DNA from: Siniperca chuatsi
Taxonomy: Eukaryota; Chordata; Actinopteri; Centrarchiformes; Sinipercidae
Direction of reading: 5' to 3'
Length of the DNA: 64,000 nucleotides
Assembly: GCF_020085105.1 (NCBI RefSeq)
Contig: NC_058053.1
Span: 18,374,388 to 18,438,387 of the forward strand
In this document: piece by piece, positions 1 through 64,000 of the stretch
Numbering within the stretch: the stretch's first letter is position 1
Layout of the letters: every line of letters starts with the position of its first letter
Notes under the pieces: generated by a model
What the model saw: only the letters and a program-made list of their open reading frames with translations
Databases searched by the model: none
Told to the model about the DNA's origin: nothing
Position numbers and translations under genes: made by a program

Positions 1-6
1 TTGTAG

Positions 7-3000
7 GTGATTGGAACACCCCAGAGACCGACAGTATCCAATACCATTTTGGTAAACAGTCCACATACACCCAGTTCCCAGTTCCTCACTCAGAGTCAAC
101 CGTCCGACGCCTCTCCTTGGTCATCAGGGTAAGTCTTCAAAAGGTCCTTAAGTTTATAAGCTTGGAACATCTAAGGAAAATACATAAGTTTGACATTATT
201 TATTGTATTTGATGTGAAAATTTGTTGATGGTGGGGATCTGTTCTGTCTGCAGAAAACGTGGTAAGAAAGGGGAAAAGAACGGGAAGGGCTTGAGGCATT
301 TTTCCATGAAAGTGTGTGAGAAGGTGCAGAAGAAAGGCGTAACCACCTACAATGAAGTGGCAGATGAACTGGTCGCAGAATTTAGCTCTTCAGACAACCA
401 CATGTCACCCAATGACTCGGTGAGTACTGCAGCTGCATGACGTTTTCTCAGAATGACGCAAACCCATTTCATAATTATTTTTTTAACAATTTATAATTTA
501 TATTTGTTTTTCCACTTCAGCATGTGTATGACCAGAAGAACATTCGGCGGCGTGTGTACGATGCACTTAATGTGCTCATGGCCATGAACATTATCTCTAA
601 GGAGAAGAAAGAAATCAAATGGATTGGCCTTCCCACCAACTCAGCGCAAGAGTGCCAAAACCTAGAGGTAGAAACACACAGTGAAGACCGTTCTCACTAT
701 AGCTTGTGTTGGGGATGCCTTGCCTTTTACCTGTGTTATAACGCTTAATCATTACTCCTTTATTTCAACTGTAGGTGGAGAGACAAAGGCGGCTGGAGAG
801 GATTAAGCAGAAACAATCACAGCTCCAGGAGCTCATACTGCAGGTGGGAATGAACTGAGTGCATGTACTTGTGTTCAGGGGGGTCACATATAGGCTCTGT
901 AGCTATGATGTCGGAGATGATTGTTCATTGTGAAGACAACATCAAGCATCAATAAGGGCTCTTTAATTTTCTGCTTTTCAGTAAAGCACATACCGTCTCA
1001 TATTCTGCCCCCTCACGTATGTAAATAGGAGGACAAAAAATTAGAAACACCTCTTAATATAATGTAGTCCAGTACAACACCACCTTTAACTATGACCTTG
1101 GTTATAAGCATATAGTTAAATGAATACCTCTCTGACAGTGTCAATCAAAGCTGAACATTATTATCTTTGTTATGGTGAATTGGATTGCATTAGAGGTTAC
1201 AGGTGTATCTAATAAAGTGGCCACTGAGTGTATATACGATTACTTGGGGTAGATAATAAATGCACAAACAGCTTGACAATCCATTTAGTGCTATGGTGGT
1301 GGTACGACAGTCAGTGAGAGAAATTCTGTGCTGAACTATAAAGCGGTTGCTTTGTTGGAGACATTTACAGCGGGACTGCCCTAACAATGCAGGACTTAGG
1401 GCAGCAAAAGCATTGCTGAAGAATGTGGCAGAAATGTTTTGTTTTTTTGAAATGTTGAATGTGCTATCAATCTAAACTGAAAGCTTCTCTGTAGCTGTAT
1501 CAAAGCTGTCATCTTTCTTTGATATTGTCTTTACAGCAAATAGCTTTTAAGAACCTGGTTCAGAGGAACAGACAGACAGAGCAGCAGGCAAACAGACCTC
1601 CACCTCCCAACTCCATCATCCACCTTCCCTTCATTATTGTCAACACCAGCAAGAAAACTGTCATCGACTGCAGCATCTCTAATGACAAGTATGTGATTGT
1701 GCTAGCCTTCATTTTCTTTTACCTTCAAGGCTCATGTTCTTTAAATTAATAGCAAAAGAATAGTGCAGTGATAGACTTGTGAAATGACCCAATAATTTAA
1801 CCTCCCTATATTGTAGGGATACACTTAGACTATTTACCCCTCTAACCAGGTTTGAATTTAAGGATCATTATCCCTGGCAATCCTGGGTTAGTCGGAGAAA
1901 ATTTCTACTAGTCAGGGCAAATGATTACTAGCACAATACACAAGTCATGTGACAGTTGTATTTAGGGTCTATTTAAACTAGTAAAATGTATTATTTGCAG
2001 GTTAATAGTTTTCCAGCCCATGGCAATTAAGTAAAGTGTGAAAATCTTGAGTGCCAAGTTGTTAAGGTTGGGCATCAAGATAAGTGTGATTAACAGAGAC
2101 GCAATTTCTTGAGAAGATGACTCAACAGTTCAGTATTTAGATGTTTAGCAGCTGACTTTGAAGTCCTAAATGTGAAACCATCCCACTGGCATCTAAACGC
2201 AACATAATAATTAAGTATTATACTTAAAGTATACTAAGTTTACTATTAAATATAGTATGAAAAGGCTCTAATGCACTGCAACAATTAGCAAGAAGTTCAC
2301 AATCCCATTGTTGCCTCTAAAATTTTTATAGGACAATAGTGAAGGTACTGTTTTTTAGAGCATGACTTCTTTAAACAATAATCCATGTTCAGATGAACAT
2401 ACACACTGGATAGGAGATGGAAAAATGAGGCTGGTTTGACCGTTTAAGTAAATTCTGTTTACCAGTGAAATAAACAAAACCAGCCACACTTTTCACCGCA
2501 GTTCCTATGCCCAGCCAAATGTGAGGGAATTGTAACCCTTAAGGCTTTTTATGGCCTTCGATTGTTTCAGGGTAACCACCAAAGTCTGGAAAACCAAGTA
2601 GGTAATAATTTCCTCTTTGCCAACAGCAGGTGGATCACGTCCTTTTCAAATAACTTTTTAAAATGGGCCAACACAATTATACTTAAAAGTTCAATGCACA
2701 TTGAACAAAATCTTGTATACTGCATTTCTAGTATTTACCATTTTATTAAACACTCTAGCACTGTCTTTTAGTCAGAATTCCTTGAACCACCTTAAAGTTG
2801 TATTGGGAACACTTCAAAATTGATAATTCCCCCTCGCTGTTCTTCCTCTTTCTCACCTGCAGGTTCGAGTATTTGTTCAATTTTGACAGCATGTTTGAGA
2901 TCCACGATGACATCGAGGTGCTGAAGCGTATGGGCATGGCCTGTGGTTTGGAGGTGGGAAAGTGTTCTCAAGAGGATCTGAAGGTTGCACGTAGCCTGGT

Positions 3001-4550
3001 GCCCAAAGCTCTGGAGCCCTACGTTATAGGTCAGTGCCACAGCCCTGAGTGTACCACATGCTCATTTTGAGTGATTGGTCAGTTGCTGATAAGCTACTGT
3101 TAATGCAAACCAAACACAACCATTTTTCTGCTTCACATTAAAAGCCTTTACTTGGTGAACAACAGAAAGCCTTTTATTGCAAAGCAGCTGCAGGAAGCGC
3201 AGCCTTGTGTGTTTGTTGAAAGTTGTCCAGGGCATTTTTCAGAGATATTTGTCAGCGGATCAGTTTTAAAGAACGCAAAGGACTGAACAGTAAAAGAGGC
3301 AGCAGCCACAGTAACCTGGTTAGATTACGATCTGCAGGTGAAAGGCTTTTACTTAATTTTGGTTTAGTTCCCTACATCTCAACATGTCACCAAGGTAAGC
3401 AACTTTTGCTGTGCCTCTCCTTTTGTATGGATAAGCATTTTCATTGTGCCCACGTCACAGTAGGCACAGCGGTATGGCAGGTGTCTCAAGTGCATGGAAA
3501 TATGAGTAAAATTACGAAATTATACTGTTACCTCCAATACCTCCAAAGCAAATTCTGACACAAAGTCTTGTCATTCTACACTTTTGATGAAAACAAAGGT
3601 GTTCTAAACTCACTACAAAATTACAGGTTTCAAATAGAGAGGTTTGATGTGCTGATTTTTGGTTGGCATGTTAGTTATTACGTATAGTATGATGGTGTAA
3701 TGCCATTTTTTTCAGTCTTAAAGGAAAGTCTGGCTGACTCGCATAACATTAATAACTGCACAGTCTGTCTGAGTCACCTGCTGCACCTTTTACACCACTT
3801 TGATAATGTAACTGAAGAAAGTTTCAAAAAATAAGGGTGAAATTTGCCTGGTGACTCGGCAGTGATTTACGAAAAAGTGATGCCAGGGTTTGTGGGTCAG
3901 GAAAGTTAGTCTTTAGCTGCAGTGGATGAATGTCTGTGAAGGAGAAGATTTTTATTGTAGTTTCTGGTATCCCTCTTTTGTATGTCCTTGCCTCAATTAT
4001 TACAGAAACAAACAAAAAGTGCTGTTTGACACAAAGTTTTATAAACTGTTGGAGAAAGTTGTAGCCTGCTTATTTATACAATGATTGCTACCTTGCGCTG
4101 GCGACACGCTTCCAGTGGGTCTTCACTGTAACAGTGGTGGGACTGCAGAGGAGAGATGATTTTAGGTATCATCAAAGTCAACATATTTCTTTATGTTGAT
4201 GTATTTTCTTTTTTTTTCTCAGAGATGGCAAAGGGTCCCATCAGTAACGTCTACATCACTGGAGGGTCCTCTGCAAATGGAGCCCGTTACCCTGCAAGCA
4301 GGTGAGAGGTCTCACCTGTAATTCAACCTATAATGGAACAGAAAGCAGATGTTGTTATGCTCCCCGCTCTGTCACCTTTCCCACCATTAACTTATCCTCC
4401 TCTCCTCGTAGTGATGGCTGCACTGATGGCACCATGGCCTCCAGCTCGAATGACTCTCACTACAGCGGGTCTCGTGTGGAGACCCCAGTGTCTTATATGG
4501 GGGATGATGATGATGAGGACGAGTATGATGAGAATGATGATGAAGACTAA
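7..4550 (+). CDS. tfdp1: Transcription factor Dp-1, C-terminal eight coding exons (5' end outside window)
   Basis: DP1 pairs with E2F proteins and binds cell-cycle promoters in the nucleus. Coding exons seen: 7-128, 254-419, 521-667, 775-843, 1537-1688, 2863-3029, 4223-4301, 4412-4550 (stop TAA 4548-4550). All have AG acceptors and GT donors and phases join without a break, giving 346 residues. In order the product shows the linker beginning VIGTPQRP, the winged-helix DNA-binding domain ([14 protein letters not shown] and the [20 protein letters not shown] recognition helix), a short coiled coil ([14 protein letters not shown]), the DP marked-box region ([38 protein letters not shown]) and an acidic tail ([15 protein letters not shown]). 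From memory this matches TFDP1 better than TFDP2, through the VETPVSY plus acidic end. The first methionine and N-terminal exons are upstream of the window. Which teleost ohnolog (a or b) cannot be decided. Confidence 0.95.
1030..1240. mobile_element. Worn copy of the CAGTGGCC foldback family
   Basis: Lies in a tfdp1 intron. GGACAAAAAATTAGAAACACC and the end GTATCTAATAAAGTGGCCACTG correspond to the right half and right terminus of the element at 21077-21451. The left half is missing or too diverged to see. Confidence 0.65.
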
Positions 4551-5590
4551 CTTGTCTACGCCTCGCCACTCCAACTAGCACAGTCCTTCAAACCACCTTC
4601 ACCTTGGGAATTTAGTCCCTTTTTTGTGTGTGCTTCTTCAACCTTTTTCCCCGTTTCCCATGCCTGTATTTCTGTCTGGCTTTCTCAGGGGTGTAGATGA
4701 TTATTGAAAGAACAGAGGGTGTATGTTGCACCCATCTTTTTCTGCTCCTGAATCACGTGCACCTGCACCACAGCTCTGGGGGAGGTGTCGTCCAAGGGAA
4801 CTGTAGTCTGTGGCCTGGCCACCACGCTGAAGTCTCTGTCTAATCCACTCCTCAATAAGCCATCCCACAAAAAAAACACCTGTAAAACTTACTGCTGTTG
4901 GAGAATGTATAATGTACTTGTTTAAATAGTTATTCCTATTGTTTTGCAATTTCATATGGCAGACATGATGATCAAAATGTTCAAAGGTGGCCAAAGTGTC
5001 TGCTTTAACGTGCTGTGTTAGTGCAACACCATGGATTCTGAATGGCCTAATACAGTTCCCATGGCATCCCAGGATGGGGCTCCATCAGATGTGTTGATAC
5101 TTTTTGTTTTGTGTTCTGGGCAATAATTTGAAATAGTTTCTTATCCCCCATAGTGTTGGGCTGGCTTCCTTCTGTTCTGTAGGCAGCTGCTTTCCTGATC
5201 TTGTTTGCTAGTTTTGTTTTTTGTATTCTGGAGTTAAGGAATTCTCCATCACCGCCCTGTTAACGCCTTGGTAGTGTTTACAAAATAATGGCACCAGCAA
5301 GGTAAAGACTTTTATAACCCAGGCTCCTGATAGGTAAATAAGCTTTGTTTGTGAATTACGTATATGAATCCTACGACGATTGTAGCTTATAGTATCCTTT
5401 AGAGGCCAGTGGTAAAAGATAGACCGTAAAAAATTATTGATGTAACAAAATGTGTGGTTGCATAGGTCTTTATGTATTCCCTTCAAAGATCTCCCTTTTA
5501 AAACTAAGCAACACATGTACTGACTCAAATACTTTTTCTGTAATCTAATATAAGTTTGCAAATTAAATATAGATTGTTTTAATAATTTTG
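4551..5590 (+). other. tfdp1: Probable tfdp1 3' UTR
   Basis: About 1 kb follows the tfdp1 stop without another exon. An ATTAAA variant poly(A) signal lies at 5562-5567, with a T-rich stretch just after it, so the transcript probably ends near 5585-5600. The exact end is inferred. Confidence 0.45.
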
Positions 5591-5867
5591 TATCTATAAT
5601 TTATGTGGGCTTTATACAGAAACAAGAAGGTCACCTATTATTTGTCTCAGGCCTGGCATAATATTTCTAACTTGTAGGCAGAAATAATACCTCACAGAAT
5701 ATCAAATTTCTTTTTATTTATTTTTGCATGTCAAGCAACAAGGCTTTTTACAAATTGTCACAACAGCTCGATTCCTCCGACATTTCACCTGCCAAAGGAC
5801 CTGGTAAAAGAATATTTCCGTTTTTTAAGATCCCTACTGATTTGAGACTCGTGGTTCTTTTAAAAAG

Positions 5868-6272
5868 GATTAAGACTGGTTCCTAGACTTCCGTGTGCTG
5901 GAGGAAAGGTGGGTTTGGGTTAAAGGGAGGCGTCTGCTTGTCAGAGGAACGCCACAGGAAAACTACATGCTAGACACTCAAGAAGAGGATATCTATGAGG
6001 TGAGAACAATTTATTATATGCTGTTTTACTCACCATGCCATTGGTCCTTATTATGCTACCATAGTTTCATGTCTATCGGGTTTTAATTTCAATATATGGA
6101 CGGATTTACGAGTGCAGTCACTGACATTGAGACTGGGCCCTCATTAATGAGGTGCCCAAATGTTTCTGACATGGAGAACCGATAAGGGCCAAAATGAAGC
6201 ACATGCTGCAGGCACTGAATCATTTGGAAGTTTTTCTTTTCAGTGTCGACGTCTGCTTAATAAGTCTGATCC
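5868..6272 (+). pseudogene. Decayed partial duplicate of grk1 exon 1 end plus start of intron 1
   Basis: This segment aligns with 8586-8985, the last ~140 bases of grk1 coding exon 1 and the start of its intron 1. The first 29 bases from 5873 are identical to 8591-8619 and cover the codons for DWFLDFRVL. An extra A then shifts the frame just before the glycine-rich loop, and further indels and substitutions follow. The splice-donor context TATGAGGTGAGA is kept at about 5993-6004. Similarity continues into the intron, for example around ATGAAGCACATGCTGCAGG (6194-6212), which matches intron 1 near 8900. Because intron sequence is included, this is a DNA-level duplication, not a retrocopy. It lies upstream of the real gene, on the same strand, and cannot encode a working kinase. 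Confidence 0.88.
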
Positions 6273-6879
6273 TAAGGCATCAAAACATGTCTGCTTGATA
6301 TTTAAACTCCGTTTTTGCACATTAATAAAAAGGTTCAGGTTTTTTCATTAAAACAAAACTGTAATGCCCATATGCATAATTGAAAGGGTTATTGGTCGCA
6401 GTAATCATTCCTCCTTTCCATACTGGCCACAAATCTGTTGCTAGAGTCCAATGTCTGTAGTGGGGGACAAAATACACGGTCGTAATTTTGTGTAAAATCA
6501 CATTAAGTTCAGCTGAAGCTAAAATGAGGCTTTGTCAGTCTGAGAAAGTCAAATAAAGTGGGTATGTTCCAAAGTTAGTCTTTTTACTACAAAATTCCCT
6601 CCTTGTGCTTCCAGTGTTTGTTTGGCATGTCATTATTGTATTGCGATATAATTGAAACATTTGAACCTATTCATTTATATTTCACACTTAGTATTTATTT
6701 AATCGAATGTATCTTATAAATATAAACACTGATGTATTGAAAAAGATTATTCCAATATGTTGTGTTTATCTGTACGTAGGCCTCCCAATTAATCACAAAC
6801 ATGATTCATTTTAATATCCAGCAACTGCTTGATTACAGTACCACTGCTAATTGTCGTTTGCTTGTTGATTGACTGGTGA

Positions 6880-7668
6880 CCAAGTTACTGAAATTTAGGC
6901 TAAAAATTAGTTCTCTCAAAAGTAATTGAATTACTTTACCAATTACTGCATATAAAAGTAACTAATTAGGCCTACTAGGGAAAGTAACATTTGCTTTACT
7001 TTTAAATTTATGCTTTAATTCTCTTATTAATGCGCACAGTTGAAACAATCAACTTTTGGAGAAACGCATCCCGACGTCATGCTGCGGTGGCCAATCCAGC
7101 GATCAGATCGGTCAAACTGCGTCCTGAAATATCACTTCGTGGAACAAACTATGACACTCTCCCAGTTGTGTCCTGGCTTGGTTTATTTAGTGTCCCCAGC
7201 TTCGATTTATGTGTCTATGCTGAAAAATAGCGATACCAAGAAGCTTCCTTTGGGAGGGAGCGGAAGCGGTGGTCAAGCGACCTATAGAGTGAATGAGGAG
7301 AGGGAGCGCCGGTAGTGAGAAAGCCGGTGAATCAGAGAAATAAAATGCTGTTTTCTGATTGTTTCACAGCAGTTACATTCTAAAACACAAATAACGCACA
7401 CACCAGCGGCTTATCGCTACAATACCTGATTTGGTCTTAATGAAGTGGTTGGTGACATTAGATCATAAACTGGAAAAACCAGGTAGGCCGTAATAGGCTG
7501 CTTTTGTCTGCTGCAGGCCTACTCTGCAGTTGTCCACTATTTTCAGGTAAGTAAAGAGTAACTAGCCCATTTAAATTTCAGTAATTGCGTTATTTAATTT
7601 GAAAAAGTAATTAGTTACATGTCTAGTTACTGCCAAAAGTAGTGTAATTACAGTTACTCCCAACACTG
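6880..7668. mobile_element. hAT-like non-autonomous DNA transposon remnant
   Basis: Both flanks carry runs built from GTAATTAGTTAC/AGTAACTAGTTAC-type motifs in opposite orientation (6888-6990 and 7540-7668), and the right edge ends CCCAACACTG, the terminal pattern of a common fish hAT family. The interior (7030-7470) is G+C richer, has no transposase domain, and contains the phrase GGGAGGGAGCGGAAGCGGTG, which I associate with this repeat. The left terminus is worn. The family assignment rests on recognition, not a search. Confidence 0.6.
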
Positions 7669-7756
7669 CTGGTGACACTCCAGCTGCATAGGCTGCCTGT
7701 GTTGTTCTGTTCCAGCATGTGCTTGCACACTTTGTCTGGGGCATTAGGGTGTTAAT

Positions 7757-7782
7757 GGATTACAGAAAGGTGTTGACTCAGG
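7757..7782 (+). promoter_or_regulatory. Putative CRX/OTX and NRL-type sites upstream of grk1
   Basis: GGATTA (7757-7762; reverse complement TAATCC) is the core bound by CRX/OTX homeoproteins. It is followed eight bases later by TGTTGACTCAGG (7771-7782), close to the NRL/MAF consensus TGCTGANTCAGCA. Both lie about 250-275 bp before the grk1 start codon and just downstream of the hAT-like element. Paired CRX and NRL sites are typical of rod photoreceptor promoters, which fits the downstream gene. Function is inferred; single short matches can arise by chance. Confidence 0.4.
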
Positions 7783-8030
7783 TGTGTGTGTGTGTGTGTG
7801 TTTGACTGAGGGTGGTACAGTGCTCACAGTGTGCTGGGATCTAGTTGAGACATCAGCCTCAAGTTCCCATTTCTCTCTCACGTCTTCCACTACTCTGTGA
7901 TTTTCTCACCTTTGCTTCATCCTTTTACTATCTCACCCCTTCACATTAGTGAGCAGCATTTATCCTCTGCCTCTGTTTTCTCTTTGCAATGTCTCTTCCT
8001 TGCGTTGCCTAACAGTCACCTACCCTCAAC

Positions 8031-11875
<3,845 letters not shown>

Positions 11876-12692
11876 AGTCATTGAAACACCTTGAAAATAC
11901 ATCAACCATACAGTGTATAGACTTGTAGTTCTCTAGAACATGTGGCATGAAGACTCAAATACTCAGGGCAGACACAAGTCTCTTCTGAATTTTCTGATCG
12001 CAGAGTCAGATTGAGACTCTAAACTTTTATTGGTGAGCGCAGGAAACAACAAGAATGGAGGTGGATTTTCAACCTGGAATGGACTTGAGCATAGATTTAG
12101 GAGTTAAGAAAAAAGAAATGTATTGACATTATATCCTCTGCCCCCCCACTCTGTCTTCATCCTCTCTTTTTTTGTCCCTCTCTCAATCCGTTCACTCTCT
12201 TCTCTTTGTGTGTGAATGTGTTCAATTATTGTAATGCTTTTAGATGATTTTAAAATGCATTTTAAAGGTCACATTTTTACGCAGGGCTTTAGTTATGTGG
12301 TATGTTTGGTGCTAAGTGACAGTCACGACATGTTGAACATGTAAAATGTTTGATATTGCATATGTGCTCCTATAGTATAGGATGCCATTTAATGGAAAGT
12401 GCTTTTGTTTCTTTTTGAGTTTACTGTCCCTTAGTTTTTGCTATATACAGCTAAATTAATTGCTGCTGTTCAAATACCAAAAGCTAAGACAACAGAAACG
12501 CAAAGTTTCATGATTTTGGAAAACATTTTCTTATGTGTTTATTTCATGGTTCATAATTGACTCTTTGCATGAATAACCAACTTTTAATAACATTTTATGT
12601 AGTGTAGTTGCTATGAGACAAATTTGAATATAGAGAAATATTAACAGCAAATAAATTTATTTTTCAAAACAAATTGTTGAGCAAAAATTGAA
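11876..12692 (+). other. grk1: grk1 3' UTR
   Basis: No further exon follows the grk1 stop at 11873-11875. Candidate poly(A) signals are AATAAA at 12650-12655 and another at 12689-12694. The first is fused to an oppositely oriented signal for the convergent methyltransferase gene. Confidence 0.5.
12650..12661. terminator. Palindromic bidirectional poly(A) signal between convergent genes
   Basis: The 12-mer AATAAATTTATT is its own reverse complement. It reads AATAAA on the + strand (12650-12655), 775 bases after the grk1 stop, and AATAAA on the - strand (12661-12656), about 280 bases after the methyltransferase stop. T-rich sequence follows on the + side. Use by both transcripts is inferred from position. 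Confidence 0.55.
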
Positions 12693-12939
12693 TAAAGTCA
12701 GAAATATCAAATGTATGAAAAAGTACTGGCAAATAAAATAGATTGTTGAAATGGAAATTTGAGTCAGGAGCTTGATTTCTGCTTTCTGCTTTACAACATT
12801 TACAGCACGGAAGGTCCAGGAATGTTGTGTAAACACCATCCAAAACCAGCCAAAATGGAATTTCCTTTTTTTCCCAAAAAAAACCCCAAAACAAAACACA
12901 AACCCTTTCTCATCTTCTTCACCTCCTGAAGCTCCTCCG

Positions 12940-15515
12940 TCACTCCTTCGCTGTGGCCTTGTATATCCCCACCTCCTGCTGTGGGAGCTCGATGAGCAGT
13001 GTGGTGTTGAAACTGCTCTTAAAGCATTCTGTGAACCTCAAGTCTGACTGGAACCGGATCTTGTTGGCCCACAGCAGCGTTGTTCGACTTCCTGGTCGGC
13101 AAAAGTGACGCATGGTTTCCAGCAGTTCTTTAAGGCAGTTGTGGTGATAGACCACATCAGCTGCGAGCACGTAGTCGTAGTGGTAGGACGGGTAGGGAAA
13201 GTCTCGCTCCAGGTCCTGACCCCAGGTAAGGGCAACCACCTGAGGAGTGTAGCGGGACCGGCCCTTGGTGTTCCGCATTAGGTTAAAGGTCAGATTTGAC
13301 AAGATGTCTGGCAGGTCAGTAGCTGTCACCCAAGCACCTGGAAAAGAGTAGAGAAACAACAAGACAGCTGAAGTACAGATAGGAAGACCCATACACCCCG
13401 TTTTAGCCACCTTAACGGCTAACAGCTAACTGCTGGGCTCCAGGGATGCAATGCTGGTCTGTCGGTTGTTCCGTCCACCACTTTGGTCCAGACTGAAATA
13501 TCTCAATAACTATTACATGGATTGCCATGAAATGTTGAACAGACATTCGTGGTCCTCTAAAGATGAAACATAACGACTTTGGTGATCCTGACTTTTCGTC
13601 TAGTGCCACCATGAGGTTGACATTTGTGGTTTTGAGTGAAATGTCTCCAAGGCTCGCCTTAAAATTTTGTTCATGTCCCCCTCAGGATGAATTGTAATAA
13701 CTTTGGTGATCGTTTAACTTTTCATCAATTTCAATTTACAAAAACACTGATGACTTTCCCGTCAGCCTGAGCTGTAGTTAGTGTTTAGTGCTAATTAGCA
13801 AATGTTAGCATGCAAACGTGGTAAACTAAGACGGTGAATATTACAACGACTACCTGCAAAGCAAATAAACTGGGTTTGTCTTGTCTTGCTGATGTTAGCA
13901 TTTAGCTCAATGCACCGCTTGACTCAAATCATAAATTTGATGATAAAATTTGAAATTCCACTTTGAAGTTATCACCAATAATGTATAACTTCACTTGGAT
14001 CTTGATCCTCTCACAAAGCCCAAAACAGAATCATTTTGGCAGGACCAGCTGTGTGTTTAGAGAGAAGACATTCAGACCAGTGTTTGAACTAGGAAGGTCA
14101 GTAATGCTTTGTGTTGAAGTGCTTTTGAAAGAATAATTGTAACTTCATGGATTTCTTTTAGTTGTGTATTGATAAAGGCAGAGGAATGAACAGTTCTAAA
14201 GAGTTTTAATGATTCCCTTTGTGTGTATAGATGTTTGATTTCATAGGGAATAAAATGACACTCATGTTTCCACTGCATGATTAATGGAGGCACCAAAGGA
14301 CGGCAGTATCAGTCCGATAATAACTTTGTTTGTCAAGATATCTTTACAGCTACTTGCCTGTTTGCAATGCAGAAATTTTGATGTGGGCGGAAAGTCACGG
14401 TCCTCAGACAATGACTCCCACTCTTTTGGTGACCCTCTGATGTTTCCCTGAGTTCCACTAACAGGCCAAAATGTAAATTTTGCACAAAAGATGAGCAGAT
14501 ACCCTTAAAATATTGCATATTTATGCACCCAAGGGAATAAACCCTTTATGGCTTTTCTGCTAGCACAACAATCAAAGAGTACCACAACTGTTCTAAGTAT
14601 GTTCAATTTTATAAAAATGTCATGATTAATGCTAATTTGATCATTAATTTTATATACAACTAACTGTTAGTGTCAGCATTTGCATGTAATGGCATCAAAG
14701 TTGTCAAAAGCCTGTTAATGAGTTATGTTATTATTTAGGACTTCAGTGTCAAGACTTACTAGTGAATTCTTGTAGACAAGGTTATTGTTTCATACATACA
14801 GTACATATTGTGTGAAGTGCAAATGCACTTTATTATCATAGACTTACCAAGCAGACTGGCCACTATTGAGAGCAAACCAGTCCCAGCTCCAATCTCCAGC
14901 ACCGCTTTGTCCATCAGGTTCACTTGTTGCTGGTTATTCTCCAAGAACTGGCACAAAGCTATCGCCTACAAAATAAAGTCTCATTATCACATTTGCAACA
15001 ACCAGGTCAGAGAATGTACAGATACACTCAGTCATGGCAGGGCGTACCCCGGGCCAGATCAGAGCACCATAAGTGTCCATGGACTCGCGGATGCTGATGT
15101 CATGACCAGCAAATTGAAAAGACTCCTGTCCCAGTGCGTAGTAAACACTCGGCTCCCAGATGCTCCTTCTGTCCAAAGCCTCTCCTGCCATCACTTTTTG
15201 GTCTGTTAACGCTGTAGAGGAGAATGTTGCATGAAGAGTCAGGTTACAATTCTGCACACTTACAGCACTGATAACAAATCTGAGTGTAACAAATCTACTT
15301 TGAGAGAAACTGTTCCTCTCCTCTGCAATACAGAAACTAGGCTAGAGATGGCAGAGCAAAATACAAAAGACATACACATACTCTTGAGTGTTCAATCTAA
15401 AGTTACCCTCATCTGTGGTCCCATGCTCAGCTTGTAGTTTCCCATCCTGTTTTTTGTCACCCACCTCCTTTTTCTCACATGGGACAGGTTGGCTGACTGT
15501 GGACAATCTCTCCAT
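12940..15515 (-). CDS. METTL21-family protein-lysine methyltransferase (METTL21C/E-like)
   Basis: This family of seven-beta-strand S-adenosylmethionine enzymes methylates lysines on non-histone proteins; METTL21C and E are muscle enriched in mammals. Coding exons on the minus strand: 15515-15407, 15211-15048, 14965-14848, 13337-12940 (stop TGA at 12942-12940). Phases join to 262 aa, near the 264 of human METTL21C. Motif I is EIGAGTG (115-121), the acidic residue of the next strand is in TATDLPD (Asp138), and the family DxxY motif is DVVY (191-194) followed by HH. Upstream, FAGHDISIRESMDTYGALIW matches the FAGKEIVIQES..YGAVVWPG region I know from METTL21C. The start in exon 15515 follows a good acceptor at 15529-15528 and leaves 12 bases of 5' UTR. 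Distinguishing METTL21C from 21E or a fish-specific copy needs a tree. The gene converges on grk1. Confidence 0.9.
13470..13945 (+). repeat. Dispersed fish repeat with TTAGCATGCTAA-type core, copy 1
   Basis: Lies in the last intron of the methyltransferase gene. It begins near TGAAATATCTCAATAACTAT, contains GACTTTGGTGATCCTGAC, and ends with GTGCTAATTAGCAAATGTTAGCATG and GATGTTAGCATTTAGCTCAATGCACC. The same blocks in the same order recur at 38535-38985 and 56130-56645, so it is an interspersed repeat. A worn fragment (CCTCAGACAATGACTCCC...GGTGACCCTCTGATG) is seen again at 14385-14475. Confidence 0.8.
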
Positions 15516-15825
15516 GACCACTAAATACTGTTGAAGGGAAAGCAGTTTAATTACATATTTTTGTGACATGAGTATAATTACAGTGTGGCTTTGGATTATG
15601 ATGAATACATTTTAAGGGGTATTTCATCAAATTAGTATTGCACTTCCAAAAAAGCTGGAGGACTCACAAGAGGCAGATTAGAAAAAGGATGGTAAAAAGT
15701 GGTGACACAGGGGCAGAGATATCCTGGGTTTTAGTCCCCATTATGGGTCAAGGTAAAAAAAAACATTGGATCCTACATTTCCCATAATGCAACCCTTTCT
15801 CTCCCTGCCTGGTAAACACCATATG

Positions 15826-16352
15826 CTGCATTCCAGACAACTCGGAACTCGAAAATTTGGGACCTCCTACTAGAAAAAGCATAATGGAAAGTTATTTAAA
15901 GTTGGAGTTCCTATTTGCAAACTCGGGGCAAATTCATGTACTCTGACTTCATGAAGAAGCAGGTGTCTGACATCACACAACAATGGCAGCACCCATGGAA
16001 GTGCACATTAGGTTACATTTCAATCAATAGGGAAGGGGGTAGGATGTATTTGTAGACTACAGTATTGTATTAGGCTAGTGATATGTTTCCGAGTATAAAA
16101 GTGACGTAAAATAATATGTATAATCGCGTCTGTTCATGCGTTGTTGTTTCCTCCTCTGTTTCGTTTATATAAATGCAAGGAGGCTGCACTGCTGAAAGTT
16201 TAAAATTGTGTGTACACTTGCCAAAGAAACATCAGTTTGTCACGGTCAGCTATGTTTTATGTTGTTTGACCTTGTGCAGCTGGAACGCTTTGAGATCGGA
16301 AGTCAGAAATTTCAACTGGCAAATTCCGACCTTCGACTTTGACTAAAATGCA
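15826..16352. mobile_element. Inverted-repeat MITE-like element
   Basis: The left end reads TGCTGCATTCCAGACAACTC, followed by GGAACTCGAAAATTTGGGAC; the right end, reverse complemented, reads TGCTGCATTTTAGTCAAAGTC, then a GGTCGGAATTTG block. These imperfect terminal inverted repeats bracket about 530 bp with no coding capacity. It lies upstream of the methyltransferase coding exons, inside its likely first intron. Confidence 0.55.
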
Positions 16353-16354
16353 GC

Positions 16355-16800
16355 AATAGACTGTGTAAAACATGGGCGTAGTGGCCATGACGTCACCAAT
16401 AGGTTTCTGAAGAGCCGTTGTGAAGCTCAAAGTGGGCGGCTCCCGGCGGCTAGCCACCAGAGAGGGCCCCCACCTGTCACTCAAAGCGGTCACGTTCTTA
16501 ATTATGCGTAACTTTAAGCCTTAATATAATTTAAACGGGTGAGTTATAAAAACATTCACCCCCCTCACAGTTGTCATGAAGAGGGAAATTATCTATAGAG
16601 ACCAAAACCGTTTTTTGTACCAGGCTGTAAACATGTTTATTTCTGCTGTAAAGTTGGACATTTTAACACGGGGCTCTATGGGGATTGACTTGCTTTTGGA
16701 GGCAGCCTCAAGTGGCCATTGAGGAACTGCAGTTTTTGGCACTTCCGGGTTAGCTTCATTTTTCAGCCCCAGAGGTTGTTACTTGGTAAACACCCACTTC
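16355..16800. repeat. Dispersed percomorph repeat
   Basis: The stretch from AGACTGTGTAAAACATGGG through ATGCGTAACTTTAAGCC, GAGACCAAAACCGTTTTTTG and CAAGTGGCCATTGAGGAACT to GGCACTTCCG is one I recognise as widely repeated in percomorph genomes. Only one copy occurs in this window, so the call rests on recall. No protein is encoded. Confidence 0.5.
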
Positions 16801-17670
16801 TTTCAAACCACACACCTCCTGTTTGTAACACAAGCTTTCTATTAAACATTAAGAAAGCTCCTCGAGACAAGTAAACTGACCTTTAAGTGTAATATTAGTG
16901 GAGTGGCCCTTTAAATAACAACTCAGCCTCTAGCTACACTACATGTCTTTTTGATTTAAGCACAAGAGTCTGTAAAAAAGTTAAATAGTTTTTCAATGCA
17001 AAAGTTCAGACATGTATATGCTGTATGCATTACTATCTAACATTGTTAGTTTATTTAAAATTTTTGTTTTTTTACTGTACCTCTTAAAACTTAATGAGCA
17101 AACACATCGAACTGCAGGATATAAACATATGAGAACTCCCTTATTAAATTTTGACAAGTATGAATATGTGTTCAAGTAATCAGTGTCTCACATAATTAGG
17201 CATATCAGTCGTGTTGATGAGCTGCATATCTTTACTTTTCAATTATTTGGATTATGACAAACATTTGCATTGTTGCCGATTCTCTGGCTAGGAATTATGT
17301 TTTATTTTTAGTGTGCTTCTTAAAGGATTTGTGTGTTTGTGACTTATTTTAATCTCAGTAAAAGTTGGAATGGGTTCAGAATGGACTAGATTTAGTCCAC
17401 TAGTCCCTTTGGCTGTTATTGGACTCCGATCTGGAGCCCAGAATCACAGCTGGTCAACAAGCTACAAACAGGGATACAGAGGACACATTGGGTTGCTCTT
17501 TACCTCAGATGGGAATCACATTCAGTTGGATTTCAATGCAAATATGAAGGACACAGTTTGATATAATTTTTAAATAATTCCTGTCATCTGATGTATGTGA
17601 AAGTTTATCTCATTCACTGAAACCCCCAAAGCCTTTAAATATGTTGCTCTTCAGAATGTGTGAAACGTAC

Positions 17671-17748
17671 CTGTATGAAGCAGCTGTCTCTTCTTCCTCT
17701 TTTCGCGTTGTGTCTGCACGTCTCTCTGCTGTGTTCTTGTGTTTATAG
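17671..17748 (-). promoter_or_regulatory. Likely promoter and untranslated first exon of the METTL21-like gene
   Basis: On the minus strand CTATAAA lies at 17748-17742, preceded by a CACCC-type block (GGGGTGTGTCACTATAAAC). About 30 bases on is the expected start of transcription near 17715, and a donor CAG|GTACGT follows at 17671/17670. The next acceptor, TTTCCCTTCAACAG at 15541-15528, opens the exon with the start codon. TATA, exon and donor are seen; their joining to the gene 2.1 kb away is inferred. Confidence 0.5.
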
Positions 17749-18544
17749 TGACACACCCCTGAACGAGGCAGGGGTGTTTGGGGTCTCTGATGGCCAGATT
17801 TGAGAGACAGAAGCAGAGACACAGATTTATGTCTGACAGAGAGATGAACAATCCTGACCCCTCCCAACACTTTAACATCAACCCTTGTTGTCAGTGTGCG
17901 TATTCTGTGTATTACTGTATACTATTGTGACTTTAAAATCAGGTCCAGCATTTTGTTTCCTCAGAGGATTTTTCACATCTGCAGAAAGCTTCTCTATTAT
18001 TCCCTCCTCTCATCCTTAATAAACCAAACATCTGGCTTTAAGCAGGAGGTTCAGGTAGGACTGCAGGGACATGCAAACATTTGAGAACAATGTGTATTCA
18101 CACTGTGCACTGTGCCAATATATTTGCATATTTATGTTTATCCTTGGAGGGTTGTGAACAGATCTGTTATGGATGTGCGCCACCTGGCATGCTCCAAGCA
18201 GAATAGTGATAATTTCTAATGCAATCAGCAGGAGAGGGAGGAAACTGTTTACCCAGGCCTGACCTGGAACTGACACTTCCACCTTTATACCTTTATCAAG
18301 CATGTATCCATCGCCTCTTCATCCCCCTGACATGTGCCATCTCTTATCCTGCTTTTCTGTCTCCCTCCTCCCCTTCCAGGTCCTACTTGCTGTGTTGCAC
18401 ATAAACACACTGGACCAACCATAGACAAGACAAACAAAAACAACAACAAAACATCGCAGAGGTGAGTTGTGGTAGTTGAGAATCCAGTGAGAAGCTGTGC
18501 TACCTTTTGAAAAGCTGTCTTCTATGTGTGAACTGGAAAACCAT

Positions 18545-19090
18545 TTTAGGGACTGTATAAAAAGTATTGGGGTGGTTATAATATAATAATTATAATTCAC
18601 TTTGTGAAAAAAGCAAGGCCCTCCAAAGGGCCATTAATGTTTTATTTGAACCCTCCTCTTGACTTCAACATCCTCCCCAAAACATGGCAAAATTATATCA
18701 ACAGTGCTAAACTGGTACAACTTGTACATACCCCAAGTGTGTACCCCAATTTAAACAATAATATTTTTTCAAATTATTTTTGGGCCTTTATTAAATAGCC
18801 ATTGTGGAGAGATGCAGCCAGATTTGAACCAGGGACATTGCAAACTTCTATAATGTGCACACACAATAAAATGCTAATATAGAGGCGGAATGTATAAATA
18901 TACAGTATACATATAAGCATATAACATCAATATAACATAAAAGACCCTCCCCTGCTCTTCCAAAAACTACCATACCTTCAGCCAAAAGAAAAATTACAAT
19001 ACCCCCTAATAACTTTCGTACAATCTGTTAGTGTGACAAGAGAAAAACAACATATGCCAAGTATAAATGACTTTTGAAACTTGCTTCAAA
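18545..19090 (+). repeat. Dispersed repeat, copy 1
   Basis: Blocks GGGACTGTATAAAAAGTATT, GGGCCATTAATGTTTTATTT with CCCTCCTCTTGA, CCCCAAAACATGG, and TAACTTTCGTACAATCTGTT recur in the same order at 30360-30730 (GGCACTGTATGAAAATTACT, TTATTAACATTTTATTTGG, ACCCACCTCTTGA, TAATTTTTGTACAATCCCTC). A third fragment is at 48606-48680. The family is not identified. Confidence 0.65.
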
Positions 19091-19824
19091 GTCTCATCCA
19101 GGGACTTTGTAATAGAGTTGTGAAATCTATTAACAGTGAACAGCAATCAGTCAATTCTGCATCAAGATACATTACTGTTATGAGGTAATACGGTTCAGAA
19201 TTTTTAAATCAATCAACCATTTAAACTGCCTTACCACACTATGTCACTTTGACAAAAAATGAATGCAGACTTGATGTTTATTGTGATGGATTTCATAATT
19301 TATGAGTCTGTAAATTGATTTTCAAACCATTCAGAAATGAATGGAAACTGTTTACAGGAACATAGGCAAAAATGTATCAAAATATCTGTAAAAGTTTATA
19401 GAAATGCACTTAAAATGGTAAGAAATATTATACAGTATACATGATTTGTAGTTAAAACCTGCACTAGAACACCCTGACATGGTCTTTTAGGTACATCCCC
19501 ACCTTTGATATTTTCTCTTGAAAATGGGTCTAATATCTGACTACACACTGTTGAGGAATTACTTGAGATCATTTCAAAAGATGTGTTTGTCTGTTATTTG
19601 TCCATACAGAGCTGCAGTTTACACTAACATGAAGAAAAGCACACAGATTAGTTCCGGGAATGTATCTGCACTATAAAAAGCGGTGGTGTAAGCATTGTTT
19701 ACCGTCTGTTTTTGTATCCCTGACTGAGTCCGGCATGTGATGCAAAGTTTACGACTGGTATTCAAGTGTTTGTAAGCCGGGCTGTAGGGCTCAGTCGGGA
19801 GGATTCACAGCCTCGGTGCATGAA

Positions 19825-19846
19825 CACACACACACACACACACACA
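19825..19846 (+). repeat. CA microsatellite
   Basis: An uninterrupted (AC)n tract of about 22 bases, followed by further CA-rich sequence. Confidence 0.95.
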
Positions 19847-21076
19847 TGCACACACAAATGCACACAAGCCAGCAGACAACTGGTTGTGCTGCATGATGCT
19901 AGAAAATGACTTGAACTGACAGATGGCAAGCAGCAACACTGAGTCACTCTCATCTAAACAGCAACTCTAATAAGCAGTCAGGGTATTAGGGGATTTCCAG
20001 AGCATCAGGATCTCGACACCACGAATCCACCGCTCTCTATTTCATTTATCAATCACTGTTGATGAATGATATGTTGCCTGACTTATATATATTGACTTTC
20101 TTGTGTTGCCAAAATGACTCCCGTTTTATTAATTTCTTATTCAACTGTTTCAATACCCGCCTGATGATGACTAACCAGATCTGATTATGTACCAAGTCTA
20201 AAAATATGATTTTGTAATGTACCCACACAATGTACAGCAAAGCTATTGGAGATAATAGATTGGAGATGTACCTTCAACTGTGATCTCTTAAATCCAGCAA
20301 AAGTCCCTTTTCCGCGTAGGGGCACAATGGAGAATCTGCAAGGTCACATGTGCCAAAGGTTGTATTTCTCAAACATTAGCTTAACGTATATTTTGAATAT
20401 TCATTTTAGTGAATGAGTATGTGGGTAGTGGTGGTGGTCGATGTATGGATATGTAGAATGGCCAGCAATTAAAATAGAAGGATAAAGAGCTGCCAGTCAT
20501 CACCTTAGAGTTGATAATCCTCACCTCCACGTCCAAAGGTCAGGAAAAGGTTGTGCAGGCCGGTGGAAAATGAGTCACAGTCACACACAGCAACATGTGA
20601 GTCCCGGCAGGCTTTACAGTAGCCTCCTGTGCAGCGTGAATGTGTGAATATATCAGTTAGTGGGCGCTAAGCTCCTCTAATTTTAAAGGGTAGGCGAGGA
20701 TTGGGCTTTAATAAGTCTAAATGCCACATTGACAGAAGAAAGTAATCACACATACTTATCCAGCCAGCAATGTTGCAAACAGTAAATATGAAATCTGAAA
20801 TCTGGGTGTGAACAGCTCCATGTAAGATTTTTGGCAGCAGAACAGATCGCTCTCTCTCGGACAGAGCGACTGTTCCCTGATCTGGCAAAATAAGCCAGAA
20901 TCCCTGGGTTGAGTGAGGTGGGCCTACCGTTTATGGGTCCTGAATGGACAGGAGGTTTAGATACACCCAGCAGACTGATGGTTCTGTCACTGTTTCCTGG
21001 TAAACACTCATCACCTAAACCTCACTGTTGGCTGCAGGCCAACAGTGCTGCTCTAAGAGGGAATATACTGTACACC

Positions 21077-21451
21077 CAGTGGCCAGTTTATTAGGTACAC
21101 CTAGCTAAATCTAATACAGTCTAATACAACAGTCCTGCAATAATCCTCCCTTCATGAAGGTTATAATGTTCAGTTTTTGTTTGAGCGGTGTTGATTGAAC
21201 TGTATGATCATTGTAGAGGCTGTAGTTTGTGCTGCTGTTGAACTGTATTACATTATACAGAGAGGTGTTTTCAATATGTCCTATCCACTTATATCAGTGA
21301 GGTCAGGGTAAATAATAGAAACACTTCTCTGTATAATGCATTACAGTTCAACAGCACCACAAAATTATATTCACCAGCATATTATTCATGAAGGGAGGAT
21401 TTATTGGAGGACTGTTGTATTAGCTAGGTGTACCTAATAAACTGGTAACTG
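21077..21451. mobile_element. Long foldback (palindromic) MITE
   Basis: The left terminus CAGTGGCCAGTTTATTAGGT (21077 on) and the right terminus (21421-21451) are inverted repeats matching at 29 of 31 positions. Inner arms also pair: ACAACAGTCCTGCAATAATC (21126) with the segment ending at 21419, and TGCTGTTGAACTGTATTACA (about 21232) with the segment ending near 21352. Almost the whole 375 bp can fold on itself. A worn relative lies at 1030-1240 (GTATCTAATAAAGTGGCCACTG). No protein is encoded. Confidence 0.8.
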
Positions 21452-22659
21452 AGGGAAAAGCTTGAATCTACTAAAGTCACATCTTCAGGTGATTCAATTA
21501 TATAAAAAATGATTTAATTGTTCCCAAAAGTGTGCTTTGATTTCTGCACTTGCTATTTGTGACACACAAACATTGTATCAAGGTATAATGGTTCATTTAT
21601 TTTCATTATACAACACAGGGTTGCACAATGAAATGTACAAGTTATGTAAGTACTTAATGTATGTATTAAGTAATGTAACAATTTATAATTAAAATATATG
21701 TAGTTAAGTATATTTAAATACACTTATACGAGATATTTTAGTTACCCAGGCTCCATATATTTGATATAAAATGTTATTTTATTTACATTTTCAGGTGAAA
21801 TATTCTAAGTATGTAAAAAAAAAAGCATTTTAATTGTACTCGAAAGTGTACTGAGCTTTCTGTACTTAAACAGTGCTTTTTTTTTTACATAATAACATTG
21901 TACTTAATGTATTAATGATATAAAACTAGAGCAATTTAAAATATACTCAACTACACTTAAATGCGCTGGACTGTGTTATTTTAAGACAATCATTAAGTTT
22001 GAATCAAATATATTTAAATACACGTTTTGGTACTAAATGTACCAGTAATCCATCAATTGTGTTCTTCTCTTCTAAAGCCCCTGAAAACTTAGCTTCAAAT
22101 CTCAGATATTTCTCCATAACATTAATATGACTAAATAAGCCACATCAAAGTTAAAAAATATCTCTAGGAATTATTTATTAAAATTTTAACACTCAACAAC
22201 TCAGCTAATCTGTTTCATCAGGACTGTGTGGATGTGGTTTGTTCAGATTTGATTGACAAAACAAAACCACCAACTGTCATCAGATTCTGATACACATGCT
22301 GCTGAATCCTGATTGGAGCACGGGAGTGTGTGACATCACCTTTTTCCAACTAAGCCCGCCCACTTCAAACCAGTGAAGAACACAAAGAGAAACAGAAATA
22401 CAGAAATCTCTCATGTGAAATAACCAAAACATTTCTAATTTTGGTGGAAAGTTGTGTGTTAATGTTGGATCCAATTACTCATAATAAGTAGCTGAGTGAG
22501 GAAATAAGTTTTCAGGAACTTTAAGTCATTGTGTGCTGCCAATGCATTTGCTTTGCAAGATATGATTTACTGTATAGCTAAAGAAAAAAGCAATAAACTC
22601 TGCATCCAACGTCAAATCAGACAAAGAAGCATATGCAAAAAGAGCTCACTGTACATTCA

Positions 22660-25600
22660 CTAATAAGTATAAGAGCAGATGAAAGCCTGAGGTTCCCAGC
22701 ATGTGAAGTCATTGAACTTTCCATTTCCTGAAAGATAAACAAACAGCAGATCAGAAACCCAGTGGCACAGTAGTCAATATTCAAATTTGCTACAACATAA
22801 AAGTTAAAAAAAGTATCTGTGTGTTTCAGTTCAGCTTTAACCACAATCTGACTCCTACCATGTGCCAGCACTTCCACACAGTCCTCCAAATCTGCTGTGT
22901 TATTGGGCTCCCCTGACAGCCAATCAGCATAGCCCCAGCGGGATCCATCCAACCAGACAAAGCGACCAGTCTGACAGACAACAGGAGATTAATGAGGTGC
23001 AGTCAGATAGAGAAGTCATTTATTTGATTCATTCTCCAGATACTAGCACAGCAATGAAATGAACCACTGTCATGGTGCGATTAATGAAGGGTAAATTATT
23101 ATTTTGTATTTTCAACAACATATTTAGGACCCCCTACTCGCTGACTGAACATACGCACATCCAAATATCGTAGTCCTCCAATCCAGGTGCGTGTATATGC
23201 CCCGTTTTGCCACAGCATCATGTTCATCACCTCTCTGTGGATGTGTTGGCTTGTGATGGAGGCCAGGTGGCCACCAGGGAAATGTTCTTGGCAGAAGAAC
23301 TGCAGTGAAACAGAGACAGACAGTGACAGTGAGGACTATGTACATTATCAGCTGTGTGTTTCTAACTTTCTGAAAATCTCATGGTGCATCTATGAGATAG
23401 TGGAGAACATGTAAATACTTCAGCATCTGCAGCCCTCTTTGGCCCTTTGAAGAACCGGTAACACTTCCCCTCAAGTATCACACCAGAAGAACAGCTCCAC
23501 CCTGTGGTGAAAAGGAGAAATTTCATTTTCAGTCTTGTTTCTCTTTAAAGGATAGGTTCACATTTGTTCAAATCTATCTTAAAACAAAACTCACATGCAC
23601 CACATGCACCTATGAACACTGAAACATTTTTAGTCACTGTAATCATTTCTCTTGTCCATACTGTATGTGTGTGTGTGTGTATAATATTTTATTTACACTT
23701 TACCTTGCTTGTCTTGTTTTGGTGATAATCTTCCTTCTACCTGCCTCATCAAATCCCTTTTTTCTCTTAGAGGCACCACACCAGTCTGAACACCTCCATC
23801 AAGCACAGGATTGTCTTCCAGGACTGGAGACAGCTCCTCCTCCCTGACAAACTCCCTCCCTGGTTCCTCCATCATCAAATAGTCTGACCCCTCTGCTGTG
23901 AGAGAGTCTTGCAGTTTGCCAGGATCCATCCCCATCCTAGCCTCTTCATTTGGGAAATAATCCCCTAAAGATGGCATCTGCTGCCCCATAATGTCAAATG
24001 CTGGCCCTTCTTCCATGATTGCAGAATTTTGCATGACCTGTTGATGTAAAAAGGACTCTTCCCTCGTCTCAGGCTCCAGTTCCACGATTGGTTCTCTATT
24101 TAAAACATAGTCCTGCTCACTCATAAGCTCCTCCTCCTCTGGCAGAGGTTGATCTTGATTCTGAAATGCCGCCCTCAAAGACTTTTCCACCTCTGACAGC
24201 TCCGTATTGCTCAGTTCCTCTTCAAACATGTTGTCGTCATCCAGTGGCTCCAGCTCCATGATTGGCTCATCCACCATCTCCATGTCAATGTGCCTCTCTT
24301 CGAACTCCCGACCTGTTTCAGTCTCTGGCCCGAGGTTCATTTGCACCTGAAACTGCTCTTGAACCTCCTCCTCATTAAACAGGGCCTTCACTTCAGGCTC
24401 TTGAACATTTGGCTCCACCTTAACCTTTGATTCCACCTTAAAGTCTTGGTCATCTTTGAGCTCTGGCTCCACGTTAACCTCTGGTTCAGCCAAAACTTCT
24501 GGGTCCACATTAGCCTCTAAATCCACCTTAATTTCTGGCTCCATCATAACCTCTGGCTCCACCTTAACCTCTGGCTCTGCTTTTAGTTCCTGTTCATCCT
24601 TAACTTCTGGGTTTTCTTTACCCTCTTGCTCCACCTTAACCTCTGGCTCTGCTTTTAGCTCCTGCTCCACCTTAACCTCTGGCTTTACTTTAATCTCTAG
24701 TCCCACCATACCGTCTTGCTCCACCTTAACCTCTGGCTCTGCTTTTAGTTCCTGCTCATCCTTAACTTCTGGGTTTTCTTTACCCTCTTGCTCCACCTTA
24801 GTCTCTGGCTCTGCTTTTAGCCCCTGCTCCACCTTAACTCCTGGGTTTTCTTTAATCTGTAGTTCCACCATACCGTCTTGCTCCACCTTAACCTCTGGCT
24901 CTGCTTTTAGTTCCTGCTCATCCTTAACTTCTGGGTTTTCTTTACCCTCTTGCTCCACCTTAACCTCTGGCTCTGGTTTAACCTGTGGTTCTGCTTTGAA
25001 CGCTGGCTCCTTCTTAACCTCTGGCTCTGCTTCACCCACTTTCTCCACTCCAACTTCTGGCTTCACTTTAACCTCTAGTTCCACCATACTCTGGCTCTGC
25101 TCCATGTCCACTGGCTCCTGCTGCTCCTTGGAGCCTAGCCTGACTTGTGGCAGAGGATCGTCCACCACCACAGGGCCCTGCTCAGGAACCCAGTCTCCCA
25201 GCAGAGGGCGCTGGTCTTCTTCAGTCAAAACAGGATTTTGTGCCACACCTGGAGCAAATGGTGGAATTCCCAGAGCCACTGCAAAGAAAAAATAAAACAC
25301 ACATTTGCTGGTGAAATAAGGCAGATTCCCTTACCAGCGCCCATGAATGGATTATGAGACAATGGGACTCTGGGCACAGACATGTAAAAGGCTCCCCACC
25401 CCTTATAGTTTGTTAATTTCTTTATTTTCTGTATAGCATTTCCATCGTAAATCCTGAACAATAATTACAAATAACAGAATGATTAGTACATGATATGATG
25501 AGATAAACATGACTGATAGTTAACTAGACTCTCTTTAAGCATGTGACGAAGCTCATAAACCAAATCACAAGCAGATATGTTTTAACTTCAGTCATTACAG

Positions 25601-25800
25601 CAAATAAGTGAGACTGAACTCAAAATCTACAGCGACTGGGAAGCGTTTAGGAAAACAGAACCTACATGTGAAATGTAACAGAACAAATTTTCAAGACACA
25701 ATGAAAAGAGAAGTAGAAATCAGTCTTTTGGAGAACAAACACCAGAAAAATGAAATGTCTTACCTGCCAAGCTCAGTGAGAGCAATGCCAGTGTCTTCAT
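22660..25800 (-). CDS. Secreted C-type lectin with long acidic repeat pro-region (PRG2/MBP-like architecture)
   Basis: Minus-strand exons 25800-25764, 25278-23704, 23501-23419, 23299-23159, 22970-22859, 22727-22660 (stop TAG) join in phase to 671 aa. Residues 1-17 (MKTLALLSLSLAVALG) are a signal peptide. One 1575-base exon encodes residues 14-537: acidic sequence with EVKVE/KAEPEVKVEQ repeats, then E/D/M-rich sequence and REKR (517-520), a furin-type site. Residues 539-671 form a C-type lectin domain: cysteines 541/551, 568/667, 643/659; WIGG; the VWLDGSRWGYADW core; EPN (633-635) and FND in place of WND, suggesting calcium-dependent mannose-type binding. Signal, acidic propiece and a DGSRW lectin domain recall eosinophil major basic protein (bone marrow proteoglycan), but the domain is not strongly basic and the propiece is far longer. 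Orthology is unproven; carbohydrate binding is inferred. Confidence 0.87.
24545..25010 (-). repeat. Coding minisatellite: 162-bp higher-order repeat in the lectin acidic region
   Basis: The block TAACTTCTGGGTTTTCTTTA starts at 24601, 24763 and 24925, exactly 162 bases apart. In protein terms a 54-residue unit (VEQEGKENPEVKDEQELKAE and following) occurs about 2.7 times; it is built of 12- and 18-residue subunits on a 6-residue base such as PEVKVE. All units are multiples of three bases, so copy changes keep the frame. Confidence 0.9.
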
Positions 25801-25859
25801 CTTGATGTGTATGACAAAATCTGTATGATCTGTATTTAGGATTGTAGACTGTGATTTAC

Positions 25860-27620
25860 TGTCAAACACGCCTTGTACCAGTGAGTTATTTCCACCTGTC
25901 CATGTGTCTCATGCCCCTCTTCTCTTTGCAACTGCTATTTATCTGTGTTTTGTTATGGTACACCTAATCTTTATGAACAGCATACGTCCTACCCCTTTTA
26001 TTCTACTTTCTTTCAGTAAGTTATAAAACAGAGCCTTCCTGATACCTTATCTTGACAAAAGCCCGTATTTTTTTCTCTTTTGTGTCCTCTTGGCATTTGC
26101 TCAATCATAATTAAGAGGGTAGAAAGGTCACACTGCCAAGGCTCTTCCAAAGAAGTAAACAACTGGGGTAGTATCAATTATACCTGGTCAGTATAGAGAT
26201 ATAAAAGTAAATCTCTATTTTCACGTTCATCTGTATGCAAAATACTTAAAGTTTAGATGATGCTTATTGATTCTTGAATGGAAATTGGGTAAATAAGAAG
26301 GTTGGTTGGAGACCAAAGTGTAAAACCTTCACCAAAACAACAAAGGATATACTTGCAAAAATACACAATATAGACATTTTAGCTAATAAAGTAGACACAA
26401 AGTTGACCTCCAAAAGAAGAAACAGTGAACAACCTTCCGCTCACTCAGATATTCTAGATCAGGACTCTGACCTATTAAATTACAGAGAATAATTAACCAT
26501 ATTTTAGTGGTATTGTTAGTGATAAATTTCATTTCTGGCACGACTGGTGAATCACAAAACTATTTTGTATTTTCTGTCTCTCTTGGGTGTCACAAAATGG
26601 GACTGTAAATAAAATAGGGAAAGGGGCAGACTGACTGTGGCCTGGAGGAAATGCACCTGCTCAGTAAATCTCTGTGACACTCAAACCATGAGCATAAATA
26701 TTAATGGGTTTATTGTGTTTGTCAAGATATTTCCTCATGCCAGCATGTCCCAACACAAACTAGGTTTCACTGAATCAGAAAGAATATTTCTTCACTTTAG
26801 TCATTCAGTTTTGGTGATCCTCTGATCTTGCAGGACACCCAACTTTAAATTTGACAAGTTGCTTTCTGAGATGCCCCTCTGAAAATCGGAGTTGTTCTGA
26901 GCTGTGATTTGATGACATGTGGCTTAAATCTCTGACCTCTCTGGCTGAAGATGTCCACACCCACAGGACAGTGGATTACGCCAATAAAAAGTAATGTAAA
27001 CCAGAAGAGGCTACATTTTCTGATTTAAGTGTGCTGCTTATGCAAAACTTGCTCGAGCTCGGGTTTATGGCTGGGTGGTGCTGAATGGCTTATTTGATAT
27101 AGACCTTTATCACAGCAGATATTGTAACTTTTGGAAAAGCACAGGTGTAATGAATATCGTTAATGATGGCTGCATACCATTTAGTTTCACCAGTTCCCAA
27201 GCTCTTGCACGCTGGCTCAAAGGCACGGCTTCCTGGAGCCCTTAAATGGAACAGAGCCATCATTAATGTAATGAGTGACACCTGTGACTCTGTTGCTGTG
27301 ACAAGTCAAAATGTCTGCTGTAAAGAAGGTATATTACAGTGGAGAGGCAGACAGGAAATGTGAGAAGAAAGAAAGGATGACATACATCTAAGACCCCAGT
27401 GACACCCCTGGTCCATGGGAGTTTGCGTGGGTTAGCGTGGGTCACTAGTTTGTTGCTACATGGATGTTTTGGTTTGGGTGACATCAACGAAACACAAATT
27501 TTTGTAAGGGTTTAATCAATCCAATTTCATAGTACCATTGCTGGTAAATCTAAATAAAGACATACCTACACTAGCACTGCTAGACAGGAAGATAGCCAAA
27601 TCTCCCTCCATTAAATAAGT
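25860..27620. other. Intergenic stretch without recognised features
   Basis: No exon, RNA gene or clear repeat found. It is upstream of the lectin gene; a weak TATA-like CTAAATAC on the minus strand near 25842-25835 could serve that gene with a short 5' UTR. Confidence 0.4.
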
Positions 27621-27624
27621 TCCA

Positions 27625-27774
27625 TTAAAGGTCCAGTGTGTAACATTTAGGAGGAGCTATTGGCAGAAATGGAATATGTATATATATATAGGGTGAAGCA
27701 AGCGGTATTCAAATGGTTGCAAAACTGTAATTGCACCACTAGATGCCACTAAATCCTACATACTGGACCTTTAA
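27625..27774. mobile_element. 150-bp MITE with TTAAAGGTCCAG termini
   Basis: TTAAAGGTCCAG (27625-27636) and CTGGACCTTTAA (27763-27774) are perfect 12-bp inverted repeats starting with TTAA. The interior holds an imperfect TA run and CACTAGATGCCACTAAATCC. TTAA ends suggest mobilisation by a piggyBac-like transposase, which is inference. A related sequence starts at 61916. Confidence 0.8.
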
Positions 27775-28799
27775 AACTTTAAATTATTTTTTTTAAGTCT
27801 GTGAGTTTTACCCTTATTTTGTTTTAGAAGGCACTTGCTCATTTTGCTGTATATTGTGCAAAATCTCACCAGATTTGAACATTAAACTGTTAAAGTTAAT
27901 TTAAAGGAAACTCCATCGATTTTACACATCACACTTTAAAATTAGCTCCTGTTTAGCTTTAAACTAGGGTTAACGTATTGGTGCAGTAGAATCAACAAAA
28001 GGAACCATGATTTAATCCTAGTTGGCACAAACCTGCCACAGCATGTTGTTGAACTTTGTGCAGTCAAGTGTGAGGAGGACAGCTGTTGAGCTGATCCCAG
28101 TGCATTTAAAGTCACCCCTTCATGTATGTTTGGTTCATATAAGATTCACCATGTGGGAGAGATCGTTTATGTAAAACATGTTTTTTTGTAAAGTGAGCAG
28201 AGGTCACTGAGCTGTGTTGTTATGGATGTGTGTGTGTTATAGTGTGTAACATGACATCAGTGTGTCCTGCTCACAGCAGAGCAGCTGGGGTTGTTGCTCA
28301 TGAACAGGTGCTGCAGCAGAGATTTTGTGACATTGTGTTTATCTCTTTTTCTGCGTGTGTGTTCATGCACACATGTCTGCATGTGACCATGTGTGTGTGC
28401 AAGTGACCACAAATGTAAGCATGTGTGCACATTAACCAGAACGAGCAACAATGTGCCGTTGTGTGAGCGCTGGTGGTGAGAAACCTAATAGCCAAGGACA
28501 CAGTAGCTCAGCCAGCAGCTGTCCCGTCTCTGCACCTCCTATTACACCCATCTCTCTTGACATGTGGAAAACTCTCAACTGTAACCATGATGATTATCGT
28601 CTTTTAAATTCAGATGGAGGATTACATGTTTTTAAGAAATGATGTCAGAAAAACCCCAGAATAAATGCAAAAGGTAGTTAAGATTAAAGTGAGACTGTAT
28701 TTCTTTCTTTCTAAAAAACTGACTTAGTTTTCTCTGCAGATTTGTGAACAAGGAGAATGTGTCATATTTTATAAACTGATCATATGTTTTTTGTAAAAT

Positions 28800-29425
28800 C
28801 TTAAGTAACTAGTAACTATAGCTGAGAAAAAAAGTACATTTGGCGAAATGTAGTGGAGAAGAAGTATGAAGTAGCATAAAGTGAAAATACTCAAGTAAAG
28901 TACCTCAAAATTGTACTTAAATGCAATAACTTAAAAACAAGCTGTAACCTTTTAAGTTGATAGAGCAAACAGTTGCTTATTTACACATCCAGCAGTTACG
29001 GAGCAACACTGGAGTTGTGTTTGTGTCCACCTAAAAAATGTAAGTCCAATATTCACTCTCTTTTAGCTCCGTTTTTGGTCTCCACCAACTCCTGAGGGAA
29101 TATCTGGCTCTTTAGCTGCTAAATGCTCCACGATGTTCACCAGCTAGGCGCTAACTATGTCTGTCTGTTGTTTGCTGCACTATGAGACTGAACCAAAACA
29201 GTAAAGTTGGGGCCAGAGAGCTAAACGATGAGCTGAAACTCACTATCAAGCTCTTTACAGCTGAGGGGAGCTGCACATTCAGGTGATAATTCTGGTTCAT
29301 TACTACAAGTGACACCTTTCACGTTGTCACATTGTTTTCACATTGTCTTTGATACAATGTGATTACAAAAATACTCATTATAATACCCACTGAGTAAATT
29401 AGTTACTTTCCACCTCTGGTTTGAT
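28800..29425 (+). repeat. Composite dispersed repeat upstream of jam2
   Basis: 28800-28935 carries AAGTACT/AGTAAAGTAC-type sequence. 28960-29420 contains TTTACACATCCAGCAGTTAC, TAAGTCCAATATTCACTCTC, CTCTTTAGCTGCTAAATGCT and CGCTAACTATGTCTGTCTG, and ends AGTTACTTTCCACCTCTGG. The middle blocks recur inverted at 36700-37050 and in part at 52915-53230. Confidence 0.75.
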
Positions 29426-29639
29426 AGTTCTTGGTTGTATGATGCTTTTACACCCGGACATCCTGCATCTTTGCTCTGTTTGTATCTTGGACTTTACTAC
29501 TTCATCCTGGACATTTTTTAAGTTGTAATATTATCTTTCTCATAATGTCAAATAAACCCAAATAAACTAGGAAACATCAGAGGCGTTTGAATATTGTCCT
29601 AATGATCCTGTATGAGATACTAACAACACCAACAGGGCA

Positions 29640-29915
29640 GATCAAAAAACAGACCCGTGTCAAACTAAAACGCGCTCATGTTTCCCCTGTGTGCTCTGCC
29701 TGCCGAGAGGGCAGTGGTCTCTCTGAACTTCAGTCTCGAGACAGCAGCCGCCTGCGCGCGCTCCCCGTCAGTTGTCCAGGATGCGTGAGAGCGCGCGCGC
29801 GTGCTGCAGATGAAAGTCGAAGAAGCTGCAGAGAGTTTGGAGAAAAACTAATCTCATCCAGACACGGCGGACACCCACAGACCTCAGGACGGATCTGAAC
29901 CCACCGTGACTAAAC
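29640..29915 (+). promoter_or_regulatory. CpG-rich promoter/5' UTR block of jam2
   Basis: CpG density rises sharply over about 29670-29890 (for example CCGCCTGCGCGCGCTCCCCG and GAGAGCGCGCGCGCGTG), unlike the AT-rich surroundings, and ends at the jam2 start codon at 29916. CpG-rich, TATA-less promoters are usual for broadly expressed vertebrate genes. The start of transcription cannot be fixed from sequence. Confidence 0.6.
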
Positions 29916-32900
29916 ATGAACACCGTGAAAATGTTGCCTCTTCTCATCACTTTACTGCACAGTGAGTTTTTTTTTCTGGTTTTAGAAACTTTATTAAATA
30001 ATTTACCAACGTTATTAATGACGGGAAAAGAGGCTTAGACACCATAACAGACAACTGCTAGAAGTTTTCAGAGAAAGAAGTGCATTAGGCTGTTTAAAAG
30101 TAGGCCAAGTAAACAGGCATATGTGTTAAGACGGAACGTCTTGTAACTTAAATTAGTCAATATTTCCTCAGTCTGGTGTGTTTTTAATAGGACTATAATA
30201 TTCCTCCACATTTTCACAAGGAATTCTATTGTCTCAGATATTTTATTTCACTTCAAATGGTCCTTTATGTCAGTAAAATCAATTTAAGAAAAAAAATGGG
30301 AAAGTTTCTAAAGTTGTGAATAGAAGAAACAAGAAATTTTTTTAAATCCTATACCAAAGGAGATACTTAGGCACTGTATGAAAATTACTGGTAAGGGAGG
30401 GGGGTTGAACCTTATTTTTCACTTTAAAAAAAGCTAGACCATCCACAGTGTTATTAACATTTTATTTGGACCCACCTCTTGAAAGAAACTGCAATAAACT
30501 CACCCCAATATCTACAGTATTGATACAACTCAGTTCACCATTATTAAGAGGTAAAGCATAAAGAATAAGCTGGTGTGACCTTAAAAATTGACCTTAACAT
30601 GTTAATGGTATTTGTTAACAACTAATCTGCAAGGGAAAATTTAAATAAAATATAAATCTGTTTTTTTTTCAGCAAAAACAAAAAAGGAATGACCTTAATA
30701 ATTTTTGTACAATCCCTCAGAAATGCAGGATAATTATGTGATTTTTGACAAATGTACTTTTTAATTGAGAAAAGTGTTATGATAAAAGAGACGTTTTCTT
30801 TAAGTGATGCATGTTTTTAAGTGGCATGGTGCAACAGATTAGCTGAGATTTACTGTATATTGCATATTGGCAATAAATTGTGAACTGTATAACGCCTTAT
30901 GCTTTAAGCATGAAGCAGAACGGATTGGTTTGTTATAATGTTTTATTGATCATTAGTTTGTGTGATTGAGTTCGTGCATGTTAAGCCCCCACACTTCGGG
31001 GAGGAGGTGTGATGTGTTCAGGGCCTGCATCAGGGGCTGAGATTGTGCAGGGAGTGGTTGTGGCTGGACTTCATGTTTACACTGAACCCACTCTGATGCC
31101 GTTTGAACCCGAGATCCACAGGCTGATGAGATACATCACATGGCCCGCGGAGGAGTCTGAGATCCCACCGTTTCAGTTTGAAGATAGCCCCCAACTGACC
31201 CTGTTGTTAATTGGACTGAGATGAAAATGGCCACTTGCTCTCTGGAAAAATGCATTTGAAGTTGCTGTGTTGACGTGTGTGTGTGTGTGTGTGTTTTGAT
31301 CTTTGTTGTATTTACTCATGAGGACCAAATGTCCTCACGGAGATAAAAAGATTGAATCCCGATCCTCAATTAGGACAAAGGCTGATAAAGAAACGTGTTT
31401 GGAATATTTGGGGAAAAATAGACTTTTCATTAACATCCAGTGCATGATAATGGCATGGCATAGTTGGTAATATTGAGTTTGACCACTTTCTAATGTTTTT
31501 ACTAAAACAATGCATTTGAATTTGTTTTGCAATAATCAAAAATATATAATAACGACATTTCAAATTTATTCCATTTAAAACACCAATGACAATTATTATG
31601 GACCATATCGTACTGTATGTCAATAACATGAACCAGACATTTATTGTTTGGAATATATTCTAAAATATATTGCATGTATATTCACATATGTTTCCTGTTT
31701 ATATACAGTAGGTTAAGATTAGCTCATGGCAAAGATCAGGTCTAGTTAGAACCAGAATCAGGTTTAGGTTAGGCTGAGGGTCGAAGTAAAGCAGACGCAG
31801 AGGGTTAGGGTTAAGGGTTCAATCGGTGTAGATCCTATAAGTGTGTAATACAGATATCTGTGTGTGTGTGTTGTGCCAGCTGAGAGGGGTAAGGTTACTG
31901 TCACAAAGAGCTGCTTTGTCTGTGTAAGAAAAGCATGCTTTCCATGCATGTGTGGTGCACACATGCATGGACACACACACACACACACATTCCCAAATGT
32001 TCTCTTCATAATACCAAAGAAGGCGTATGCATTAATATTTCTTAAATAAAAACTCCTTAAGAGATGCTCCACCAAGAATTTATGTTGTTACTTATTAACA
32101 ACTTACTTATACTTAGTTACAATGGATTTATGGCAGTTTAAGATTTAAGTTTTCACAACATAAAAAGCTGTATAACATCAATAGAAACTTCACACATCTG
32201 CAGCATAGTCCACCTCTCCTGCTGCCCATCCATGTGATAAAACGACAGGCTGCTTTGTCACACTCTCACCCTCCTTGAAGCTTCCTTTTTGGTAAAGCTT
32301 TGATTTTTGTTTTAGCAATAATAATAGGCATGAATTTAAGATGGCTGCTATTCTTTGTGAAGGAAAGTACAAACATTTTACAACCACCATTAAAGCTATT
32401 TTGATACTCAAAAGATTTTGGGCGGTTTATCACTTTAAATGTCTGTATGTGTGTGTGTGTGTTTTTCATTTGTATGTACAGTGTGTTTGTATACTTCTGT
32501 GCATTTTTGTGAGGGGACGTAGGCTCTGCTCTGTATGTGTGAGTGTGTGTGTGTGTGTGCTTGCTAAAGGGATAGATCACTAAAAGAGTTTATCAGGTCA
32601 GGATTAAGGCAGCTTGTCAGAGTCATCCATCACCTGCATTCCTGCACATCACCGCTCCTGGCACCACCAGGATGTAGCTACACACTCTGTGTCTCTCTCT
32701 CTCTCTGTGTGTAGATATGCACAAATTCTGTTGTAGGAAATGAATGTTGTACTTTTTTCCTCTATGGTGAGGATGTGAGGATCCATGCGTGGTATGTGTA
32801 GGATGTGACTCATTCTCATGGGCTTTTTATCCTGTTTACGTGTCTGTTTGTGCTTCTGGTCTCTGGCCCTAACATGCCCACATTCTGAAACTATAGATAT

Positions 32901-35900
32901 ATTTAGCATGTTAAATACAGAGAGATGTGATTCGTGTTCTTGTCAATAATGTGAGCAGCAGTAAGATTGTTGTACTTGACCTGGCGGTAAAAAACTGTCC
33001 TCCCACCCCTCTCACCCCTGCAGGTCCTGTCTGTCTGTCAGTGACAGTAAGCAGCAGTAAACCCAAAGTGGAGGTCCACGAGCACACAGGTGAGACTGTG
33101 CACTGCTGCTTTTCTGACTATCATTTGATCGTCTTTAAAATTACCACAAGTGTAAAGGACAAAATTGTCTAATATGATGGAAGTTTTTGGTCTCATTTAA
33201 CATTTGTCTTATCTTTAATATTTTATTTATTGTTTTATTTTTAAGAGCAACTTAAAGGGACAGTTCACTCCAAAATCAAAATTACATATATTTCCTCTTA
33301 CCTGTAGTGCTATTTATCCATCTAGATTGTTTTGGTGCTGAGTTTTGGAGATATCGGCCATAGAGATTTCTGCCTTTTTTTGAATGGAACTAGATGGCAC
33401 TTGGCTTGTGGTGCTCAAAGCACCAAAAAAAAAAAAACATTTGAAAAAACTCATCAGCAACGCCTCTTTCCAGAAACCATGACTGTTACTCAAGATAATC
33501 CACAGATTTGTTGTGAGTAGTTTCATGTACGAGCTATCGGTAGAAAGAAAAAAGTTCATACATGAAACTGCTCACAACTAATCTGGTGACATTCGCATTA
33601 TGCATAGGTGCATCTGAACAGTAATCAGATAACAGTTTTCTATATTTTTAAAAAAAGGAGTAGTGCAGGAGTGATTAGTATTAATATAAATGATATTTAA
33701 TGCCCACCACATCTGAGTTTTCTTGAATTTTTTCCTAGTTAAAAGTTTTTTTCGGGGAGTTTAAAAGGGTCTAAGGATAGAGGGTGGTGTATGTTGTACA
33801 GATTGAGGCAAATTTGTGATTTGTGATATTGGGCTATAGAAATATTTATATAAAATGACTTGATTTGACATTTAGGAAGAGACAGGAAGAGAGGTATTAC
33901 ATCTGATATTTGCTTTTCTGATTTGCATCTCTCATTCCAAAACAAATCAGTCAAATCAACAGACAACAGATTTATGCAGGATGTGAACAGATTTACATAA
34001 TTACACCTTAAATTACCTCATGTCTTCTTTAATGAGAATTACAGATATATATTTCAGAATATTTTCTTGGAAAATCAACCAAGATAAAGGGAAAACAGCA
34101 GATATCTAATTTCATGCTAAAAACAAATTGCGAAATTGATACAGGAAATGAGCAAAAACATTTTTTACATTATTTAAACCAAATAATGGGACAAATTATT
34201 TGCAAATTCAAACAAGGCCAAAAGTATATATACTGTGGATTGATATGTCATTTTGCTGCTTTTGTCTTTCCAGATGCTGTGCTCGCCTGTGAGTTCAGGA
34301 CAGAGAAAGATCAGAGCCCTCGAATCGAGTGGAAGAAGAAAGGAAAGGGGGTGACATTTGTGTATTTTAATGACAAATTTACTGGTAAGTGATGACAAAC
34401 CTTCACTGCTTCACTTTGTTTAGCATTTATTTAAGCTTTGTCCATCCTATATCATCTTTCCATTACCTTCCACTACAGGGTCTTATGCAGGACGGGCAAA
34501 GATAGAGGGCGCGACGCTGACGATACACTCTGTTACTCAGAAAGACTCGGGGGAATACCGCTGCGAGGTGACTGCCAGCGAGGACCACGTCAACCTCGGA
34601 GAGGCTACTGTAACCCTCAATGTGCTCGGTATGATGGGAAACCTTTATGTGTTTTTGTGAATATGTAAATATGCATATGTGAGGGTGAGTGGGTATGTAT
34701 TTGTGTGAAACAAATAAACAGTAAACTTCTGAAATTTGCTTGGTTTTGTCCAGGAAAGCATGTCACACATTAAATGGTGCCTTTAAAGTCACAGTGAAAT
34801 GGCAGCATCTCTAGCTTCTGTAATGTGACATATTTCTGAGTGAAACAGTATATGTGGGCAGGATTAAGTTATAAGATCAAAATCAATCAAATTTTAAATC
34901 CTGCGGAGAGATACAGAGCTGTAAAGGACTGACTCCACACACACCTCCCTCACCCAGGAAGTGGAGGATAAGGGTTAAATTAATAAATTAGACCTCAACC
35001 ACATTCTTTGGAAATGTAAATAAAGTTTTTGCCAGCTGAAATTCAAACACACACCTCCTCCTACTATGAATATTGCTCTGCTAGGTTCCCACTAGCCAGT
35101 GGTCAAGTGCAGTTTTACATGATGGGAGGGGTTAGCCTGTCACCCCAAATCACATTTGATCGGATAAATTTATGCAACCGCCCTGAGTTCAAGATGAGTC
35201 ATCAAATATATATGTTTTTCCTCTCTGCCTCCGCAGTGCCTCCTCATGTCCCGTCCTGCGAGGTGCCGAGCTCTGTGTTTGTGGGCTCAGAGCTGGAGCT
35301 TCTCTGTAAGGACAAACTCAGTGTGCCTCCTGCCACCTACCGCTGGTACAAAGACAACAAGGCTCTGACGGCCACAGCAGATACTCCATACAGCATCAAC
35401 ACAAACAAGGGCACACTGGTGAGCACACACAAAAATGTGCAAATACTCGTGTACAACAGGCACACACGCTTAACCCAGGAGTGTATAAACACAGATATGT
35501 ACACATGTGTACACATCTGTTGCTCTCCTCTCTTTAATTAAACTCTCACCTTTTCTTTGTCTGGAGCAGAAGTTTAAGAGTGTGTCTAAAACAGACGCAG
35601 GCATGTACCGCTGTGAGTCCTCCAACAGTGCGGGGGCGCCCAAGAGCTGTGTGGCCCAACAACTGAAAGTTATTGAATGTAAGTGGTTTTGGTACAACTC
35701 CTCTTTGGAGTTTACACATCACGCTCCACTCATGTAAGACTGAGGAAACACTCTCTTTCCCCTCTTTCTAGATCCTTTGAATATGACGATTCTGATAGCA
35801 GGTGCTGCAGGTTTTCTGACACTCGTCCTTTTCTGCTGCATCTGTGTGTGTGTCTGCCGACGCCGAGGTTGCTGCAAGAGTGAGTAGTGCGATGATGCTC

Positions 35901-37555
35901 TGTGTGTGTGAGTGAGAGTGTGTGTGCCTGTCATGCAGTCATTGATTTTACATTTGAGACGTTTGCATTATTGAAACATTTGATTCAGACCAATAAAGTA
36001 TAAAAATCTGGAAGGTCATTTAATAAACCTGTTTTTGTAAAAGCATATCCATAAATCTCAACCTCTTTTCTATCCTGCCGATACAATAAATATTCCCTTT
36101 GGGAGAGTTTTGACTTGTTTCTCAAGGTGTGTGTCAATTGATCCAGACAAATATGGCAACCAGATCAGATTTCCGTCTTTCATCTTCCCTCTTTATTTGG
36201 GTCAAGGAATGAAGATGCATTTTGTGAAACAAGTTAAAATTTTAATTCCCTCTACACAAGAGGATAGAGAATATTTTTTATGATTTACCATGATAACAGG
36301 TAACCTGCTAGGTTTTTCAACTCTATTTATGTTTAAAAGAAAGCATTGCTAATGTCAATTGTAATCTTCCACGCAAAAGTCTAAAATATAAAAACTATGA
36401 TTAAGTGATGGGCCCAGCAAAGGGCTGGAAAGAGTATTAGTTTGTGTACAGGCTGTAAACTAAATGTGTGCTAACCTACAGACAGTCGTAAAGTCGCCTT
36501 TACTTAAGTATAAAAAAGTATAAATACCACAATGTAAATATGCTCCACTGCAAGTAAAGGTCTTACATTCAAAATCTTGCTTAAGTAAAAGTACCAAAAT
36601 ATCATCTGCAAAATGCACTTTTGCACACATACAACATTTTTATATAAACAATGGAAAAAATGGCAATGTGAATGTAAAAGGCATCCCTCGTAGTGACTAA
36701 CTCACAGATAGTTATCACCTGTCACTGCAGTTTCCCTCAGCTGTAGGGAGTGTTTTAATGTTTTTCAGCTCATTGTTTTGATTTAAAGGCAACGTTTCGG
36801 TTTTGCTTCAGTCTAATTGCTCTTATTCGCCTTGTTTCCAGCTGCAGCAGGCAGCTGTTTTCAGTTAAAAAGCTCTAAAAACCCACTGTAGACTACCTGC
36901 CCAGCACCAAACAGCAGACAGACACAGTTAGCGACTATCTTGTGAACATAGTGGAGCATTTAGCAGCTAAAGAGACAGATATTTACCTCAAGAGAGCTAA
37001 AAGAGAGTGAATATTGGACTTACATTTGTCAGGTGGACAGAAGCACAACTCTTAATGCATACTTGATTAAATATACTAATTATTGTCCACCATGGCCAAC
37101 AGACAAAGAGACAAATGTCCAGCTTCTTTGGCAAGTATGGTAGTGATCATGAAAAATTATTAACTTGACCTTTTCTCCTTTGTTGTTTCTTTGAACAGAG
37201 AACAAGAAAACAAAAAGGTGAGGGTTTCACATTTCAGTCTGGCTCTTGTTTTGCCTGTAGCTGTGTGTTACTGACTGGTAATGAGCTCAGACTGAACTGC
37301 CACCCTTTGTCTTTCAGCACCAAGTCCTACAACCCTCCTCCTCCTCCTCCCATCCGCAATGTGAGTGATCAGAGGAATTGTTATTGTGTCAGGGCTTGTT
37401 TTGCTTGCTGCCATGTTTTTGGGTTGCCATTAAATTCTGTTGATAAGTTGCTGATAACACTGGTCCCTAGGTAATTACAGGAAATGTTTCATTGAATGTC
37501 TCTCTGCTCTCTACAGCTCAAGCACTACAAACAAGCTCAGTCCTTCATGATCTGA
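29916..37555 (+). CDS. jam2: Junctional adhesion molecule 2-like immunoglobulin-superfamily receptor
   Basis: JAM2 is a cell-surface adhesion protein of endothelium and other cells; fish Jam2 and Jam3 pair during myoblast fusion. Exons: 29916-29961, 33024-33089, 34274-34384, 34479-34628, 35237-35418, 35570-35678, 35772-35879, 37199-37217, 37318-37360, 37517-37555. All phases agree, giving 290 aa (human JAM2 is 298). Signal peptide 1-16 or slightly longer; V-type Ig domain with Cys43-Cys103 and IEWKKKGKGVTFVY; second Ig domain with Cys148-Cys200 plus the extra Cys132/Cys212 pair of JAMs (VPSCEVPSS); transmembrane segment about 226-248; Cys-rich juxtamembrane CRRRGCCK; PPPPPP (270-275); C-terminal SFMI, a class II PDZ ligand. 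VPSCEVPSS, the WKK..VSFVY-like block and the ending favour JAM2 over JAM1 and JAM3. Paralog a or b is unresolved. Confidence 0.9.
30360..30730 (+). repeat. Dispersed repeat, copy 2 (in jam2 intron 1)
   Basis: Same block order as 18545-19090: GGCACTGTATGAAAATTACT, TTATTAACATTTTATTTGG, ACCCACCTCTTGA, CACCCCAATATCTACAGTA, and TAATTTTTGTACAATCCCTC. Confidence 0.65.
31275..31294 (+). repeat. TG microsatellite in jam2 intron 1
   Basis: A (GT)n tract of about 20 bases. Further TG/CA-rich patches in the same intron lie near 31860, 31970, 32450 and 32540. Confidence 0.9.
33253..33584 (+). mobile_element. TTAAAGGGAC repeat with foldback end, copy 1
   Basis: Begins TTAAAGGGACAGTTCACTCC and runs through ATTTATCCATCTAGATTGTT, TTTTGGAGATATCGGCC and TTTCCAGAAACCATGACTG. 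It ends with inverted arms 33504-33529 and 33559-33584 (two mismatches over 26 bases). Inverted copies of the family lie at 45787-46085 and 59156-59497. It lies in jam2 intron 2 and has no coding capacity. Confidence 0.85.
36480..37055 (-). repeat. Composite dispersed repeat in jam2, inverted relative to 28800-29425
   Basis: 36490-36620 has AAGTAAAAGTACCAAAATATC-type sequence. 36700-37050 read on the minus strand gives TAAGTCCAATATTCACTCTC, CTCTTTAGCTGCTAAATGCT and GTTCACAAGATAGTCGCTAA, matching 29040-29165. It lies between jam2 exons 7 and 8. Confidence 0.75.
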
Positions 37556-38310
37556 GGGTGAAAAAATCTCTCACTTTCACTTCAAACCATCCAAAATCTA
37601 AAGTGTACACTTTTGTGCAACACACTGGGGAATTACTCGACCGACGCCTTGCTTTTGGACGGCTGCTCACTGCTTTCAGGGACGGACACACAGTCAAGCA
37701 AAAACGAGTTAAACAAGATTTAGCAAAAACCTTGTTTCCTAAACACTGGCATTTATGCGCTTACAGTTTGGAAGAGTTACTACTTTCATATCTACTACAA
37801 ACTAACATTACTGTAAATTCAAGGTTTAACTCAGCTCTTTCAACATATGTTTCATTATCATATTCTTCTTGAGTGTGTCAAGACATTTTTAAAATCTTAG
37901 TTTTTCAAGTCTTCTCACACTCAAGGGGCCAAGTCCAGTGCTTCAGTTTAAGTTTTAGCTCTTGTGCCACTTATAGGCAATTAAGTGTTATTCATCCACA
38001 CTGATTATGGCAAATACTGTATAGATTGTATCCTTCTTATTGCCTTTCATTTATATGTAGATGCAGAGATGTTGTTTTATATGAAGTTATTTTTTTCTCT
38101 TTGTCATTTTTATATATTTTTTAAAAACATGTTTGTGTGTTGATCTCATAATTGTTCTTTGTTTAAACTTCAGCTGTATAAATTCAAATAATGTGAATTG
38201 AGTGACAAATGAACAGGTGTCTGCACACACTGAATGGCGCTCTGGAAGCTTTTAAAATCTTTGATACTATTTTGATGAGTCTATCTCTTGATCAATAAAG
38301 AAAGAGGAAA
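37556..38310 (+). other. jam2: jam2 3' UTR
   Basis: Runs from the TGA at 37553-37555 to an AATAAA at 38294-38299. No other exon is seen in between. A T-rich or clear GT-rich downstream element is not obvious. Confidence 0.6.
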
Positions 38311-38534
38311 ACAATTAGCACATTGGATTTCAAGCTACACAGTTTATTGGCTTATGGGTGGTACACAGCCAGGCAGAGAGAATATGAGGCATTATGGAGA
38401 TTTCATCAATGTCATGTGTTAAACACATCTACATGCATTTAAAGATGAAGAAGACATTGTTTGGATATATAGTAGGCCTATGTGTCATAGCTTTTTACAA
38501 TGTCATTTAATCCTGATCGCAACATATATTTTTA

Positions 38535-38985
38535 CCACGGTAGCAACATGGCTGAAATATCTCAACAACTATTTAATGGATTGCTATGAAAGGATGAATT
38601 GTAATAACTTTGTGCTAGACGTTAAATCTAGCGCCATCATCAAGTCAAATGTGAATTAAAGACATTTGCCTACAAAGCTAATGACATTCCCATCAGCCTC
38701 AGCTGTACTTATGTGTAGTGCTAATTAGCAAATGTTAGCATGCTAAGCGACACACTAAACTAAGATAGTAAACATCATACCTGCTAAACATCAGCATGTT
38801 AGTATTGTCATCCATGGGTGTATTATAAGATATATATCTACATACATACACATATATCTCTTAATAAATCCATGTTGTGAGAATGTTAGCAGGCCGCTAG
38901 TATGCTAATGCTAGTTCAGAACCACTTAGCCTAAGTACAACCTCACAAAGCTGCTAGCATGGCTGTAGACTCTTCGTCTTGTTTA
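38535..38985 (+). repeat. TTAGCATGCTAA-type dispersed repeat, copy 2
   Basis: Shares with 13470-13945 and 56130-56645 the ordered blocks TGAAATATCTCAACAACTAT, GGATGAATTGTAATAACTTT, GTGCTAATTAGCAAATGTTA and CTAAACTAAGATAGTAAAC, ending CAACCTCACAAAGCTGCTAG. A TATATATC-rich insertion interrupts it near 38825-38870. Confidence 0.8.
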
Positions 38986-40369
38986 TTGCTTATTCTTACT
39001 ACATGTATTTAAAACATTCTTTTAATTTATGTAACATTTAATACAAGTTTCACAATGTCCTCCCTCATTTTCCTCCATGTTAGAAAAAGGCAAACCGTGC
39101 CAAACAATGGTTGCTATGTGTTTATAGGAAATTCCCTGTGCTGTGCACAATTGGTGCCTTATTACCAGTGGTGGAAGAAGTACTCAGATCTTTTCTTTCT
39201 CTTTTGACCACTAGATGGCACCACAGCACTGACTGTATCTGGTCACACCAGCACAGACTGCATGCAGGCCTATAGCTACATGATGCCAGCTTTGATCCAT
39301 TATTTGTCCGTGAACAGTAGCGCTATTGTTCTCCTCTGTTTGGACTCGTTTCCTTATTGTGCTGCTCATAAATTAAAAGTCTTAGAAAGCAATGATTTCC
39401 TGCAGCTTCACTTCCATGTGGTTTTAAAGAAGATGCATCTCATGATTTAAAGATTTGACTACTGTTCGTGTTTATACACAATTTGGATGTCTTTACATCT
39501 GGCATGTGCATGATCTGTAACTGCTACAATGCAGACAGTGTCTGGAACCAGTAACATTGATCTATTCTCGTACATGGTCATAACCTTCGCCAATGATGAC
39601 ATTAAGTGACTCATATTGATCTGCTAAAATGGCTGTTTGGTAGCTGAAACCTTTCTGATCAACCACTCTGGCTGCAAAGAAAGGACATCAGCCGAGCTCT
39701 AAAATATGCAAATGTTGTTTCACAGTCTGTCACTTGTGTGTAAAAACTGTAACCTCAATGAGAACTGCATTGGTTTTAGCATAATGACAATGCATTTTGA
39801 ATTTGTAGAATGGTTCTTCGGGAGGTATTTATGAGCCCACGTCTGGGTAAAAAAAAATCCCTCATTCACTACTCACTACTCTATTTGTAGGGAGTTCTGT
39901 GAAAAGGACAATATAATGTGTGGTTGGCAAAATGATAAACATACATATGGGACACTAATTGAGTCATTTCTTTCATGCATTGTGCAGACAAATTTCTTCC
40001 CCCCTTGAGCAACGCATGGTGGGAATTAGCTCTCAAATAGTGACCCTCAGATGTACACTACAGTACTTTTTGTCCATTGTATAGGTTATAATAATTTGCA
40101 CTAGACATTTGGACAACACTACAAAATGGCAAACACACCAGTGTCGCCACCATGAGGAGGCCCGGGGGGGCAAGCCCCTCGGAAGAGACAGTTTGGGCTT
40201 CTCCACAGATTGTAAAAAATATTGATATTTTAAAATGGATATAGCCTGAATAACGATGCTCATTCAGGCAACCCGTCAGTTTTTTTTCTGTATTCTTGTC
40301 AACCTGTTATCACTGAAATGAACAATTGCTGTGTTGGTTTTGTGTTTCTGCATTTGTATTTTGGTGGAT

Positions 40370-40880
40370 ACAGTATTCTGATCCTTTACTTACGTAAAAG
40401 TATCAATACCACAACGTAAAAATATGAATGCATTAAAAATTCTCCTTGAGTAAAAGTACGGTATACATGTACATACGTACATATACAAGTATCATCAGCA
40501 AAATGTAGTTATAAAGTATCAAAAGTAAAAGTACTCAACATGCAGAATTTCAGAATGTTAAATCTATCACATTAGTGAATTATTATTATTATTGATGTGA
40601 TTACAATAAAGACGCATTTTAATGTAGCTGGTTGAGACGGAGATAATTAATTATTAAATATTTTGTAAACTGTTGGGTAGCTCAAAGGCCCTGTACACCC
40701 ATTGTCCACCCCCACAGATATTTTCTATTATTTTGCCTGATTAAACCTTTTTCAGGAGTATAGTAGCATCATGTAAAGTAGCATACAATGGAAATACTCA
40801 AGTAAAGTACAACTACCTCTAAATTATACTTAAGTAAAGTACCGGTACCTGAGTAAATGTACTTCTAGTACATTACATTT
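40370..40880 (+). repeat. AAGTACT-type dispersed repeat
   Basis: Left part has ACTTACGTAAAAGTATCAAT, ACCACAACGTAAAAATATG and TTGAGTAAAAGTAC; the right part has AATACTCAAGTAAAGTACAA and CCTGAGTAAATGTACTTCTA. The same pattern is at 58650-59010 and in fragments at 28800-28935, 36490-36620, 39165-39195 and 59970-60065. I associate it with a very common percomorph non-autonomous transposon whose ends read GTGGTGGAAGAAGTACTCAG. Confidence 0.7.
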
Positions 40881-41336
40881 GCCCTCCTGTCTAAGTTGTT
40901 CTGGAGCTGACCCTGAACACATTACATAGTGGATTATAACTCAACTCATTTAAATGCGTCAGTGGAAAGGAAACGTCACACATACAAATCAGCCAACTGG
41001 ACTTCCTGGTTGTCCTTTGCAATGGTTATATCAGCATACAGACACACAGAGCTCCATGGAATAGATGACTCTCGTCTGTGACTGGAAGTACCCAAATGAT
41101 TTCTCCAGCCACACACACACAAACCCTATAACATCCATATCTGGTGGCTGGTTAATGGCACTGCTCAACTACCAGATAGTTATTTTTTGTGGTTTCCTTT
41201 GAACATCTGAACAGGCCTTCTTTATGGATGCTCGTCCTGCATTAAGGCTCAAGGGGGCTGTTACATCACATTTTTGTAAGTGTGTGTATATGTCAGATAG
41301 CGACAGAGGAGCGAGAGAGTGTGAAAATAAGTGAGT

Positions 41337-41340
<4 letters not shown>

Positions 41341-41390
<50 letters not shown>
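41341..41390 (+). repeat. GA microsatellite
   Basis: Nearly pure (GA)n over about 45 bases, with one GATAGA interruption near the end. Confidence 0.95.
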
Positions 41391-42542
41391 GCATTTGAGT
41401 GTGAGTAGGCGGTGGCTGTCAAATGAAATCTATGTCAGTAGTACTGTTTTCTTAGATTTTAAATTAAACCTCAAACCAGGTTTCCTCTAAGATCTCCTTC
41501 CTCTGCAGCCTGGTACCACATTTGGTGCACAATGCACTCTGTGAGTTGAGCTCCCCTGAAAAAAGGTGGCACAATGCTCTCAGCACATGGCAAAACACCC
41601 CTCAGGGATTAAGTTGCTTTTTTCCCTTTTTACAACAATTTTTCTGCTAAAAAAAATAAAAGAAATCTGTCTCTGCCAGTTTTTATTTGTGAGTATTGTT
41701 TCTTTGTTTCTGGTGTTGTTCCTACATCGCTCTCTGCCACCCAGTTCGTAGCATATTTACCGAATTAGCACCTCTTGGGTTATGCAAAGTTTACATCATA
41801 CAGACGCTGATGTATTTATGCCTTGGGGAAATTGTTGCGGCAAAGGGAGCAGGAAGAAGACCACTGACACAGGGATTACCACAGGAAACTCTTTCTTCCT
41901 GCTGTAGCAGTAAGAAATAGCAACATTTAAACATTTAAACCCCACCAGACGACATCCCCTACTGTTTCATTAAATCTTTATACTGAGATTCTCTTACAAT
42001 GCTCAGAGTATTGCTGTGTGTGTGTGTGTGTGTGAAACCGAGACGAGGAGCAGAGAGAAAGTTTGCTATTTGTACTCTCTGTTTTCTGTCTGTCAGTTAT
42101 TTAGCATCGTTCACTGACAAGACTGGTATGTGTAATTACAATAGTTGGAGGATGGAAATGCCACTTTTTTGCAACTACACTCACACACATAGCTTGACCT
42201 CCTGCACAAGCAATCAGTCAGGACTTACACTCCCACAGCAGCTCTGTGCTTCTTGAGCTCGAATAGGAACAGTGTAGGCAGAGTGTTATACAGATGAAAT
42301 GTTTTGTCTGTGTAAGTGTGTGTGTGTGAGAGAGAGAGACTGTAATTTGAGCATTACACGATATCTGTGTCCTGAATGCCAAGTAGGTTTGCTAATAGTA
42401 GAAGTATTTAAAAAAAACAAACAGCGTAATTAACAAATTGGTTAACAAATCTATTCAACAGATCAGATTTTTATCAAACAGAAAGATGTTTAAACTTACA
42501 CTTGAATTCTCAAAGTCTCTGAGAGAAATTACATCATTGACT

Positions 42543-42890
42543 AGGACTGCAACTGACGATTATTTTTATGACCTATTAGAGTGACGATTATTTTCTAAGT
42601 TATTCAATTAACTTGGTGTATAAAATGTCAGAAAATTGTGAAAAATGGCCATCATAATTTCCTAGAGCCCATGTTGCCATATTTAAATGTCTTGTCTGAC
42701 CAACAGTCCAAAACCCAAGGAAATTCAGTTTCCTATGATAAAAGACCAATGATACAAGCAAACATTAACATTTTAGAGGCTGGAATCAATGATTTTCGGG
42801 CATGTTTGCTAAAAGTATGACCTAAAATCGATTGTCAAAAATGTTGAAGATTAAGTTTTTGGCAATTAATTGTTTCAGCTCTACCACTGA
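42543..42890. repeat. Dispersed repeat with GACTGCAAC / GTTTCAGCTC ends
   Basis: Begins AGGACTGCAACTGACGATTA and ends CAATTAATTGTTTCAGCTC, with internal ATTTTCTAAGTTATTCAATT and CAACAGTCCAAAACCCAAGG. The termini are imperfect inverted repeats. I recognise it as a family common in percomorph introns. A fragment is at 61845-61915 (GTTAATCGGTTAATTAATTA). Confidence 0.65.
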
Positions 42891-45786
42891 TGCAAGGAAA
42901 AGGTTTTGAGATATAGATTTTTGATTTTGTCATTTACACATAGCTTTTCAAGTAATTTAATAATAATTAAAAATAAGTTATACATTGAATAACTGTTTTT
43001 TGTTTTTTCAATTCATGAACAATGCATACATTTCTGTGTTCTTGGTAAAAACACCAAGAATCTTTTTTCATTTTAAGAGACCAATAAAAAACACAGCACT
43101 CAAATTCACAAACCTCAATCATCATTCGTTAAAAGCTGCAAGAAGCTGTTTTCAACTCTAGGGGACAGAAAGACAAAAGGCAAAACAAACAAACAAACAC
43201 CGAGATCTGATGTACATTTACCAGTCCAGTCTGCAAGGAATTATGTTGCATGATTCTGCTGCACAGATCTCAGAATTACTTCTTACATCTGCAATTTGTT
43301 CGGTGATTCAAGTATAATGAATGAAGTGAAATGAAATGGCAGTTCAGTCTAATTATCAGACTACTGTTGCACATGATTTACATCCTAATTGACCTTTATG
43401 TTGCCAGGCAGAAGAATAAGTCAAATATTTATGTGCAGCCAGAGAACCAAAACAGTGAACTATTAAGCTGCTGAAAGCTTTGCAGAGCTGCCCATTTCTA
43501 GTGGTTTAAGCTCTATGAGTAACATCTTTTCAGTACAGTCACTTAATTTAATGTTAATATGAAACATGTCTAAATGTAGGTCTACATTTACAAGCAATAA
43601 TAATCTTCTCGATTGTCTGCAGTGTTGCCTCAAACACAGACAGGAGACTCAATTAGCTAATTACAATATGTTTTGAATATCCTGACACCATAAGTATAAC
43701 CAATCAGTCTGTAGGTTGTGTTTAAATAGAGCATGTATTGCATTAAGTATGCAGACTTGTCAGATGTCTGCTCCGCTTCTGACTGCCCATCAGTACCTAC
43801 GATCCTGTGCTGCAGTGTGCTATTTGATAAGACTGTTTAGCATTCAAGAGAAATCCTCAGCACTCAAGTACTCCCAGTATTATGCTTTTAACTCATTCCC
43901 CCCAGATGAGCAGAGGGATGGAAAGAGAGAGGAGGGAGCGGAAAGGGAGGCAAAAACAGAAGAATCCTTATGGGAAGAGTGAAATTTCACAGGACAAAAG
44001 CCCGTTATTGAATTCCTGTCATGATTCTTTGTATAATAGCCTCCACTATCCGGCCCCCAAGACACATTTAAGGGCTTTCACAATCCCACTCCCATCTGAT
44101 TTCACTGGCTGGAAGTGTGTTACTGCCTGCAAGCTGCTGCACTGTCCCACCACTTTCTGGATGCTACTTAACGCCTCTGTATTGGATTTGACTTTCCGTC
44201 CCTTGAGCAGAGCTTAGAAAACATCACAAGGCATGACTTTACCCAGCTAATGGCTTGAAAAAGTCATGCCCTGTTAAAAAACGGAGGCAAGATGTACCTG
44301 AGTGTTAAGCCTGCACTGATCGTCTGGCCACAGGAGCCATGACGAGGTCTGATTGCTGTGTGATTTGAGCATCCTCAGACACACAGCTCATCAATATCCC
44401 TCACAGCTCAGCTCTGTAACACACTGCACTGCAGCAAGACGCACGCATCAGCGAGATGAATATTTATCAAAGCCATAAAAAGGAACAGGAAACAATTTAT
44501 TCGTGACAGAAAACAGGCAGGGGCCAAAACTCTCCTGGCCACATTTTCAAAAACAATGCTATAATTCAAACACACAGCCTGCCAGGGAATTGAATGATTT
44601 GAGGTCATTTGTACACTCCCTGGTAGGACACACGTTTACCATATGCTGTAGCTGATTGGTGAATGAAAAGAGCATCAGGTTTAATTGAGTGTCCCCTAAT
44701 CTTCTGGGATTCATTAAAATGGTCTGATAGGACTGTCCTAGCCACCAAGATTATAAGGTGAAGAGTGAGAGCAGAGCGAGCTGGTGCCCAGCAGAACGTC
44801 CCCCGAAATGCAAGCAACATGAGGAAGACAGTCTGATTTTATCCTCCCTTAGTCCATCCTCACCCTGCCTTCAGACACAACTCATCTCCTCGCTCTTCCC
44901 TGCTCAGCCCAGTGAGCTGGTTGAAGACAGGATGGGAGAAAACAAACCTCCCCAGCTTATTAAAACCCAGAGTCTACAGGAAGAGTCTTTCATGCGGAAA
45001 AGATTTACGTAAGGAGGAGAATTTACTCAATTCTGTCCTCATTTCCGTATACTGTACACACCAAATCCCCTTCTTTATACAGCATATTTGAGTCTGGCTT
45101 TCCACAGTATTGTTCTGGCATCAACCAACTTTTCTCTGTATTGCTTCGCTCTGATTAACTGAGAGGGCGTTTTCGCAACAGGCCACGTTTGATGTGCTGG
45201 CCCTGATTGGAGCATGTTAAAAAATACTACCACCCTGCATCCCTCCATCTACTCAATCCTGCCTTCTGTCTTCCTCTTTCTGTCCACCTCTCCCACTCTG
45301 TTTGTACTTTCTTTTTTTCTTTTAATTTCTCATCCACAGAGCTTCCCTTTGTCCCTTTCTACCTGCATGATTAAAGGTTTTACTTCAGATGTATTTTTAT
45401 CAAATTCCTCGCTTCCTAGCTATGATTATGTTTTTTTTTTTTCTTTTGTCACGCTTTGTCTGTTTTCAGCCAGAGGTCTTTGTTTGATTATAGCTTCGCT
45501 CTCTCTGATTGCGACCTCTTGTCTCGGTGAGTGGTGTTGTCTTCCTGGCGCTCTCCCTCCCCATCAGCCAGAGTGACCTTGGCAGAATATCAGAGCCAGA
45601 GATAGTGACAAATTCGACAAAGTCTTATCTGGTTGCAAATGAAAACAGAAGAAGGATCAAAACTACTGATAAAAACAATATATTTAATATGATTTCTTGG
45701 TAATACTTCATAATAAGGAAACAAAACACATGCTTAAGAACTCAGTATGGTTTAATGCAGAACAAATTCTTGTTGTCCCACAGACC

Positions 45787-46085
45787 TTGTTGTGAGCAGT
45801 TTCATGTAGAAATCCTACATGAAACTGCTCACAACAATGGATTATGGATTGATTATCTTGAGTAACCGGGTCATAATTTCTGGAAAGAGACATTGCTGTT
45901 GAGTTTTTCAAATGTATTTCTTTGGTGCCACAAGGCGAGTGCCATATAGTTCCATTTTATTAAAAAAAGGCCGACATCTCTACGGCCAGTATCTCCAAAA
46001 CTCGGCAACTCACACTAAAACAATATAGATGGATAAATAGCACAACAGGTAAGAGGAAAAATATGTATTTTTGATTTTGTGTTTT
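45787..46085 (-). mobile_element. TTAAAGGGAC-family repeat, copy 2, ending in a perfect hairpin
   Basis: Reverse-strand relative of 33253-33584; shared blocks include TTTCTGGAAAGAGACAT, GCCAGTATCTCCAAAACTC and ATAGATGGATAAATAGCAC. One end is a perfect 23-bp inverted repeat (45787-45809 and 45815-45837) with the five-base loop AAATC. Confidence 0.85.
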
Positions 46086-47328
46086 GTACCCTTATCATAT
46101 ATTAAGTGTTACTGAAGTCTTTATCATGTCAAATTACTAAACTGCTTGACCCTACATAAACAATATGAGATGTAAAATTATTATATTCAGGAAACAGTCT
46201 GTGTGGGGGGTTTGTGCTCCCTGGGATATTCACTGCATTTAATATTATTTTCAGCTTGTTGTGCATGCTTGCAGACCTTAAAACCCCTCATAATATACGA
46301 GCATATGGGTAGAGAATAGCGATAGAGATAGCTAGCCCTTGAGCAGAGCATTTGGCACTGTCTTCAAGAATATCAGTGAATTTGGTGCCTCTCTTCCCTG
46401 TCTCTCCCGCTGATTGCACTTCCAGACTTATGATTCCTCTGCAGCGCAGGCAGAAATCCATCGAACCAAGGACAATATTAGAACTGTGTATTATGGCTAC
46501 AAACTATGTTACAGGAGAGAAGGAGAGCGAGAAAATTTATGTTTGCCCAGAGGAATTTTTTCCCTCTCACTGTACTTGCTATTTATCCAGAGAAGAAAAA
46601 AAAGTAATGAATATGACACTGCATGTATGATGTTATCAGCTGCACGGTGCACAATCTGCAAGCTGCTGATGAATGGCAACAGACATTCATTCAAAAGCCA
46701 CCGGAACCACAGTCAATGCAGGAGTTTATTACAGAAATATAGCAGGATCTGATACTGAGTAAAAGAGGCAGAAAGGGTAGCATATGTGGTACAGTGTGTC
46801 TTCAGGAAATAAAGCTTCTATTGTGTCTCAGTGTGCAGGTGCACTCTGCAGGTTAGAGCAACGCAAGCTGAAAAAGATGGCGATAAAGAGAGTTTAGGGT
46901 TGGTTGCTGAAAAGCTATGTTGTTGATTAAGTGGAAAAGAAAGGAAAGCAAACATTGATCATTGATTGGTTGTTTCCTGGATTATCCCTCGAACAACCAA
47001 CAGACTTCTATGGGTAGACCTCCTAATTTAAAACAAATGTACTATTTCTGATTGTTAGACTCTTGCAATGAATTTGGACATCGAGTTTTTACAGATTTAT
47101 TATTGTTGGACTACCAGACTGAAGGTTTGGAGACTCTTTTGTATACTTTTGGTCTCTTGTATACTCTGCTTTGCAATTTACCTGTATAGATTACTCTTAC
47201 GACAGGGAATTGAAAAGACAATACATATACAGTATATTATCATGTAACTTATAACTAATATATTAACTATATTAGCCTACTAGAAGTCTGTAAAAGTTCT
47301 ACACTGTTGGTTAGGATAAAGAACAGTT

Positions 47329-47753
47329 TGACATTTTGGGAAATATGCTTATTTGAGTTCTTGCCGAGAGTTAGATGAGAAGATCGATACCACTCTCATG
47401 TTTGTCTGTTCAATATGAAGCTGGAGCCAGCAGCTGGTTAGCGGAGGTTAGCATAACGACTAGAAACAAGGGAAACAGCTAGCATGGCTTTGTGCACATG
47501 CAGGTAACAAAATTTGCCTACCAGCACCTCTAAAGAGTAAATGTTGAGAATAAATGTTACAATTTGAAGTTTTAGGGGGGTTATGTGCTGGACTATTTCT
47601 TGGCTGGGTGCAGTGACTTCCTGAAGTATCCTCTGGTTGCCTGGCAACCTCACATTGACTCCAGGAAGTTACTGTGCCTAGCGAAGAAATAGTGCTACAT
47701 GTAACCCATGTAAACTTTAAGCATAAAAGCAAATACGCATATTCCCAAAATGT
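47329..47753. mobile_element. MITE with GACATTTTGGGAA termini
   Basis: The left end GACATTTTGGGAAATATGCT (47330 on) and the right end, AATACGCATATTCCCAAAATGTC at its edge (to 47753), form imperfect inverted repeats. The interior carries GAGAGTTAGATGAGAAGATC and AGCTAGCATGGCTTTGTGC. Non-coding. I recognise the first block as a common percomorph repeat. Confidence 0.7.
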
Positions 47754-48559
47754 CTCTTTAAAAATGTTAATTTACATCAACCAACTCTCTTATCTTGAAT
47801 ATTGTGGCCCTCAAGAAAGGATTTTTCGTCTTTGCTCACAGTTGCATCACAAGCAACCATAACATAACTAGAAAATAACAAGAAAAAGAAGACATGAAAT
47901 GTTCACTGTGATGGTTTACATCTCAAGCTTGCTTCAAGTCTCTGCAAGATGTTTTTTCACAGCATACTCATTAATTAATTAATGAAAAACAGTATATCAA
48001 TCTGGAAGGTACATGGTCTATTTTGGAAAATGCTTGGCAGTAATGCAAAGTAAATCATATTTTTACTTGCTGGGTTAAATTATGTAACACCACTGGGATG
48101 GTCCTCAACACATAAAAAAAAAGTCAAAGACATACTGAGAAGGACAGAGAGAGAACATAGTAGGACAGAAGAGATGGCCACAAAGGTTCAGACCCACAGG
48201 GAAGCCATTCAGAAGGAAGTCATTTATCATCCTTTCATTGCGGATGGGTATAAGTTATCGAACATTCTTCTTTTCTCCTCTCTCCATCTGTCATATCCGT
48301 CTCGCTGCATCTATCATTCATTGTCACTGCCTGCTTCTGACTCCACATGTATCTGTTGTGCCACTTTTTCTTCACATTTTAGTGTGAGCTCTTTCTACAT
48401 TCTGTACTGTTATTAGTACTCATCAGTGAATTCAGTGCTGTTTTCTTGTCCATCACAAAAACTTTGATGCCAAGACAGAATATTTATGGATAAATGTGGC
48501 CCTTGTGGATTACTTGATAAATCATTTAGTCTATAACATATCAGAAAATAGTGAACAAG

Positions 48560-48680
48560 ACTGAGAGTCTACAGCCATACGAGCAGCTCTATAAGCCTGT
48601 ACTTAGGGACTGTATGGAAATTATTATGGAAGTAGGTAGTCTATATTTTTTGGGAGAGTAGGAGAGGGTGTTTAAACTTT
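48560..48680 (-). repeat. Repeat fragments
   Basis: 48561-48606 reads GAGTCTACAGCCATACGAGC, the reverse complement of the end of the TTAGCATGCTAA-type repeat. 48606-48680 (GGGACTGTATGGAAATTATT) matches the start of the repeat seen at 18545 and 30360. Confidence 0.55.
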
Positions 48681-49348
48681 TAGTCATTGCAGAAATATTT
48701 TTTCCCATTCATTCTGGGGCCAAAATATTGTTGTGCTCAAGACCATCAGCACCAACAGAGTTCCGGCCCATTCACAGACTGTATATAAAGATGGACGACG
48801 TGACAGACTCTCCCCAAAAGTAAAGCCAAAACATCTTGATCGCCCCCTGCAGGATGTGTTTAATTGTAGGAGAAGTTTATCTATCCCCATGCAAACAACA
48901 ATACCCCCCTCGACTTCACACAGACACACACACTCTCCTAACTTTGGCACCTCTGACATCCCCCTCTCTCCCCCGTTTCATGTCTTCTTTTGACTCTGCT
49001 CCACCCCCCACTTGTCTGACTCACTCCATTGGCACTTGGTTGTTTTACTTGCCCATTCATCACAACTCGGCCACCAATGACTGTTTACCACTTTCTGTTT
49101 CCCCATCTGCTCACCCCCCCACCCCCACCCTCCACAACCACCACTACCACCGCCACCACCACCGTTAGGTCTTCTAGTCAGCCAGGATGTCACACAGGAT
49201 GTAGCTACAGATTTTGTGGTGATGCAGGTGATAACTTCATACCTCAGCTGCATCTTTACTGAGGGCAGGCAGTGTTGTATATTAACGTTTTTTGTTATAA
49301 CAGCAGACCAGCTTCTCATGTTATAACAACAAAGATTTCTTGTTTCAA

Positions 49349-49350
<2 letters not shown>

Positions 49351-49396
<46 letters not shown>
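49351..49396 (+). repeat. CA microsatellite
   Basis: An (AC)n tract of about 44 bases, followed by AACACAC. Confidence 0.95.
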
Positions 49397-49403
<7 letters not shown>

Positions 49404-52265
49404 ACAGCAGCTTTTGATGAGCTATGCAAAATTTCTGCTGATCAGTGTCTGAATGTCTGAACAGGAAGTATCACATTTTCTCCTAACAAAAAACATTCTA
49501 CCACTCTCAGATTAAGGACGTGATATAGCAGGGAAATGTTTAGAAAAATGCTCAAGGTGGATTATCTTAAAAAATTTTTAGAGTTAAAGCACACACAGGC
49601 AGTAGCGCACTGACTTGTGGTTAGGTGGGGTCACTGCTGCAGATGAGCTGGACTTAAGGTCATGTTTTTCACCATAGTATAATGCTTATTCAGCCTTCTC
49701 CCTGTGGTGCGTGTGTAGGAGTATCAGAAACAGCAGCCAGGCCTCGAGGGAATGTTCATTTCATCCAGCTGCTCTTTGATGTGACTGAACTCATCTCAGC
49801 AGTTACAGTCTCTGAATCCCCACAGAGTTCAACTGTTTTTATCAAGGTTAAAGAACACAGACATAAAACGCAGCTGAGTATCCAGGTCTTGAGTGTTTCA
49901 GTTGCACATATAAGCCCAAGGAAACCCTGGGGAGCACTTAGGTAGTGCAAGCCATGAGACGGTATCTTCTGATCGACGCCAGCGTGAGAAAGCAGATATC
50001 GCAGCCACTGAAGTTTGCTATTGCTGTATCACAACCCAAAAAATATAAAATTATCTGCAGTTTATGGTTGTTCGTGTGGTCTGTAAGTTTTGTATCCACA
50101 CGTCTGAGGAGAGAGTCTGAGAGAAAACTGAGCAGAAGTTTCTTTAGGTCTACAGCAGGTGTGGTTTTCCAATTTACAACCTCACCAACACTTTAGGAAA
50201 TGAGATCCCTCACATTTGCAATGTCAGTTCACAAACCACGAGCCTCATGGATATTTTTGCAGACAAAAGTGAAGTGAAAGTGATGCTGCAATGACTTAAC
50301 CAGTGAAAAGATGCTTCGAGGTAAGTGTGCTGTAAAAACATTTCCATTTTCTTTAGTTCTATGACAACTTTGTTGTTTCTCAGGAGTCTAAAGTTTAAGT
50401 AACACTGCTTTAAACAAGGACTCATCTGAGCGCTCCCAGCTCCCGGCTGGTCACAGATGGTTCTACACAGTTTTGCTTTTTGCTTAAATGTAAAACTGTC
50501 ACTTAAATTCAACTCTTTTTAAGGTTTCTTCCATGAAGTCACTTGAGTGCACTACAATTCAGCTCTCTTTTAAATGCTGCATATAGAAGTGGCTTCCTAC
50601 TGCTGTGATGCACAGAGAGAAACCCAACACTGACTAGTCTGCTGCCCGTTTGGCTTTGAATCCTTGTTTCTTTCTCTAAATACTGTCTAAATGGATGCAT
50701 GAATTATTTATAATGCAGTTAATACCTGTAAGGTTCTTATTTAATGTCTTTAACCACGTAATGTACAGTTCCCCCCTTTTACTTCCCTTTAAGAAGCTTT
50801 AAGGTTGTTAAATTAACCTTAATCTACACTGTTTGAGGTATCGTATACTGTATATTTTGTATCAGCTGGTTCCAACTCTTCATTGAAGCTATATGAAGTT
50901 TAGCCTGAGTGAAATATTCAATCCCAAGACTCCATGTTTTTATGGCTGCATCATTCCATCAAAGGGAAATATTCTAGATGTCATGTGGATCATTTTATAC
51001 ATATTTCCCCAAGATTCAGCCAGATGTCTTTGTTATCTTTGGAAACATTGGGATCTCTACTAGAATTGAAAAAATAAGTTTGGTGGGTTTGAACAGTGTT
51101 TGGCAGCACAGTATGAATTTGTGATGACTGACCAACTGGCGGGCTGCTGCCTACCCTAATTAATATAAAGTGCTATTCACGTCAAATTCTCCCCATCAAA
51201 GTGTCTTAGAAAGTGTCCTGACAACTATAGACACATCTGTGACTGTGATTTTCTTCAGCCCAGATACCTAACCTTGACAGTGAGGTCCTGAGTAATTGAA
51301 GGCCAACATCATCACCTTTTATTTTTAGCAATCCATGTTAAGTTAATGTCTCAGAAAACAAACACTTCTTTTGGTTCAGTGCAACAAAGCTGCCTTGGTC
51401 CAAAGCATTTTTTATTCAACATGGTTTACACAGAGAGAAGACTTTGTTTTGTTGTTTTACACATGACAGACAATTATATGTTTCCCTGGACAATCAATCA
51501 ATGTGTAAGTAACCTTCTAAAGATGAGACAGAAATACTTTTGCTTGGCTTAGAGGCCAAAGTAGATTCATTATCGGTAAATCTTGGTTCTCCTGCTCCAG
51601 ATCAAATAAAGTTATAAGTCTTGAGTGTTATCTTAGGTCTTATATTATCGTATTTGATTGAAGTTTCAACTCGTGCATTGACAGTGTGACCAAAAAGGCA
51701 TTTTTCCCATTCGGAAAATATTGGTATAGACTTTCCTGTAATACCGAAAAACTACAGTAATTCATACCTTCATGCCACCCAGCAAGGGTACACTATTATT
51801 ATGCATTTTCCTCCCTTCTTCCTAAAAATGTAGACAATCAATATAATCAATCGTGTGCTGATAGACCCACCCAAAACCTAACCCTAAAATGAGACAGCAT
51901 ATCACTTTAGTTTCAGCTGAACATCACTGTTGCTCATAAAATTGACTTTAAAGTCCCTTTTGCTTGTACATGCCCTGTTGTTTTATGTGCCTACATGATC
52001 ACTCAGATCATCCACTGTGGGTTTGTTAGATGTTCACAAATTAGAAATTCAGCTTTTTCAGCTCTGCTCTCAAACTGTGACATGCAAGAATATTTGGCAG
52101 GCATCCTCAGTGAGCAGCTTATATATTTCAGCTTTTAGCTTGCAGTGTCTTCATGTGTCTGTATCTTTGTTTAGTATTTTATTTTATAATTCTTCCTGCT
52201 GTTATTCTGTACTTTGTCATTTTATTCTGTATTTCTGTTCATCCACTGCTATGATTACTTGTTAC

Positions 52266-53245
52266 TTAAAGCTGCATTCATTAATTTTTTTGGCCACTTG
52301 GGGGCAGACAAACAAGCTATAAACACAACAGTGACGCATTCAATCGCCTTACAACCCTGTCTCTTAGAAATTACATTTAAATATGACTAATTTGCAGCAT
52401 CAGATACGTTTGGTAGGAAACGTAATGCCGCCCGGACTCTGTTATATAATATAATGGGGAAATGTTGTTAATTAACGTATCTGAAAAATGTTGACACTGA
52501 ACATATCAGTAAAATGTTCACTGACAACATATTTAATTTGTTTTTACATTACAATATCCCATCTTGTAATACAATATCTGCTTGTGGTGACAACAGGATT
52601 ATTAAACATTTTTATGGTTATGTTTAGGCACTTGGTTAATGTTAGGGAAAGATGATGGTCTTGGTTTAATACAGAAAAAGTCTGCAGTGACTTGAGGCAC
52701 AACGTGTTTAGAACATTTAACTGAAACCACGATCTTTCCTTAAAAAAGTGCTTTTGTTGCCTAAACTTAACCACACGGGATGCGACCACTTCATTCACTC
52801 AAAAAAAATCAATTCAGCGATTACGTTTGTCACCACCAGGTAATTCGGAGAACAATTTGGTACTATATAAATGTAATTTCTAGGAGACGGGGTTGCACCT
52901 TATAAAGTTGTTATGGTGAACGTTGGCAAACAGTTGCCTATTTACACATCCAGCACATGTGGAGCAACACTGATAATGATGTGGAGTTGTTTTTCTGGCC
53001 ACCTGATTTTAGTTTGTGCTGTGGCCGAAAGGTTGATGATAGCGGTGAGAGTGAACCAAAGCAGTAAAGCTGTGGGCCGTAAGACCAAAACAACGGGTTG
53101 AAAGATGTTAAAATGTTCTGTAGAGCTGAGGGGGAACTACAAAGTCAGGCAAAAATTCTCTGTAGGTTTGTTCCCATGAGTGACCCCTTTCACGTTAAAC
53201 TTTGATCCATTGTTAATATAAAAATATCGATTAGAGCAGCTTTAA
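52266..53245. mobile_element. 980-bp element with TTAAAGCTGC inverted termini
   Basis: TTAAAGCTGC (52266-52275) and GCAGCTTTAA (53236-53245) are perfect 10-bp terminal inverted repeats starting with TTAA. The right part (52915-53160) shares TTTACACATCCAGCA, GGAGCAACACTG and GAGCTGAGGGG-like blocks with 28975-29290. No transposase frame is present. TTAA ends suggest a piggyBac-like source, which is inference. Confidence 0.65.
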
Positions 53246-55868
53246 CTGTTTACTTGCTCCTGTTTATCTTGTTTCTTCATTGTGAAGAACTTTGAACTAC
53301 ATTCTTTGTATGAAGAGTGCCATGAGAAAACAATACTAGAACAATAATTAATCAGCATGTGAGTGCATGCACAAGAGCATATTTGTTTCTTTTTATAATC
53401 CTTACCCCTTTGTTTGTATTCACGATGGATCGATCTCGACTCAAGGGGTGAAAATATTGTATTAAAAGGTGAATCTATAATTAGGCCTAATCTTATCCAA
53501 ACACTGCATTTAACTCCAGAGTAATCCAGCCAAACACACAGTCTCCAATACAAACACTTTAGCAGTGGAATAAACAACACCCCACAGTGAGAATGGCTCA
53601 ACATCTGATTTTAACAGTGACAGTGTCTGTCATTACACTCTCCTTTACTTTACTTGTTCTTACTCTGGAGACTCTCCTAACCAGCCCCTGCTTTGTTGCT
53701 GCCTTCTTTTTGCATCCAAAGTAGTCCAGCCAAGCATGAGATGGTTGTATAAATGTTATCTCACATTCTGGTGACCTTTTAGGGGCATCATGCCAGGCAA
53801 ACACTCCGGCTGAAAGCCCTGAATGGATCTGTGATGATCCATGTGTCCCCCACCCCAACCGGCCGTCACACTTGGATGAGTGCGCAAAAAGACCTTCTCA
53901 TTCCAGGCTCCTAATGGTCGCCTCTGGGCAGCCCGAGCAGCAGCAGGAGGTCACAGAGATGCTGGAAAAAAAATGGGCAAAAGCAAGCTGTAGCCTCACT
54001 GTAGCTGTGATTTTGGGAATATATTTCCAAATGTCAGTTTTCCACAACTCACAGTGTGTGTCACTGCAAAGCCTGAGAGAGAAAATGAGAAAGCCAGGGG
54101 GTTGCAGCAAACGCCTACATGGTTTTAAAAAAAAATGTAATGCTTTACATAGGTGACATGTCAATTTTCTTCTTATTTCTATTCCACAGCCATTTCAAAT
54201 CCTTTTTAAATAGGTTAAACTCTATACAGAAGAAAAATAAACACGGTTTAGTAAAATACCTGAAGACATTAAAGAATAAGGCTGCTGACATTTTATATTT
54301 TATATTGTCAATAAATCCCACGAAAAGACAAAAAAAAAAAAAGAATTGATCTTACTAACAAGTACTGACTGTGTAGCTAAAGCCTGAAATAACTTATTCC
54401 TCTGTGCTATAGAGCTTCAATGAGGTCCAAAAACTATTAAAAACACATCAATGACAGACAGATGCATTGGGTGACACGTTTCTTCATTACGATGAACATG
54501 GGCACTGTAGTTTATTGTGAGTCAATCTCACATAGACTGTTGTGCTGCTGTAAATACTCTCCAAAGGTGTATTAATTAATGGCTGAGAATAGTCCCCAAC
54601 AAATGCACTATTTACTCCAGTTTGAGTAAAGTTTACTTAAAACTACAGTGCCCAGTTGTCATCGGAAATTACAGAGCCTTTTTAAAAATAAAACTACATA
54701 TTTGTGATTTTAAAGATTTACGTCTTCTGCATGAATGAATGGGCTTGTGGCTCGGCACCACAGACAGGCTAGGTAAGGCGGACAGTACTGAGAAACAAAC
54801 TAAGGCATTGTTGGCATTGGTCTCATCATGAGATTTGTTGACCACTAATCAATCAGAAGCAAGGAGGACTTAGACTGAGGTAAATGTGAGGAAAGCTACA
54901 GAGGTAGATTCAGCAGATTATTGTAATTGTTTAAATTTTGCTGATGAAAATATTTAAACAAATGCAAACATGAAAATAATTAACTGTGTAAACATTGTAA
55001 ATATAAATTTTTAGTAAATAAACGAATATATAACATATTCCAAACCTTACAACAGTAACAATAATAATGCAAGCCTTATCTTTTAAAGCGGTTGGTCTGG
55101 GAACGCAATAATGTCAAGCATCTGAGTTGAAAAAAAAAATAGGCTGTAAACATTTGACATCTCAATATGAAATATATATGCAGTCATGGTTTGTGGGGTG
55201 TTTTCAGTACTCTTTTGTGATATAATACAACAGATGATCCAAAGTAACCCAGGTATTTAGACTGTTTTCTGTTACTTTAGGTTAGTCTTGATTATTCATA
55301 AGATGTGTTTGTCCTGGTAGGGCAATAAAGTTGCTAACACTGTCAGAGGGTTAATAATCATCACTCATGTCAAATTTAGCAAACATGTTCATGCAGACAT
55401 GTTGATGAAGACACTGATGTCTTCTCAATCATAATGGTTCTCCTGCTGGTTATGCTGCCTCCCTGCTACACATTGCTGTTCTGGCTGCTTCACCAACTCA
55501 GCCTCCTTCTGTTCTGGTTTCTTATCGCTATACCTCTCTATGGCTTCTCTTCTGTTGTACACTTCATGCATCCCATTTTAGTGACGAGCCTGTTGGGTAT
55601 TATTCTGTATAGCTGTGGGAGGCTCATTATGCTCCCAGCTAAATCCTTTTCTGCTGCTGGAATTACTTGTGGAGCACTACCTATTTCACTATAATAAACT
55701 GTATGCAATAAGTGATGCAAGTGTCTGATGTGAGTGTTAGCACTAGATTTGAGGTGTGCAAAAAATGACAAAGAAAATGGTTTACATTACACAAGATGAT
55801 AATTCTGCTGCTCCATATTTTAGAAATAACATTTTCCATTTTCCTCCTGATTTTTCACTCTCTAGATG

Positions 55869-55952
<84 letters not shown>
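55869..55952. repeat. TA microsatellite
   Basis: (AT)n over about 80 bases with a few AAATAAAT interruptions. Confidence 0.95.
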
Positions 55953-56129
55953 GTAGAAATGAGACATCAGGTGACTTTTGACAAATGTCTAGGTCAAATT
56001 GTAACCCTGAAAGTCACAGGTAAATGGTACATGGTAGGTTTCTTGGGCCACTGAGGTGCCATTTAGCTTCTGCTTGCATTTCGAAATGACTAAACAAACG
56101 TATACTCTAATTTTAGCCATGCAAGCGGC

Positions 56130-56645
56130 ATTTGTTGGTTGGATGGTCCACTACTTTGACCCGGACTGAAATATCTGAACAACTGTTAGGATGCCATAAA
56201 AATTTCAACATGAATTCAAAGTCACCAGAGGATGAATCCTACTAACTTTGGTGAGCCCCTGACTTTTCATATAGTGTCACCAGCAGGTTAAATGTTTCCT
56301 GTGAAATATGTCAACATATACTGGATTGGCAACATTTTGTAGACATCCATGGTTCCCAGACAATGTAACCTAAAGTTACCATTTTTGGTCCACAGTCAAA
56401 TGTCTTGATAATTATTGGATGGATTTCCATGCTATAATAACCATAATTTCTGCCTCCGCTGTACTTGTGTTTAGTGCTAATTAACACGTTAGCATGCTAA
56501 CACGCTAAACCAAGATGGTGACCATGACATTATACCTGCTCAGCACCAGCATGTTAAAATTGTCAATTGTTAGCATTTAGTTCAAAGCACCACTGTGGCT
56601 AAGTACAGCCTCACAGAGCTGCTAGCATTACAGTAGACTCTAGTT
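56130..56645 (+). repeat. TTAGCATGCTAA-type dispersed repeat, copy 3
   Basis: Blocks: GGACTGAAATATCTGAACAA, AACTTTGGTGAGCCCCTGAC, CAGACAATGTAACCTAAAG, GTTAGCATGCTAACACGCTA, CAGCATGTTAAAATTGTCA, and the end CAGCCTCACAGAGCTGCTAG. This is the fullest copy in the window. Confidence 0.8.
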
Positions 56646-58649
56646 CACACATTACTAATCAGAGTACATTATCAGAGCAAAAGAATATGCAGCGCTTTTA
56701 AAGGCATGCTGTTACCACTTGATACAACACAAACCACAATCATGGAAGTCTGTGAGGTAAGAGGTCATGTTGGTGGCGTGTCAACTCTCAACAGTCATAT
56801 GCGCATTATGCATTTTTCATGCATTTAGAATGAATGTGTTGGAGGCAAAAAGACAGTGGGACACAATCTGTCGTACATACTTTGGTAATTAGAGTGACAG
56901 CAGGAGAGACAATTTGCTGGAGAAAACTACATTTACATGGGCTTAAAGGCATCTTGTGAGGCTTTGCGTCATGAGCATGTGGTCAGGGTGTTTATCGTGC
57001 TAATGATGACGGAACAAGCATGAAATATGGAAAGTTATAGTGAAGCAATGTGCCTGTTAAGCTATGTGCTGTCTTGCTTGTTGTTCATTCTTCTCCATAG
57101 GCACAATGAACCAATATTGTTGGAACAATCTAACTGTTCTGTTATTCTGCAGAGTAATCTTGCAAAGTTGTACATTTCTGTAGTGATGAACGTAGTTTAA
57201 GCTGTGCTAGTATTTCTCTATGTTATTAATAGATGTCATGGATGTTGAGCTAAAATCTGAATTCACTCCATTCCTTCTCCTGGGCGCCACAGCTAAATAT
57301 ATGTCTGCCATCTAAATGTGTCCTATTACTGTCTACAATCTCTAATTCTGCTGTGCTAAATCAGTCCCTCTGTCTCTTTTAGTAGCAGGGAGTCTTACTC
57401 ATTACCATTTCAAACCTCTAGTTTGGCTTCCATGTTCCCTCATTATATCTGATGGGGAGTCTGGCCAGTTTCTGGAAAAAAACAGACGCTCAAAGCCTAT
57501 ACAGAGGTCAAGTGAAATTACACAGTGCTGCTCAAAACCACACACTCATAAAGCAACAATATGCTTGTGTGAGTGTCTGTTTCTGTGTTTTTTGTATATA
57601 GTTCACATGTTGCATAGATGCAGCGGATGCAAAACAAGCTGTCTCAGTGCAAAATCATTACAACTGTGCTCTCGAGGAACTGTCAGCCACACTGAGAATG
57701 AATTATGTTACTACTACCAATCACATCGCACACATGTGCTGCTTTACCTGTAGTGCTTTTCATATTTCAGTATAACAAAATCAACTCATGCTGCGAAATT
57801 ATGCACAAGGCCACAGCCACAATATCATTCAGTCCTCCACTTCATCTTAATAACATTCCACGATATTTGTTTTGTCATGCAAATCCTCATTGCCCGAAAC
57901 GTCTTGATGGATTAGACAGAATATAGTTATTGGTGAGTATGATCGTGTTGCATAAAAACTAGGTTCCTCTCCTGTGTGTGGGTGTGGGGGTCCTGCTCTT
58001 CTTGTGAATTGCTAACCAAGGCATATGGTGTCTGTGACCTGCAGGTGTTAAGTTGCAGGCGTGCTGAGAGTCCAACAGGAGGGGAATCACACTGTCAAAC
58101 ATAGGTTCGCTTTGGTGCTGGATAATTACAGTTCGTTCAGCTGTAGTCTCTTTTGATGAATCTGTTATTGTTGTTTAAAAACTTAAGACTTAACAACCTG
58201 AGTAAAAAAAGAGTGATAATAACATTATGGGTTTCATGCACTGTGCAGCGAGAGAGGGAAGATACAGTGAAAATAAGTGAAAAATCTCATCCTACTCACA
58301 CAGTAATCCTTTAAAGAGGGCTTTGCTGCTTCTCACTGCCAAACACTTTGATACATCCCTTTTGAAAATAACTGGAAAAAGGGTTGGAACAGGGTGATTT
58401 TGAGGGGATTCAGGAAGAGAGAGATTTGCAGTTATTTCACATCCCTTTTCAGCATGAAAAAAGTAAATTATCTATTTTAGTGGGAACTTCATAAAAAAGG
58501 AAATTGCTCAGAGCAACTACTGATGGTAGTTTTTGAAATCTTTAAGTTCCGCCTTGTTGATACTGAAAAAGTGTTAAAAGCCTTTCTAAACTGTGTTGCA
58601 CTGCTATTCATAATCTGACTACACATATCAGTGGTCTTTTAGCATTAAC

Positions 58650-59010
58650 TATAGATGCGTTGGAGGAAATATTCAGATAATTTACTTAAATAAAAGCAGC
58701 AATTCTACAATATAAAAATACTATATTACAAGTAAAAGTCCTGCATTGAAATGTCACTTGAGTAAGAGTATGTAGTATGTAAGTAAAGGTGTCATTAGCA
58801 AAATGTACTAAGATTACTCATAATACAGAAAAATGGCCCCTGTGAATGTTATGGTATTATAGGTGATATTATTACTGATGCATTAATGTGTAAGTAGCAT
58901 TTTAGTAGCATGCATAAGTAGTTGGTTTAGGTGGAGCTGTATATATGTAAAATCTGAATCTGTAAAGTAACTAGTAACTAAAGCTGTCAGATAAAAAATA
59001 CAATATTTCC
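58650..59010 (+). repeat. AAGTACT-type dispersed repeat, second copy
   Basis: Begins near GGAGGAAATATTCAGATAAT, then TTACAAGTAAAAGTCCTGCA, AGTAAAGGTGTCATTAGCAA and AAAGTAACTAGTAACTAAAG. Matches the block order of 40370-40880 and the end of the piece at 28800. Confidence 0.7.
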
Positions 59011-59155
59011 CTCTGAAATGAAAAAGTATATGTTGCTATGGCAACGACTGGTACGGCTGGTAGCTTCTTCAAACCTGATATGTTTTTGTTTTAAATTGTT
59101 ATTTTTTTCTTTTTATTGCTGAAACATCATTGGATGATGTCTGATTGCATTTGAT

Positions 59156-59497
59156 TTAAAGGGCTAAACCAAAATTATCTTAGGAACTATCGGTAGAAAG
59201 AAAATAGTTTCTGCACGAAACTGCTCACAACAAATCTGTGGATTATCTTGAGTAAACTGGTCATGATTTCTGGAAAGAGACATCGCTGTTGAGTTTTTCA
59301 AATGCATTTTTTTGGCACTTTGAGCACCACAAGCCGAGTACCATATAGTCCCGTTAAATAAAAAAATACAGACGTCTCTAAGGCCGATATCGCCAAAACT
59401 TGGCAACTCACACCAGAACAATCTAGATGGATAAATAGCACTACAGGTTAAGAGGAAAAATATGTATTTTAGATTTTGGGGTAAACTGTCCCTTTAA
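59156..59497 (-). mobile_element. TTAAAGGG-family repeat, copy 3 (complete)
   Basis: Both ends read TTAAAGGG inward (59156 on, and complement of CCCTTTAA ending at 59497). Internal blocks match copies 1 and 2 (AACTATCGGTAGAAAGAAAA, TTTCTGGAAAGAGACATC, AATCTAGATGGATAAATAGC). TTAA at both edges suggests TTAA target-site use. Confidence 0.85.
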
Positions 59498-59969
59498 GGC
59501 TGCTCCTGGCTAATGTCCGGTCTGGACGAAATGGGACTCAGGCTGGAAATCTGAGACCTGTTCCATCAACATCCCAGATCAAGCACTTGACGGGTGGACC
59601 GTGTTTCGAGCTGAAGGAGCGCCAGACTCTGTTGAGATGAGGGGAAGTGGACTCTGTGTTTACATCGATGGTGCTTGGTGCTCAACCACAGCCAAAGTTG
59701 ATGGACACTGTTTCCAGATGTTCACATTTTATGTGAAGATAATAACCATATTATTATCTTCACTATCTTGTTGCTGCAGTCTTGCATTCCCCCATACGCA
59801 AATTCAGAAAATACAATGAATTATTTTCTGGGTATATATGTGTCTGTATATATGTAAATAACTGTAGGATATATATATTGCATGTGTGTAGCATGAAGGG
59901 ACTACTAACTGAATTTGTTGTACAATGTTGTGTTGTATAATGATACATAAATTACCTTGTAGGCTACCT

Positions 59970-60065
59970 TGTATAAGGTGGCATGAAATGGAAATACTCG
60001 ACCTCAGATGTGTACTAACACACAGTAAATTGAGTAAATGTACTTAGCTACATTCCACCACGTAG
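59970..60065 (+). repeat. AAGTACT-type repeat, 3' end fragment
   Basis: GGCATGAAATGGAAATACTC, then GTAAATGTACTTAGCTACA and TTCCACCACG, the end pattern of this family. Confidence 0.6.
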
Positions 60066-61915
60066 CATAGCTAGAGGGGCTCTAACTTAGGTCTTACTCA
60101 GTGATAACGTCACACAATATGCATAAGCATACTGCAAGAGGAGACTCATAACAGGTTGCCAGGTTTTAATCTGAAAGCTTTGTATTTGTTTATTTTCTGT
60201 GTGCTGTCTCATGTGATGAAGCAACATTTAGCACACAAGCCAAATTTCATATGTCAGAGACCCAAATTCTTTTGTGTCTGTATGTACTGTACTGTGGGCG
60301 TGTAGGATTGGCTGTAAAAAAAAATATTATGTAGGCGTACTTAAAAGTAGACATGCTGAGTGCGGGGTGTGAATGCCAAGTGTTGAATTTCTACAGAAGC
60401 TTGACAGTGAAAGCACCACGGTGCATGTACTGCACGTATGTATATGTTTGTGTATGTACCGTACATATTAATGTGTAGAGATACAGACATGCTAAATCCT
60501 TAGCATCCTGTTTGGACGACAGTAGAGGGTGGAAGCTCTCACAGTGGACCGGCCATCATACACAGACCTGTCCATCAAATACTTGGTTGCCATGGAAACA
60601 ACCTAGTTCCAAGCTTGTGCAAGGCGGGTGCAGCGATATAATGGAGGACCAGACAGAGCCGTGCCTGCCTGGGGATGTGTTGCTTTTAAAGCGACCACCC
60701 TCATCCTTGTCTTTTTCAGTTAGACAAAATGAGACTGGGGGAGAGAGAGAGTGCGACACAGTATCTGACTACAGTACCGTACAGTAAAACATACACAAGT
60801 AGAAAACTAGCTGATGTCTAAGCAATTAGAAAAACACACAACACTTTTATAAGTGGCTGTTTTTTTATTGAAATTAATACTTACATGACACATGACACTT
60901 CTGCCACCGTTTCTCTGGAAACGATAATGTAGGTTTAGAGAGGTTTAAACAAGAGTTTCAAAAAGCTCAAGAAGGCTTATCTTATCAACATGTGATCATT
61001 AAAGGCATTACATCCAGCTTACATCAGTCAGATAAGAGGCAGATTAGAAGCACAGTCGGAAAATAAACGAGAGAGCTGGAGAACAGGAGAAAAGAAAAGA
61101 CACAGTCAGAGAAAGTAAGATGGAGCCATCTTTCCAGTTGCTGTTAAATATGGAACATTAACAGGAAACAGGCAGACTTGGTAAGGGTGTCATGGGATGA
61201 CAGTAGAGTTCCTAAGGAATTGCAGAAGTGTGACATCAAACTGAAATCTTATCAGTTCAGTGATGATTGTGACCTCACACTGTCAGACATGTATAAGGGA
61301 GATTAATTGCTGTTTCAAAAAGTGTGAAGCCTGTGTGGGAAATACTTTGAGGAGGAAATAAATAGAGGGAAACAAGCCTGAAGCCCAGGAGACAGATAGT
61401 GACGGCTATTGCCGTATGGTGAGGCTGTGGGAACGGGCTGCCATCTCCCAGGAAGTGACAGGTACAGTGTGAAGAAATCTCGGGGAAACCTCATGGGATC
61501 CAACACTGCTGTGAAAACAGCAGCACAAATGAATATGGCTGCAAGTGACAGCAACTGGCAGGGTCCAAAAACACTCTGTGGATCAACTGTAATAAAACTA
61601 TACTTGAAAATGTGTTGAAAGTTACAATTTGAAACTGTTTCCATCACACTGCTCAAATCTGTTTAGAAAGGTTCCAACTCGTACAGAAGAATCGATCATC
61701 TCTTTTTCTTTCCCTTTCTGCGTCCACACTGAGCCGAGTTATTTAAAATAGTGAAAATGATGTCCAGCTGAATTTTCAGGTCCTTTTGTCTCTGCTCACA
61801 CAAAAACACCTAAACAATACAAAAATGGCTGAATCTGTTTAGCGCTGAAACAGTTAATCGGTTAATTAATTAGTTGACTGATGGAAAATTAATCAGCAAC
61901 AATTTTGATAATCGC

Positions 61916-62300
61916 TTAAAGGTTCAGTGTGTAGTATTTCATCTAGCAGTGAAATTGCAGTTTACAACCATTTGAATACGGATCATTCTCCCATTCCAAG
62001 CGTGTAGGAGAAGCTACGGTAGGAGAAACTCGCAAACGCGAACAGCCTTATCTTCAGCCAGTGTTTGGTTTGTCTGTTCAGTCAACGTTGAATTTTGGTT
62101 TCACACTGGGCATGAACCCCGGTATTCTGGGTAAAAATCCTTTATTTGTTTGTGCCATCCATCCACGCCATCATCTCCATTAGTAGACTTTCTATGTCTT
62201 TATAGTACGTCACCTGACTTCCTGGTTTGCGCCCATCATAATTACCACGACCACTAGAGGTGACATCCTACAATGAACGTAACGTATAGTGTGTTACAAA
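61916..62300 (+). mobile_element. TTAAAGGTTCAG element, relative of 27625-27774
   Basis: Starts TTAAAGGTTCAGTGTGTAGT, compared with TTAAAGGTCCAGTGTGTAAC at 27625. It contains ACCATTTGAATACGG (ATTCAAATGGTTGC inverted in the other copy) and CGACCACTAGAGGTGACATC. The right terminus is worn (GTATAGTGTGTTACAAATC). Confidence 0.65.
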
Positions 62301-63619
62301 TCATTTATTGAATGTTTATATAGTTCTTATGAATGCTATTAAATAATAACAATAAAGTGTGACATTTTGAAGACCAAACAAATACTGTAAAGATTGAAAC
62401 AGTAAACAATCTTCCCACAAGGTCCATTTAGTAGCTGTAATGGAGATTTTCATCGTATTACACGATCTTCTGCAGCAGATGGAGTTTGCCCAGTTGTCAT
62501 GGAATTGTAGATGTTTAAATTAAAACATTTCTGATCACTTTAAGAACTTTTCATCCGTGTTGGCATCACAGCCAACGGGAGTGGGAAAGATACAGCCCTC
62601 TTACACTGCTGAGTCTCAGTTGGTTAAACCTCAATTCTGTTTCCTCCCTCCTGTCATCACATACTGTATACTGTGTTTTAATGCAGACAAGCTTACAGTT
62701 TAAAGTTCTCATTAAAATGACATCATCTGAAAAATTCAACAGTTTATGATGATGACTGTATTGTGTGATTTGCTGTTGACACTTAGAGCTCAACATTTAC
62801 CTTTACCTTTATGCTTTTTATCAGCTCTAGTGCATCACAACTAGGTAGGCTGTAAAAAAATGGCACCAGTAACAAAGAGTGATTTGATCAAGGGTCAAGG
62901 CAGTGATTTAATTGTTTCAGGTGTTTATTGGAGGAAGTTGGTTTATAAAACACGGCTGGGCCAGCAGTCTCGTCCACTTGCCTCACTGAAAAACAGTTTT
63001 TTTCTAACATCATAATGCTGGTTATTATCAGGAGATCTGGAGCAGAGGGTCTAAATGTGGGATAATGGTGCTTCTTGGAGAGCACCATGTGAGTCTTTGT
63101 TACATGTAGAGAACATGTGGAGGTGTCAACAGTCTGCTCTAAGTTGTAATGATGAGGGCTTTTCACTACATTTTCCCCTCTTGGGGTGATTGAGTTCATC
63201 CAGCAGTGTTAAGCACTGAAAGGAAACATGGAAAAGAGCAGGTGTAGCTGGTACTACATCCATCATCCACTGGTCCACCTAATGCACATGTAATATTTAG
63301 GTGGAACAAAGTAGATGTGGGAACAAAGGAAGTGCGGCAGACAGCCACTAGCCTACCTTACCTTTGGACTGAATTCATCTAATAAAAGCCTTTTCTGCTT
63401 ATCTATTCCTGCCTATTTGATAAGTTGCAGGGACATTATCTCAGTACTGTGTTCCAGTGCGGGCAGGGGAAGTCTGATTATTTTCTGGGCTGTGTGTATG
63501 ACTCTCTGGAGAGCTCTTCTGTCTGCTGCTGAACAGTTGACATACTGACAGTATGTCGGTACACTCTCTATAGAGCAGTGGTAGAAGGACACAAGCAGCT
63601 TCACGGACAGGTTGGTTGG

Positions 63620-63765
63620 TAAACATACCTGCTGAACATCAGTATGTTAGCATTGTCCTTGTGCGCATGTTAGCATGCTGATGTTAGCATTTAGCTCAGA
63701 GCACTGCTGTCACAAGTGCAGCCTCACAAAGCCACTGGCATGGCTGTAGACTTGATGTTCTGGCT
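63620..63765 (+). repeat. TTAGCATGCTAA-type repeat, 3' fragment
   Basis: ATACCTGCTGAACATCAGTA, GTTAGCATGCTGATGTTAGC, GCAGCCTCACAAAGCCACTG; matches the right third of the copies at 38535 and 56130. Confidence 0.75.
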
Positions 63766-64000
63766 CTGATTCTCAACACACAAATGAACGATAGTACAAC
63801 AAGTTGTCACTTAAATGTGTATTTCTAAAAATAACTTTTCAGCAGTATATTAAAATGAGATACAGAATGTGGTAATCTAGTTCTAGACAATTCACAGCCA
63901 TTACCAGCAGATCATTTGGCTTCTCTTGCCTACATATGCACACCACAGAGATGAGCTCATCTGAACCATCAAATGGCCTATAGCCACCAGATATAATTGA

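Follow-up and report, generated by a model that had tools for sequence, protein, structure and literature searches.

Between a tfdp-family gene and grk1 in Siniperca chuatsi lies a stretch of about 400 bases that resembles the end of the first grk1 exon and the start of the intron behind it, and it raises the question of how such a piece came to stand apart from an intact gene and whether it has been of any use there. We addressed this question within a window of 64,000 nucleotides of NC_058053.1 (contig C12; the window is the whole stretch of DNA that was analyzed). The coordinates of the features are collected in Table 1.

Table 1. Features of the grk1 region, in window coordinates
Feature	Position	Strand	Basis
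Part of tfdp-family gene, upstream	497..4550	+	E2F_TDP in 497-745, DP domain in 2786-3067
Relic of grk1 exon 1 3' end (matches 8585-8729)	5867..5999	+	Alignment; broken frame
Relic of grk1 intron 1, first 253 bp (matches 8730-8982)	6000..6269	+	Alignment; right end approximate
Stretch right of relic; three short repeat-like matches with sequence upstream of the C1 grk1 paralog	6334..6598	.	Matches to L043: 6334-6428, 6365-6424, 6547-6598
Dispersed multi-copy repeat between relic and grk1 exon 1	6874..7675	.	Genome search
grk1 exon 1 (parent; residues 1-233)	8031..8729	+	Rhodopsin kinase matches, translation
grk1 intron 1 (parent; relic matches only 8730-8982)	8730..9577	+	Alignment
grk1 exons 2-7	9578-9705, 10530-10687, 10776-10859, 10955-11079, 11186-11387, 11586-11875	+	Intact frame

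The grk1 locus

The parent, grk1, is an intact rhodopsin kinase gene; its seven exons have GT/AG borders and encode 561 amino acids with the C-terminus CCIS, and the best Protein Data Bank matches of exon 1 were rhodopsin kinase chains (E 1.1e-88). Downstream, at 12943-14965, two minus-strand open frames match the Methyltransf_16 lysine methyltransferase family. In the tfdp-family gene upstream, the exon ending with the stop codon at 4548-4550 is presumably the last one, an assignment made from its acidic tail, without a Pfam match of its own. An 81-bp stretch around that stop (4535-4615) has a 96% identical copy (78/81) at L004:1476-1556 on contig C22, which is apparently another small gene fragment. 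Judged by its last residue, serine, the grk1 on C12 fits GRK1A, which PMC5795056 describes as ending in serine.

Extent and reality of the partial copy

Pairwise alignment of the relic region with grk1, which the earlier note had asked for, gave one continuous same-strand block in which 5867-6269 matched 8585-8982; in grk1 this takes in 145 bases at the end of exon 1 and 253 at the start of intron 1. The block scored 119.5 in local alignment, whereas 300 dinucleotide shuffles gave a mean of 15.2 and a maximum of 23, so that chance similarity is ruled out; the intron part alone scored 50, with a maximum of 22 in 500 shuffles. BLASTN of 5500-6600 against the window matched 8585-8703 at 80% (E 1.8e-27) and gave a short second match inside intron 1, at 8893-8918. 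These results confirmed that the relic, as observed, is a real, decayed copy of about 400 bases of grk1 upstream of the gene. The earlier note had put it at 5868-6272 and called it a partial tandem duplication. A partial grk1 duplicate is indeed present upstream, but its span is about 5867-6269, and the two copies are not tandem in the strict sense: their starts are 2718 bp apart, and between them lie 2315 bp, among which are the 554 bp that open exon 1. The run of 29 identical bases that had been reported was found at 5873-5901 (equal to 8591-8619), and the relic was rightly taken to be a duplication at the DNA level, as intron sequence follows the exon sequence in it. The presence of that intron sequence rules out a processed (retro) pseudogene.

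The exon parts of the relic and the C12 grk1 were 89.6% identical in the lenient alignment and 88% in the strict one. For the intron part, identity was 64% under strict and 76% under lenient gap costs, and as shuffled sequence under the lenient costs gave 68% on average and up to 75%, the percent identity of the intron is poorly fixed; its homology is secure by the local score. An assembly error is unlikely to account for the relic, because 13 of the 125 aligned exon sites differ from grk1 and there are five gap events besides, and because at 8590 and 8642 the relic has the base common to both paralogs used below while the gene differs from them.

Decay of the exon part

Read in the frame of the parent, the exon part contains stop codons, and the frame is broken; the earlier note had placed the break right before the ATP-binding glycine loop. 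A 1-bp insertion stands at the start of the loop, and with it there are an insertion of 7 bp and deletions of 4, 15, and 1 bp. The 13 substitutions fall 3, 6, and 4 times on codon positions 1, 2, and 3, respectively; with no third-position bias, they give no sign of a coding phase. When the differences were polarized with the paralogs on C1 and C14, nine of the 13 were derived in the relic, two in the gene (8590 and 8642), and two were ambiguous, a split to be expected when a copy without constraint stands beside a gene under constraint. All of these counts were made on pairwise alignments; a four-way MAFFT alignment misplaced the gaps of the relic and was left out of them.

The changes are not spread evenly, in that 51 consecutive aligned exon sites (5873-5930) are free of substitutions and yet have the insertions of 1 and 7 bp inside them. 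With 13 changes among 125 sites, a run of that length arose in 1.0% of random placements (P = 0.010, post hoc). The unchanged stretch could reflect a short gene-conversion tract from grk1, past constraint, or chance. Furthermore, taken as a whole, the exon part differs less between the copies than half the intron divergence predicts, if intron identity is near 64%.

A short duplication or the remains of a lost gene

Two origins had been proposed in the earlier note, a short segmental duplication and the remnant of a once larger tandem grk1 paralog, and the sequences flanking the relic bear on both. Five comparisons of the flanks with the remainder of grk1 and the region upstream of it gave scores that 70, 20, 33, 84, and 68 of 200 shuffles, respectively, also reached, whereas the positive control, at 128.5, was reached by 0 of 200 shuffles, the highest of which scored 20. 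The flanks tested thus showed no match to the upstream region of grk1, the remainder of intron 1, or the stretch holding exons 2-7, and 5300-5866, to the left of the relic, did not match the first 554 bases of exon 1. When 8000-12400 was compared with the rest of the window by sensitive BLASTN (E up to 0.1), the relic was the single match, and TBLASTN of the 561-amino acid protein (E up to 1) returned no region other than that of the gene itself and the relic.

With the flanks at chance level in all five comparisons, the short duplication is favored, and we consider it very probable, from the sequence comparisons, that the relic is a same-strand duplicate of a short piece of grk1 which has drifted without function since its birth. 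On this reading, a segment of about 400 bp across the border of exon 1 and intron 1 would have been copied at the DNA level from this grk1 and inserted in the same orientation about 2.7 kb upstream, in the interval that separates grk1 from the tfdp-family gene. The comparisons themselves establish the likeness, where it stops, its source in the C12 grk1, and the decay. As the origin we infer a one-step local copying error, perhaps template switching during replication or repair. The copy would have lacked a promoter, a start codon, and the later exons from the start, and would therefore have been dead from birth and drifting ever since.

A complete tandem grk1 that later lost its promoter, the 5' part of exon 1, and exons 2-7 by deletion would also leave a same-strand copy close to the gene, and deletions do occur within the relic. 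However, this history requires several complete deletions, as no match was found in the flanks for the 554 bp at the start of exon 1, for exons 2-7, for the remainder of intron 1, or for the upstream region, even though exon sequence of the age of the relic is still easily recognized where it is present (88-90% identical). The larger paralog thus found no support in the flanks, and we regard it as improbable.

Copies elsewhere in the genome and the age of the relic

When the relic DNA was searched across the 718.8-Mb, 65-contig assembly, two places were listed, the relic itself and the C12 grk1; weaker copies would be missed by this search, because very common words were skipped and the exon of the C1 paralog was not listed although it can be aligned directly. 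In direct comparisons, the relic and exon 1 of the C1 paralog were 74% identical over 97 columns, and no match was found between the relic and the C14 loci L011 and L015. The same kind of search with grk1 DNA listed 16 places: the gene itself, the relic, five on C1, three near 10.9 Mb of C14, and six others that are single-exon matches (C14 at 27.4 Mb, C13 twice, C7 twice, and C5).

The GRK1A-type paralog on C1 belongs to the same gene family as the C12 grk1, and both proteins end in serine. Unlike the relic, it is not a fragment; it matches the C12 gene over five exon-sized stretches, and in exon 1 the two are 76% identical in protein and saturated in synonymous divergence (pS 0.75). BLASTN of the C12 intron 1 against the C1 locus found no match. 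Within the stretch copied into the relic, however, the C12 and C1 exons are 87% identical (195/224), which is close to the 88-90% of the relic, so that exon identity alone cannot date the relic in this constrained stretch. Because its intron is still recognizable and it appears unconstrained, the relic apparently arose after the split of the GRK1A-type paralogs on C1 and C12, and, to judge from the two gene-derived differences, its origin apparently preceded two or more substitutions of the C12 gene.

The splice donor

As the earlier note had pointed out, the splice-donor context is retained: the nonamer GAG|GTGAGA is identical in both copies, with the first intron base at 6000 in the relic and at 8730 in grk1. 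Scored with a donor matrix, the relic donor equaled that of the parent and was second best of the 240 GT sites in 4600-8030. The chance that the nonamer would remain unchanged was 0.37 at the substitution rate of the relic exon and 0.08 at the lenient, uncertain intron rate. With chances of that size, survival of the donor needs no selection and is no evidence for a decoy exon.

If the relic were used as a decoy or other non-coding exon, with its donor joining into grk1 or with the relic lying in the 3' untranslated region of the tfdp-family gene or in a read-through transcript from it, such use would draw on this donor, on candidate acceptors at 5651 and 5830, and on poly(A)-signal words beyond the relic at 6324 and 6347 (another precedes it at 5562). 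Against it stand the retention of the donor as expected by chance, the many indels that the relic carries, and the lack of any Rfam match at the gathering threshold in 4500-12000, and we consider such use very unlikely. Still less credible is the stronger form, that the relic would be spliced to this day as a non-coding exon modulating the output of grk1 or the tfdp-family gene, the 51-site stretch then representing constraint or continuing gene conversion. A known RNA family is ruled out by the same search (0 matches).

Repeats near the relic

Two kinds of repeated sequence lie between the relic and grk1 exon 1. The repeat-like matches of 6334-6598 fall in L043:3719-4079, and the same stretch also matches the window once at 23579-23663. 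The repeat at 6874-7675 had at least 53 genome matches when 40 of 1590 candidates were scored; one of these matches is the window itself, and some are parts of a single copy. By its ends we take the repeat to be hAT-like. A tandem-repeat scan of 4500-12000 found two short arrays, neither of them in the relic. That the relic was captured by a transposable element, of a Helitron- or MULE-like kind, is a highly improbable reading. Both repeats do lie to its right, and farther out it is enclosed by two short inverted pairs, with arms at 5535-5550/7753-7768 and 5555-5569/7591-7605. However, the genome search with the relic listed only the relic and its parent, and of the five inverted pairs found in 5000-8030, none places its arms next to both ends of the relic (5867-6269). 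A dispersed transposon as the identity of the relic itself is ruled out by those two listed places.

Class and frequency of such fragments

An unprocessed (duplicated) pseudogene is a DNA-level copy that contains intron sequence and carries frame-breaking mutations. The relic resembles one in both respects and differs in being only a fragment, without start codon or promoter region. With partial homology that includes intron sequence and a disrupted frame, it would be placed among partial gene duplicates or unprocessed pseudogene fragments. Partial gene duplicates, in which part of a gene is copied, an intron may be included, and frames may be disrupted, much as in the relic, are reported to be frequent in nematode and fly genomes in a review (PMC3449122); those duplicates were classified by comparing open reading frames, whereas the relic straddles one exon-intron junction, has no start codon, and is decayed.

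For a base rate in this genome, 20 arbitrary 10-kb pieces (200 kb) contained 14 local pairs of similar segments, eight of them on the same strand, and three of these eight (201, 51, and 125 bp) had no match in the other sampled pieces. Three pairs per 200 kb is an upper bound for pairs like the relic and its parent, because low-copy repeats and short-spaced tandem copies were not filtered out. Given these local two-copy pairs and the reported frequency in nematodes and flies, the class of partial duplicates looks ordinary, and the relic is most likely an ordinary dead fragment of a local DNA duplication. It was not described in the titles or abstract openings listed from the literature on grk1 duplication in teleosts, pseudogenes, and partial duplication, and a search for literature on GRK1/TFDP1 synteny in fish found none. 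Its wider importance is small: as a small local duplication of DNA next to a vision gene it makes a clean example, and it could mislead gene predictors or the mapping of reads for grk1 exon 1. If relatives carry the same relic, the event could be dated from it, and it could be used as a rare genomic marker.

Two further features of the window were observed. A long minus-strand open frame of 545 residues at 23696-25330 contains degenerate repeats with many E, P, V, and K residues, with a self-match at an offset of 162 bp and no Pfam match at E 0.001. Three segments, at 33251-33527, 45815-46079, and 59211-59498, are 78-82% identical to one another in self-comparison and are probably copies of a dispersed repeat.
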